Shown: positions 1-49,418 of the stretch, in pieces
Layout: every line of letters starts with the position of its first letter
Position numbering within the stretch: the first letter of the stretch is position 1
Source: Bacillota bacterium
GTDB taxonomy: Bacteria; Bacillota; Clostridia; Oscillospirales; CAG-382
Direction of reading: 5' to 3'
DNA: 49,418 bases
Assembly: GCA_029550965.1 (NCBI GenBank)
Contig: JAKPGJ010000019.1
Location: 1 to 49,418, forward strand
Notes under the pieces: model-generated
Seen by the model: the letters and a program-made list of their open reading frames with translations, nothing else
Told to the model about the DNA's origin: nothing
Database searches by the model: none
Program-made: the position numbers and the translations under genes

Positions 1-358
1 CCAGAAAGTTTCTATCAAAGCAGCCGCAACAACGAACTTAAATGCGCTGACAACTTTAACAGCCGCTGCTGATACAGCACCTGATGCTGTTGCTGTTACT
101 ACAGTTGAAGCTGCCATCACCGAAGTCAACACCACAAGAGCTACATACGGCGCGCTGCAGAACCAGCTTGAGCATGCGTCCAATAATATGGCTACCACGA
201 AAGAGAACCTTCAGGCAGCCGAGAGCCGTATCAGAGACGTTGATATGGCTGAAGAGATGATGGAGTACACAAAGAACAACATCCTGCTCCAGGCAGCTCA
301 GTCCATGCTCGCTCAGGCTAACGCTCAGCCGCAGGGCGTTCTCCAACTTCTTAAATAA
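1..358 (+). CDS. Flagellin, C-terminal part (cut by window start)
   Basis: This is the 3' end of a flagellin, the subunit of the flagellar filament. The readable frame starts at base 2 and ends with TAA at 356-358. It encodes an Ala/Thr-rich variable stretch and then the conserved C-terminal D1/D0 helices (ITEVNTTRATYGALQNQLEH, later LLQAAQSMLAQANAQPQGVL). The last 75 or so residues are almost identical to those of the complete flagellin that starts 55 nt downstream, so the two are tandem paralogues. The N-terminal half lies outside the window. The gap to the next gene holds an AGGAGG site but no clear terminator, so the pair may be co-transcribed. Confidence 0.93.
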   Translation, partial: QKVSIKAAATTNLNALTTLTAAADTAPDAVAVTTVEAAITEVNTTRATYGALQNQLEHASNNMATTKENLQAAESRIRDVDMAEEMMEYTKNNILLQAAQSMLAQANAQPQGVLQLLK

Positions 359-413
359 GTAAGGCAAAACCCGAGAACGGAATCTCATAAATAAATCAAG
401 GAGGAAAAAAGAA

Positions 414-1277
414 ATGAGAATCAGTCACAACATTTCGGCGATGAACACCTATCGCCAGTACAACACAAACGCAACTAAAACAAGCAAGTCTATGGAGAAG
501 CTCTCCAGCGGCTCGAGAATCAACCGCGCTGCTGACGACGCCGCAGGTCTTTCGATTTCCGAGAAGATGAGGAGCCAGATCCGCGGACTTACCCAGGCGA
601 CCAGAAACGCTCAGGACGGTATTTCTCTGCTTCAGACCGCAGAGGGCGCTCTTACCGAAGTATCCGACATGCTCACAAGACTGAAGGAGCTTGCGGTTCA
701 GGTTCAGAACGGCACCTACAGCGCAGATGACAAGAAGAACATCGGTGCTGAAATGAAAGCGCTCGGTACAGCAATTACCGGTATTTATAAGAATACAAAG
801 TTCAACGGAATCGCAGTATTCGGCGATGTTACAACCGATGCAACCGATACCAGTATAACTGGCATTGGCACCGCAAGCACAATCGATATTAAATATGGCG
901 AGGATGGAAATCAGACGGTATCCATTGCTAACGCTACAGTAACAAACCTTGCAGCTCTTACCGCAAAGACAGTAGCAGCAGATGGAAGCGACACCGATGC
1001 TGAAGCGGTTACTGTTGATCTGGTTGAAGATGCTATCACCGAAGTCAACACCACCAGAGCTACCTACGGCGCACTGCAGAATCAGCTCGAGCATGCATCC
1101 AACAACATGGCTACCACAAAAGAGAACCTCCAGGCAGCCGAGAGCCGTATCAGAGACGTTGATATGGCTGAAGAGATGATGGAGTACACAAAGAACAACA
1201 TCCTGCTCCAGGCAGCTCAGTCCATGTTAGCGCAGGCGAATGCGCAGCCGCAGGGCGTTCTCCAGTTATTAAGATAA
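414..1277 (+). CDS. hag: Flagellin (Hag/FliC-type), complete
   Basis: A 287-residue flagellin exported through the flagellar type III system to build the filament. The N-terminal D0/D1 domain (about 1-135) begins MRISHNISAMNT and holds the LTRLKELAVQ segment that matches the TLR5-recognised helix of other flagellins. Only about 70 residues of variable, Thr/Ala-rich sequence separate it from the C-terminal D1/D0 helices (about 210-287, ending QPQGVLQLLR). There is no large D2/D3 domain, as is usual for short Bacillota flagellins. The ATG follows an AAGGAGGAAAA site. It lies in tandem with another flagellin and just before a c-di-GMP phosphodiesterase and the chemotaxis genes. Confidence 0.96.
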   Translation: MRISHNISAMNTYRQYNTNATKTSKSMEKLSSGSRINRAADDAAGLSISEKMRSQIRGLTQATRNAQDGISLLQTAEGALTEVSDMLTRLKELAVQVQNGTYSADDKKNIGAEMKALGTAITGIYKNTKFNGIAVFGDVTTDATDTSITGIGTASTIDIKYGEDGNQTVSIANATVTNLAALTAKTVAADGSDTDAEAVTVDLVEDAITEVNTTRATYGALQNQLEHASNNMATTKENLQAAESRIRDVDMAEEMMEYTKNNILLQAAQSMLAQANAQPQGVLQLLR

Positions 1278-1346
1278 TTTAATATTTACCCCTTGAATCA
1301 AAGGATGCGTCCGATTCGGCGCATACTTTGATCCGCTGATAATTTT

Positions 1347-1376
1347 CTCTGCGGGAGTATCTATACTCCCGCAGAG
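1347..1376 (+). terminator. Hairpin after flagellin, probable terminator
   Basis: A perfect 14-bp inverted repeat (arms 1347-1360 and 1363-1376) with a 2-nt centre lies 70 nt after the flagellin stop. The following sequence is only moderately T-rich (CTTTC). A second imperfect stem lies just upstream (arms 1297-1309 and 1320-1332, one mismatch). Together they probably end the flagellin transcript and stabilise its 3' end. Confidence 0.7.
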
Positions 1377-1465
1377 CTTTCAAAATATATTAAATTAAAA
1401 TGTTTTATTATCAGAAGGAGAACAGTCATAAAAGTCATATATAATATCTTTTTAAAGGTTTTGAT

Positions 1466-2554
1466 ATGAAGTTTATACCATCATCAAATCTAGAAGCTGG
1501 TATGGTTTTGGCGAAGAACCTTTACGGTTCGCGAAGCGAACTGCTTTTGGCAGCCGGGACTGAACTTACGGAATCACTGATCAATAAGTTGATTCTTGCG
1601 GGATGCGAGGGCGTATATATCGGAGACGAAGACAAGCCGGAATACGAAATCAAGGGTATTATCAGCACAAGACTGAAGGAAAACACGGTCAACGCCGTCA
1701 GGAGCTTTTTCAAAGGCATCGAGCGCGGCAATGCGATTGTCACATCGTATTCATTCTCGACGATGTCGCATCTTCTGGATGATATTATTGATGAGATATC
1801 CACCGATAAAAACGCAATGATCAACATGGTGGATCTGAAGGTATTTGATGATTATACCTATTATCACTGCGTCAGCGTGGCGGCGCTTTCCATTATGGTC
1901 GGCGTTGCCGCGGGAATGAACAGAAGCGGGTTATATAAATTAGGGATGGGCGCTTTGCTCCATGACCTTGGAAAAATATTCGTACCCAAAGAAATTCTGA
2001 ACAAAGAAGGTCCGCTCAGTCTGGAAGAGTATGAGCAGATGAAGAAACACAGCCAATATGGAAGCGAATACCTAAAAAAGCAGAATACGCTTCCGCTTGA
2101 ATCGATTATCGCTGTGCTAACGCATCATGAGCGGTATGACGGAACGGGATACCCGCTCGGTCTGCCCCATACCAAGCAGACCCTGGAAGGCAAGATTATT
2201 GCGATTTGCGACAACTATGACGCGATGACGTCGGACAGGCCTTACCGAAAAGCGTTTTCCCCGTCGGAAGCGATGGAACATATTATGGGAAACGCCGGCG
2301 CGATGTTTGACCCAAAAATTTTGGAGATATTCCTCAAAAAGATCGTGCTGTATCCGGTCGGCTCGATCGTCAGACTGTCCAACGGCAAGCGGGGAATGGT
2401 CATAGAGAATTACCCATACAGCTTTATGAGGCCGAAAGTAAGAATTATATCGGATAATCCAAACGATCCGGAAGAAATTTATGATTTATACAATGATCCG
2501 AGTTTGTTGAACGTAACAATTCTCGGAATATATAAACCAAACGATACCATGTAA
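1466..2554 (+). CDS. HD-GYP domain cyclic-di-GMP phosphodiesterase
   Basis: A 362-residue cytoplasmic protein expected to hydrolyse cyclic di-GMP and so favour motility. Residues 1-65 form a small N-terminal domain of the kind often fused to HD-GYP (DUF3391-like). The HD-GYP domain covers about 125-300: HD pair at 166-167 (LLHDLGK), the second metal motif and GYP signature HHERYDGTGYP at 220-230, and the CDNYDAMTSDRPYRKA motif at 248-263. Metal-ligand motifs appear intact, so activity is likely. A further 60 residues follow the domain (SIVRLSNGKRGMV), of unknown role. The stop is 2 nt before the ribosome site of cheY, so it is probably translated in one unit with the che genes. Confidence 0.93.
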   Translation: MKFIPSSNLEAGMVLAKNLYGSRSELLLAAGTELTESLINKLILAGCEGVYIGDEDKPEYEIKGIISTRLKENTVNAVRSFFKGIERGNAIVTSYSFSTMSHLLDDIIDEISTDKNAMINMVDLKVFDDYTYYHCVSVAALSIMVGVAAGMNRSGLYKLGMGALLHDLGKIFVPKEILNKEGPLSLEEYEQMKKHSQYGSEYLKKQNTLPLESIIAVLTHHERYDGTGYPLGLPHTKQTLEGKIIAICDNYDAMTSDRPYRKAFSPSEAMEHIMGNAGAMFDPKILEIFLKKIVLYPVGSIVRLSNGKRGMVIENYPYSFMRPKVRIISDNPNDPEEIYDLYNDPSLLNVTILGIYKPNDTM

Positions 2555-2570
2555 TTGGAGTGTGATACTT

Positions 2571-2936
2571 TTGATCACTGTTTTAGTTGTTGACGATGCT
2601 GCTTTTATGAGACTCGCTATTAAAAACGTACTTGAGAAAAACGGTTTTAAAGTAGTAGCAGACGCGAAAAACGGTCAGGAGGGAATCGAGAAGTATATCG
2701 AGTACCATCCGGATATTGTCACCATGGACATCACGATGCCGGATATGACCGGAATCGAGGCTTTGAAGAAGATTCGCGAATATGACAAAAACGCGAAAGT
2801 CGTTATGATTTCGGCTATGGGACAGGAGAGAATGGTCAAAGAAGCCATCCTCAACGGCGCGAAATCGTTTATCGTAAAACCGTACAAAGAAGAACATATT
2901 ACGCAAACGCTGCTGAAGATTGCCGCAGACAAATAA
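2571..2936 (+). CDS. cheY: Chemotaxis response regulator CheY
   Basis: A 121-residue single-domain receiver with no output domain. Visible residues: acidic pair D8/D9 (VLVVDD), phospho-acceptor D53 (TMDITMPDMTG), the T/S switch position S81 (VMISAMG) and K103 (FIVKPY). Phosphorylated by CheA, it would bind the flagellar switch. The TTG at 2571 is taken as the start because GGAG at 2557-2560 lies 10 nt upstream; the in-frame GTG at 2562 lies 1 nt after that site and is unlikely. It lies between the HD-GYP gene and cheA in a tight operon. Another single-domain chemotaxis regulator cannot be excluded, but the adjacent cheA makes CheY the best call. Confidence 0.93.
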   Translation: MITVLVVDDAAFMRLAIKNVLEKNGFKVVADAKNGQEGIEKYIEYHPDIVTMDITMPDMTGIEALKKIREYDKNAKVVMISAMGQERMVKEAILNGAKSFIVKPYKEEHITQTLLKIAADK

Positions 2937-2954
2937 AAACATGAGGTGATGATT

Positions 2955-5003
2955 ATGGCGGAACACTACGGTGATTCGTTGCTCGAAATGTTCCTGTTTG
3001 AAACATCGCAAAACACTGAGCAGCTCGAAAGAATCATTCTTGATACTGAAAAGGCCGGCAAGTTCTCGGAAGAGGCAATCAACGAGATTTTCAGAATCAT
3101 GCATACCATCAAGGGTTCTGCGGCAATGATGTCTTTTTCGAACATATCCACAGTGGCGCACAAAGCCGAGGACTTGTTTTACTTTATTCGCGAGAATCCT
3201 TCTGTTGAATACGACTGCTCAAACATTACGGATATAATCCTCTCCTGCATGGATTATATCAACAGTGAGATGGAGAAGATTAAAAACAACGAAGAAGCCG
3301 ATATTGAGGGCGGAGAAGCCCTAATACAGAGAGTCGAACGCTGTTTGCATGAAATCAGCGGCGGCAAGGGTGTTTCGCGCAATAAAAATACCGGTACGGA
3401 AAGCAAATCGGCAGAAAAAGCGGCTGACGGCGAAAAGGTTTCAAAAGACGAAAAGTCAGAGAAACATAGCTATCAGTTGACCGTCTTTTTCGAAGAAGGC
3501 TGCGGAATGGAGAATATCCGCGCTTTCTCAATCGTCCGGGACATGGAAGATTTTGCCGATCATATCCGGTTTCAGCCGGAGGACATCGTTGAAAATAACG
3601 ATACGGTTTTTGAAATCAGAAAGAACGGTTTTAAGATCTTCTTCGATTCCGCAAAAACCTATCAGGATATAATTGAAATATTCGAAAAAACGCCTTTTGT
3701 CGGGAGCATCAATCTGATCGAAACGGCCAAAGCGGAGCGCAATCAAACGCAAAAAGGCGCAAAACCGGAAGTAAAAAACGGGCAAAAGAACGGCAATAAA
3801 GCGGATAAGAATGACGAGCATCAGTCCGTGCAAAGCCTGATCAGCGTAAACGTATCCAAGCTGGACAAGCTGATGGATATGGTCGGCGAGCTTGTCATCG
3901 CCGAATCCATGGTGGTTGAGAACCCCGATTTGAGCGGGCTTGAGCTGCCCAACTTCCAAAGAGAAGCGCAGCAGCTGCATAAGATTATCAACGAAATGCA
4001 GGACCTGGTCATGTCTCTCAGACTGGTTCCGCTCGCCTCGACTTTCCAGAAAACGCACCGCATTGTGCGCGATATGACGAAAAAGCTTGGCAAAGAAGCG
4101 GAAATCAGGATTATTGGCGAAGAGACGGAGGTCGATAAAAATATTATCGAGCATCTTTCCGACCCGCTTTTGCACCTCGTAAGAAACTGCATCGACCATG
4201 GCATCGAAAGCGAGGAAGAGAGAATCGCGGCCGGGAAGCCGCCTGTCGGAACCATTACGATCGAAGCCTATAACGCCGGAAGCAACGTATATGTTGTCGT
4301 TCGGGACGACGGCCGCGGCATCGACAAGAACAAGGTTCTTGAAAAAGCGAAAAGACAGAACCTTTTAAAGAAACCCGAGAGCGAAATGACGGACAAGGAA
4401 ATCTACAACCTCATATTCCTGCCCGGATTTTCGACGAACGAAACGGTTTCGGAGTACAGCGGACGCGGCGTCGGCATGGACGTCGTTTTGAAGAATATCC
4501 TTGCCATCGGCGGTTCTTTGACCGTGGAGAGCGAGGAAGGCAAAGGCATGGCGGTGATTATGAAGATACCGCTTACCGTCGCCATTATCGAGGGAATGGG
4601 CATTTTAGTCGGAAACAGGCGCTTTACGATCCCCATTTCCGCTATGAAGGAGTCTTTCAAGCCGGATCCGAAAGACATTTTCACGGATATATACGGCAAC
4701 GAAATGATTATGCTCCGCGGCGAATGCTACGCGATTATGCGTCTGCATAAACAATGGGGCATTGAAACCGAGGTTACGAATCTTTCCGACGGAATCTTAA
4801 TCCTGGTCGAACAGGATGACAAGCGGCGCTGCATTTTCGCAGACAAACTTATCGGAGAACATCAGGTAGTTGTAAAAACCCTGCCTGAATTAATCAAGAG
4901 AATCAAAACGGTGGAAGGCTTATCAGGCTGCACATTATTAGGCGACGGAAGCATCAGTCTAATAATCGATGCCGGTTGGCTGGTAAATACCGATATTAAA
5001 TAA
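2955..5003 (+). CDS. cheA: Chemotaxis histidine kinase CheA
   Basis: A 682-residue cytoplasmic kinase that autophosphorylates and passes phosphate to CheY and CheB. P1 (Hpt): His50 in RIMHTIKGSAAMM. A charged Lys/Glu-rich linker (about 135-165) leads to a P2-like domain (about 170-260), then a second linker. P3 dimerisation begins near LISVNVSKLDKLMDMVGELV. P4 ATPase: N box HLVRNCIDHG, G1 DDGRGID, F/G2 LPGFST and SGRGVGMDVV. P5 (CheW-like) fills the C-terminus. All catalytic motifs are present. The ATG at 2955 is preferred, with GAGG at 2943-2946; two in-frame upstream start codons overlap that site. CheW follows after 13 nt. Confidence 0.97.
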   Translation: MAEHYGDSLLEMFLFETSQNTEQLERIILDTEKAGKFSEEAINEIFRIMHTIKGSAAMMSFSNISTVAHKAEDLFYFIRENPSVEYDCSNITDIILSCMDYINSEMEKIKNNEEADIEGGEALIQRVERCLHEISGGKGVSRNKNTGTESKSAEKAADGEKVSKDEKSEKHSYQLTVFFEEGCGMENIRAFSIVRDMEDFADHIRFQPEDIVENNDTVFEIRKNGFKIFFDSAKTYQDIIEIFEKTPFVGSINLIETAKAERNQTQKGAKPEVKNGQKNGNKADKNDEHQSVQSLISVNVSKLDKLMDMVGELVIAESMVVENPDLSGLELPNFQREAQQLHKIINEMQDLVMSLRLVPLASTFQKTHRIVRDMTKKLGKEAEIRIIGEETEVDKNIIEHLSDPLLHLVRNCIDHGIESEEERIAAGKPPVGTITIEAYNAGSNVYVVVRDDGRGIDKNKVLEKAKRQNLLKKPESEMTDKEIYNLIFLPGFSTNETVSEYSGRGVGMDVVLKNILAIGGSLTVESEEGKGMAVIMKIPLTVAIIEGMGILVGNRRFTIPISAMKESFKPDPKDIFTDIYGNEMIMLRGECYAIMRLHKQWGIETEVTNLSDGILILVEQDDKRRCIFADKLIGEHQVVVKTLPELIKRIKTVEGLSGCTLLGDGSISLIIDAGWLVNTDIK

Positions 5004-5016
5004 GGGGGCAAAACGA

Positions 5017-5526
5017 ATGAGCGATGTATCAAAGACATTTTCCGGAGCCGAAGCATCGGAGGATTCCCTGTCCAGCAAGTTTCTGACGTTCAAAATCGAT
5101 AACGAATGCTATGCCATCGAAATCAGTTTTGTCATAGAAATCATTAACATGCTGCCGATTACGCCTGTTCCGGGTTTGCCGGCCTATGTTAAGGGTATCG
5201 TCAACCTGAGGGGCCGCATCATTCCTGTCATGGATTTGAGAATCAGGTTCAACAAATCGGAAATCGCTTATAACGAAAGAACCTGCATCGTCGTCGCTTC
5301 GATTGACGGCATGGATATCGGTTTTATCGTCGACAGCGTTGCCGAAGTATTAACCATTCCGGAAAGCGATATCGTCAATCCGCCTGCCATCAAGAAGGAC
5401 AGCAACCGATTTGTCAAAGGGATCGCGAAAGTGAAGGACGAAATAAAGCTGATACTGGATAATCAGAGCCTGATTGATTTCCGCGACATCGACGACATCG
5501 CCTCGGCGATTCAAAACGAAAACTGA
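5017..5526 (+). CDS. cheW: Chemotaxis coupling protein CheW
   Basis: A 169-residue adaptor that links chemoreceptors to CheA in the signalling array. It is a single CheW domain: FKIDNECYAIEI near residue 24, then ITPVPGLPAYVKGIVNLRGR near residues 48-68, the conserved core of the fold. About 20 residues precede the domain and an acidic tail follows. The ATG has a GGGGGC ribosome site. It lies 13 nt after cheA and ends the first tight block of the locus; the next gene, a chemoreceptor, is 396 nt away. Confidence 0.96.
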   Translation: MSDVSKTFSGAEASEDSLSSKFLTFKIDNECYAIEISFVIEIINMLPITPVPGLPAYVKGIVNLRGRIIPVMDLRIRFNKSEIAYNERTCIVVASIDGMDIGFIVDSVAEVLTIPESDIVNPPAIKKDSNRFVKGIAKVKDEIKLILDNQSLIDFRDIDDIASAIQNEN

Positions 5527-5922
5527 CCGCTGTTTTAAAGCGGATCAGAAACGCTGAAATTGCGGGTTTTTTCATGAAAGGACTTTTATAGTTTCATTGT
5601 AAAAGACCGTGTTTTTATAAGACTTACCGGATTTTTTCATACGAATGTTAAAAAGAATAATGAAACGATTTTTATAGTTGTGCAAGTGAAAGCTACGAAA
5701 AGATATTCTTAGCTGTACAGATTTCGGAAACATAAAAAGGGCGGACAGTCAATGCCGATACGGGGTTGACTGTCCGGAGGATTCGTTAAGGTCGAATACA
5801 ACTGTTTAGTATCTTGAATACCACATGGTGATAAAGCTTAAAGCTGAGTATTTTTTGAAGTGGATTGCCTTTATCCCGGCAAAATATTCTTACACAAGAC
5901 AAAACAGAAGGGACTTGTTAAT
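5527..5922 (+). other. 396-nt intergenic region between cheW and the first chemoreceptor
   Basis: No coding sequence is evident. It contains a weak hairpin just after cheW (CCGCT/AGCGG around 5527-5543) without a good T-run, a near-repeat of 20 nt (5574-5593 and 5660-5679, 18 of 20 identical), and a strong inverted repeat at 5742-5776 described separately. The region presumably holds the promoter and 5' leader of the receptor gene. Confidence 0.6.
5733..5776 (+). promoter_or_regulatory. Inverted repeat with a possible sigma-28 promoter in its centre
   Basis: Arms CGGACAGTCAA (5742-5752) and TTGACTGTCCG (5766-5776) are exact reverse complements with a 13-nt centre. The centre holds GCCGATA (5754-5760), the flagellar sigma (SigD/FliA) -10 core, and TAAAAA begins at 5733, giving a spacer of 15-17 nt depending on register. 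This fits a flagellar-class promoter under an operator for the receptor gene 150 nt downstream. The alternative is an RNA hairpin. The promoter match could be chance. Confidence 0.4.
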
Positions 5923-8058
5923 ATGAAAAAGATATCAGGCATAAGCAGTTTATCCACAAAATTATTACTTGGAATCGGCAGTTTTGTTTTGGCCGTTTGT
6001 TTGGCGTTATCGTCGATCGCGATTTTCCTGACGAAAAACACGATGGATAAAAACGTGAACGACACGATGACCGGCCTTGCCAAACAGGCGGCGGATACGG
6101 TTGCCGAGAAAGTGAACGGTAGTTTTGGAAGCCTTATCGCGCTTTCTCAAGATACTAACTTCGAAGATATACTGGCGAATAAAAGCAACATTCAGTCTTT
6201 AATCAGAAAAGTCGCGGATAAAGAAAAGGATTTCGACATCATCGTTTCTGACGCGGACGGATACGGATATTCTGCGAAACACGACAGCGTCTATATCGCG
6301 CAACAGGAGTTTTTTAAAGAGGCTGTCCGGGGAAACCCGAACGTTTCCAACCCGTACATCGATGAAAACGACAACGCTTGGGTGATCGCGTTCAGCCTTC
6401 CGATCAAAAACGAAAGCAACAAAGTGGTCTTCGTTATCACGGCGGTCAGACCGGCGTCTGAATTGTCCGAGTTGGTTGGTACGATTTCTTACACCGGCAA
6501 AAACAGCTCGGCTTTTGTGATCAATAAAGACCTGAAGGTCATCGCGCACAAAGATTATGAGAAAGTTACCAGTTCGGAAAACGCCGAAGACATTGCTTCG
6601 CTGGATAAAATTAAGGATAAACTGTTTTCCGGCCAAACAGGTATCGATACATACTCGTATAAAGAAAACAAAAAGTCCGTCACCAACTACATAGCGTACG
6701 CGCCGATCGAGGGCACAAGATGGTTTTTGGCCATCACCGCGCCGGAAGCTGAAATTAATCAGGGATTTCGCTCGTTAAACACCTCCATCGCTATTGCTGC
6801 CGCCGTAATCCTGGTGGTCAGCGCAATTCTGATATATGTTATTACTTCTCAAATTAAAAAACCGGTGAACTTGGCGAAAGTGTTCGCAGAGAACCTGGCG
6901 CAGGGCGATTTGTCGCAGGAACTGCCGGAGAAGCTGCTGAACAGAAAAGACGAGCTCGGCAACCTGGGCAAAGCGTTTGAACAGGTTATCAGCAACCTGA
7001 ACGGACTTTTGGAGAATATTCGTTCTTCCGCAGACCAGGTGGCGTCCGGCGCAAAGCAGATTTCCGATTCGAGCATGGCGTTGTCGCAGGGCGCGACGGA
7101 GCAGGCAAGCACGATGGAGCAGCTTTCTGCGACCATCGAGGAGATTTCCGCGCAGACCAGACTGAACGCCGAAAACGCAGTTCAGGCAAACAACATCGCG
7201 ATCGAAGCGCAGCAGAGCGCGCATCTTGGCAACGAACAGATGAAGCAGATGCTTGCCGCGATGAATGAAATCAGCACTTCTTCTAAAAACATCTCCCAGA
7301 TTGTAAGGGTTATCGACGACATAGCCTTCCAGACCAATATCCTTGCGTTGAACGCGGCTGTTGAGGCCGCGAGAGCCGGACAGGCCGGCAAAGGTTTTGC
7401 GGTCGTAGCGCAGGAGGTTCGCAACCTCGCTTCCAGAAGCGCGAGCGCCGCAAAGGAGACGACCGCGCTAATTGAAGGCTCCATTAGAAAGATAAACGAC
7501 GGCGTGAAAACGGCGAACGAAACCGCGGAGCATTTAAGCAAAATCGTTTCGAACATTTCCAGGGTGGCCGAGATTGTCAACAGCATCAGCGTCGCTTCCA
7601 ACGAGCAGGCTTCCGGCATCGCGCAGATTAATCAGGGAATCATGCAGGTTTCGCAGGTCGTTCAGGAGAACTCTGCGACCGCGGAGGAGAGCGCGGCTGC
7701 AAGCGAGGAGCTTTCCGGACAGGCTGCCTTGCTCAAAGAACAGATCGCCGTCTTTAAACTGAAAAAAGACATAGAGGAAATAAAAGAAGAAAAAGTAAAG
7801 AGCAAGAAGAGCAAGAGCAAGAAGAAGAAAAAGAAGAAATTATTTAATTATATTAAAAAGAAAAAGGCAAATAAAGAGAGCAAAGAAAAAACAGAGAATA
7901 AAGAAAAAACAGAGAACAATGAAAAAACGGAAAAAACAGAAAGCATAGAGAACATAGAGATTACCGTAAATAACGACCAGCCCGCAGCAAATACTGTGAA
8001 CGAAAGCAGTGCGCAGCAGGAAATTCTCTTGAGCGACACTGATTTCGGAAAGTATTAA
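5923..8058 (+). CDS. Methyl-accepting chemotaxis protein, dCache type, with Lys-rich tail
   Basis: A 711-residue membrane chemoreceptor. One N-terminal membrane segment (about 15-37), an extracellular double-Cache ligand domain (about 40-285), a second membrane segment (about 290-310), HAMP, and a long cytoplasmic signalling coil with the hairpin tip [20 protein letters not shown]. At the tip a Gln follows AARAG where many receptors have Glu. The last 110 residues are low complexity and very basic, with [14 protein letters not shown] followed by EKTEN-like repeats; there is no aromatic CheR-docking pentapeptide at the end. The ATG at 5923 is chosen because AGAAGGGAC lies just upstream; the frame stays open further 5' without a ribosome site. 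The ligand cannot be read from sequence. Confidence 0.93.
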
Positions 8059-8149
8059 ACCACAGTGTAATCAAAGTTTCATGCGAGCATATTCTTCGTA
8101 CTTCATAAGAGTACCGTATGAAAAAACGATGAAATGAAAGGCAGTTATT

Positions 8150-10376
8150 ATGAAAAGGAAAATTAATTTGAGTATATCGTTGAAATTAGTTGTTTATATC
8201 AGCGCGGTAATACTATTAATATGCTCATTTATTACATTGTTTGCTGCAATCGTTTGCGAGGATCTTCTGGTCGATGAAGCAAAAGAAACGTTGACCGAAA
8301 TCGCAAAAGGGGCGTCGAACACCGTTTCGGCAAAGGTTGACGCCAACTTCAACAGCCTAAAGATTCTGCTTAAAAACGACATATTCCTGGACCCGAAAGA
8401 GAACAGAGAAAAAATCATCGAGCTTCTGCGGGGTCAGATCAATAAAGACGGCTGCATTGATATGACCATCATTGATAAGGAAGGCAAATCCTTCTCGGTA
8501 AAGGATAAGGACAGAAACCTTTCCGACGAAGAGTATTTCCAAAAAAGCCATCAAAGGGCAGAAGTTCGCCACCGATCCGTTCTTCAAACCGGGAGAACAG
8601 GAAAAAATCATCATTTACGCCTATCCGTTTATCAATAACGACGGCGAGATTATCGGCGTTTTAACCGCCACGAAAAAAGCGTCCGAATTGTCGGATATGA
8701 TCAAGAACGTAAAATACAAATCCGGCAATACGTTCATTATTTCGAGTACATACACGACCATCGCGCATACCAATCCCGATAAGATTTCGGAAAACATCGT
8801 AGAGAAAGCGAAAGAAGATTCATCGCTCGAAGACCTTGCGAAAATCGAACAGGCAATGGTGGTCCAGGCGAGCGGCGTCGATACCTATAAAGAGAACGGC
8901 GAGACCAAATACATCGCGTACGCGAAGATTGACGGTACGACATGGGCGCTGGCGATCGACGTGCCTGAGAAGGACGTGACGGAAGCGGTTGAAAGCCTTG
9001 TAACCGTTTTGATTATCATCGGTATTTTCGGCCTTGCGCTCGGCATGTTTATCTCCGTATTTATCGCGCAGGGGTTCAAGAAGCCGATTAAAAGGTTAGT
9101 AAAGGTTTCCGAGCAGTACGCAAGAGGCAGATTCGATGTTGACGTAGACCTGAAACGAAGGGATGAGTTCGGAAAACTCGCCAGCAAGATGCAGCAAATC
9201 TGCGACAATATGAACGTGCTGATTCACAACATTCGCAGCGCTTCCAAAGAAGTCGCGTCGAGCGCGAAGCAGATTTCCGATTCGAGCATGATTCTTTCGC
9301 AGGGCGCGGCCGAGCAGGCAAGTTCGCTGGAAGAACTTTCGGCGACGATGGAAGAAATATCTTCCCAGACAAGGCTGAACGCCGAGTTCGCTGAGAACGC
9401 GAACCAGATTTCGAGCGAGGTGCAGAAGAAAGCCGAGCTCGGCACCGACCAGATGAACCTTATGCTGGGCGCGATGGAGGATATCAATCACTCTTCCGCC
9501 AATATCTCTCAGATTATCAAGGTGATCGAAGATATCGCGTTCCAGACCAATATCCTGGCGCTGAACGCCGCGATTGAGGCCGCAAGAGCCGGCGAATCCG
9601 GAAAAGGTTTTGCCGTCGTCGCCGAAGAAGTAAGAAATCTGGCGGTTCGGTGCGCGGAAGCGGCGCAGGAGACGAGCGAACTGATCGAAGCTTCGATGAT
9701 AAAAGTGCAGGACGGCGTCAAGATTGCGCAGGATACCGCCGATTACCTGAACATGATTGTCAACGACGTCTCGAAGGTTGCCGAGCTTGTAAGCAACATT
9801 TCCATCGCTTCCAACGAGCAGGCATCCGGCATCGCGCAGGTAAATCAGGGCATCATCGAGGTTTCCCGCGTCGTTCAGGAGAACTCGTCCACCTCTGAGG
9901 AAAGCGCGGCAGCAAGCCAGCAGCTTTCCGGACAGGCTGCGCTGCTGGACGAACAGATTGCGAAATTCAAACTCAAGGACGTCATCCCCGATATTCAGCA
10001 GTACGATTTGGATGAGTACGAGGACGACGAGATCGAGGAAGAAGACGAAGAAGACGAAGACGAGACCGACGTTGAGGCTTCCGAGGAAAGCGTTGCCGCC
10101 GAAGAAGCAGACGAAACCGGCAGTGACGCCGCGGTCGAAGCCGGCGCAGTCGAGGATTTCGGCGCAGAACCCGAGATTACTCTGAATGCCATCATCGCCG
10201 ATTCAGATAGCGAGAGCGGTATCGCGGACGAAGAAATTGAGCAGAGCAGCGACGCTGTCGATGCCGGCACGGACAACGCTGCGGTTTCGGAAGACGAGAC
10301 GGTCGAAACCGAACCGGCCTTTGAAGAAAACCCTGAAGACAACACGACTACGGACAACGAGGATATTAAAATTTAA
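8150..10376 (+). pseudogene. Methyl-accepting chemotaxis protein, frameshifted, acidic tail
   Basis: A second dCache chemoreceptor, paralogous to the one before it. The 5' part (8150-8638) encodes the first membrane segment and the start of the Cache domain; after EEYFQK it runs out of frame. Dropping one base from the A6 run at 8541-8546 restores [16 protein letters not shown] and joins it to the rest, giving about 741 residues. The 3' part (from about 8548; first internal start 8688) carries the rest of Cache, membrane segment 2, HAMP and a normal tip ([20 protein letters not shown]). The C-terminus is a 130-residue Asp/Glu-rich low-complexity tail. Either a true frameshift, a sequence error in the homopolymer, or slippage. 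A start at 8150 has GAAAGGCAG upstream. Confidence 0.88.
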
Positions 10377-10383
10377 AGGGAAA

Positions 10384-10430
10384 AAAGCAGAGAATTCTCA
10401 TTCATAATCTGAAAATTCTCTGCTTTACTT
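10384..10430 (+). terminator. 13-bp hairpin between the receptor gene and cheR
   Basis: Perfect arms 10384-10396 and 10414-10426 (AAAGCAGAGAATT and its complement) with a 17-nt loop, followed by ACTTT. It would end or attenuate the receptor transcript. It finishes only 15 nt before the cheR start codon, so it may also shape cheR translation. Confidence 0.65.
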
Positions 10431-10441
10431 TAAAAACTGGC

Positions 10442-11257
10442 ATGATTGAAATCACGGATAAAGAGTTTGAACAGCTTGTAAGTTTCATTAAGAAAAACTA
10501 CGGTATTCATATTAAGAAAGAAAAGCGTGCAATGCTGACCGGAAGGCTTTCCAGCACGCTAATCCAGCATGGATATAAGAGCTTTTCTGAGTTTTACGAA
10601 AAACTGATATCCGATGATTCCAAAGAAGCGATCACGACGCTTGTCAATCGGATAACAACCAATCATACCTATTTCATGCGAGAAAAAGACCATTTTGAGT
10701 ATTTTCAAAAAACGGTGCTTCCGTATCTGGAACAAACGATCAAAAACAAGGATTTAAGAATCTGGTGCGCGGCTTGCTCGACCGGCGAGGAGTCCTACAC
10801 GCTCGCGATGATTATCGACGAGTATTTCGGGGAAAGAAAAAGCGCCTGGGACACCAGGCTGCTCGCCACGGACATATCTGAAAGAGTGCTCAACATTGCG
10901 AAACAGGGCGTTTATGACAAGGAAAACGTTTCGGTTCTTCCGGCAAACTGGAGAATGGCCTATTTTAAGCCGTACGACAAAGACCGCTTTGTCGTCGCGG
11001 ACAGAATCAAAAACGACGTGATTTACCGGAAGTTCAATCTGATGGAGAAGGTTTTTCCGTTCAAGAAGAAGTTCCATGTTATATTCTGCCGAAACGTTAT
11101 GATATATTTTGATAACGAAACAAAAGAAGAACTGATACGGAAGTTTTACGACATATTGGAGGATGGCGGGTATCTTTTTATCGGTCATTCGGAGTCTATA
11201 TTACGAAGCGAGACGAATTTTAAATATGTTAAGCCGGCAATATACAGAAAAATGTAA
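10442..11257 (+). CDS. cheR: Chemotaxis protein methyltransferase CheR
   Basis: A 271-residue SAM-dependent enzyme that methylates glutamates on chemoreceptors. The N-terminal helical domain (about 1-75) is followed by the substrate region NRITTNHTYFMRE and the SAM-binding motif IWCAACSTGEESYTLAMI (about 100-120); later ATDISERVL and IFCRNVMIYFD match the family. Length is typical. No good Shine-Dalgarno sequence precedes the ATG, and a hairpin ends 15 nt upstream. cheB follows after 23 nt. None of the three receptors here ends in the Trp/Phe pentapeptide that tethers CheR in enterobacteria. Confidence 0.96.
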   Translation: MIEITDKEFEQLVSFIKKNYGIHIKKEKRAMLTGRLSSTLIQHGYKSFSEFYEKLISDDSKEAITTLVNRITTNHTYFMREKDHFEYFQKTVLPYLEQTIKNKDLRIWCAACSTGEESYTLAMIIDEYFGERKSAWDTRLLATDISERVLNIAKQGVYDKENVSVLPANWRMAYFKPYDKDRFVVADRIKNDVIYRKFNLMEKVFPFKKKFHVIFCRNVMIYFDNETKEELIRKFYDILEDGGYLFIGHSESILRSETNFKYVKPAIYRKM

Positions 11258-11280
11258 TTCCCCGTACGAGGTTCAATTCT

Positions 11281-12309
11281 ATGATTCAGCCTAAGAAAAA
11301 AATAAAAGTCCTAATCGTTGACGATTCGCTGCTTTTCCGAGAAATGCTGGCAAGAGGGCTTTCGGAAGATCCCCATATCGAGGTAGTCGGAAAAGCGGGT
11401 GACCCTTTTCAGGCAAAAGATATGATCGTCAATTTGCAGCCGGACGTTATGACCTGTGATATCGAAATGCCGAAGATGAACGGAATCGAGTTCATCCGGC
11501 AGCTTTTACCGCAGTATCCTATGCCTGTCATTATCGTCAGCGGAATCACGAACAAGGTTTTTGACGCCATGAACGCCGGCGCGGTCGATTACGTCGTTAA
11601 ACCGGACGAACATTCGACGGGCACCATGAAAAGCCTGCTCAATGAGCTGATAATAAAAATTAAAACCGCGCCGCTCGCGAAAATACAACAGCGCAGGCTG
11701 AAAAGCATCGTCTCGGTTCCCAAAAGCGCGAAGTTTGACACAAAGAAGGTTATCTTTATCGGGGCGTCCACCGGCGGTACGGAAGCGATTTTTACAGTTC
11801 TCAAGAATTTGCCGCCGAATATACCGGGAATCGTAATTGTTCAGCATATTCCGCCCGTTTTCTCAAGAATGTTTGCCGAACGGATGAACACACAGACGTC
11901 ACTGACCGTGGTTGAGTCCGCAGGCGACGAAATCATTGAGCCCGGCAAAGTGTTTATCGCGCCCGGCAGCAGGCATTTGAAGGTAAAAAAATCCGGAGAC
12001 AAGTATAAAACCGAAGTATTTGAGGGCGAAAAAGTAAACGGTCACTGTCCTTCGGTCGACGTGCTGTTCTACTCGGCCGCGGAAGTGTGCGGGAAAAACG
12101 CGGTCGGCGTTATTCTGACCGGCATGGGGCAGGACGGCGCCAAGGGGCTGCTGGAGATGAAGCGGCAGGGCGCGCACACAATCGGGCAGGACGAAAAGAC
12201 CTCTATTGTTTACGGCATGCCGAAGGCGGCGTTCGAAATAGGTGCGGTTGATAAACAGTTGGATTTGGATTCCATAGCCGGAGAAATAATCAAGGCAGTT
12301 TCAATATAA
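11281..12309 (+). CDS. cheB: Chemotaxis response regulator protein-glutamate methylesterase CheB
   Basis: A 342-residue enzyme that removes receptor methyl groups, or deamidates, when phosphorylated by CheA. Residues 1-120 are a receiver domain ([14 protein letters not shown], phospho-Asp in [12 protein letters not shown]). The esterase domain fills about 150-342: catalytic Ser in [12 protein letters not shown], His in [18 protein letters not shown] and Asp in [14 protein letters not shown]. All three catalytic segments are intact. It lies directly after cheR, so the adaptation enzymes form a pair separated from cheYAW by two receptor genes. Confidence 0.97.
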
Positions 12310-12325
12310 AAAGCGGAGGTTATCC

Positions 12326-14158
12326 ATGAAAGGAAAAGTTAGATTAGGCAATAGGATTCTATTGTTTGTTTCCCTTATATTTATTATCGCGATGGGTTTA
12401 ATTCTAAACATGACCGTTAAGATGATTTCGAATTACAATAACAGCGTAATTTCGGAAGAAGTGAAAAACGGCGTCACCGTATTGGCAAAAAAGGTGGAAA
12501 GTCTTCAGGAATCATCGGCGGGATTCGCGCAGCTGGCCGCCGACGACCAGGAGATTTCGGCGGCTATCCAAAACTCCGATGCCGGCAAACTTGACAGCTA
12601 CGCAAAAAATATCCATAACAGCACGAAAACCGATTTTGTCATCTTTACCGATAAAGACGGACGGTTCGTCGCCGGCGTGGGTCAGAAAAGCAACTCCAGC
12701 AATTTAAGGATTAACCCGGTTGTCGAAAAAGCGCTGAAGGGAGATATCATCACTACGGTTGAGTCCGCCATAACAGCGCATTTTTCCGCTCTGACCGCGG
12801 CGCCTGTTAAGGATTCAAACGGTACGGTTGCGGGCGTCGTAATAATAGGCTATCTGCTTGATAATCAAAGCATTATCGACGATATAAGCCATCAGGTTGA
12901 AACAGACGTCACGATTTTTCAGGGAAATACCAGAATCAACACCACGATTGAAAAAGACGGCGTCCGTCAGGTCGGAACTCAGCTTTCGGAAGCGGTAACG
13001 AAAGTCGTTATCGAAGAAGGCAAAGACTATGACGGCAAAGCGGACATACTTGGCAGCGAGTACTTATGTTCCTACCGCCCGCTGAAAAATCATAACGGCG
13101 ATATTGTGGGCGTATTGTTCGCCGGCAAGTCCATGGAAACAGTAAAACAGCTGGCAAGAAACATCTATATGGCTTCCTGGACGGTCGCAGCAATTACAAT
13201 AATCGTCATTTTAGTCGGCTTAATCCTGTATCTAAGAAACGTGGTAACCAAGCCGCTGAAGAAGGTTGTCAGCGCCGCCGAGACGATTTCAGAAGGCGTG
13301 CTTGACGTTCAAATCGACGTAAAGAGCAAAAACGAGATCGGAATACTGGCAGACGCGTTTACAAAAATGGCGGACAAGCTGAACGATCTGATCCGTCAGG
13401 TTTCGGAATCCTCCGACAGAGTCGCGGCGGCTTCCAAAGACATTGCATCCTCCAGCGTTACGTTGTCGGAAGGATCGGCCGAACAGGCGGCTACCATGCA
13501 GGAGTTAAGCGCGTCCTCCATGGAAGTTTTGTCCATGACGCAAAACAACGACGAGAACGCGAAGAACGCTTCGAAATTGTCTGAGGCGGTTAAAGACAGG
13601 TGCACCGAAGGCAATGAGAAGATGAAAGAACTGCTGAAAGCCATGGAAGGCATCAACGCTTCCTCAAAGAAGATATCCAAAATTATAAAGGTAATAGACG
13701 AAATTGCCTACCAGACAAACCTTTTAGCCCTCAACGCGGCGGTGGAAGCGGTGCAGGCCGGTCAGTACGGAAAAGGTTTTGCGGTTGTCGCGGATAACGT
13801 AAAACGGCTTGCCGACAAATCGGCGAAAGCCGCAAAAGAGATTTCCCAGATTATCGAAGAGTCCGTCGTCAACGCGGAAAGCGGAACCGAATTGGCAAAC
13901 GAGACCGCAAGCATCCTTGCAGAGATTTTCGAGAACATCAATGAAGTAAACGTCATGGTCAACGACATTTCAAGAGCCACCACAGAACAGTCGGTCGGCA
14001 TTTCCCAGATGAATACCGCAATCGAGCGAATCGCAAATATTCTGCAGTCTTATTCCTCTATGGTGGAAGAAAGCTCGGCTGCCAGCGCGAAGCTCTCCGA
14101 ACAGGCGGATCTGATGAAACAGCAGGTATCGTTATTTAAGCTACGGGAGCAGGAATAG
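12326..14158 (+). CDS. Methyl-accepting chemotaxis protein with divergent signalling tip
   Basis: A 610-residue receptor. Membrane segments lie near residues 12-33 and 278-300 around an extracellular Cache region of the Cache_3-Cache_2 kind ([14 protein letters not shown], later [20 protein letters not shown]), then HAMP and the signalling coil. The hairpin tip reads [20 protein letters not shown] and [10 protein letters not shown], where typical receptors have EAARAGE and [10 protein letters not shown]. Several residues that contact CheA/CheW or partner dimers are thus changed. It ends shortly after the coil (FKLREQE), without the charged tails of the other two. An AGCGGAGG site precedes the ATG, 16 nt after cheB, so it shares the cheRB unit. 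Confidence 0.93.
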
Positions 14159-14220
14159 CTTGATATCGCATGCTGCCGATAGGATTGTTTGCGCTTTTTT
14201 GAAGACTTGTAACAAATTTG

Positions 14221-14281
14221 CCTTTCAACGTGTATTATGTTATTAAATTGAGAAATTTATAGCATTTTACACGTTGAAAGG
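14221..14281 (+). promoter_or_regulatory. Long inverted repeat overlapping a ribosome-binding site
   Basis: Arms CCTTTCAACGTGTA (14221-14234) and TACACGTTGAAAGG (14268-14281) are exact complements over 14 bp with a 33-nt AT-rich centre. The right arm contains the first part of the AAAGGAGG ribosome site of the small gene at 14291. If transcribed, the stem would hide that site; as DNA, it is a two-site operator. No T-run follows, so it is not a standard terminator. Confidence 0.6.
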
Positions 14282-14290
14282 AGGCAACTT

Positions 14291-14494
14291 ATGAGCAACT
14301 GCAACAGACGGCAACAGATAGAAAACCCGAATTCAGTAACGCTGAACGGAAGAAATATTGAACGAGAACGGCAGCGGAAAAGGAATGCCGCCTGCGAGCG
14401 TTTTCTGATATGCAGGGATTTCGGTTTCATTGGAGATACAAGGATTTTGGACTGTGTAGTAGTTAGAAGATGCAACCGAAGGTGTAGGTTCTAA
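14291..14494 (+). CDS. Cys- and Arg-rich small protein of unknown function
   Basis: A 67-residue protein that I do not recognise. It has six cysteines (near residues 4, 35, 41, 54, 60 and 64) and many arginines, including the C-terminal run VVVRRCNRRCRF. No signal peptide or membrane segment is seen. The ATG has one of the best ribosome sites in the window (AAAGGAGG, 9 nt upstream), partly within the right arm of a 14-bp inverted repeat, which argues that it is really translated and regulated. It lies between a chemoreceptor and a diguanylate cyclase whose start is 26 nt downstream. A spore-coat-like or metal-binding role is conceivable but unsupported. Confidence 0.6.
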   Translation: MSNCNRRQQIENPNSVTLNGRNIERERQRKRNAACERFLICRDFGFIGDTRILDCVVVRRCNRRCRF

Positions 14495-14520
14495 ACGGTC
14501 ATAAGCATAGAGGTTAAAAA

Positions 14521-15714
14521 ATGTTCAGGAGTTTAAAGGGTATCTTTGCATTGGACGAACCAGTTGACAGGGACGAGTTCACTGTTTACGAAATCAAGAT
14601 CAACTTAAATCGATCAAAATACTTTTCGGTCGCTTTTTTTCTATTAGATATTTTGGTGGTCATAATTTCCTTTATCAGCAGAGGAAATAGTTTCTTTCAA
14701 ATGCCGGCGGTTTTATATCTTGGCATGTATGTCACGCTGCTGGCAACCATGCCGGTTTTTTACGCCGTATTTGTGAAATATGAGAAAAACATAGCGAAAA
14801 ATATAAAAAAATTATCGGCGGCAGGCACGCTTTTCGCCGTATTTATGCTGGTATGGTGCGCGGCGATTTCGCTGCTCGACCAGCTTTCCTCCGGTCAGAT
14901 CATCATCTATGTCGGCTCCGCTACCATTTTCGCAGTAACCTCTTATATACGCCCGACGAAGATGCTGATTATCTATTCCACGGTGCACGCCTTGTTTTTA
15001 ATTGCGCTTCCGTATCTCCAGCACGACCCGAAATCGATATTCGGCAACGCGATCAACAGCACGTTGTACATAGCGCTCGCTTGGCTCATCAGCTTTATGC
15101 GGTATAAAGGCTTGATCGAGGATTTCAACAACCGCAAAAAGATTGAGATGCAGGCCGAAGAATTGAACCGCATCAACCAGGAACTCAAAAGATTGTCGCT
15201 TATGGATAGTTTAACCGGCGTTTTCAATAGGTTTATGTTCGAAGCAAAGCTTAACGAAGACTGGGAGGAGTGCAGGAATCGCTCTGTTCCGCTCGCGCTG
15301 ATTATTATAGACGTCGATTTCTTTAAGAAAATAAACGACAATTACGGTCATCAGGAAGGGGATAAGTGCCTTAAAAAAATCTCCGAAATTCTCAAAGACA
15401 GCGTAAAAGACTGGACGAATCTGATTGCGCGGTATGGCGGCGATGAGTTCGTGATATTGATTCCCGGAATGGATCAAATAACGGTTTCTGAAATCGCGGA
15501 AGAAATACGCAAAAGAGTGGAGGAGAGCCGCATTCCGCATCAGTATTCGCCCGTTTCGGAATATGTTACAATCAGCGTTGGCGCCTGCAGCGTCATACCT
15601 TCCGATTCCATAACCATCACCAATTTTATCAAATACGCGGACGACGCGCTGTATGAGGCAAAGAGAGCGCGCAACAGCCACCGCATCGCCGTATTTGAGA
15701 GGATATATACATAA
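14521..15714 (+). CDS. Membrane diguanylate cyclase (GGDEF)
   Basis: A 397-residue enzyme predicted to make cyclic di-GMP from two GTP. The N-terminal 195 residues hold about six membrane segments (near 35-55, 63-85, 103-121, 127-143, 148-166, 181-194), a MASE-like sensor of unknown stimulus. A short coiled coil (200-226) leads to the GGDEF domain, with the canonical GGDEF at 306-310 in ARYGGDEFVILI, so activity is likely. The product-inhibition I-site (RxxD) is not present; the corresponding residues are DWTN, so allosteric feedback is probably lost. An AGAGG site lies before the ATG. With the HD-GYP gene at 1466, it flanks the chemotaxis cluster. Confidence 0.93.
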   Translation: MFRSLKGIFALDEPVDRDEFTVYEIKINLNRSKYFSVAFFLLDILVVIISFISRGNSFFQMPAVLYLGMYVTLLATMPVFYAVFVKYEKNIAKNIKKLSAAGTLFAVFMLVWCAAISLLDQLSSGQIIIYVGSATIFAVTSYIRPTKMLIIYSTVHALFLIALPYLQHDPKSIFGNAINSTLYIALAWLISFMRYKGLIEDFNNRKKIEMQAEELNRINQELKRLSLMDSLTGVFNRFMFEAKLNEDWEECRNRSVPLALIIIDVDFFKKINDNYGHQEGDKCLKKISEILKDSVKDWTNLIARYGGDEFVILIPGMDQITVSEIAEEIRKRVEESRIPHQYSPVSEYVTISVGACSVIPSDSITITNFIKYADDALYEAKRARNSHRIAVFERIYT

Positions 15715-15727
15715 TACGGAAAAATCA

Positions 15728-15766
15728 GAGCGGTCCATGGTCCTTTCTGGATTGCTCTTTTTATTT
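15728..15766 (+). terminator. Rho-independent terminator after the GGDEF gene
   Basis: Stem 15728-15738 with 15749-15759 (11 bp including two G-T pairs), followed by TTTTTATTTT. It ends the diguanylate cyclase transcript. Confidence 0.8.
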
Positions 15767-15792
15767 TACGCCGGTTCGGCGCGCGCAGGAAA

Positions 15793-15879
15793 ATGATATT
15801 GAAAACAGTTGACGAAGCGGCGGAAAAGCTGTATGATAAACATAACGCCAAAAGCGGCGAATTCCTTGATGCGGCGTGA
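15793..15879 (+). CDS. Possible 28-residue small ORF coupled to the DUF1294 gene
   Basis: ATG at 15793 with AGGAA about 3 nt upstream, 28 codons (starting MILKTVDEAAEKLYDKHN), stop TGA at 15877-15879. Its stop overlaps a GTG start of the next gene at 15876. It may be a leader peptide, or the tail of a decayed gene. No homology is recognised, and short spacing to the ribosome site makes translation uncertain. Confidence 0.3.
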   Translation: MILKTVDEAAEKLYDKHNAKSGEFLDAA

Positions 15880-16172
15880 GTTTGCGCGATATGAAGTATT
15901 TTTACTGCTATCTGATATTTATATCTTTCTTATCCGTTCTCATAACCTGTTACGACAAATTCGCTTCTAAGAAAATCAAAAAGCACCGCGCGCCGGAAGC
16001 AGTGCTGTTTTTACTTGCCGCGTTCGGCGGCTCGGCGGCAATGCTTTTTACAATGCTGGCGATTCGGCACAAAACAAAGCACAAACGGTTTATGCTCGGC
16101 ATACCGCTGATTATGCTGGCGCAGGCGGCGCTGATTTTCATAGCATATCGGAATCATTACTGGGAGTTTTAG
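15876..16172 (+). CDS. DUF1294 family small membrane protein
   Basis: A 98-residue integral membrane protein of the DUF1294 family, function unknown. It has about three membrane segments (near 10-24, 40-60, 73-92) and the family signature YDKFAS, then APEAVLFLLAAFGGSAA and RHKTKHKRF. The start may be GTG at 15876, overlapping a small upstream ORF, or ATG at 15891; the second has GTGAG 10 nt upstream and loses only five residues. An esterase gene begins 10 nt after its stop, so the two are likely co-transcribed. Confidence 0.85.
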   Translation: MSLRDMKYFYCYLIFISFLSVLITCYDKFASKKIKKHRAPEAVLFLLAAFGGSAAMLFTMLAIRHKTKHKRFMLGIPLIMLAQAALIFIAYRNHYWEF

Positions 16173-16182
16173 AGGGAAAATT

Positions 16183-16845
16183 ATGGCAGCGATAACCGAA
16201 GTCAGGCAGTTTAAGAATTTGCAGTATATCATCCGGTATCCGGATCATTTCGATAAGGCGAAGAAATACCCGGCCATCCTGCTGCTGCACGGAGCGGGGA
16301 GCCGGGGGAAGGATATCGGCATCCTGAAAAACTTCGTTCTGCTCAGAAAAATGCCGGAAGATTCGCCTTTTGTCGCGATACTGCCGCAGTGCTTCGCGGT
16401 GACCTGGTTTGAGATTTTCGAGCAGTTAATCGAGTTTGCCGGCGCGATGCGCGGTCTTGACTTTGTGGACGAAGACCGGTTTTATTTAACCGGATACAGC
16501 ATGGGCGGATACGCGACCTGGGAGCTGGCGATGGTCAGGCCGGAATGGTTCGCGGCGATTGTTCCGATTTGCGGCGGCGGAATGCGCTGGAACGCCGAAA
16601 GGCTCAAAAATGTTCCGGTTTGGGCTTTTCACGGCGCGCAGGACGAGATTGTCCATATCGGCGAGAGCATCGATATGGTCAACGCGGTGAACCGCTGCGG
16701 CGGAAATGCGAAGCTGACCGTTTATGCGCGCGCCGCCCACGACTGCTGGACCGAAACCTACTCCAATCCGGACGTATATCAGTGGTTGTTAAGCTGCGCC
16801 AAACCGAAGGACGAACTAAAAAAACCGCCGGCGACAGAAATCTAA
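16183..16845 (+). CDS. Alpha/beta hydrolase, phospholipase/carboxylesterase type
   Basis: A 220-residue cytoplasmic serine hydrolase of the dienelactone hydrolase/esterase fold. The oxyanion region is LLLHGAGSRGKD (34-44), the nucleophile Ser106 lies in GYSMGGYATWEL, the acid is Asp154 in FHGAQDEIVH, and the base is His186 in AAHDCW. No signal peptide is seen. This group cleaves small esters or peptides; the substrate cannot be predicted. The ATG has a GAGGG site and lies 10 nt after the DUF1294 gene. Confidence 0.88.
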   Translation: MAAITEVRQFKNLQYIIRYPDHFDKAKKYPAILLLHGAGSRGKDIGILKNFVLLRKMPEDSPFVAILPQCFAVTWFEIFEQLIEFAGAMRGLDFVDEDRFYLTGYSMGGYATWELAMVRPEWFAAIVPICGGGMRWNAERLKNVPVWAFHGAQDEIVHIGESIDMVNAVNRCGGNAKLTVYARAAHDCWTETYSNPDVYQWLLSCAKPKDELKKPPATEI

Positions 16846-16862
16846 AAAAACAATAGAAAAAA

Positions 16863-16892
16863 CCTCCTATGGATGACATAGGAGGGATTTTT
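16863..16892 (+). terminator. Terminator between convergent genes
   Basis: Stem CCTCCTATG (16863-16871) with CATAGGAGG (16877-16885) and a GATTTTTATT tail; A-rich sequence on the left lets it also work on the minus strand. It separates the esterase and the convergent SGNH hydrolase gene. Confidence 0.82.
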
Positions 16893-16962
16893 ATTGCGGC
16901 GGAAATCAAAAAGAACGCCAAGCGGTCCGCTTTCCTTTCCGGGTTATGGCTTTTTCGAGCCG

Positions 16963-17580
16963 CTATTCTTTTCGGATTATTTCAGAAATCGCAAGCGCAA
17001 GCGCGTAGTGACCGTTCTCGTCGAGGTGCTCTTCGTCAATTTTGCTTGCAGATGCGACCTGCGCGGCGTCCAGAAACAGGCTTCCGGTTTTTTCGGCGAC
17101 TTTTTTGTACTCCGCCGCCAGCGCTTTGCTTTTTTGGACCGATTCCGCGTCGAACTCAATGTCATATCCCGGTTTCCAGACGTTTTCGCCGAGATGTATG
17201 GGCGATATAATCAGCACTTTTGCTTCCGGCGCGATGACGCGCGCTGACGCAGCCAGCGCGGCTAATCCAGAAGCTATTCCTTCTGGCGAAGCATTATATA
17301 CCGTTTTACAGTCGTTGGTGCCAAGCATGATAACGATATAATCCAGCGGAACATGCGAGCGCAGGCAGGGAATAAAGTAGTCGATTCCCTTTTTATACGG
17401 ATTGTTTATATCGTCAAACACGGTTGTCCGTCCGGGACACCCTTCTTCAATTACATAGTAGTTACCGCCGAGCAGTTCCTGAAGCCTGCCGGGATATCGT
17501 ACAGAACGGTCAAACCTGCCGGTGCCGTCCGGTTTTAGCCCGTAGGTGTTTGAATCTCCGAAACATAAAATGGTTTTCAT
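16963..17580 (-). CDS. SGNH/GDSL-family hydrolase (esterase)
   Basis: A 205-residue SGNH hydrolase. Block I: GDSNTYG with nucleophile Ser10. Block II Gly: GCPGRTT near residue 50. Block III: MLGTNDCK with the oxyanion Asn. Block V: DEEHLDENGH with the catalytic Asp and His, near residues 187-196. All four blocks are present. No signal peptide is seen, so it is probably cytoplasmic. Members act as acyl esterases, acetylxylan esterases or arylesterases; the substrate is not evident. It is a single-gene unit with its own promoter on the minus strand. Confidence 0.9.
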   Translation of the reverse strand: MKTILCFGDSNTYGLKPDGTGRFDRSVRYPGRLQELLGGNYYVIEEGCPGRTTVFDDINNPYKKGIDYFIPCLRSHVPLDYIVIMLGTNDCKTVYNASPEGIASGLAALAASARVIAPEAKVLIISPIHLGENVWKPGYDIEFDAESVQKSKALAAEYKKVAEKTGSLFLDAAQVASASKIDEEHLDENGHYALALAISEIIRKE

Positions 17581-17616
17581 ATGACCTTCACCCTAAATAA
17601 TACTAAATATATATGT

Positions 17617-17644
17617 ATTATATGTATTATTTCGGGTTTGTCAA
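17617..17644 (-). promoter_or_regulatory. Sigma-A type promoter for the SGNH hydrolase gene
   Basis: On the minus strand: TTGACA (17644-17639), 16-nt spacer, TATAAT (17622-17617), both consensus hexamers, about 37 nt upstream of the start codon. Confidence 0.8.
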
Positions 17645-17719
17645 TATAAAAACAAAAAAATCCGACGTTCGGAAGAATAAAAATACGCCAACAGTTTTCG
17701 GCGGCGAATCGTAACATTA

Positions 17720-17961
17720 TATTCAAATTATACAAACAATACACAAGGCCTACTTGGCGACGGAACGAGAGAGGACAGATATTATCCGAAAAAAATAATG
17801 GATGAAGTAGCGTTCGTTTCCGCCGGCGAATGCTATGCCGCGGCCATTCAAAAAGTCGGTACGCTCTGGGCGTGGGGAAAAACGAGTACGGTCTGATCGG
17901 AAACGGAAAAAGCGCGCATATCCATTCTCCCATAAAAATCGTTTACAAAACTGCTCCGTAA
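17720..17961 (+). pseudogene. RCC1-repeat protein remnant
   Basis: A fragment of about 80 codons with no start codon. In one frame it reads QGLLGDGTRED and then VSAGECYAAAIQKVGTLWAW, the typical RCC1 beta-propeller repeat (SAGxxHxxAIxxDGxLWAWG). At the A5 run after TGGGG (near 17877-17882) the frame breaks; adding one base gives NEYGLIGNGKSAHIHSPIKI and a TAA at 17959-17961. The 5' part of the gene is missing and the rest carries a 1-nt deletion, so this is a decayed gene. It lies in an otherwise gene-free 537-nt gap (17581-18117). Confidence 0.7.
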
Positions 17962-17981
17962 CACTTTACAGAAAAAAGCAA

Positions 17982-18013
17982 AGCCGGAAACGCGGATGTT
18001 TCCGGCTTTTTTC
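17982..18013 (+). terminator. Terminator after the RCC1 remnant
   Basis: Perfect 10-bp stem AGCCGGAAAC (17982-17991) with GTTTCCGGCT (17998-18007), 6-nt loop, then a T-run. A complete terminator remains at the end of the decayed gene. Confidence 0.85.
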
Positions 18014-18037
18014 TGCGGGGTATTTTGCAGAACGGTG

Positions 18038-18066
18038 TTGAGTTTATATCCATTTTGCGGTATATT
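18038..18066 (+). promoter_or_regulatory. Promoter for the HAD hydrolase gene
   Basis: TTGAGT (18038-18043), 17-nt spacer, TATATT (18061-18066), about 50 nt upstream of the TTG start. Confidence 0.6.
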
Positions 18067-18117
18067 GTTATTATGGGAGAAGAACACGCCGAATTTTTAT
18101 AAAAAGGATGTGGGCGG

Positions 18118-18981
18118 TTGAATAACAAACCGATTGTCGCGATCATGTATGATTTTGATAAAACGCTCTCGCCGAAGAACATGCAGGAGTATGCCTTTGT
18201 GCCCGGCATCGGCATGGACTCCGCGGCCTTCTGGCGCAAGTGTGACGAGCTCGCAAATTCGAACAACATGGACCCGATTCTTGCGTATATGTTCCTGATG
18301 AAACAGGAGTCGGAGGGAAAAATGCTGATCACTCGAGACGTGTTCAAGAAGCTGGGCAGGAGCGTACAGCTGTTTAAAGGGGTCAGAACCTGGTTTGACC
18401 GGGTAAACGCTTACGCGGAGAAGCTGGGGCTGACCGTAGAGCATTACATCCTTTCTTCCGGGCTGAAGGAAATCATCGAAGGCACTTCCATCGCGCGTTA
18501 CTTTACGAGAATATATGCCGCGGAGTTTTTATACAACGAACGGCAGGTGCCGATCTGGCCGGCGATGGCGCTGAATTATACGAGCAAAACGCAGTTCCTG
18601 TTCCGCATTAACAAAGGCGTTCTGGACGTGACCGAGCATGACGAGCTGAACGAATACACGCCCGAAAGCAAGCGCAGAATCCCGTTTCAAAACATGATTT
18701 ACGTCGGCGACGGACTGACGGACGTTCCCTGCATGAAGCTGTGCAAGGTAAACGGCGGTCATTCCATCGCGGTTTATCAGAACGACCGAAACGTAGCGGA
18801 AAATCTGCTCAGACAGGGACGGGTTGATTTTATCGCGCCTGCGGATTATTCAAGACACAGCAAAATGGAAAAAACGATTTTCGCTTTGCTCGATTTGATA
18901 AAGGCATACAACGCGCAGTTAAAAATGCATCTGGACGACATGGACGCGGCTCATCAAACCGATACAAAAGCAAACCCTTGA
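18118..18981 (+). CDS. HAD-superfamily phosphatase
   Basis: A 287-residue haloacid dehalogenase-like hydrolase. Motif I is YDFDKTLSP near residue 11 (nucleophile Asp and acid/base Asp), motif II the Ser in HYILSSGLKEI near residue 115, and motif IV IYVGDGLTDVPCM near residue 200. It resembles the phosphoserine phosphatase-like branch with a helical cap (about 20-105). The chosen TTG start has a GGATGTGGGCGG stretch upstream; an ATG nine codons later would remove strand 1, so TTG fits better. The substrate is unknown. It stands alone behind its own promoter. Confidence 0.87.
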   Translation: MNNKPIVAIMYDFDKTLSPKNMQEYAFVPGIGMDSAAFWRKCDELANSNNMDPILAYMFLMKQESEGKMLITRDVFKKLGRSVQLFKGVRTWFDRVNAYAEKLGLTVEHYILSSGLKEIIEGTSIARYFTRIYAAEFLYNERQVPIWPAMALNYTSKTQFLFRINKGVLDVTEHDELNEYTPESKRRIPFQNMIYVGDGLTDVPCMKLCKVNGGHSIAVYQNDRNVAENLLRQGRVDFIAPADYSRHSKMEKTIFALLDLIKAYNAQLKMHLDDMDAAHQTDTKANP

Positions 18982-19119
18982 AAGTCATAGCATTCAAGGA
19001 TTTGTTTTAAAAAATACGTTGAATTGTTTGCCGTTCTATAGAATGATATCCTTAACATATCCCGCTAAAAAAAGCCGGCGATTTGAGAATATATATGACG
19101 CATGAAAAGGAGGACTTTT

Positions 19120-19821
19120 TTGAAAGTCACCTTTATTCACCACAGCGGTTTCTTTGTCAATCAGGAGCGCGCTTGCTTTTTGTTTGATTACTGGAAAGGA
19201 CCGCTGCCGAATCCCCTCAAGATTCCGTTGTTTATCTTTGTCAGTCACGGGCACGGGGATCATTTCAATCCCGCCGTGCTGGACTATGGAAAGCGGTGGA
19301 ATAAGGTTCGCTGGATTTTTTCCGACGATATCGACCCAAAATATATACCGAGCGAACTGACGCCTTATGTCACAATCGCCGCGGCCGGCAACACCTACGC
19401 GCTCTCTGTCGGCGGCGCGGATATTTCCTTTACGGCCCTTCGCTCGACGGATATCGGCAACGCCTATCTCATCCGCTCCGGCGGCAAAACGCTGTATCAC
19501 GCGGGAGACCTTCATCTATGGCTCTGGCGCGAGGATCCGCAGGAAGACAGCGAGATGCAGGCCGCTTTTGAAAAAGAAATGGAAAAGCTGCGCGGACTTG
19601 CCATCGACGCCGCTTTTCTTCCGCTTGACCCCAGGCAGGGGCGCGACGCTTTTCTCGGCCTGGATTACACGGCGCGCATAGCGGATATAGAACGGATTTA
19701 TCCGATGCATTGCTGGCAGAATCTTGATATTATTAACGAATTGCTGGCAGACCCCTGTTCGGAGCCCTACCGCGACAGGATATGCCCGATTAGAAAGGAC
19801 GGATACGAAGATGAAATTTAA
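19120..19821 (+). CDS. MBL-fold metallo-hydrolase (UlaG-like)
   Basis: A 233-residue metallo-beta-lactamase-fold protein. The metal motif is SHGHGDHF with H43, H45, D47 and H48; a later HAGDLHLW segment supplies another ligand and MHCWQ near the end a further His. The fold resembles the UlaG/RomA group of general Zn hydrolases; the substrate is unknown. The TTG at 19120 is chosen as start because AAGGAGG (19107-19113) lies 6 nt upstream; the in-frame ATG at 19102 precedes that site. The 3' end overlaps the glyoxalase gene by 11 nt, so the two are translationally coupled. Confidence 0.88.
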   Translation: MKVTFIHHSGFFVNQERACFLFDYWKGPLPNPLKIPLFIFVSHGHGDHFNPAVLDYGKRWNKVRWIFSDDIDPKYIPSELTPYVTIAAAGNTYALSVGGADISFTALRSTDIGNAYLIRSGGKTLYHAGDLHLWLWREDPQEDSEMQAAFEKEMEKLRGLAIDAAFLPLDPRQGRDAFLGLDYTARIADIERIYPMHCWQNLDIINELLADPCSEPYRDRICPIRKDGYEDEI

Positions 19822-20182
19822 AATGGTACATGAGAATTACAATGTCAGGGATTTGGACGTTTCTCTAAAATTCTACGAGGAAGCGCTCGGCCTTAAGGAA
19901 GTGCGCCGCATAAACGCGAAAGACGGCTCCTTCGTCATTGTCTATCTTGGCAACGAGGAGAGCGATTTTCAGCTCGAGCTCACCTGGCTGCGCGATATGG
20001 ACCGCCCCTACGACCTTGGCGACTGCGAGTTTCATCTCGCCTTTCAGGTGGACGATTTTGACGCCGCCTATGCCAAGCATAAGGAAATGGGCTGCATTTG
20101 CTACGAGAACCCCGCAATGGGAATTTACTTCATTACGGACCCTGACGGATACTGGCTGGAAATCATCCCCGCCAAAAAGTAA
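19811..20182 (+). CDS. Glyoxalase/VOC-family protein, lactoylglutathione lyase-like
   Basis: A 123-residue vicinal oxygen chelate protein. The four GLO1-type metal positions are present: H7 (MVHENYNV), E56 (LELTW), H75 (EFHLAFQVDD) and E117 (YWLEIIP). Glyoxalase I isomerises the hemithioacetal of methylglyoxal and a thiol. The ATG at 19811 with AAAGGACGG upstream gives the canonical N-terminus; the frame stays open earlier inside the previous gene. The overlap with an MBL hydrolase is notable because glyoxalase II is also an MBL enzyme, though that neighbour is not a clear glyoxalase II. Confidence 0.9.
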   Translation: MKFKMVHENYNVRDLDVSLKFYEEALGLKEVRRINAKDGSFVIVYLGNEESDFQLELTWLRDMDRPYDLGDCEFHLAFQVDDFDAAYAKHKEMGCICYENPAMGIYFITDPDGYWLEIIPAKK

Positions 20183-20204
20183 CGCTTGCAAACCTCTAAT
20201 GAAA

Positions 20205-20246
20205 TCGCCGCCGGTCTTAAAAGCCGACGGCGAATCTTTATTTTTC
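20205..20246 (+). terminator. Terminator after the MBL-glyoxalase pair
   Basis: Stem TCGCCGCCGG (20205 on) with CCGACGGCGA (20224-20233), one mismatch, followed by ATCTTTATTTTT. Confidence 0.78.
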
Positions 20247-20287
20247 ACGCGTTATAAAAAGCGGCCGAAGCAATATTTATTTTGAAG

Positions 20288-20316
20288 TTGACAAGCGCTT
20301 TGGCGTTTAGTATCAT
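20288..20316 (+). promoter_or_regulatory. Promoter with a LacI-like palindrome for the GH116 gene
   Basis: TTGACA (20288-20293), 17-nt spacer, TATCAT (20311-20316). An 8-bp palindrome with a central CG, AAGCGCTT (20294-20301), sits directly after the -35 box, as LacI-family operators often do. Repressor binding is an inference. Confidence 0.65.
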
Positions 20317-20352
20317 ACGGTTAACTATAAAATCTGAAAGGTGCATTTTTTA

Positions 20353-22716
20353 ATGTTTTACTACCCGCATAAAGACCTTATCCGCTTTCCGCTCGGCGGT
20401 CTCGGCGCAGGCATGATCGGTTTTACCGGAACCGGCAGCTGGAACAGCGTGTCGCTGCGCCATCACCCGGATTTGTTTCACAATCCCAACGTATTCAGCG
20501 CCATCGCGGTTTTGGGCGACAACCCTGCGGCAAGGGTTGTGGAAGCGCAGATTCCCGACGTGGAAATTTTTGCGAATCTTCGCGCCGGCGGTTTTGGCAC
20601 CACCGGCAAAAGCGACGGTTTGCCGCGGTTCCGAAACGGGAAATTTTATGTCGCTTTTCCTTTCGCGAAGCTAAATTTGCAGGATGACGACATCCCGGTT
20701 CAGGCGAGCGTTACCGCGTGGAGCCCGTTCATCCCGGGCGACATCGACACGTCGTCCTACCCGTTTGCCGCGCTGGAATATACGTTTACGAACGCGAGCA
20801 GTCAAACAATTAAGGCGGTGTACAGCTTTAACGCTTTTAATTTCATGAAGCTGACGAACGCGGCATATGTATCGGCGGGCGAAAACTACTTTCTGCTGGG
20901 AGAGCCAAAATCCGATGAAAAACCGGAGCAGGAAGGCGTTTTTTGCGCGGCTGTCGACGAACCCGCGTATGTAAACGCCGCGTGGTTTCGGGGCGACTGG
21001 TTTGACGCGGCGACCCTGTTATGGAAGGACATTTGCGAAGGCAGAGTAAAATCGGCGGTGCATACCGATATCGAAAAAGGACAAAGCCCGGGCGCGTCTT
21101 TACAGGTGCCGTTTACGTTAGCCCCCGGCGAGCGCAAGACCATTACGGTGCGCCTGTCCTGGTATGTTCCTTACTCGAATTTATGTATCGGCAGAACGCC
21201 GATTTCCGAAGGGGAGCCTTTTTACAGACCGTGGTACGTCAGCGTTTTTGACAGCATCGAGCAGGCAAACGCTGCATGGAAAGCGCTGTATGCGTCGCTG
21301 CGCAGCCGTACGGCCGCGTTTACGGACGCCTTCCTGAAAAGCACGCTGCCCAAAGAAATTCTCGAAGCGGTCGCCGCGAACCTGTCTATCCTGAAATCCC
21401 CGACCATTTTGCGCCAGAAGGACGGGCGCATGTGGGCCTGGGAGGGAAGCGGAGACAAAGAGGGCTCCTGCTACGGGAGCTGCACGCATGTCTGGAACTA
21501 CGCGCAGGCGATTTGCAATCTCTTTCCACCGCTGGAGCGCACGCTTCGGGAAACCGAGTTTAATGAAATGCTGCACGAAACCGGTCATCAGCAGTTCCGC
21601 GTATATTTGCCGATTCGCAGACCGGAGCATGATTTTTACGCGGCCGCGGACGGTCAGCTGGGCGGCATCATCAAGGTTTACCGCGATTGGCGCATCTCCG
21701 GAAACACAGAGTGGCTTCGTTCGCTGTGGCAAAAAGTAACCCTGAGCCTGCAGTACTGCATCCGGCAGTGGGACCCCGAACGCAGGGGAACCATCCGGCA
21801 TCCGCACCATAACACGTACGATATCGAGTTCTGGGGTTCCAACGGCATGACCACCGGCTTTTACCTGGGCGCGCTAAAAGCCTATATCGCGATGGGAAAA
21901 GCGCTGAACGAAGATACGGCCGAATACGAAGAATTGTATGCAAAAGGGCGCCGATTCATGGAGGAAGAGCTTTTCAACGGCGAATATTTTTACCAGAAAA
22001 CCGAATGGAAAGACCTAAATGTGCCTTTTCGATACGAACACGAGAATATAGAGATGCAAGCCCTGCTTCGGGAAGAAGGACCTAAATATCAGTATGGAAC
22101 GGGCTGTCTTTCCGACGGCGTGCTGGGCGTCTGGCTGGCGGAACTGAGCGGACTTATCGATATTATATCGGAAGAAAAGCTGACTAAAAATCTGCGCAGT
22201 ATTTATACGTATAACTTTAAAAGAGATTTGTCACATCACGCGAATCCGCAGCGTCCCGGCTATGCGCTGAATCAGGAGGGCGGACTGCTGCTTTGCACCT
22301 GGCCGCGCGGCGGAAAACCGTCGCTGCCCTTCGTTTACTGCGACGAAGTATGGACAGGCATCGAGTATCAGGTCGCTTCTCATCTAATATCGAAAGGTTT
22401 CGTCCGGGAAGGGCTGGAAATCGTGAAAACCTGCAGAGCGCGTTACGACGGCAGAAAACGCAATCCTTTTAACGAATACGAATGCGGCAACTGGTACGCC
22501 AGAGCGTTGGCGTCGTACAGCCTGCTCTGGGCATATACCGGCGTTCGATACGACGCGGTTGACAAAACCCTGTATTACAGCTTAAAAAACGCGAACGATT
22601 ATAGCGTTTTCCTTTCGACCGAAACGGGATACGGCGTCGTGCATGTGCGGGGCGGACAGGTAAAAGTGGAAGTTGTAGAGGGAAAAATTGATATTCAGAA
22701 TTATGTAGAAGTGTAA
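20353..22716 (+). CDS. GH116-family glycoside hydrolase (beta-glucosidase/glucosylceramidase-like)
   Basis: A 787-residue cytoplasmic enzyme of the GH116/DUF608 family. The N-terminal beta domain starts with FPLGGLGAGMIGFTGTGSWN, the family signature. The (alpha/alpha)6 catalytic domain covers about 350-760, with YGSCTHVWNYAQAI, the HNTYDIEFWGSNG segment, which by family comparison should carry the nucleophile Glu, and CDEVWTGIEYQVA, which probably holds the acid/base Asp. Family members cleave beta-glucosides or beta-xylosides. The ATG at 20353 is used; GAAAGGTGC lies 11 nt upstream, and an in-frame GTG at 20341 is less likely. No signal peptide and no transporter nearby, so substrate entry is unclear. 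Confidence 0.88.
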   Translation: MFYYPHKDLIRFPLGGLGAGMIGFTGTGSWNSVSLRHHPDLFHNPNVFSAIAVLGDNPAARVVEAQIPDVEIFANLRAGGFGTTGKSDGLPRFRNGKFYVAFPFAKLNLQDDDIPVQASVTAWSPFIPGDIDTSSYPFAALEYTFTNASSQTIKAVYSFNAFNFMKLTNAAYVSAGENYFLLGEPKSDEKPEQEGVFCAAVDEPAYVNAAWFRGDWFDAATLLWKDICEGRVKSAVHTDIEKGQSPGASLQVPFTLAPGERKTITVRLSWYVPYSNLCIGRTPISEGEPFYRPWYVSVFDSIEQANAAWKALYASLRSRTAAFTDAFLKSTLPKEILEAVAANLSILKSPTILRQKDGRMWAWEGSGDKEGSCYGSCTHVWNYAQAICNLFPPLERTLRETEFNEMLHETGHQQFRVYLPIRRPEHDFYAAADGQLGGIIKVYRDWRISGNTEWLRSLWQKVTLSLQYCIRQWDPERRGTIRHPHHNTYDIEFWGSNGMTTGFYLGALKAYIAMGKALNEDTAEYEELYAKGRRFMEEELFNGEYFYQKTEWKDLNVPFRYEHENIEMQALLREEGPKYQYGTGCLSDGVLGVWLAELSGLIDIISEEKLTKNLRSIYTYNFKRDLSHHANPQRPGYALNQEGGLLLCTWPRGGKPSLPFVYCDEVWTGIEYQVASHLISKGFVREGLEIVKTCRARYDGRKRNPFNEYECGNWYARALASYSLLWAYTGVRYDAVDKTLYYSLKNANDYSVFLSTETGYGVVHVRGGQVKVEVVEGKIDIQNYVEV

Positions 22717-22726
22717 AAAAAAAGAG

Positions 22727-22763
22727 AAGTCCGAAAACGCTTGAACGGTTTTCGGACTTTTTT
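22727..22763 (+). terminator. Bidirectional terminator between GH116 and lemA-like genes
   Basis: Perfect 12-bp stem (22727-22738 with 22748-22759) with a T-run on the right and an A-run on the left, placed between convergent genes. Confidence 0.88.
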
Positions 22764-22781
22764 AGCAAGAAGCTATGTAGA

Positions 22782-23450
22782 TTAAAAGAACACGCTTTTG
22801 GCCTTTTCCTTAATCTCTTTGGAAGCGACGAAAGGAATTCTCGTGGTGTATCCGTTTTTGGCGGCCACTATTTTCTTGGTCGGCCATGCGAAGATATCCC
22901 GGTTCCACTGATCGATCGTATCGTTGTAGAGTTCTCTTGCCGCCGTGATTTCTCTTTGCAGATACATATTCTGCTGCATGGCGTCGGCGATTTCGCGATG
23001 CGCGGCAAGGTCGGGATAATTCTCGAACGCGACATTAAAGTTTCTGGATACAGTGTCCAGTTGTCCGCTGAGTTCGTTGCGCGCCGCGTCGGCGTCGCCG
23101 GTGTTTCCGGACCTGTATTTCGCGATGTTTTCAAAAGTGCTCTTATCCAGGTCGATCGCTTTTTCCAAAAGACGCGCGCAGTTTTGAAGCACCATCACTC
23201 TCTGTTCCAGAAAATTGTCGATCTGAGAGGCATTTCTTTGAATTTTCTGCTGCAACTGGTCGAAATGATTTTGCGCTTTTATTTTCATAAACAGGAAAAT
23301 AAGCCCCGGAATTATCCCGCAAACCCATAATAAAATTTCGAAAATCTTTGACCCGATGCCGACTGTGACCGGAATTTTCTTAACAATGACGTTCGTGTCA
23401 AGGCCTTCCTCTCTGATCTCCGGATTAAGCTCGTCTAATTGATTTGCCAT
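22782..23450 (-). CDS. LemA family protein
   Basis: A 222-residue membrane-anchored LemA protein. A single membrane segment lies at about 34-55, preceded by an acidic N-terminal stretch of 30 residues that is longer than in usual LemA proteins. The rest is helical, with the family features RVMVLQNCARLLEKA, AFENYPDLAAHREIADAMQQ and AARELYNDTIDQWNRDIFAWP. LemA proteins are widespread and poorly understood; some link to envelope or TPM-domain proteins. Here the partner is a 534-residue membrane protein 28 nt upstream in the same operon. AAAAGGAGG precedes the ATG. Confidence 0.9.
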   Translation of the reverse strand: MANQLDELNPEIREEGLDTNVIVKKIPVTVGIGSKIFEILLWVCGIIPGLIFLFMKIKAQNHFDQLQQKIQRNASQIDNFLEQRVMVLQNCARLLEKAIDLDKSTFENIAKYRSGNTGDADAARNELSGQLDTVSRNFNVAFENYPDLAAHREIADAMQQNMYLQREITAARELYNDTIDQWNRDIFAWPTKKIVAAKNGYTTRIPFVASKEIKEKAKSVFF

Positions 23451-23478
23451 GATAAATCCTCCTTTTTATCGTTAAACA

Positions 23479-25083
23479 TTAAAAAATACATAAACCGTCG
23501 CGCCTTGCGATAACGTTTCCGCTTTTTGCCGCTTCTTCTGACGCAACGCGGAAATTTTCGCTGTTCTCAACCGGCAGGTATTCGTCCCATTCGACCGGCA
23601 CATTGTGCATGCGGCCGTCGCCGCCGCGCACAGGCACGACGACAACCCGCTTCATAATGTCGTAGGAATATGCGGTAACGCAGATTTCGTCCGTATTGTC
23701 ATTGGAGCCGACATAAGATGATTTCAAAATAGCCGGCGTTTTGGTTTTCGGATGCACAACATATGTATAATCCATCGCGTTCGCCAACGCTTCATATTCT
23801 TTATGCGCGTATAACTGCGAATAATCGGGTATGGGTTTCAGCGAATGCACCGGCCTTTCCTGATACAAAGGAATGGCCCAGAGCGGCGCGAAATCAAAAT
23901 ATACTGCTTTAAAGAATTCTGCGTTCTTTTCCAAAAAGTTTTTGCGAATAATATCGTAAGAATAATAGATATAGTCTTCTGGCAGCAGATTGATCGCTCG
24001 GCCCTGACTGTGATGGGATATGATTCTGTTTGTCCGCTTTAATTTTATGAAATTAAAGTCGTCGCCATAACCGATTTTCGAGCGGATTAAAGCGACCATG
24101 TTGGTTTGCGCCAGCGGCGTGAAAAGCGTTCTGAACTGAACTTCGTTGTTTCGGTCCAGCGCGTCGAACAGGACTTCGAAATCGGTATTCGACATGCTCA
24201 TGAAATCGCCGTCCGAACGAATCGCTTTATCGGTCATTCGCTTTAACTTCTTTTCGCCGCGCTTTACAAGTTTTTCAATTTCCTTGTCGCTTTTCTGTTC
24301 CAGATGTGAAGCGTCCCGGCTGAAGGATAAATCGGGGCCGCCCTGCGAACAGTAATTCAGCACGACCTGCGTATGGTAGAAAGGCTTCGGCTTCGTTACG
24401 GTGGCGTGGAGCGTCTCCGTTTTTACTCGCGTTCTCGTTTTGCCGCTGCTGTCGCGATAGGTTTCTGTCCAGGTAATCGTTTTATAACCGTGATATGTTT
24501 CCGTACCCATTCTGTGAATCAGCTTTCTTTCGAACAAAAACGGGTTTTGGTTATAGTTTCCGGCCAACAAATCCACGGTCGACTGCTCGTTTTCAAGATA
24601 ATCGCCGAAATCATAATTAATTCTCATATCGGCTTCCTGTTTTGCGGAAAAGTGGTCGTCAAAGGAAAGCAGGGGAATCGTCGACTCTATAATATGTAAC
24701 GCGTCTTTGTCCGTAAAGAGCTGGTTGAGCGGGAGCATTTGCTTGTGGGCTTCTGACAGCAGCTCGTCCGCTTTCTGATCCGCTTCCGCGATCTCTGCGC
24801 GCAGCGCTCTGATTTTCGGCGTTGTTTTCAGGACGACGAGCGGTATCAGCAGAACCGTGACGCACATCAGCACGCGAAAAAACCTTGCTATGTTCAGTTT
24901 TTTCTTCAGCACGACTAAATTTTCTTTATATAATTCGTACTGCTTTACGGTTTCGCGGTTCTTTTCGATGTCTATGCCGGACTGCGATACGAGTTTTTCA
25001 AAAAACTTTTCGGCGTTCTCGGCGTGGAGATGTTTATATTTCTTTTCGTACTCTTCCAGCGGGTTCAAAATTAAAGCGCTCAT
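23479..25083 (-). CDS. 534-residue single-pass membrane protein, LemA partner, function unknown
   Basis: I do not recognise a named family. A charged N-terminal helical region (1-65) precedes one membrane segment at about 69-86, then a coiled coil (88-115) and a large, probably outside or cytoplasmic, mixed alpha/beta region to 534. That region contains a Thr/Lys-rich strand part (TETYHGYKTITWTETYR) and a polar helical part (EKLVKRGEKKLKRM). No catalytic motif is seen. AGGGAGG precedes the ATG and a promoter lies 22 nt further up. Transcription continues into the LemA gene, suggesting a two-component membrane module. Long proteins paired with LemA occur in other Bacillota and mollicutes, as far as I recall. 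Confidence 0.8.
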   Translation of the reverse strand: MSALILNPLEEYEKKYKHLHAENAEKFFEKLVSQSGIDIEKNRETVKQYELYKENLVVLKKKLNIARFFRVLMCVTVLLIPLVVLKTTPKIRALRAEIAEADQKADELLSEAHKQMLPLNQLFTDKDALHIIESTIPLLSFDDHFSAKQEADMRINYDFGDYLENEQSTVDLLAGNYNQNPFLFERKLIHRMGTETYHGYKTITWTETYRDSSGKTRTRVKTETLHATVTKPKPFYHTQVVLNYCSQGGPDLSFSRDASHLEQKSDKEIEKLVKRGEKKLKRMTDKAIRSDGDFMSMSNTDFEVLFDALDRNNEVQFRTLFTPLAQTNMVALIRSKIGYGDDFNFIKLKRTNRIISHHSQGRAINLLPEDYIYYSYDIIRKNFLEKNAEFFKAVYFDFAPLWAIPLYQERPVHSLKPIPDYSQLYAHKEYEALANAMDYTYVVHPKTKTPAILKSSYVGSNDNTDEICVTAYSYDIMKRVVVVPVRGGDGRMHNVPVEWDEYLPVENSENFRVASEEAAKSGNVIARRDGLCIF

Positions 25084-25104
25084 TTTCGCCCTCCCTTATT
25101 CGAC

Positions 25105-25132
25105 ATTATACAATATTTTTTGATATAGTCAA
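25105..25132 (-). promoter_or_regulatory. Promoter of the LemA operon
   Basis: Minus strand: TTGACT (25132-25127), 16-nt spacer, TATAAT (25110-25105), then a short leader to the AGGGAGG site. Confidence 0.78.
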
Positions 25133-25133
25133 T

Positions 25134-25238
25134 ATGTTTTACGAAAAATTGGCAAAACGAAAGCTGCTTTTCCATTTGATGAAGGCTTCTCATAGTATGA
25201 CGGTTGGTTTGGATATGTATAGCAAAATTCTTTTATAA
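25134..25238 (+). CDS. Possible 34-residue ORF or gene remnant
   Basis: ATG at 25134, stop TAA at 25236-25238, beginning MFYEKLAKRKLLFHLMKASH. The peptide looks protein-like and could be the N-terminus of a decayed membrane protein, but no ribosome site precedes it and no homology is certain. It overlaps the divergent LemA promoter region. Confidence 0.2.
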   Translation: MFYEKLAKRKLLFHLMKASHSMTVGLDMYSKILL

Positions 25239-25272
25239 TACTAAAAAAAGCGGACAGGAGTATTTTGATATA

Positions 25273-25307
25273 AAATAAAAAAAGGTTTGATACTTTCATA
25301 TCAAACC
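25273..25307 (-). terminator. Terminator of tRNA-Ser
   Basis: Stem 25299-25307 with 25284-25292 (9 bp, perfect, 6-nt loop). Read on the minus strand it is followed by TTTTTTTATTTT, 13 nt after the tRNA 3' end. Confidence 0.85.
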
Positions 25308-25319
25308 GAAGACAGAATT

Positions 25320-25408
25320 TGGCGGAGAGGGCGGGATTCGAACCCGCGTGAGGTTTCCCTCAAACTGATTTCGAGTCAGCCCCGTTATGACCACTTCGAT
25401 ACCTCTCC
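25320..25408 (-). tRNA. tRNA-Ser, anticodon CGA
   Basis: On the minus strand the gene begins GGAGAGG at 25408 and ends CCTCTCC, discriminator G, and an encoded CCA (25322-25320). The anticodon loop is CTCGAAA, giving CGA, which reads UCG. A long variable arm (GAGGGAAACCTC) and the TTCGAATCC T-loop fit a class II serine tRNA. It has its own promoter and terminator. Confidence 0.96.
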
Positions 25409-25435
25409 GTATTCGATTGCTTAACACGCTCCAAA

Positions 25436-25464
25436 ATTATATCACGCGCAAATCATTTTTTCAA
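25436..25464 (-). promoter_or_regulatory. Promoter of tRNA-Ser
   Basis: Minus strand: TTGAAA (25464-25459), 17-nt spacer, TATAAT (25441-25436), about 28 nt before the mature 5' end. Confidence 0.78.
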
Positions 25465-25539
25465 CCCCCTTTTTTCGATTTGGCATAATTTATTTTTTGC
25501 GTGTCCATAATAAACGGAGAAAGGAAACAGGGGGATAGT

Positions 25540-26256
25540 ATGAGCAACGAAGAAGGAAGAGAAAACGAAGGCGCGCCGGAGAATAAAAGCGAGGAAATAC
25601 AGAACAGCGGCAGCATTACCACCCATTCCGCCGACGGAAGCATTCACGCGTTAATCATCGCCGGACAAATCGAGGGACATTTTACCGCTTCGCCGCAGGC
25701 GAAATCCACCAAGTACGAACAGTGCATTCCGACGCTGTTCGCGGTCGAGGAAAGCGAGGAAATCGACGGACTGCTCGTGCTCCTCAACACAATCGGCGGC
25801 GACGTGGAGGCCGGGCTTGCCATTGCGGAACTGATTGCCGGCATGAAAAAGCCGACGGTTTCGCTGGTGCTCGGCGGAGGACATTCGATCGGCGTTCCGC
25901 TCGCGGTATCGGCGAAAAAATCCTTTATTGTGCCGAGCGCGACCATGACGCTGCATCCGGTGCGGATGAACGGTCTTGTCATCGGCGTGCCCCAGACGTT
26001 TATCAATCTGGACAAAATGCAGGAGCGGATCATAGATTTTATCGTACGCAATTCAAAAGCGTCCGCCGATAAAATCCGCGAGCTGATGATGAAAACCGAC
26101 CAGATGACAACCGACATCGGCACCATGATTGACGGCAAGGAAGCGGTGGAACTCGGCTTGATTGACAGCATCGGCGGGCTTGGGGACGCTGTCGCCGCGC
26201 TGAAGGACATGATAGCGCAGAACAAATCGAACAATACCGAAAACAACAGCCGGTAA
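25540..26256 (+). CDS. ClpP-like serine protease, TepA/YmfB type
   Basis: A 238-residue protein of the ClpP/crotonase fold, like the Bacillus translocation-enhancing protein TepA. A 30-residue acidic, low-complexity N-terminus precedes the fold. The nucleophile Ser116 is in GGGHSIGVPLA, the base His139 in MTLHPVR, and the loop LLNTIGGDVEAG matches the ClpP oxyanion region. The third catalytic Asp should lie near TTDIGTMIDG. No signal peptide. The ATG at 25540 has AACAGGGGG just upstream; the frame stays open to 25501 but without a ribosome site. It stands alone behind the tRNA promoter region and ends at a strong terminator. Confidence 0.88.
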   Translation: MSNEEGRENEGAPENKSEEIQNSGSITTHSADGSIHALIIAGQIEGHFTASPQAKSTKYEQCIPTLFAVEESEEIDGLLVLLNTIGGDVEAGLAIAELIAGMKKPTVSLVLGGGHSIGVPLAVSAKKSFIVPSATMTLHPVRMNGLVIGVPQTFINLDKMQERIIDFIVRNSKASADKIRELMMKTDQMTTDIGTMIDGKEAVELGLIDSIGGLGDAVAALKDMIAQNKSNNTENNSR

Positions 26257-26280
26257 AAGAGAATAAACAGCAAATTCATA

Positions 26281-26310
26281 AAAACCTGACGCCAAAATGT
26301 CAGGTTTTTT
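26281..26310 (+). terminator. Terminator after the ClpP-like gene
   Basis: Stem AACCTGAC (26283-26290) with GTCAGGTT (26299-26306), loop of 8, then TTTT. Confidence 0.88.
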
Positions 26311-26325
26311 ATCTGATTTCATATA

Positions 26326-26354
26326 TTGTCAACTTTGGATTCATATGATATAAT
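26326..26354 (+). promoter_or_regulatory. Promoter of the methionine synthase operon
   Basis: TTGTCA (26326-26331), 17-nt spacer, consensus TATAAT (26349-26354). The start codon of the first large gene is about 100 nt downstream, leaving a leader with a small ORF. Confidence 0.8.
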
Positions 26355-26384
26355 CAAAATATTGAAGACAACTGGGGTGAACTG

Positions 26385-26471
26385 TTGATTCCGCTGACTA
26401 CGGGAAAAGAAACTGTAAAAGATATTCTGGTTTGCATGCATGATAGGTTAACAATATGGACTATACGGTAA
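26385..26471 (+). CDS. Possible 28-residue leader peptide upstream of the metH operon
   Basis: TTG at 26385 with a strong GGGGTGA site 5 nt upstream, 28 sense codons, stop TAA at 26469-26471, overlapping the next gene's ATG (26456) by 16 nt. The main gene's own ribosome site (GATAGG) is weaker, so this ORF could deliver ribosomes to it. The peptide contains one Met-His pair and two Cys-flanking codons but no run of regulatory codons. Confidence 0.35.
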   Translation: MIPLTTGKETVKDILVCMHDRLTIWTIR

Positions 26472-27052
26472 ATACGCTTTTTGCCGATGCGGGCGAGATA
26501 CAGGCGGACGAACGGGAAGCTTTGCGGTATCTCGGCTACGGCAAGAATCTTCCCGATGAAAAAACAAAAGAACTGATCGCAGAGTGCAAAGCGGAGTTGG
26601 AAAAGGTAATCGCCGCGAAGTGCTGCTATGTCCGGAAGCCGGTTGTTTTAAAAGAAAACGCGCTGGATATCGGTTTCGGCGAGATTCAGAGCCGGGCGCT
26701 GCAAAAAAATCTTGCCGGTTGTCCGGAGGTTTTTATTTTCGCGGCCACCATCGGAATCGGCGCGGACAGGCTGATTCTGAAATATGAGAAAACGGCGCCC
26801 GCGAAGGCGGTGGTCGTCGACGCGCTCGCGTCGTCCACAATCGAAGTATGGTGCGACCAGGTCAACCGCCTGCTGTGCGAAAACAAAAACAGCAAGCCCC
26901 GCTTCAGCCCGGGATATGGGGATTTTGACATCCGGCATCAAAAAGATATCATGGCGCTGCTGGACACATCCAGAAAAATCGGGCTGAGCCTGACGGATTC
27001 GATGCTGATGACCCCAACGAAATCGGTAACCGCGGTCATCGGCATCTATTAA
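26456..27052 (+). CDS. Methionine synthase activation-domain protein (stand-alone)
   Basis: A 198-residue protein equivalent to the C-terminal reactivation domain of MetH, which binds S-adenosylmethionine to remethylate oxidised cob(II)alamin. Features: EALRYLGYGK near residue 22, the AATIGIGADRLI segment, RFSPGYGDFDI near residue 148 (the counterpart of the SAM-binding R-x-x-x-GY motif) and MTPTKSVTAVIGI at the end. The separate gene sits 10 nt ahead of metH, whose product lacks this domain, so the two proteins probably work as a pair. Such split arrangements are known in clostridia and Thermotoga-like bacteria. Confidence 0.87.
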   Translation: MDYTVNTLFADAGEIQADEREALRYLGYGKNLPDEKTKELIAECKAELEKVIAAKCCYVRKPVVLKENALDIGFGEIQSRALQKNLAGCPEVFIFAATIGIGADRLILKYEKTAPAKAVVVDALASSTIEVWCDQVNRLLCENKNSKPRFSPGYGDFDIRHQKDIMALLDTSRKIGLSLTDSMLMTPTKSVTAVIGIY

Positions 27053-27062
27053 AGGGATGCAT

Positions 27063-29456
27063 ATGAAAATACAGGAACGAATCAAAAGCAAAATAACATA
27101 TTTCGACGGCGGCATGGGCACCATGCTGCAGGGAATGGGGTTAAAGCCGGGCGAACTTCCGGACTTCTGGAACCTGACGCACCCCGACCGGGTTTTGGCG
27201 GTTCACCGCGCGTATTTGGAAGCCGGCTGCAATATCGTCAAAACCAATACCTTCGGCGCGTGCAGACTGGATAACAAAGCTGTAATCATCAAAGCAGGCG
27301 TATCGCTGGCGAAGCAGGCGGTGTCGGCGTTCAAGGACGCCGGAATCGAGCGGTACGTCGCTTTTGACGTCGGGCCGCTCGGCAGGCTGTTAAAGCCTTA
27401 CGGAGACCTTGATTTTGAAGAAGCGGTAGCTATTTTCGCCGAAAGCGTCAGAATCGCCGCCGCGTGCGGCGTCGACCTGATTTTGATAGAGACCATGAAC
27501 GATTCCTACGAGACCAAAGCGGCGGTGATCGCGGCAAAAGAAAACGCCGATTTGCCGGTCTTTGTCACGAACGTTTACGACGAAACCGGAAAACTGATGA
27601 CCGGCGCGACGCCGGGCGCGATGGTCGCGCTGCTCGAAGGGCTTGGCGTTGACGCGGTCGGCATCAACTGCTCGCTCGGGCCGGAGCAGATGCTTGGGAT
27701 TGTTCCCGAACTGCTAAAACACGCGTCGGTCCCGGTCATCGTCAATCCGAACGCCGGACTGCCCAAAAGCGCCGACGGCGGAACCGTTTACGACGTGGAC
27801 GCCGATGCTTTCTCGGACATCATGGCGGCGTTTGTCCGCATGGGCGCCGCGATTGTCGGCGGCTGCTGCGGCACGACGCCCGAATACATCAAGAAGACGA
27901 TCGAAAAAACAAAGGATTTGCCTTTATTGCCGGCGGAATCGAAGGACGAAACCGTGGTTTCGTCCTATTCGCGCGCGGTTTATATCGGAAACGAACCGGT
28001 TTTAATCGGCGAGCGCATCAATCCGACCGGAAAGCCGAAAATCAAGCAGGCACTGCGGGAGGGCAATCTGGCGTATATTTTAAGCGAAGGGCTGTCCCAG
28101 CAGGAAAAAGGCGCGCACATTTTGGACGTCAATGTCGGACTGCCCGAAATAGACGAAGTAAAGACCATGGCGGAGGTTGTGACCGAGCTTCAGGCTGTGA
28201 CCGACCTGCCGCTGCAAATCGACACGGTCAACCCCGCCGCGATGGAAAAGGCGATGCGTCTTTACAACGGAAAGCCGCTCGTGAACTCCGTAAACGGCAC
28301 GGATGAAAGCATGGAGGCAATCTTTCCGCTTGTCAAAAAGTACGGCGGCGTTTTGATTGCGCTGACGATTGACGAAAGCGGCATCCCGGACAGCGCGGAG
28401 GGCAGGCTGGCGATCGCGAAGAGAATCGTCAACCGCGCGGCGGCATACGGAATTCAAAAAAAGGACATCATCGTTGACCCGCTGGCGCTGACCGTCTCCT
28501 CGGACAAAAACAGCGCAAATATCACGCTTAAAGCCTTAAAGCTGATCAAGGAGAAGCTCGGCGTAAAGACCAGTCTCGGCGTTTCGAACATCTCGTTCGG
28601 TTTGCCCGGAAGGGAATACATCAACTCCACGTTCTTCGCGATGGCGCTGCAGAACGGGCTGGACTGCGCGATTATGAATCCCTTCTCCGCCGAGATGATG
28701 AAGGTTTATTACAGCTACCGCGCGCTGAAGGGTCTCGACGACAACTGCGCGGCGTTTATTGATTTTGCCTCGACTGTGACCGTCGAGCAGTTTTTGCCGC
28801 AAAGCGCCGCCGGAAGCGCGGGCGCCGGCTCGGACGAACCGTTGCAGCACGCGATTATCAAAGGGTTAAAAGAGCAGGCGTTTGCAAAGGCGTCGGAGAT
28901 GCTCAAAACCACGCCGCCGCTGGACGTGATTAATCAGCAGATTATTCCGGCTCTGGACATCGTGGGGAAAGGGTTTGAGCAAAAGACGGTGTTTTTGCCG
29001 CAGCTTTTGATGAGCGCGGAAGCGGCAACCGCCGCGTTCGAAGCGGTAAAGTCTGTCATGAATGCCGCCGCCGGCGATTGCGGCAATAAAATCATTCTTG
29101 CTACCGTAAAGGGCGATATTCACGACATCGGGAAAAATATCGTAAAAGTGCTGTTGCAGAACTACGGATTTTCAGTGATAGACCTCGGCAAAGACGTTCC
29201 GCCCGAAACGGTCCGCGACTGCGCGCGGGAGAACGGCATAAAGCTTATAGGTTTGAGCGCTTTGATGACGACGACGGTTCCGTCGATGGAAAAAACCATC
29301 AAGCTGCTGCGTCAAACCGACCCGGACATCAAAATCATGGTCGGCGGCGCGGTGCTGACGCAGGAGTACGCCGACCTGATCGGCGCGGATTATTACGCGA
29401 AAGACGCGATGGAAGCGGTAAGAATCGCCGAGCGCTTTTTTGGCGGAGGAAAGTAG
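27063..29456 (+). CDS. metH: Cobalamin-dependent methionine synthase MetH, lacking the activation domain
   Basis: A 797-residue enzyme that transfers methyl from methyltetrahydrofolate through B12 to homocysteine. Homocysteine domain (about 1-300): FDGGMGTML, and Zn ligands in INCSLGP and VGGCCGTTPEY. Pterin-binding domain (about 310-580): GERINPTGKPKIKQAL, ILDVNVGLPE, NSVNGT. Cobalamin cap and binding domains (about 590-797): KGDIHDIGKNIV with the DxHxxG His ligand, LSALMTTT, and MVGGAVLTQEYA. It stops there, without the SAM reactivation domain, which is supplied by the upstream gene. The ATG at 27063 is preferred (AAAGGG 6 nt upstream) over an in-frame ATG two codons earlier. Confidence 0.96.
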   Translation: MKIQERIKSKITYFDGGMGTMLQGMGLKPGELPDFWNLTHPDRVLAVHRAYLEAGCNIVKTNTFGACRLDNKAVIIKAGVSLAKQAVSAFKDAGIERYVAFDVGPLGRLLKPYGDLDFEEAVAIFAESVRIAAACGVDLILIETMNDSYETKAAVIAAKENADLPVFVTNVYDETGKLMTGATPGAMVALLEGLGVDAVGINCSLGPEQMLGIVPELLKHASVPVIVNPNAGLPKSADGGTVYDVDADAFSDIMAAFVRMGAAIVGGCCGTTPEYIKKTIEKTKDLPLLPAESKDETVVSSYSRAVYIGNEPVLIGERINPTGKPKIKQALREGNLAYILSEGLSQQEKGAHILDVNVGLPEIDEVKTMAEVVTELQAVTDLPLQIDTVNPAAMEKAMRLYNGKPLVNSVNGTDESMEAIFPLVKKYGGVLIALTIDESGIPDSAEGRLAIAKRIVNRAAAYGIQKKDIIVDPLALTVSSDKNSANITLKALKLIKEKLGVKTSLGVSNISFGLPGREYINSTFFAMALQNGLDCAIMNPFSAEMMKVYYSYRALKGLDDNCAAFIDFASTVTVEQFLPQSAAGSAGAGSDEPLQHAIIKGLKEQAFAKASEMLKTTPPLDVINQQIIPALDIVGKGFEQKTVFLPQLLMSAEAATAAFEAVKSVMNAAAGDCGNKIILATVKGDIHDIGKNIVKVLLQNYGFSVIDLGKDVPPETVRDCARENGIKLIGLSALMTTTVPSMEKTIKLLRQTDPDIKIMVGGAVLTQEYADLIGADYYAKDAMEAVRIAERFFGGGK

Positions 29457-29608
29457 CGGTTTTCTCTGAATTTTGCAAAAACAGCCGCGATATATATAAA
29501 GGTTAGCAACGCGGCGCAAAAAGCCCGCAGGGCGGGTGGAAAACAGGCATAATCCCGCGGAATTGCGATAAGTATTTACTATAATACAGAATTTGAGGAG
29601 AAACCCGA

Positions 29609-30439
29609 ATGATATACTTAGAAATACTCAAAGCCATTTTCTTCGGCATCGTGGAGGGCATTACCGAATGGCTGCCCATCAGCAGCACGGGACATCTGAT
29701 CCTCTTTGAGGAGTTTATACAGCTGAACGCCAGCGACGAGTTCATCGAAATGTTCAGAGTGGTGATTCAGCTTGGCGCAATTCTTGCGGTTGTTGTGCTT
29801 TACTGGAATAAGCTGATTCCGTTTGCCTACCGTAAAGAAAGCGGCATGGCGATCAAAAAAGACACCATCTCGATGTGGCTGAAAATCGCCGTCTCCTGCA
29901 TACCGGCGGTTATCGCCGCGAAATGGGACGACGAGTTCGAAGCGCTGTTTTACAACAAGGTTTCGATTTCCATCGCCCTGATTGTATTCGGAATTCTGTT
30001 TATCGTAATTGAAATCTACAACAAAAAAAGAGAACCGAAAATAACGCAGATCTCCCAGCTTACATACACGACCGCGTTGGTCATCGGACTGTTCCAGCTC
30101 ATCGCAGCCGTTTTTCCGGGAACCTCGCGCTCCGGCGCGACCATCGTGGGCGCGCTGCTCATCGGCGTGTCCAGAACCGTCGCCGCGGAATATACCTTCT
30201 TCCTCGCCGTGCCGGTTATGTTTGGAGCAAGTCTTTTAAAGATCGTAAAGTTCGGGTTTTCGTTCTCGGGGACCGAGATAATACTTCTGCTGACCGGCGT
30301 GCTGGTTTCCTTCTTTATTTCGCTCATCGCGATTAAGTTTTTAATCGGGTATATCAAAAAGCACGACTTTAAGGTGTTCGGCTGGTACAGAATCGTTTTG
30401 GGCGCGATCGTGCTTATCTATTGTTTCATCGCTCGTTAA
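29609..30439 (+). CDS. uppP: Undecaprenyl-diphosphatase UppP (BacA)
   Basis: A 276-residue polytopic membrane enzyme that dephosphorylates undecaprenyl pyrophosphate to recycle the peptidoglycan lipid carrier; overproduction gives bacitracin resistance in other bacteria. Family motifs: GIVEGITEWLPISSTGHLIL near residues 13-32 (with the catalytic Glu pair region) and FPGTSRSGATI near residues 169-179. About seven membrane segments are apparent. A GAGGAGAAA site precedes the ATG. It stands alone between metH and the L21 promoter. Confidence 0.96.
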   Translation: MIYLEILKAIFFGIVEGITEWLPISSTGHLILFEEFIQLNASDEFIEMFRVVIQLGAILAVVVLYWNKLIPFAYRKESGMAIKKDTISMWLKIAVSCIPAVIAAKWDDEFEALFYNKVSISIALIVFGILFIVIEIYNKKREPKITQISQLTYTTALVIGLFQLIAAVFPGTSRSGATIVGALLIGVSRTVAAEYTFFLAVPVMFGASLLKIVKFGFSFSGTEIILLLTGVLVSFFISLIAIKFLIGYIKKHDFKVFGWYRIVLGAIVLIYCFIAR

Positions 30440-30483
30440 CAATTCGTTTTCCCTGAAAAAAGGTGAAAAAGCAAAGAAAATAC

Positions 30484-30512
30484 TTGACAGTTGACTTTTT
30501 TTGTGTTAAACT
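30484..30512 (+). promoter_or_regulatory. Promoter of the rplU-prp-rpmA operon
   Basis: Consensus TTGACA (30484-30489), 17-nt spacer, TAAACT (30507-30512). About 95 nt of leader follow before the rplU start. Confidence 0.8.
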
Positions 30513-30518
30513 CTCATT

Positions 30519-30607
30519 TGCCGCATGTATGGGGTTATAAAAATATGCTTGTTTTTGGCATATTACCTTAGGACAGCGAGTCTATATAGGAAAGAGAGGT
30601 GCTTTTC
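30519..30607 (+). ncRNA. Probable L21 leader (cis-regulatory RNA)
   Basis: The 5' leader of rplU contains a hairpin AATATGC/GCATATT (30542-30548 with 30558-30564) and further pairing possibilities next to AGAGAGG. Bacillota commonly have an autoregulatory L21 leader at this place. A covariance match was not possible here, so this is by position and one stem. Confidence 0.4.
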
Positions 30608-30916
30608 GTGTTTGCGATTATAGAAACAGGCGGAAAGCAGTACAAAGTCAGCGAAGGCGACATCATTTACGTTGAGAAGCTCGATGTAAAGGAAGGCGAA
30701 ACCTACACTTTTGACAAGGTTTTAGCGGTTTCGACACCCGAAGGATTCAAGGTCGGCAACCCGACCGTAAAGGCAACCGTTACCGCCAACGTGGTAAAAA
30801 ACGGAAAGGGACCGAAGCTTCACATTATCCGTTATAAACCGAAGAAGAACGAGAAGAGACATATAGGACACAGACAGCCCTATACGAAGCTTCAGATTAC
30901 CAGCATAGCGATATAA
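30608..30916 (+). CDS. rplU: 50S ribosomal protein L21
   Basis: A 102-residue ribosomal protein that binds 23S rRNA. The N-terminus [17 protein letters not shown] and the C-terminal [18 protein letters not shown] are typical. The GTG at 30608 is chosen because AGAGAGG ends 8 nt before it and gives the normal N-terminus; an in-frame GTG at 30599 overlaps that site. It is the first gene of the L21-Prp-L27 operon. Confidence 0.97.
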
Positions 30917-30924
30917 CCCGAATC

Positions 30925-31251
30925 ATGATAAAAGCTGTTTTTTTCGTGAAGAACGACGCTTTTTCAGGGTTCGAGATTTCGGGTCATTCCGGAGCGGCTC
31001 CCGCGGGCAAAGACATTGTCTGCGCCGCGGTCAGCGCAATGACGATGCTGGTCGTTAACACAATCTGCGGAGAATACGGCAAAAAAGCCGAGACGACCGA
31101 GGACGCGGACACGGCGACGGTTTCGTTTCGGCTGCTGGAAAAGGACAGCGCGAGCGAAGGGCTTATCCGGAGCTTTTACAACGAACTTGCCGCGATTGAG
31201 AAGGATTACCCGAAGAATCTCAAGGTCGATATCCAGCGCCTTGAGCAGTGA
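30925..31251 (+). CDS. prp: Ribosomal-processing cysteine protease Prp
   Basis: A 108-residue protease that removes the N-terminal extension of ribosomal protein L27 in Bacillota. The catalytic His21 lies in SGHSGAAPAGKD and Cys33 in DIVCAAVSAM, the known Prp arrangement. It sits between rplU and rpmA, 8 nt after L21. The L27 gene in this operon indeed encodes the extension that Prp cuts. Confidence 0.95.
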   Translation: MIKAVFFVKNDAFSGFEISGHSGAAPAGKDIVCAAVSAMTMLVVNTICGEYGKKAETTEDADTATVSFRLLEKDSASEGLIRSFYNELAAIEKDYPKNLKVDIQRLEQ

Positions 31252-31275
31252 ATTTTAGGTAAAGGAGTAGGTAAA

Positions 31276-31563
31276 ATGTTAAGATTGACTCTTCAGTTTT
31301 TTGCACATAAAAAAGGTGTCGGTTCAACAAAGAACGGCCGCGACTCCGAGTCCAAAAGACTTGGCGTAAAGCGTTCTGACGGTCAGGCTGTCATCGCAGG
31401 CAACATCATCGTTCGCCAGCGCGGAACCAGCATTCATCCCGGCAAGAACGTCGGCAGAGGGTCTGACGATACGCTTTTTGCTCTCATTGACGGCGTCGTA
31501 AAGTTCGAGCGCATGAGAGGCGGCAGAAAAAAGGTCAGCGTTTACGCAGTCAACGCAGACTAA
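31276..31563 (+). CDS. rpmA: 50S ribosomal protein L27 with Prp-cleaved N-terminal extension
   Basis: A 95-residue ribosomal protein whose N-terminal tail reaches the peptidyl-transferase centre. The precursor begins [14 protein letters not shown]; by knowledge of Staphylococcus L27, Prp cuts after the FF pair (between F9 and A10) to expose AHKKG. Core residues [17 protein letters not shown] and ILVRQRG-like sequence follow. AAAGGAGTAGG precedes the ATG. Confidence 0.97.
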
Positions 31564-31578
31564 CTATTTTGTACGATG

Positions 31579-31628
31579 ATAAAGAGTATGTCGGGGTACT
31601 TCATCCTGACTGCTCTTTATATTTTTTT
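31579..31628 (+). terminator. Terminator after rpmA
   Basis: Stem ATAAAGAG (31579-31586) with CTCTTTAT (31613-31620), an inner GTCGGG/CCTGAC pairing, then ATTTTTTT. Confidence 0.8.
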
Positions 31629-31723
31629 GCCAAGCATTGATTGTTCGTCGCAGAAAAGGAAAGAATATAGGTATCGTTTCAGGAACGCTGTATCCTGGAA
31701 GAAGATTGAGAGGTAGATGCGGG

Positions 31724-32992
31724 ATGTTTCTTGATAAAGTGGATATTTACGTTAAAGCCGGCGACGGCGGGAACGGATGCGTTTCCTTCCATCGGGAAAA
31801 GTATATCTCGCACGGAGGACCTGACGGCGGCGACGGCGGCAAAGGCGGCGACGTTATTTTTATGGTGGATGAGGGCGTAAACACGCTGCTCGCTTTCAAA
31901 TACCGCAGAAAATTCGTAGCGCAGAACGGCGCCGACGGAAAGAATAAAAAGTTCGCGGGCAAAAGCGGCGAAGACATCATTATCCGCGTGCCGCCGGGAA
32001 CCATTATTCGGGATAAAGCGACCGGGAAAATACTAAAGGATATGTCGGACAACGAGCCGTTTGTCGCCGCAAGGGGCGGCAAAGGCGGCTGGGGTAACGT
32101 GCATTTCGCGACGCCGACCAGGCAGGCGCCGCGTTTTGCGAAGAGCGGACTTCCGGGCGAGGAGAAATATTTGACGCTGGAGCTCAAAATGCTCGCGGAT
32201 GTCGGAATCGTCGGTTTTCCGAACGTGGGCAAGTCTACGCTGCTCTCGCTGATTTCGTCCGCGCGTCCGAAGATTGCGAATTATCATTTCACGACCCTTT
32301 CGCCCAATCTTGGGGTTGTCAGCGTTTACGACCAGAACTTTGTCGTCGCGGATATTCCCGGACTGATCGAGGGCGCCGCCGAAGGCGCGGGGCTGGGGCA
32401 TGATTTTCTGCGCCACATTGAAAGATGCAGGCTGATTCTTCACCTGTTTGACATTTCCGCGAGCGAGCGCGAAGACCCGCTCGACGATATACAAAAGATA
32501 AACTCGGAACTGCAGAAGTACAGTCCCGAGCTTGCGTCCCGTCCGCAAATACTGGCCGGCAATAAAATCGATATCGGTTACGACAAGGAAACGCTGGAGC
32601 GGATTCAAGCATTTGCGGCGGAAAAGAATTATGCGCTGCATTTAATATCCGGCGCGACCGGCGAGGGAGTTGACGAGCTGATAAAAGCCGTCGCTCTTAA
32701 GCTCAAAGAGCTGCCGCCGCTCAAGAAATTCGAGAGCGAAATCGTCGAAGAAGATTACAGCGAGCCGAAGCCCAGAGAGATTAAAATCAGCGTGGTCAAC
32801 AATGTCTATAAAGTCGAGGGCGAGTGGCTTAAAAAGGTCGTGGGCAGCGTCAACTTTTATGATTACGAATCGCTGCAGTATTTCCAGCGGGTTCTAAAAA
32901 ACAGCGGCGTCATCGAACAGCTTGAAAAAGCCGGTATTCAGGAGGGCGACACCGTAGAGATTTACGGTATGGAGTTTGATTTTATCTTTTAG
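31724..32992 (+). CDS. obgE: GTPase ObgE/CgtA
   Basis: A 422-residue essential GTPase in ribosome assembly and stress control. The Gly-rich Obg domain (1-158) starts FLDKVDIYVKAGDGGNG. The G domain follows with GFPNVGKSTLLS (G1), the switch region, DIPGLIEGA (G3) and NKID (G4). The C-terminal OCT domain (about 340-422) is present, as in Bacillota Obg. The ATG at 31724 gives the standard N-terminus; the frame is open upstream to 31637 but without family homology. It follows the L27 terminator by about 95 nt. Confidence 0.96.
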   Translation: MFLDKVDIYVKAGDGGNGCVSFHREKYISHGGPDGGDGGKGGDVIFMVDEGVNTLLAFKYRRKFVAQNGADGKNKKFAGKSGEDIIIRVPPGTIIRDKATGKILKDMSDNEPFVAARGGKGGWGNVHFATPTRQAPRFAKSGLPGEEKYLTLELKMLADVGIVGFPNVGKSTLLSLISSARPKIANYHFTTLSPNLGVVSVYDQNFVVADIPGLIEGAAEGAGLGHDFLRHIERCRLILHLFDISASEREDPLDDIQKINSELQKYSPELASRPQILAGNKIDIGYDKETLERIQAFAAEKNYALHLISGATGEGVDELIKAVALKLKELPPLKKFESEIVEEDYSEPKPREIKISVVNNVYKVEGEWLKKVVGSVNFYDYESLQYFQRVLKNSGVIEQLEKAGIQEGDTVEIYGMEFDFIF

Positions 32993-33012
32993 CGGCGCAC
33001 CCGCCTGAAGCG

Positions 33013-33954
33013 CTATTCGTTCAGAAATACGGTTTCAATCACCTTATCGCTCTCAAGGGGCGAATACCGCCAGTAGTCGATGTGCGTCACGCCCTGCGGG
33101 TAGTTGTAAACGTTCGGCTGTTTTTCGCCGTCGTAGGTATCAATAATCACCAGTTTGATTTTCATTTTCTCAGGGATAATGTTCTTTATGTAAACGGCGG
33201 CGTGCTGCCCGACTTTGATATCGTTGCGCAGTTCCGCGAGCCCGGCAAGGTTGGGCGTAAGTTCGACAAAAACGCCGTAGCTTTCGATACTTCGGATAAT
33301 GCCGGCGGCCGTCTGCCCGATGGTAAACTTCGAGGCGTTCTCCTCCCATGTGCCGAGCAGTTCGCGGTGGGTGAGCGTGATTCTGCCGTACGTATCCACC
33401 GGCGTTTTGATAACCACTTTGATATACTGACCGGGGTCGAATCGCTCCCGCGGGTGCGAAATGCGGGATACGGACATACAGTCGATGGACAGCAGCGAGA
33501 TGATGCCGCACCCGATGTCCACGAAAGCGCCGAACGGCTCAAGATGCGTCACCCTTGCGTCGATGACGTCGCCGGCGGTCAGCTTTTCCAAATAAAACTG
33601 CATGCAGTCCCGCTGGGCGGCTTTGCGGGAAAGGATCGGTTTCGGTCTGCCCTCGCTGTCCTTGAGAATATCGATGATTTTAAAACAGACGGGTTTTCCG
33701 ACGCGCGAGATGATGGCGATGTCCTTCGCTTTCTCGCCGTCCGGTGTATATACGCATTCATCTTTCGGTATGATTCCGGTGAACATACCGACAGTAACAT
33801 GTAAATTTTGATCGTTGTCGCACAAAAAGCTGCGGCCTTCGAGGATGACACCCTCCTGCATGGCGCGCTCTAAGCCTTCCGGCGAGCTGATGTATTCTTT
33901 GATGGCGGCTGTAGCAGATAATTTTCCTTCGGGAAGGTATTCATTTTGCTTCAT
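33013..33954 (-). CDS. S1 RNA-binding domain protein (ribosomal protein S1-like)
   Basis: A 313-residue protein with at least two OB-fold S1 domains: about 127-197 (GDVIDARVTHLEPFGAFVDI) and about 203-270 (GQTAAGIIRSIESYGVFVEL), plus a degenerate N-terminal copy around 35-110. It probably binds mRNA or rRNA. It is much shorter than the six-domain S1 of proteobacteria. The N-terminal 30 residues and the last 40 (PNVYNYPQGVTHIDYWRYSP) lie outside recognised domains. The second Met is used as start since GAAAGGAAA lies 8 nt upstream. It is divergent from prfA. Confidence 0.87.
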   Translation of the reverse strand: MKQNEYLPEGKLSATAAIKEYISSPEGLERAMQEGVILEGRSFLCDNDQNLHVTVGMFTGIIPKDECVYTPDGEKAKDIAIISRVGKPVCFKIIDILKDSEGRPKPILSRKAAQRDCMQFYLEKLTAGDVIDARVTHLEPFGAFVDIGCGIISLLSIDCMSVSRISHPRERFDPGQYIKVVIKTPVDTYGRITLTHRELLGTWEENASKFTIGQTAAGIIRSIESYGVFVELTPNLAGLAELRNDIKVGQHAAVYIKNIIPEKMKIKLVIIDTYDGEKQPNVYNYPQGVTHIDYWRYSPLESDKVIETVFLNE

Positions 33955-34011
33955 AAACATTTTCCTTTCACATAGTGTTTGTAAATGTATATGAATTTAA
34001 GGGGTTATAAT

Positions 34012-35085
34012 ATGATTGAGAAGCTCGCGTTACTTGAAAAAAGATATGTCGAAATCGAAGAAAAGCTTTCAGACGCCAATATAATCAGCGATATCGAAGC
34101 GTATAAAAAATATTCCAAAGAATATAAGCAACTCACGCCGATTGTTGAAAAATACAGAGAATACACCAAAGCGGAAGCCGAAATCGAGGATTCGGACAAG
34201 ATTTTGGCAACCGAAAAGGACCCGGAGATCCGCGAACTCGCCGTAGAGCAGAAGGAAGCGGCGAAGGAAGCGAAAGAAAGAATCATAGAAGAGTTAAAAG
34301 TGCTTCTGCTGCCGAAAGACCCGAACGACGATAAAAACGTTATCGTCGAAATCCGAAGCGGCGCGGGCGGCGAGGAAGCGGCGCTCTTTGCCGCGGTTCT
34401 GTACCGCATGTACACGATGTACGCCGAATCGGCGGGGTACAAGACCGAGCTTTTGTACGCGAACGAGACCGAGCTGGGCGGATTTAAGGAAATATCCTTT
34501 ATGATCGAGGGCGAGGGCGCGTACTCCCGCTTTAAGTTTGAGGGCGGCGTTCACAGAGTGCAGAGGGTTCCCGAAACCGAAGCGCAGGGCAGAATTCACA
34601 CTTCGACCGTAACGGTCGCGGTCCTGCCCGAAGTGGACGACGAGGAATTTGAGCTGAACATGGACGAACTCGAGATTACCCGTCACCACAGCTCCGGCGC
34701 GGGCGGTCAGAACGTAAACAAGGTCGAAACCGCCATCCGCATCGTCCATAAGCCGACCGGCATCGTGGTCGATTGTCAGGACGAGCGCAGTCAGCTGAAA
34801 AACAGAGAGAAAGCGCTCAAAATCATGAAGAGCCGCCTTGCCGATATGGAACGCCAGAAAAAAGAGCAGGCGCTCGCGAACGAGCGCAGAAGCCAGGTTG
34901 GCACCGGCGACCGCAGCGAGCGCATTCGAACATACAATTATCCGCAGGGCAGGGTGACCGACCACAGAATCGGGCTGACCCTTTATTCGCTCGACAGCTT
35001 TTTAAACGGCGAGATAGACGAAATGATCGACGCGCTGATCGCCGCCGACCGAGCGGAAAAGCTGAAAGCCGGAGAAGGCATTTAA
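34012..35085 (+). CDS. prfA: Peptide chain release factor 1
   Basis: A 357-residue class I release factor for UAA and UAG. The catalytic GGQ lies in HHSSGAGGQNVNK, the codon-recognition tripeptide is PET in RVPETEAQGRIHTS, and the C-terminal IRTYNYPQGRVTDHRIG is typical. The ATG at 34012 with AAGGGG upstream gives the standard N-terminus; the frame is open nine codons earlier. It is divergent from the S1-domain gene and followed by a strong terminator. In many clostridia prfA is next to prmC; that gene is not here. Confidence 0.97.
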   Translation: MIEKLALLEKRYVEIEEKLSDANIISDIEAYKKYSKEYKQLTPIVEKYREYTKAEAEIEDSDKILATEKDPEIRELAVEQKEAAKEAKERIIEELKVLLLPKDPNDDKNVIVEIRSGAGGEEAALFAAVLYRMYTMYAESAGYKTELLYANETELGGFKEISFMIEGEGAYSRFKFEGGVHRVQRVPETEAQGRIHTSTVTVAVLPEVDDEEFELNMDELEITRHHSSGAGGQNVNKVETAIRIVHKPTGIVVDCQDERSQLKNREKALKIMKSRLADMERQKKEQALANERRSQVGTGDRSERIRTYNYPQGRVTDHRIGLTLYSLDSFLNGEIDEMIDALIAADRAEKLKAGEGI

Positions 35086-35162
35086 TATTTTTTAAAAACG
35101 ATCGGGGCGGTATCAGGCGGAAAAACCGCTGATTCGCCGCAAAACAGCCGCGAAAATAAAAC

Positions 35163-35199
35163 AAAACCGTGCAGGCGCATCCGCGCAGCACGGTTTTTT
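35163..35199 (+). terminator. Terminator after prfA
   Basis: Perfect 10-bp stem AAAACCGTGC (35163-35172) with GCACGGTTTT (35188-35197), an inner GCGC pairing and a T-run. It also serves the convergent thpR gene. Confidence 0.88.
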
Positions 35200-35222
35200 G
35201 TATTTCGTTTTCGCCGACGCTG

Positions 35223-35741
35223 TCACATTTCCGCGTTTTTGTAAAAAATCTCCGTATAGACCAGCTTTCCGCCGATGCGTTCCGATTTCATCAGACTGAC
35301 GCGCGAAACCGTCATTTGGAGCGGTTTTTCCGAAAACGCCGGCGTTTTGTTCAGAACGACCTCTCTGCCGAGCGTGATGTGGGGTTTATAGTCGCGGTTT
35401 TCCAGCGTAAATCCTTTGGCGCGCAGCGCTTCGAAAAGATTTTTGTGCAGGCTGTCGAGCTGCGGGTTCTGCGCTATGCCGAGCCAGTAAATATCGCCGC
35501 CGCTGCGCCTGAACACGCCGCTTTTGCCGAGCGTGATGGTAAAGGGCTGAAAACGGATTGCCGACATCGCTTTCTTTACGTCCTCGACCCGGTCCGTTTC
35601 GCCGATAAAGTTTATGGTTAAGTGCAGGTTGTTCTCGAGCGTAAAGTTGCCGGAACGGGAAGCGATTTTCAGCGCTGCGATATGGTCCGTCAACACTTTT
35701 TTAATTTCCGGCGTAAAGAGTATTGCGGTAAACAAACGCAT
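35223..35741 (-). CDS. thpR: RNA 2',3'-cyclic phosphodiesterase ThpR (2'-5' RNA ligase family)
   Basis: A 172-residue 2H phosphoesterase. The two HxT motifs are HLTINF (His40) and HITLGR (near residue 122), the catalytic histidines. The family opens 2',3'-cyclic phosphates on RNA and was first named for ligation of tRNA halves. The start MRLFTAILF is the usual N-terminus. A small basic-protein gene lies upstream on the same strand. Confidence 0.92.
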   Translation of the reverse strand: MRLFTAILFTPEIKKVLTDHIAALKIASRSGNFTLENNLHLTINFIGETDRVEDVKKAMSAIRFQPFTITLGKSGVFRRSGGDIYWLGIAQNPQLDSLHKNLFEALRAKGFTLENRDYKPHITLGREVVLNKTPAFSEKPLQMTVSRVSLMKSERIGGKLVYTEIFYKNAEM

Positions 35742-35794
35742 TTTCTCAATCCTTTTTACGAAAATAGGCTATTTCGGGAAAGACCCGAACCGTT

Positions 35795-35953
35795 TTATTC
35801 TTCCCAGCCGCGCATCTTTTTTCGTTTGTACGCTTTCGGGTTTTCGGGAACGCGCGTGACCGGATTGAGCGGACCCCAGCTCGCGCGTCTTTTTTTCGCA
35901 ATTTCTTTTTTCGCTTTTTTGGACAGCTTCTCAAACGGAACAAATTTCGGCAT
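35795..35953 (-). CDS. Small basic conserved protein, 52 residues
   Basis: A 52-residue Lys/Arg-rich protein: MPKFVPFEKLSKKAKKEI at the start, then RASWGPLNPVTRVPENPKAY and a KRKKMRGWEE end. Small proteins with this MPKFxPxEKLSKKA...WGxxNPVTRxPENxKAYxRKK pattern are, from memory, common in Bacillota and have no established function. High charge suggests RNA or nucleoid binding. AAAGG lies upstream of the ATG. It is flanked on the same strand by the YgjP-like gene upstream and thpR downstream, so it probably belongs to a three-gene unit. Confidence 0.8.
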   Translation of the reverse strand: MPKFVPFEKLSKKAKKEIAKKRRASWGPLNPVTRVPENPKAYKRKKMRGWEE

Positions 35954-35973
35954 ATACTGTCATCGATACCTTT

Positions 35974-36486
35974 CTATGCTTTCAACAGCTTTATTCTTTC
36001 CGGATAATCGGGAAGATATTTCGCGATCGTGGCGTAGAACGCTTTGGAATGGTTTTTATGCCGAATATGGGCAAGCTCGTGCACCACGACGTAATCGATC
36101 GCCTTGTCCGGGTATTCCATCAATCGGAAGGAGTAGCAGATGCCGTTTTTCGCGCTGCAGCTGCCGAAGCGCTTTTTCGCCGACGTGATTTTTACGGATG
36201 TCGGACTGACGCCCATGATTTTGCTGTAATAAGCGGTTTTTGCGGGGAGAATTTCCTGCGCCAGTCTTTTCAGCTCGCGGACGCGCTCGGGTGTGAGCGG
36301 CTTTTTCGCGGCAAGCGCGTTCTTCTTTTTCTCAAGGTTTTTCTGAATCCAGCCCGAGTATTTAAAAACAAGCCGCTCAATTTCCTGCTTCGGCGCGCCG
36401 TACGGCGCTTTGATAAGAACCTGCAAAGCGTCCGTTATGACAATCGAAAAGGTTTTGCGGTCCGAATACTGTACGATATACTCCAT
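35974..36486 (-). CDS. YgjP/DUF45-family zinc metallopeptidase
   Basis: A 170-residue protein of the SprT/YgjP (WLM-like) group. The zinc motif is VVHELAHIRHKNHSKAF near residues 135-151, with two His, the catalytic Glu and the third ligand His. The KRFGSCSAKNGICYSFRL segment is a family hallmark. At 170 residues it is shorter than most YgjP proteins (about 230), lacking part of the N-terminal strand region, but the domain is complete. Substrates are unknown for this group. It is the first gene of a minus-strand unit with the 52-residue protein and perhaps thpR. Confidence 0.9.
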   Translation of the reverse strand: MEYIVQYSDRKTFSIVITDALQVLIKAPYGAPKQEIERLVFKYSGWIQKNLEKKKNALAAKKPLTPERVRELKRLAQEILPAKTAYYSKIMGVSPTSVKITSAKKRFGSCSAKNGICYSFRLMEYPDKAIDYVVVHELAHIRHKNHSKAFYATIAKYLPDYPERIKLLKA

Positions 36487-36621
36487 TTTGCAAAAAATCC
36501 TGTTTTTTTCGTGTTTGCATCTTGAAAAACATCATATCAATGTCGTATAATATTCTAACACAGTGAAAAACTATAAGCAAGAAATATTTTTTTGTCAGAC
36601 GATAAAATATCAAAAATACTA

Positions 36622-36650
36622 TTGACAAAACGAAAAGTATAATATAAAAT
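36622..36650 (+). promoter_or_regulatory. Promoter of the polyamine operon
   Basis: Consensus TTGACA (36622-36627), 17-nt spacer, TAAAAT (36645-36650). Transcription would start near 36657, leaving a leader of about 430 nt before speD. Confidence 0.8.
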
Positions 36651-36656
36651 ACGTGT

Positions 36657-37084
36657 TAGTTTTTAGAGCCGAAACTGCTTTTATAAAGCGGAAAGCGTAA
36701 AGAACTTTGACCGATACTATAAGCTGCTCAGCAAAAACGCCGCACTTATAGGAAACAAGGCCTCGGACAGCCGGGTCAACTGCCGGAAGCAGCATTGTTT
36801 GTGCTGCGTTATTGATTGAGTTAAAAGCTAGAATTTTATAAGTTGGTTACTTTATAACCATGTGTATCGCATACACAACACTTGTGAAACGGTCAATAAG
36901 AGTAGTAAAAGTAGTTCTTGCTATATAGACTCTGAAAATCTGCAGCCAATATATAAACCATTTACTGTTCTCAAAGGCGACACATTAAGTGGTTTGCAGA
37001 ATAGACTCGGGTGCTGTTCTATGCGCCGGAGTTATTTTTTTACAACTCACGAATTCTATGATATACGGAAAGGGATATGCCGAA
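36657..37084 (+). promoter_or_regulatory. Long structured 5' leader of speD
   Basis: About 430 nt without a convincing gene. Stems visible: CTGCTTT/AAAGCGG near 36675-36692, CTATAAG (36717-36723) with CTTATAG (36745-36751), CCGG/CCGG around 36771-36786, GCAGCA (36789-36794) with TGCTGC (36802-36807), GGTTA/TAACC near 36845 and GTGTA/TACAC near 36862. No T-run terminator and no consensus of a riboswitch that I know (SAM, cobalamin, T-box, ykkC) was found. A 76-codon frame, GTG 36862 to TGA 37092, overlaps the speD start by 8 nt but has no ribosome site. The leader length and stems suggest post-transcriptional control. Confidence 0.5.
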
Positions 37085-37852
37085 ATGTCTGACAACAAAC
37101 TCAAATTGTACGGATTTAACAATCTTACAAAATCTCTCAGCTTTAACATCTACGACGTCTGTTATGCGAAGAGCGAACGTGAGCAGCGGGATTATATCGC
37201 GTACATTGACGATCAGTACAACTCTGAGAGGCTTACCAACATTCTGCTTCAGGTAACCGATATGATCGGCGCCCACGTGCTCAACATTTCAAAACAGGAT
37301 TACGAACCCCAGGGAGCGAGCGTAACCTTTCTGATCGCTGAGGATTCGATGGTAAAATCGAAAAGCGGAGATACTGTTGTCTCACATCTTGACAAAAGCC
37401 ATGTTGCTGTTCACACCTTTCCGGAATATCATCCGGGGAATGCTATTGCTACCTTCCGAGTTGATATCGACGTCACCACCTGCGGCGAGATAACGCCTTT
37501 GCGCACGCTGGACTTTTTGATCGGCAGTTTCGATTCGGACATCATCACGATGGATTACCGCGTCAGAGGCTTTACCAGAGATATCGACGGCAAGAAGCTG
37601 TTCCTTGATCATTATATCACCTCGATTCAGAACTACATCAGCGAATCGATCTTAAAAAAATACGACGCGATCGATATCAACACCTATCAGGCAAACATTT
37701 TCCACACCAAAATGCTGATAAAAGATGTCGAATTGCAGAACTATCTGTTTAATACGGATGTTTACGAGCTTCCTCCGCAGACCAGACTGGATATCACGAA
37801 CTCTCTACGCCGGGAAATGATTGAAATTTTCAGCGGTACGAATATTTATTAA
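37085..37852 (+). CDS. speD: S-adenosylmethionine decarboxylase SpeD (proenzyme)
   Basis: A 255-residue pyruvoyl-dependent enzyme that makes decarboxylated SAM, the aminopropyl donor for spermidine. It is of the long E. coli type: self-cleavage occurs in [14 protein letters not shown], between K104 and S105, creating the pyruvoyl group on the alpha chain. [26 protein letters not shown] and [11 protein letters not shown] match the family over the whole length. The ATG at 37085 with AAAGGGA upstream is the start; the frame continues open upstream in the leader. It is the first gene of the polyamine operon. Confidence 0.96.
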
Positions 37853-37874
37853 GAAGCCCGGGAGGAAGGAAGAA

Positions 37875-39323
37875 GTGCAGGATCAATCGCGGGCGCCGAT
37901 TTACGAAGCGCTCGAAAATTTAAAATATATGCGTATTGTCCCTTTCGACGTGCCGGGACATAAACGGGGAAAGGGCAATCCGGACTTGACAGAGTTCCTC
38001 GGACAAAAGTGCATGAGCGTCGATGTCAACGCGATGAAGATTCTCGACAACCTGTGCCATCCCGTTTCTGTTATAAAGGAAGCCGAGGAACTGGCCGCGG
38101 AAGCGTTCGGAGCCGCGCACGCCTTTCTGATGGTAGGCGGCACCACTTCCGCGATTCAGGCTATGATCCTGTCGGTCTGTAAAAAGGGGGACAAAATCAT
38201 ACTCCCCCGCAACGTCCACAAAAGCGTCATCAACGCTTTGATTCTCTGCGGCGCGATTCCCGTTTACGTCAATCCGCACACAAACCACCGGATCGGAATC
38301 GCGCTCGGCATGTCGCTGGAGGGCGTTAAGGAAGCGATTGAGCAGTATCCGGACGCGAAAGCGGTTCTGGTAAACAACCCGACCTACTACGGGATTTGCT
38401 CAAACATCAAAGAGATTACCAATCTCGCGCACAAGCACGGCATCAAAGTGCTTGCGGACGAAGCGCACGGCACCCATTTCTATTTCGGCGAGAATTTCCC
38501 GATTTCTGCGATGGCGGCTGGCGCCGATATGGCTGCGGTCAGCATGCACAAATCGGGCGGCTCGCTTACGCAGAGTTCTTTTTTGCTTACGGGCAAAAAC
38601 GTCAACGCAAACTATGTGCGCCAGATTATCAATTTAATGCAGACGACCAGCGGTTCGTACCTGCTGATGGCAAGCCTGGATTTGTCCAGAAGATATCTTG
38701 CCCTTCATGGCAAGGAGGTTTTCGGCAACGTCGCGAAGCTGGCGCAATACGCGCGCGAAGAAATCAACAAAATCGGCGACTACTACGCGTATTCGCGGGA
38801 GATTGTAAACGGAGACACCGTTTACGACTTCGATATTACCAAGCTGTCCATCAACACGCTGGATATCGGGCTTGCCGGCATTGAGGTCTATGATATTCTG
38901 CGCGACGAGTACGACATACAGACGGAATTCGGCGACATCGGCAACATCCTTGCCTATATCTCCATGGGCGACCGGAAGAGCGACACCGAAAGACTGATTT
39001 CCGCGCTGGCGGAGATTCGCCGCAGATATAAAAAGAGCAGGGTCGGCATGCTCGAGTACGAGTATATCAGCCCGCTGGTCGTGTACGCGCCGCAGGAGGC
39101 TTTCTATGCGGAGAAAGAATCGGTTCCGATAGCGGAATCGAAGGACAGAATCTGCGCCGAGTTTGTCATGAGCTATCCGCCGGGCATCCCCATTCTCGCG
39201 CCGGGCGAGCAGATTACGGACAAAATCATCGAGTATATCGAGTACGCCAAAGAAAAGGGTTGTTTAATGACCGGTCCGGAGGATATGGAGCTGAAAAGGC
39301 TGAACGTGATGAAAGGGGTATAA
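37875..39323 (+). CDS. speA: Arginine decarboxylase, aspartate-aminotransferase fold (SpeA type)
   Basis: A 482-residue PLP enzyme of the Orn/Lys/Arg decarboxylase family, short form like Bacillus SpeA. The PLP Lys226 lies in SMHKSGGSLTQS; D195, H198 in LADEAHGTH hold the cofactor, and PFDVPGHKRGKG is the family N-terminus. Arginine is the most likely substrate because an agmatinase gene follows; lysine or ornithine activity cannot be excluded by sequence alone. The GTG at 37875 is chosen because GGGAGGAAGGAAGA precedes it; the frame is open further upstream inside speD. Confidence 0.93.
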   Translation: MQDQSRAPIYEALENLKYMRIVPFDVPGHKRGKGNPDLTEFLGQKCMSVDVNAMKILDNLCHPVSVIKEAEELAAEAFGAAHAFLMVGGTTSAIQAMILSVCKKGDKIILPRNVHKSVINALILCGAIPVYVNPHTNHRIGIALGMSLEGVKEAIEQYPDAKAVLVNNPTYYGICSNIKEITNLAHKHGIKVLADEAHGTHFYFGENFPISAMAAGADMAAVSMHKSGGSLTQSSFLLTGKNVNANYVRQIINLMQTTSGSYLLMASLDLSRRYLALHGKEVFGNVAKLAQYAREEINKIGDYYAYSREIVNGDTVYDFDITKLSINTLDIGLAGIEVYDILRDEYDIQTEFGDIGNILAYISMGDRKSDTERLISALAEIRRRYKKSRVGMLEYEYISPLVVYAPQEAFYAEKESVPIAESKDRICAEFVMSYPPGIPILAPGEQITDKIIEYIEYAKEKGCLMTGPEDMELKRLNVMKGV

Positions 39324-39330
39324 CCGACTC

Positions 39331-39350
39331 GTGCCGTTTTATAACGGCAC
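39331..39350 (+). other. Intercistronic hairpin between speA and speE
   Basis: Perfect 8-bp stem GTGCCGTT (39331-39338) with AACGGCAC (39343-39350) and a TTAT loop, without a T-run. A second possible stem (TTCCGGC/GCCGGGG) follows up to 39376. It may set differential stability or processing within the operon. Confidence 0.6.
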
Positions 39351-39393
39351 CCGTTTCCGGCAGAAAGACAGCCGGGGAAAGGCATGGTAAACA

Positions 39394-40254
39394 ATGGAAT
39401 TCTGGTATTCGGAAAATCATACCGACAATGTGAAGTTCTCCATTCGGGTCGATAAGCAGCTGTTCAGCGGCAAAAGCGAATTCCAGCGAATCGACATTTT
39501 CGAGTCGGAGGAATACGGACGCTTTTTGACGCTCGATGGGTATATGATGCTGACCGAAAAGGACGAGTTCGTGTATCACGAAATGATCACGCATGTGCCG
39601 ATGGCCGTGCATCCCTGCGTCAAAGACGTGCTGGTCATCGGCGGCGGCGACGGAGGCGTTCTCCGCGAGCTTGTCAAGTACGATACGATCGAGCGCATCG
39701 ACCTTGTCGAGATAGACAAAATGGTCATCGACGTCTGCAAGGAGTATCTGCCGTCCGTAGCCTGCTGTTTCGACGATGAACGCCTGACCGTTTATTACGA
39801 AGACGGGCTGAAGTACATCCGCAGGTGCGCGAACATGTACGATCTGATCATCGTTGACTCCACCGACCCGTTCGGACCGGGAGAGGGGCTGTTTACGCGG
39901 GAGTTTTACGGCAGCTGCTCGAACGCGCTCAGAGAGGACGGCATTATGGTCAATCAGCACGAAAGCGCGTTTTACAAAAACGACGCGATCGCCATGCAAA
40001 GAGCGCACAAGCGCATCATTGAATCCTTCCCGATCAGCCGGGTATATCAGGCGCATATCCCGTCCTATCCGTCGGGATTGTGGCTGTTCGGTTTCTCGTC
40101 CTTAAAGTATCATCCGGTTCGGGATATGAACGCTAAAAAGTGGAATTCGCTCGGCATAAAAACCAAATACTACAACACAAACCTTCACAGGGGCGCTTTT
40201 TACCTGCCCAACTATATCGAGGAGCTTTTAGAAAATGTTGAACAGGCAATATAA
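39394..40254 (+). CDS. speE: Spermidine synthase SpeE
   Basis: A 286-residue aminopropyltransferase that joins decarboxylated SAM and putrescine to spermidine. The N-terminal beta domain includes the GRFLTLDGYMMLTEKDEFVY stretch, with the substrate loop. The Rossmann domain has VLVIGGGDGGVLREL, VEIDKMVID, and the active-site VDSTDPFGPGEGLFTREFY. All signature residues are intact. The 3' end overlaps speB by 20 nt, so the two are translationally coupled. Confidence 0.96.
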   Translation: MEFWYSENHTDNVKFSIRVDKQLFSGKSEFQRIDIFESEEYGRFLTLDGYMMLTEKDEFVYHEMITHVPMAVHPCVKDVLVIGGGDGGVLRELVKYDTIERIDLVEIDKMVIDVCKEYLPSVACCFDDERLTVYYEDGLKYIRRCANMYDLIIVDSTDPFGPGEGLFTREFYGSCSNALREDGIMVNQHESAFYKNDAIAMQRAHKRIIESFPISRVYQAHIPSYPSGLWLFGFSSLKYHPVRDMNAKKWNSLGIKTKYYNTNLHRGAFYLPNYIEELLENVEQAI

Positions 40255-41083
40255 CTGCTTTATCGGCTGCGAAAGCGAGTACAAGGACGCGCAGACGGTT
40301 ATTTTCGGCGCGCCGTTCGATTCGACCACCTCATACCGTCCGGGAACCAGGTTCGCTGCTAAAGCGATTCGGTCGGAATCCTTCGGGATAGAAACTTACA
40401 GCCCGTATCAGGACAAGGATTTGTGCGACATCCTGGTGATGGACAGCGGAGACCTTGATTTCCCGTTCGGAAACACCGCGCGGGTTCTTGACATGATCGA
40501 GGAGAGAACCGCCGCCATTCTTGCGGACGGCAAAAAGCCGTTGATGATCGGCGGAGAGCACCTTGTAACGCTGGGCGCGCTCCGAGCGGCGGTAAAGAAG
40601 TACCCCGATTTGCATATCATCCATTTCGACGCGCACTGCGATCTGCGCGACAATTACATCGGCGACCAGTTGTCTCACGCGACAGTGATCCGCAGGGCTT
40701 GGGAGCTGGTCGGAGACGGACGCATCTTCCAGTTCGGCATCCGCTCCGGCGACAGGGCGGAGTTTGAGTTCGCGAAAGCGCATACCTATCTGCACAAGTT
40801 CGACTTAAGCACGTTCGAAGGCATCGCGGACAGGCTTCAGTTTAAGCCGGTTTACTTCACGCTCGATTTGGATGTGCTGGATTCTTCGGTATTTCCGGGA
40901 ACCGGTACGCCGGAGGCGGGCGGAATCGGCTTTAACGAGCTGGTAAATGCCATCAAGAAACTCAAGGATTTAAATATCATCGGCTGCGATATGAATGAGC
41001 TTTGTCCGGTCTATGACCCGAGCGGAGCTTCAACGGCTGCAGCGTGCAAGATATTAAGAGAATTATTATTAGCAATAAATTAA
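40235..41083 (+). CDS. speB: Agmatinase SpeB (ureohydrolase family)
   Basis: A 282-residue Mn-dependent enzyme that splits agmatine to putrescine and urea. Metal ligands: H109 (GGEHLVTLG), then D132, H134 and D136 in HFDAHCDLRD, and the Asp pair in TLDLDVLDSSVFPGTGTP. The family includes agmatinase, guanidinobutyrase and arginase; the spe operon context, right after arginine decarboxylase and spermidine synthase, favours agmatinase. The start lies 20 nt inside speE. Confidence 0.95.
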   Translation: MLNRQYNCFIGCESEYKDAQTVIFGAPFDSTTSYRPGTRFAAKAIRSESFGIETYSPYQDKDLCDILVMDSGDLDFPFGNTARVLDMIEERTAAILADGKKPLMIGGEHLVTLGALRAAVKKYPDLHIIHFDAHCDLRDNYIGDQLSHATVIRRAWELVGDGRIFQFGIRSGDRAEFEFAKAHTYLHKFDLSTFEGIADRLQFKPVYFTLDLDVLDSSVFPGTGTPEAGGIGFNELVNAIKKLKDLNIIGCDMNELCPVYDPSGASTAAACKILRELLLAIN

Positions 41084-41096
41084 GGAGGTACAAACT

Positions 41097-42296
41097 ATGG
41101 GAAAAGCGTTGATTATTGGCTGCGGAGGAGTAGCAAGCGTAGCCGTTCACAAGTGCTGTCAGAACAGCGAGGTTTTCAGCGAGATTATGATCGCTTCCCG
41201 CACGAAGAGCAAGTGCGACGCGCTCAAGGAAAAGCTGAAGGACAGCAAGACCATCATTCATACCGCGCAGGTGGACGCGAACAACGTTGACGAGCTGATC
41301 GCGCTCATCAACAGCTTCAAGCCCGATGTTGTCATGAACCTTGCGCTTCCGTACCAGGATCTGACCATCATGGAAGCCTGCCTCGCCACCAAAACGCATT
41401 ATCTGGATACGGCGAACTACGAGCCGGAAGACTGCCCGAAGTTTGAGTACAAGTATCAGTGGGATTACAAAGAGAGATTTGAAAAAGCGGGCATCGTCGG
41501 ACTGCTCGGCAGCGGCTTTGACCCGGGCGTAACCGGCGTATTCTCCGCTTACGCGCAGAAGCATCATTTCGACGAAATCCATTATATCGATATTCTTGAC
41601 TGCAACGCCGGAGACCACGGTTATCCGTTCGCAACCAACTTCAACCCGGAAATCAACATCCGCGAAGTAACCGCCAAAGGCGCTTACTGGGAGAACGGAC
41701 GCTGGGTTGAAACCGAACCGCTTGCGGTCAAGCGCGTTTACAACTTCCCCGAAATCGGCGAACGCGATATGTACCTCATGCATCATGAGGAAATCGAGTC
41801 GCTTGCTTTGAACATAAAAGGAGTCAAGCGCATTCGCTTCTTTATGACGTTCACCCAGAACTATCTGACCCATTTAAGATGCCTGCAGAACGTCGGCATG
41901 ACCTCGATCGAGCCGATTGAGTACGAGGGCAAAAAGATTGTTCCGCTTCAGTTCTTAAAAGCGGTGCTTCCCGATCCCGCATCGCTCGGTCCGAGAACCA
42001 AGGGCAAGACCAACATCGGCTGCATCTTCAGAGGAATTAAGGACGGCAAAGAGAAAAACTACTACCTGTACAACGTCTGCGACCATCAGGAATGCTACAA
42101 GGAAGTCGGCTCGCAGGCGGTTGCCTACACGACCGGCGTTCCGGCTATGATCGGCGCGATGATGATTATAAAGGGATACTGGAACAAGCCGGGCGTTCAC
42201 AATATCGAGGAGTTCGACCCGGATCCGTTCATGGACGCGCTCAACAAATGGGGCCTTCCGTGGAAGGAGAGCTTTGATCCGGAACTGGTTGACTAA
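41097..42296 (+). CDS. Carboxynorspermidine (carboxyspermidine) synthase, saccharopine dehydrogenase family
   Basis: A 399-residue NADPH-dependent enzyme that condenses aspartate semialdehyde with putrescine (or diaminopropane) and reduces the product to carboxyspermidine (carboxynorspermidine). The Rossmann motif IIGCGGVASVAVHKC is at 6-20; ASRTKSKCDAL, MNLALPYQDLTIMEACL and GLLGSGFDPGVTGVFSAY are typical of this branch of saccharopine dehydrogenase. AGGAGG precedes the ATG, 13 nt after speB. The next gene is the matching decarboxylase, which fixes the function. Lysine biosynthesis is excluded by that context. Confidence 0.94.
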   Translation: MGKALIIGCGGVASVAVHKCCQNSEVFSEIMIASRTKSKCDALKEKLKDSKTIIHTAQVDANNVDELIALINSFKPDVVMNLALPYQDLTIMEACLATKTHYLDTANYEPEDCPKFEYKYQWDYKERFEKAGIVGLLGSGFDPGVTGVFSAYAQKHHFDEIHYIDILDCNAGDHGYPFATNFNPEINIREVTAKGAYWENGRWVETEPLAVKRVYNFPEIGERDMYLMHHEEIESLALNIKGVKRIRFFMTFTQNYLTHLRCLQNVGMTSIEPIEYEGKKIVPLQFLKAVLPDPASLGPRTKGKTNIGCIFRGIKDGKEKNYYLYNVCDHQECYKEVGSQAVAYTTGVPAMIGAMMIIKGYWNKPGVHNIEEFDPDPFMDALNKWGLPWKESFDPELVD

Positions 42297-43436
42297 ATGG
42301 AAAAACTGAACTTTGACATCAACGCGCTGCCGACTCCATATATCGTCGTCGACGAGCAAAAGCTGGTCTCAAACCTTGAAATCCTAAAGGGCGTTATGGA
42401 CGAGACCGGCTGCAGGATTCTGCTTGCGCAGAAAGCGTTCGCGATGTTCTCGCTTTATCCGCTGATCGGCGAGTACCTCAGCGGCACGACCGCGAGCGGG
42501 CTGTTTGAAGCCAAGCTCGGTTACGAGGAAATGGGGAAGGAGAACCACATCTTCTCGCCGGCGTATACACAGGAAGAATTCGACGAGATTCTTCAGATTT
42601 GCGGGCATATCGTGTTCAACTCCTTTTCCCAGTGGGAAAAGTTTAAGGATAAAGCGCTCAAAAGCGGCAGAAAGTTCGGCATCCGCGTCAACCCCGAGCT
42701 TTCAACGCAGGACCACGCGATTTATGACCCCTGCGCCTACGGTTCAAGGCTGGGCGTTACTGAAAAGAACTTCCGCCCCGATCTGCTGGAGGGCATCAGC
42801 GGGCTGCACTTCCACACGCTGTGCGAGCAGAATTCGGACGCGCTGGAAAAAACGCTTGAAGCGTTCGAGGCGAAGTTCGGCAAGTACCTGTACGATATGG
42901 AGTGGGTCAACTTCGGCGGCGGTCACCATATCACCAGACCGGATTACGATATTCAGACGCTTATCAAGTGCATCAAGCGCATTCAGGAGAAATACGACGT
43001 CGTCGTGTATCTGGAGCCCGGCGAGGCGGTGGTTCTGAACACCGGTTATCTGGTGGCGAGCGTAATCGACATCGTCGAGAACGGCGTTGTCAACTGCATT
43101 TTGGACACGAGCGCCGCCTGCCATATGCCGGACGTGATAGAAATGCCTTACCGTCCGGAAGTGATCGGCGCCGGAAAGCCGGGCGAAAAGCCCTATACGT
43201 ACCGCCTGGGCGGACCTACCTGTCTCGCGGGCGACATTATAGGCGATTATTCGTTTGATAATCCGCTCAAAATCGGCGATAGAGTAGTCTTTTGCGATAT
43301 GTCGCATTACTCAATGGTAAAGAGCAATATGTTCAACGGCATGAATCTGCCCGCCATCGCGGTCGCGGACAGAAACGGCGCGGTAAAGCTTATTAAAAGC
43401 TTCGGATACGACGATTATAAAAACAGACTTTCATAA
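42297..43436 (+). CDS. nspC: Carboxynorspermidine decarboxylase NspC
   Basis: A 379-residue PLP enzyme of the alanine racemase-fold decarboxylases, acting on carboxyspermidine or carboxynorspermidine. PLP Lys46 is in LLAQKAFAMFS; GLHFHTLCEQ binds the cofactor, and DTSAACHMPDVIEMPYRP plus FCDMSHYSMVKSNMFNG supply active-site residues from the C-terminal barrel. The ATG follows the stop of the synthase with no gap (TAAATG), so translation is coupled. Diaminopimelate decarboxylase is a distant relative but fits less well. Confidence 0.95.
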   Translation: MEKLNFDINALPTPYIVVDEQKLVSNLEILKGVMDETGCRILLAQKAFAMFSLYPLIGEYLSGTTASGLFEAKLGYEEMGKENHIFSPAYTQEEFDEILQICGHIVFNSFSQWEKFKDKALKSGRKFGIRVNPELSTQDHAIYDPCAYGSRLGVTEKNFRPDLLEGISGLHFHTLCEQNSDALEKTLEAFEAKFGKYLYDMEWVNFGGGHHITRPDYDIQTLIKCIKRIQEKYDVVVYLEPGEAVVLNTGYLVASVIDIVENGVVNCILDTSAACHMPDVIEMPYRPEVIGAGKPGEKPYTYRLGGPTCLAGDIIGDYSFDNPLKIGDRVVFCDMSHYSMVKSNMFNGMNLPAIAVADRNGAVKLIKSFGYDDYKNRLS

Positions 43437-43442
43437 AAACAG

Positions 43443-43486
43443 AACGCTGTTTAAAACCATATCGGTTTTATGCAGCGTTTTTTCTT
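43443..43486 (+). terminator. Terminator of the polyamine operon
   Basis: Stem AACGCTG (43443-43449) with CAGCGTT (43473-43479), an inner AAAACC/GGTTTT pairing, then TTTTTCTTTT. Confidence 0.88.
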
Positions 43487-43495
43487 TTAAAAAAT

Positions 43496-43523
43496 TTGAC
43501 GATATCTGCAACCGGAATACAAT
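43496..43523 (+). promoter_or_regulatory. Promoter of the serpin gene
   Basis: TTGACG (43496-43501), 16-nt spacer, TACAAT (43518-43523). The 160-nt leader that follows contains a GTTTATTTT/AAAATAAAC palindrome near 43621-43638. Confidence 0.65.
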
Positions 43524-43690
43524 TTAAAACGTATTTAATAATAGAAGCTGGAAAAATAATGTAAGAAGGGCGAAAACGAAAAAAGCCACCGAAGGCGGCG
43601 CCGCTTGTTTATAAAATTATGGTTTATTTTAAAATAAACTCTGTTTATCGTCATCATACTTCGTAAGGCGAAGAAGGAAAGGAGTTAATC

Positions 43691-44956
43691 ATGAAAAAGC
43701 GTGCGTTTATCTGTATACTTTTACTGATCGCGTTTGTTTTTAGTTCGTGCTCGAGCGTCGCTTCAGACTCGGCAAACGCTGCTTCGAACGGCAGCAAAAT
43801 ATCTTCTCCCAAAAAGATTTCTTTTCTTGCGGTTAAGCAAGCGAACGGCGTTGACGAGGCCGCCGTCGCGTTCGCGATCGACATGCTCAAGGCGTCGATG
43901 GAAGACGGCAAGAACTGCATGATCAGCCCGCTCTCCATTCTGACGGCGCTGGGCATGACCGCGAACGGCGCGGACGGCGAGACGCTCAAGCAGATGGAAG
44001 AAGCCCTGTTCGGCGGGAAAACGATCGAGGAGTTCAACGCTTTCTATCAAGACCTTATCAAACGCATTACAAACCCGAATGAAGGCGTCGTCGCATTTGC
44101 GAATTCGATCTGGTACCGCGACGAACCGGACAGACTGAAAATGAACGACGACTTTATTCGGAAAATGCAGGAAACATTCAACAGCGCGATTAACCCCGGT
44201 GATTTTAACGACAAAAATACGGTCAATCTCATCAACGACTGGGTAAAGGATAACACCAACGGGTATATCAAAAAAATTATAGAAGAAATAAGCCCGGATA
44301 CGGTAATTTATCTAATCAACGCTTTATATTTTGAGCAGAAATGGGCGCATCAGTATCCCGAAAGCAATGTCAAAAAAGATAAATTCCATACCGCAGGCGG
44401 CGATGTTAACGCAGATTATCTGTGCGGTGATGAAAGACTTTATATTCATGACGGCGATGTTCATGGCTTTATAAAGTCCTACGAGGGAAATGCGTTTAGC
44501 TTTGTCGCCCTGATGCCCAAAGAAGGCGTCTCCCCGGAAGCGTACCTCTCGAAACTGACCGGCAAAAAGCTGCTTGACCTGCTGAAAGGTCGGGAAAGAA
44601 AAACGATGTGGGTCACGATGCCGAAATTCAAAACGGAGTTTGAGGCATCGCTGGTAGAACCGCTCAAAAGTCTTGGAATTACGGACGCTTTTGAACCGGA
44701 TAAGGCGAATTTTAAAAACATGGCGGCATCCTCGAGAGGAAACCTTTTTGTTTCCGACGTGCTCCACAAGACGTTCATCGAAGTAAACGAAGCAGGCACC
44801 AAAGCGGCGGCGGTCACCGCGGTAATCGTATCAGACGAAGCCGAAGAAAAATACGACGTCCATTTAACCTTCGACCGCCCGTTTTTATACATGATTATCG
44901 ACAACCAAACCAACCTGCCGCTGTTTATCGGCATTCTGAACAACCCGGCAGAATAA
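43691..44956 (+). CDS. Serpin lipoprotein (serine protease inhibitor)
   Basis: A 421-residue serpin. Residues 1-20 are a lipoprotein signal with lipobox FSSC (Cys20), so it is tethered outside the cell. After a 30-residue Ser/Ala linker the serpin fold runs to the C-terminus: NCMISPLSILTALGMTANGA, LINALYFEQKW and NEAGTKAAAVTA, the reactive-loop hinge with the small residues needed for inhibition, then FDRPFLYMIID. Counting from the hinge, P1 falls on or near Glu in IVSDEAEEKYD, and the loop is about three residues longer than in antitrypsin, so P1 is uncertain. It stands alone behind its own promoter with AAAGGAG before the ATG. Confidence 0.93.
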   Translation: MKKRAFICILLLIAFVFSSCSSVASDSANAASNGSKISSPKKISFLAVKQANGVDEAAVAFAIDMLKASMEDGKNCMISPLSILTALGMTANGADGETLKQMEEALFGGKTIEEFNAFYQDLIKRITNPNEGVVAFANSIWYRDEPDRLKMNDDFIRKMQETFNSAINPGDFNDKNTVNLINDWVKDNTNGYIKKIIEEISPDTVIYLINALYFEQKWAHQYPESNVKKDKFHTAGGDVNADYLCGDERLYIHDGDVHGFIKSYEGNAFSFVALMPKEGVSPEAYLSKLTGKKLLDLLKGRERKTMWVTMPKFKTEFEASLVEPLKSLGITDAFEPDKANFKNMAASSRGNLFVSDVLHKTFIEVNEAGTKAAAVTAVIVSDEAEEKYDVHLTFDRPFLYMIIDNQTNLPLFIGILNNPAE

Positions 44957-45065
44957 AATAAAAATTTTATAAGCCTGAAACAAAATAAGCCAAAAAAAGC
45001 ACTATTAAGTTGTAAGGCGTGTAGACCTTAAACAACCAAACCCCCTTTCAATCCGAAATGTCAAC

Positions 45066-45097
45066 AAAGAAACCGCTTGGGAGCGGTTTCTTTGTTT
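45066..45097 (+). terminator. Bidirectional terminator between serpin and asnB fragment
   Basis: Perfect 12-bp stem (45066-45077 with 45082-45093) with a TGGG loop and GTTTTTG tail, between convergent genes. Confidence 0.85.
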
Positions 45098-45101
45098 TTG
45101 C

Positions 45102-45806
45102 CTAAATATGAATTTCTACGTTGTATTTTTCCAGCCAGTAGTTCATCTGAATAAAATAGCTGATGGTCTGCGGCGTGGTCATGAGCTGACCGTACCACGG
45201 CTCGCTTCTGTCCGTATCCAAAAGTTTTTTTAACGCTTTTTTATCGCACAAAGCAAAAATAGGGGAGTTGTCGTCCGAAAGGATTCTTTGTAGCATTCCT
45301 TTTACGATAGAAAAGTATTCGGGATTGTGCGTTTTGGGATAGGGGCTTTTTTTACGTTTGACAATGCTTTCGGGAAGCAAATCCGCCATGGCCGCGCGCA
45401 AAAGTCCTTTTTCCCGCCCGTTCAGGTTTTTCATCTCCCAGGGGGTAGAGTAAAGATATTCGGCGATTCTGTGGTCGCAAAACGGCACGCGCACCTCCAG
45501 CCCGTGGTGCATGCTCATACGGTCTTTGCGGTCGAGCAGCGTCTGCATAAACCAGTTCATATTCAGATATACCATCTCGCGCATTCTGGCCTCTTGCGCG
45601 GACAAACCCTCCAGTTTGGAAGCGGCGTTTACTGCGTCGTTGTAGCGGCTGTCCACGAAATGAAATCCGTCCAGCTTTTTGCGCAGCTTTTTTTGCAGAA
45701 AGGTGCTTCTGTATTCGGTGGACTGCGCCCACGGAAAACCGTACGTCGCGCGGATTTTCTCGTCGCGGTACCAGGGGTATCCGCCGAAGATTTCATCAGA
45801 ACACAC
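45102..45806 (-). pseudogene. Asparagine synthetase (AsnB-type) C-terminal fragment, cut by an element
   Basis: The C-terminal 235 codons of a glutamine-hydrolysing asparagine synthetase. The fragment begins inside the conserved synthase motif SGExSDEIFGGYPW: only CSDEIFGGYPW remains, followed by MNWFMQTLLDRKDRMSMHHG and EVRVPFCDHRI. The N-terminal glutaminase domain and the SGGxDSS ATP loop are missing. The frame could start at GTG 45806, but the product would be inactive. Immediately to the right lies the 3' end of a large serine recombinase gene, so integration there split the gene. The missing 5' part should lie beyond the far end of the element. Confidence 0.85.
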
Positions 45807-45824
45807 AGGTTGACGGATATGTGT
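45795..45824. other. Probable attachment-site junction (att) within asnB
   Basis: Homology to asnB stops at the CSDE codons (about 45793-45806), and the recombinase stop codon is at 45825. The crossover point must be in this interval. The intact target and the second junction are outside the window, so the 2-bp core cannot be fixed. Confidence 0.5.
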
Positions 45825-47426
45825 CTACGCTTCAAACTTCGGCAGTTTGGGATACAGAATCAGTTCAAACTCATCCGCATGGTGTCCGCGGCGCATGCCG
45901 CTGACGTTTTTTATGTAAACCGCCTTTTCAAGTATCGCTTTTAGTATCTCGTTTTTCTGCGCGGGCGTTGGAACTTTTTCGTACGCTTCAATAAGGTACG
46001 CTGTTTTCGGCATCATGCTGCGCCGATTCTCTTCCTGTGCGGCTGCCGCGCTTAATTCGTTTGACAGCGTTTTATAATCCTTTCTGGTGTTTTCCAAGCG
46101 TTCGGAAATGGCTTTTGCGCGTTCGAAAAACAGCTCGGTCGTGTAAATCCCTTGCTCGAGTAAATCGTGCGCGGCGGTTCGCTGCTTTTCCAAAGCGGCG
46201 ATTTCGTTTTCTATTCTGCCAAGGGATTTTTTTAATAGATCGATGTTTTCATGGCGGTCAGACCCGTTTTCGTCATAGCGCACTTGATAACCCGCGAGCC
46301 ATTGATGGAGCGCGTTCAGGATTCGCGCGCCGACGAGATGGTAGGGCGCGCTGACGTTTCCGCAGCCCCGCGTGCGGCAGCGGATATAAGCCGGCTTTTT
46401 GTTCGCGCCTTTTCGATAAACCATTTTTCGTCCGCACTTGCCGCAGACAATCAAACCGGCGAAAGGGTTTTTGATTTCTTCTTTGCGGCCTACGGGACAG
46501 GGCGGCATGCTGTTGAGATACGCCTGCGCCAGATCAAAGGTTTTTTTATCAATAATCGGTTCGTGCAAGCCGTCAGCGATAATGCAGTCTTCGTCGTAGT
46601 TTCTCGGCCGGGAAACAACCTGCCTGCCGTCCACGATTTTTTTATGGCATGGACGCCATTTCCAGCGCACTTTCCCGATATAAACCGGATTGATTAAGAT
46701 ATCCCGGACGGTCTCTTTCTGCCAGTATTCATGCCGAATCGGGGGAATCCTCATCTCGTTCAGTCTTCTGGCGATCTGCTGTATCCCAAGCCGTTTTTTT
46801 GAGCCGTTTTCGTCCGTTATGCCGCCGACATACCAGGAAAAAATCAGTCTTACGATTTCCGCTTCTTCGGGAACGATTTTTAACGTATAGCCTTTGTCGT
46901 TTTTGATTTTTACTTTTTCGTATCCGAACGGAGCGGTGCTCGCGATATATTTCCCTTCTTTCACGGAAGCGATGCGCCCGCGCTGCAGCCGGCGGTTTAT
47001 GATCTTGTACTCCCTTCGGCTCATGAAAAGTCCGAACTCAAAGTATTCCTCGTCAAACTCGTTGTCCGGGTCGTACACTTTCATCGGCGTGATGATTTTC
47101 GTGCCGCTCACCTTAAAAGCGCGCTGAACGATGCCCTGATCCTGCGTATCGCCTCTGGCCAGCCGGTCGACGTCCACGACGAAAACCCCCGTCCACATGC
47201 CCTGTTCCACTTCGCGCAGCAGCCGCTGAACGGCCGGCCTTGCCGCGATGGTGTCGGCCGTAACGATTTCTTTGTAGATTTGGGTAATCGTCAGATTCAT
47301 TTTCGAAGCGGCTTCCAGAAGCAGCCGTTCGTGCCGCGCCAGCGTTTCCGTTTCGCCTTTGCTTTCCGCCTCGACGTCGGCGCGCGATTTGCGAAGATAC
47401 ATGCAGTATCGTCCTTCGTTTATCAT
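45825..47426 (-). CDS. Large serine recombinase (site-specific integrase)
   Basis: A 533-residue recombinase for integration and excision. The catalytic domain (about 1-145) has the nucleophile Ser14 in YLRKSRADVE and the VFVVDVDRLARGD segment. The recombinase domain follows (PFGYEKV, IQQIARRLNEMRIPP, WQKETVRDILINPVYIGKV). The zinc ribbon is CGKCGRKM with CRTRGCG (about 335-370). A long coiled coil (about 405-475) and a C-terminal domain end it, KLPKFEA. The ATG at 47426 has AGGTGAGG close upstream; an earlier in-frame ATG at 47450 is possible. Its 3' end lies 18 nt from the asnB fragment, the usual placement at an att site. Confidence 0.95.
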   Translation of the reverse strand: MINEGRYCMYLRKSRADVEAESKGETETLARHERLLLEAASKMNLTITQIYKEIVTADTIAARPAVQRLLREVEQGMWTGVFVVDVDRLARGDTQDQGIVQRAFKVSGTKIITPMKVYDPDNEFDEEYFEFGLFMSRREYKIINRRLQRGRIASVKEGKYIASTAPFGYEKVKIKNDKGYTLKIVPEEAEIVRLIFSWYVGGITDENGSKKRLGIQQIARRLNEMRIPPIRHEYWQKETVRDILINPVYIGKVRWKWRPCHKKIVDGRQVVSRPRNYDEDCIIADGLHEPIIDKKTFDLAQAYLNSMPPCPVGRKEEIKNPFAGLIVCGKCGRKMVYRKGANKKPAYIRCRTRGCGNVSAPYHLVGARILNALHQWLAGYQVRYDENGSDRHENIDLLKKSLGRIENEIAALEKQRTAAHDLLEQGIYTTELFFERAKAISERLENTRKDYKTLSNELSAAAAQEENRRSMMPKTAYLIEAYEKVPTPAQKNEILKAILEKAVYIKNVSGMRRGHHADEFELILYPKLPKFEA

Positions 47427-47448
47427 GACCCTCACCTGATCACCTGTC

Positions 47449-47485
47449 AAAAAGCCCGCTCGTATTCCGGAGCGGGGCTTTTTTT
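47449..47485. terminator. Bidirectional terminator-like hairpin beside the recombinase start
   Basis: Arms AAAAAGCCCGCTC (47449-47461) and GAGCGGGGCTTTTT (47470-47483), one bulged base, T-runs in both directions. On the minus strand it lies about 23 nt upstream of the recombinase start codon, so it could insulate or attenuate recombinase expression. Confidence 0.75.
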
Positions 47486-47573
47486 ATATTTATATTTTTC
47501 ATCCGGCATCGTTATGAATACCGGCAAGATTTCGAACGGCTCGGCATACAATGCTATAGACGGGGGCGATGCG

Positions 47574-47753
47574 ATGGCAGCGGTAAAAGATTATGTTGAT
47601 GGAAACGCGCGTATCCGTATTGACGACGAGTTCTGTGTGAAATCAGAGGAAGAAATTGATGAAATCTTAAAACGCGTCGGAAAGATTTATATTGATTGCC
47701 TTGCCAAAACGGAACCGACCGAAAATGACGCTGAAATATTTTTAAAAAATTGA
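47574..47753 (+). CDS. Small acidic protein of unknown function
   Basis: A 59-residue protein, MAAVKDYVDGNARIRIDDEF at the start, then a helical acidic part (KSEEEIDEILKRVGKIYIDC) and a polar end. I do not recognise the family. The ATG at 47574 is chosen because GGGGG ends 7 nt upstream; an earlier in-frame ATG at 47514 would add 20 residues without a ribosome site. It is the first plus-strand gene of the element, divergent from the recombinase, a position where excision factors or regulators often lie, but no DNA-binding motif is visible. Confidence 0.6.
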   Translation: MAAVKDYVDGNARIRIDDEFCVKSEEEIDEILKRVGKIYIDCLAKTEPTENDAEIFLKN

Positions 47754-47895
47754 ATTATAAAACAAAAAGAATGGAATACTCAAAGTACAATGCTTTTCTT
47801 TTTTTAACAGGTAATGTTGGCAAGAATGCTGAATAAGATATAGTAAGGTTCAAGCGCCGCGCCGGACTGCGCGCCGAAGAAAGTAGAGGCAGAGA

Positions 47896-48678
47896 ATGAT
47901 AGAAAAGATAGTGGTTTTGTGCTTGCTGGCTGTGTTTCTGATTCTGCTGGCCGTATCAGGCTTTCAGAAAAACGAGAATCAGCCGCTGGCTTCATCCGAT
48001 TCTTTTTCGGCACTCGTATTGCCGGTAATAGAACCGGAGCCGGCGGATAAGCTGGAGGTTTTAGCGCCTTCCGAACCGGAAAAAGAAACGTCGCAGCCGG
48101 AAGTCAAACAGGAAATCATTCATGAAACGCAATCCTTGAAAGCGAACGAATTTTATTATTACAGCGTCTTCGAGTTGAACGGCGTTACGTATTATCCCGG
48201 AGAAATGACGCGGGAAGAGCAGCTGCACACCTATAAAATGTGTGAAAAATACGGCTTGGAGTAAGAAACCGTGCTCGCGCTGTTCGGCGCGGAATCGCGC
48301 TGGAAGAGAGACGTCGTCAGCGCTTCCGGCTGTATCGGATACGGTCAGATTAAGTACAGCGTTCATAAGGAGACGCTGAAAAAGAAAGGGCTGGACGTGA
48401 ACGACAGCCTGGACAACATCGAGTTCGCGTGCTATCTGCTGGCGTACAATATGAGCGTTTACGGCGACTACAAAAAGGCGTTAATGGCGTACAGATTCGG
48501 CAACGAAGGAGCGAATCAGTATTTTAAAAAGGGAATCTACGAAAACGGGTACGTCCGCCAGATCATGGCGTTCCGCGAAGGGCTTTTGCAGGCAAGAGGT
48601 AAAAAGGACGATTTGAATATTCGCGTATTTGACGAAAACACCGGAAAAAAAACGGATGGAAATAGGAAAATTCGGTGA
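47896..48678 (+). pseudogene. Lytic transglycosylase (SLT domain) interrupted by an in-frame TAA
   Basis: One continuous frame of 261 codons with a single TAA at 48262-48264. Before it: a membrane anchor (about 5-22), a Pro/Glu-rich linker, and FYYYSVFELNGVTYYPGEMT leading to YKMCEKYGLE. After it: ETVLALFGAESRWKRDVVSA with the catalytic Glu, GYGQIKYSVH, and ALMAYRFGNEGANQ, the SLT fold. Homologues normally read YGLxYExVLALIxxES, so a Tyr codon (TAT/TAC) probably mutated to TAA. Either a pseudogene, read-through, or a sequence error. Upstream ribosome site AGAGGCAG. Confidence 0.8.
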
Positions 48679-48743
48679 TATAATGTTAATGTAAAATTGT
48701 GCGCGTGTCAGAAAGTCTTAAAAAAGAATACTTGCCATATCAG

Positions 48744-48784
48744 AACCTCGGCAGGGTTATCAGAAAGCCTCGCCGGGGTTTTTA
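48744..48784 (+). terminator. Terminator before the amidase gene
   Basis: Stem AACCTCGGCAGG (48744-48755) with CCTCGCCGGGGTT (48768-48780), one G-T pair and one bulge, then TTTAT. Confidence 0.75.
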
Positions 48785-48855
48785 TAATGCCGGAAAAGTT
48801 TATATGGTGTAATAGACCAGTAGAATTACCAATATATAAAAACAGGAGGTTTATC

Positions 48856-49418
48856 ATGAATCTGAAGCAATGCATGCTCACCGCCAACGACTGTTATAAA
48901 AAAGGCGAAAGGATAGCCGACGGCAGACCGACGGGCATTGTGGTACATAGCACCGGCGCGAACAACCCGTATATCAAGCGGTACGTTCAGCCGCTGAAGA
49001 CGGATGCTGACTATGAGAAGATTATCGCCGACCTCGGCGTCAATCCGTACGGCAACCACTGGAACAAATCGGCGGCCGAAATGGGGCGTGCGACCTGCGT
49101 GCACGCTTTTATCGGCAAGACCGCAGACGGCGAAATCGCCACCTACCAGACGCTGCCGTTTGACATCTGCTGCTGGGGCGTCGGCAGCGGTCCGAAAGGC
49201 TCCTACAACTACAACCCGACCGCGCGCGTTCAGTTTGAAATCTGCGAAGACGATTTGACCGATGAGCACTATTTCAACGCCGTAATGAAAGAGGCGCAGG
49301 AGTTCTGCGCTTATCTCTGCAAAACATACGGATTCGGCGTTGATAAAATCTGTTCTCATCATGAAGCCCACCTGCAGGGGTTCGGCAGCAACCACGCCGA
49401 CTGCGACCATTGGCTCAA
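48856..49418 (+). CDS. N-acetylmuramoyl-L-alanine amidase (Amidase_2), cut by window end
   Basis: The first 187 codons of a peptidoglycan amidase that cleaves the bond between N-acetylmuramic acid and L-alanine. Zinc ligands: His31 in GIVVHSTGAN, a His in ICSHHEAHLQG, and the final ligand region NHADCDHWL. VHAFIGKTADGEIATYQTLP and DICCWGVGSG are typical of endolysins from clostridial prophages and conjugative elements. No signal peptide is seen, as expected of an endolysin that needs a holin. AGGAGG precedes the ATG. Downstream cell-wall binding repeats, if any, are outside the window. Confidence 0.92.
   Translation, partial: MNLKQCMLTANDCYKKGERIADGRPTGIVVHSTGANNPYIKRYVQPLKTDADYEKIIADLGVNPYGNHWNKSAAEMGRATCVHAFIGKTADGEIATYQTLPFDICCWGVGSGPKGSYNYNPTARVQFEICEDDLTDEHYFNAVMKEAQEFCAYLCKTYGFGVDKICSHHEAHLQGFGSNHADCDHWL

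Follow-up and report, generated by a model that had tools for sequence, protein, structure and literature searches.

A hairpin over the ribosome site of a small Cys-rich protein gene may make its translation depend on where the transcript starts

How can a gene be translated when its ribosome site lies in one arm of a perfect inverted repeat, and when a chemotaxis operon runs towards it on the same strand? This question is raised by a 67-residue ORF in the window (the whole stretch of DNA that was analysed, 49,418 nt). A sequence-only reading had described here an exact 14-bp inverted repeat with a 33-nt centre, whose right arm lies over the ribosome site of an ORF with six Cys, and a GGDEF gene 26 nt past the stop; we find all of these. 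The features that the argument uses are:

12326–14158, plus strand: methyl-accepting chemotaxis protein (MCP) of 610 aa, encoded at the end of cheR-cheB-MCP (Pfam MCPsignal, 1.8e-45; sCache; HAMP)
14208–14238, plus strand: candidate promoter TGTAACA...TATTAT, over the left arm (consensus scan; same hexamers before the homolog)
14221–14234, plus strand: left arm of the 14-bp perfect inverted repeat, CCTTTCAACGTGTA (sequence)
14221–14281, plus strand: 61-nt hairpin made of 14 bp, an internal loop and an inner stem, which pairs the Shine-Dalgarno sequence (RNA folding)
14268–14281, plus strand: right arm, TACACGTTGAAAGG, which holds AAAGG of the Shine-Dalgarno sequence (sequence)
14277–14284, plus strand: Shine-Dalgarno sequence (SD) AAAGGAGG of the 67-aa ORF (opening-cost folding; right arm covers AAAGG)
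14291–14494, plus strand: 67-aa basic Cys-rich protein with a C-terminal Cys-rich β-hairpin domain at about residues 34–62 (homolog, codons, AF2)
14521–15714, plus strand: membrane diguanylate cyclase (GGDEF; Pfam, 2.6e-48), with an SD near 14510, clear of the hairpin

The 33-nt centre of the repeat contains a second stem, with which the arms lengthen to 29 nt at 83% complementarity, leaving 3 nt between them; because the centre itself pairs, we treat the 61-nt hairpin as the whole feature. In the centroid fold, TTGCC and GGCAA can further lengthen the base of the hairpin around a 3-nt bulge in the SD, thereby closing more of it. The RNA of 14205–14300 folds with −34.5 kcal/mol (z = −8.26), a value that none of 200 shuffles equalled, and the hairpin is the sole inverted repeat of at least 20 nt with a gap of at most 150 nt in the window. 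With a centre of up to 60 nt allowed, perfect arms of at least 14 bp appeared in none of 100 first-order Markov copies of the whole window and in none of 20,000 such trials on the local AT-rich segment. Altogether, the hairpin lies far beyond chance frequency; it is real and probably functional. Neither arm has a second occurrence in the genome. A genome-wide search for CCTTT...AAAGGAGG stems found three (two on one strand, one on the other), against 11 for a reversed-pattern control; therefore, by this pattern, the genome holds no class of such leaders. Separately, four relatives (G005, G017, G004 and G016) carry repeated palindromes, e.g. CCTTTACACAAGGGAGCC...CCTTGTGTAAAGGAGG and CCTTTGATGTATAATAAAAATGGTCTGCCAACC...CATCAAAGGAGG, at several places per genome, which look like short mobile or recombination elements.

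The predicted accessibility of the SD varies with the start of the transcript. For RNAs starting from 14159 to 14221, which contain the left arm, opening the SD would cost 7.7–11.4 kcal/mol (9.7–11.4 kcal/mol for starts at 14159–14205), as opposed to 1.5–1.8 kcal/mol for RNAs starting at 14230–14260, from which the left arm is absent; more specifically, the predicted values are 10.5 kcal/mol for the read-through RNA and 1.5 kcal/mol for RNA starting at 14243–14250. The leader of the 67-aa ORF is the most closed among ten plus-strand genes of the window (11.0 versus 0.6–5.1 kcal/mol), and only 4 of 1000 shuffles of the upstream 72 nt reached the observed cost. RNA initiated upstream is thus predicted to carry a stable SD-covering hairpin, as in read-through-silencing ribosome-site hairpins. 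The SD of the GGDEF gene opens at 1.6–2.2 kcal/mol for every start tested; therefore, the hairpin would act on the small ORF alone, unless translation of the two genes is coupled, and the suggestion that it might also control the diguanylate cyclase is not borne out.

The small ORF has a perfect SD at good spacing, and a single homolog was found, an 88-aa protein of the congener HGW-Firmicutes-21 (G001; PGZT01000050, L034 7106–7372; E = 5.5e-6). The two genes have identical promoter-like hexamers and an identical SD, and the proteins have a homologous C-terminal Cys-rich domain; 27 residues are shared, at 63% identity, with the Cys positions kept (Cys 4, 35, 41, 55, 61 and 65 in the 67-aa protein). 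The 27 shared codons comprise 2 identical ones, 15 with synonymous and 10 with non-synonymous differences, and identity at codon positions 1, 2 and 3 is 17, 21 and 6 of 27; from this pattern, the ORF therefore codes for a selected protein. Its codon usage is atypical (score of −0.17, versus 0.29 ± 0.10 for gene windows), which may reflect the odd composition of the protein. The AF2 models are of low confidence overall, and we trust only their β-hairpin, which is predicted confidently at about residues 34–62 of the 67-aa protein and nowhere else (mean pLDDT 60), and with lower confidence in the homolog (mean pLDDT 50). The N-terminal halves differ, the homolog having a heptad-like D-S-K/R repeat and the window protein a stretch rich in Arg, Asn and Gln.

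Beyond this pair, the protein was not found in the other congener (G002) or in the remaining 60 genomes of the family; at the levels of order and class, samples of 394 and 391 genomes, respectively, gave chance matches only, a pattern scan of genome contigs from 84,980 species revealed no homolog beyond HGW-Firmicutes-21, and viral contigs, phages and plasmids held nothing matching. Neither the protein nor its C-terminal profile matched Pfam, NCBIfam, PHROGs or PDB sequences, and the heptad-like half of the homolog gave weak, low-complexity PHROG matches (best 0.003) and sub-threshold Pfam matches. The sequence-only view that the protein resembles nothing known thus holds for the family databases and needs amending by one relative: of the two congeners examined, one has a conserved copy of the ORF, and as judged from sequence comparison the pair is a tiny, new, two-member family. 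Weak protein matches in seven genomes (G069, G015, G070, G392, G321, G553 and G686) were assigned to chance from a listing of their ORFs, which left out G245 and G208: several lie within other genes or on the strand opposite to them, and no small gene with the Cys pattern is among them. A type I toxin was also considered and rejected, the product being basic and Cys-rich, with no hydrophobic helix in sequence or model. A link to sporulation is unsupported, as SpoIVA is present in the source genome and G002 and was not found in G001 (91% complete), which has the homolog. As a guess, the product may be a small structural protein or one bearing metal or disulfides.

Where might the transcript start? 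The only promoter-like site in 14100–14600 consists of a −35 hexamer GTAACA (14209–14214), an 18-nt spacer and a −10 hexamer TATTAT (14233–14238); with 9 matches of 12, a level reached at a rate no higher than in shuffles, this candidate means little by itself. What speaks for it is its recurrence before the one homolog, where the same hexamers stand with a 17-nt spacer at L034 7046–7074. TGTAACA-N16..18-TATTAT occurs once in the 2.07-Mb genome, at 14208–14238, and, because the gene upstream of the homolog is divergent, the 166-bp gap with this site has to contain a promoter for the homolog. The two leaders share TGTAACA...GTGTATTAT and GAAAGGAGG; since MAFFT positioned their TGTAACA differently from an SD-anchored alignment, the homology of the leaders rests on these motif matches. 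In the window gene, the candidate −10 hexamer overlaps the end of the left arm and, therefore, the RNA is predicted to start at about 14244–14247, without the left arm or the stem. The homolog differs from the window gene by its unrelated neighbourhood, its divergent upstream gene, its own terminator-like hairpin and its weak SD hairpin: its leader is about 25 nt shorter between the −10 hexamer and the SD, its hairpin is no stronger on the SD than in shuffles, and opening of its SD costs 3.8 kcal/mol, a value as high in 336 of 1000 shuffles, so that this SD is not specially hidden.

In the source genome, CheR, CheB and MCP genes precede the ORF, all on the same strand, and the MCP gene ends 62 nt before the hairpin. 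A scan of 14100–14600 detected no terminator-like site between them, so that, as expected for a read-through silencer, the MCP is a co-directional upstream gene with no terminator in between. In congener G002, CheR, CheB and MCP stand in the same order, and after them come an inverted repeat with a T-rich tail and a gene in convergent orientation; the cyclase's N-terminal part was found in neither G001 nor G002. From these comparisons, the source lineage appears to have added the small gene and the cyclase behind its chemotaxis operon.

The surroundings offer some observations of their own. The signalling domain of the MCP at 12326–14158 reads EAVQAGQ, against EAARAG in the two other MCPs of the window and EAAQAGQ in the G002 homolog; this variant may affect the CheA/CheW contact. 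A chemotaxis receptor gene at 8150–10376 (plus strand) appears to be split by a frameshift near 8550–8690 into two ORFs, an N-terminal one of 162 aa and one of 562 aa that includes the MCP signalling domain, either as a pseudogene or through an assembly error, and the MCP at 5860–8058 (plus strand) has a long low-complexity C-terminal tail, rich in Lys, Glu, Thr and Asn, after its signalling domain. Farther away, at 36708–36786 (plus strand), Rfam RF02440 (SpF59/ldcC RNA) is matched at 37.8 bits (gathering score 37.2; E = 2.5e-5 for the local stretch), about 200 nt upstream of genes for an AdoMet decarboxylase and an Orn/Lys/Arg decarboxylase. The match may represent a regulatory RNA of polyamine operons that occurs outside streptococci; ldcC is mentioned in a 2023 paper about a class of spermidine riboswitches (PMC10853860).

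Taken together, we propose that the hairpin is a read-through silencer and that the start site decides whether the SD is hidden, a reading to which we give slightly better than even chances. RNA entering from cheR-cheB-MCP would carry both arms, fold and be untranslatable at the 67-aa ORF, whereas RNA from the gene's own promoter would begin near 14245, lack the left arm and leave the SD free. The small protein would thus be made only when its own promoter fires, despite the position of its gene behind a chemotaxis operon with no visible terminator, and the start site, not a ligand, would set stem formation. The idea of a repeat that hides or frees the ribosome site fits the predicted opening costs, and it has to be modified in that the candidate promoter lies over the left arm: a start inside the repeat, held in the sequence-only reading to speak against a switch, is read here as defining the switch, not removing it. 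The homolog, with no co-directional read-through and with an SD that is not specially hidden, argues for this scheme, although this contrast between species is a single comparison. Read-through from the MCP gene is assumed, and the hairpin comes from one genome and hence carries no compensatory evidence. One could extend the scheme to a history in which the small Cys-rich family travels with its own promoter and, after it arrived behind the chemotaxis operon, a palindromic read-through insulator was born that is absent beside the divergent neighbour, so that gene context would have driven the evolution of an RNA insulator; we regard this history as rather unlikely.

The architecture of such a ribosome-site gate is of a known kind, the novelty being the tiny protein family and the context. 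In Bacillus subtilis, the sigG gene likewise lies behind a co-directional operon, and a very large hairpin of 20+ bp has been proposed to hide the ribosome site in the spoIIG read-through RNA only and to block its translation; it is unable to form in RNA from PsigG (PMC5942855). There, the gene encodes a sigma factor and has forespore promoters and a start that has been mapped, whereas here we deal with a small Cys-rich protein, a chemotaxis operon and a sigma-A-like candidate promoter. Similarly, the early read-through RNAs of phage T4 gene e, soc, 49 and I-TevI fold over the SD or start codon (PMC3014915); for gene e, structure in the longer early RNA cuts lysozyme synthesis about 100-fold, and the 5′ part of the stem is missing from the late transcript (PMC3014915). 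The phage leaders follow late-promoter timing (PMC3014915), in contrast to a bacterial operon with no known second promoter class.

The strongest competitor, which we still consider unlikely, is that transcription from the gene's own promoter begins upstream of 14221 and the mRNA contains the entire hairpin, so that translation is off by default until a helicase, an RNA-binding protein, a small RNA or an RNase III cut opens the leader, the same logic as that of inert full-length type I toxin mRNAs. The hairpin would indeed hide the SD in any transcript begun upstream of the repeat, and a consensus scan can overlook promoters further upstream; however, the scan located its sole promoter-like site on the left arm, and the homolog has this site as well, opening would take about 10 kcal/mol with no evident alternative pairing partner, and Rfam gives no riboswitch or cis-regulator above gathering score at 14100–14560, only sub-threshold matches of the plain-hairpin type. 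Less probable still, the palindrome could be a recent product of mutation, one arm having been copied from the other by template switching, and could have little regulatory role, if any. In favour of this, the hairpin is known from one genome, and the homolog leader shares the motifs but has only a weak hairpin. Nevertheless, the 14 bp facing the SD are perfect whereas mismatches and a bulge interrupt the inner stem, a pattern not favoured if one recent copying event had been followed by neutral decay, and the SD is intact.

We think it improbable that the dyad acts as DNA, overlapping the −10 hexamer as the operator of a regulator that is dimeric or forms a loop, even though the palindrome does overlap the candidate −10 and its arms are perfectly symmetric. 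This reading, which includes the looped operator suggested earlier, is disfavoured by the lack of further copies of the arms in the genome and because pairing continues through the centre to a nearly closed hairpin, as an RNA needs and separated operators do not; the exact coverage of the SD would also be a coincidence. A mobile or repeated (MITE-like) element, or a terminator or mRNA-stability stem of the chemotaxis mRNA, is very improbable: a long dyad does lie directly behind the operon, but it is single copy, has no T-run after the stem and gives no terminator-like match.

If the start is as predicted for the read-through silencer, this locus of an uncultured Firmicutes lineage would join sigG as a bacterial example of translation that depends on the start site. 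Read-through from the operon would then be transcriptionally open yet translationally insulated, meaning that co-transcription need not mean co-expression.
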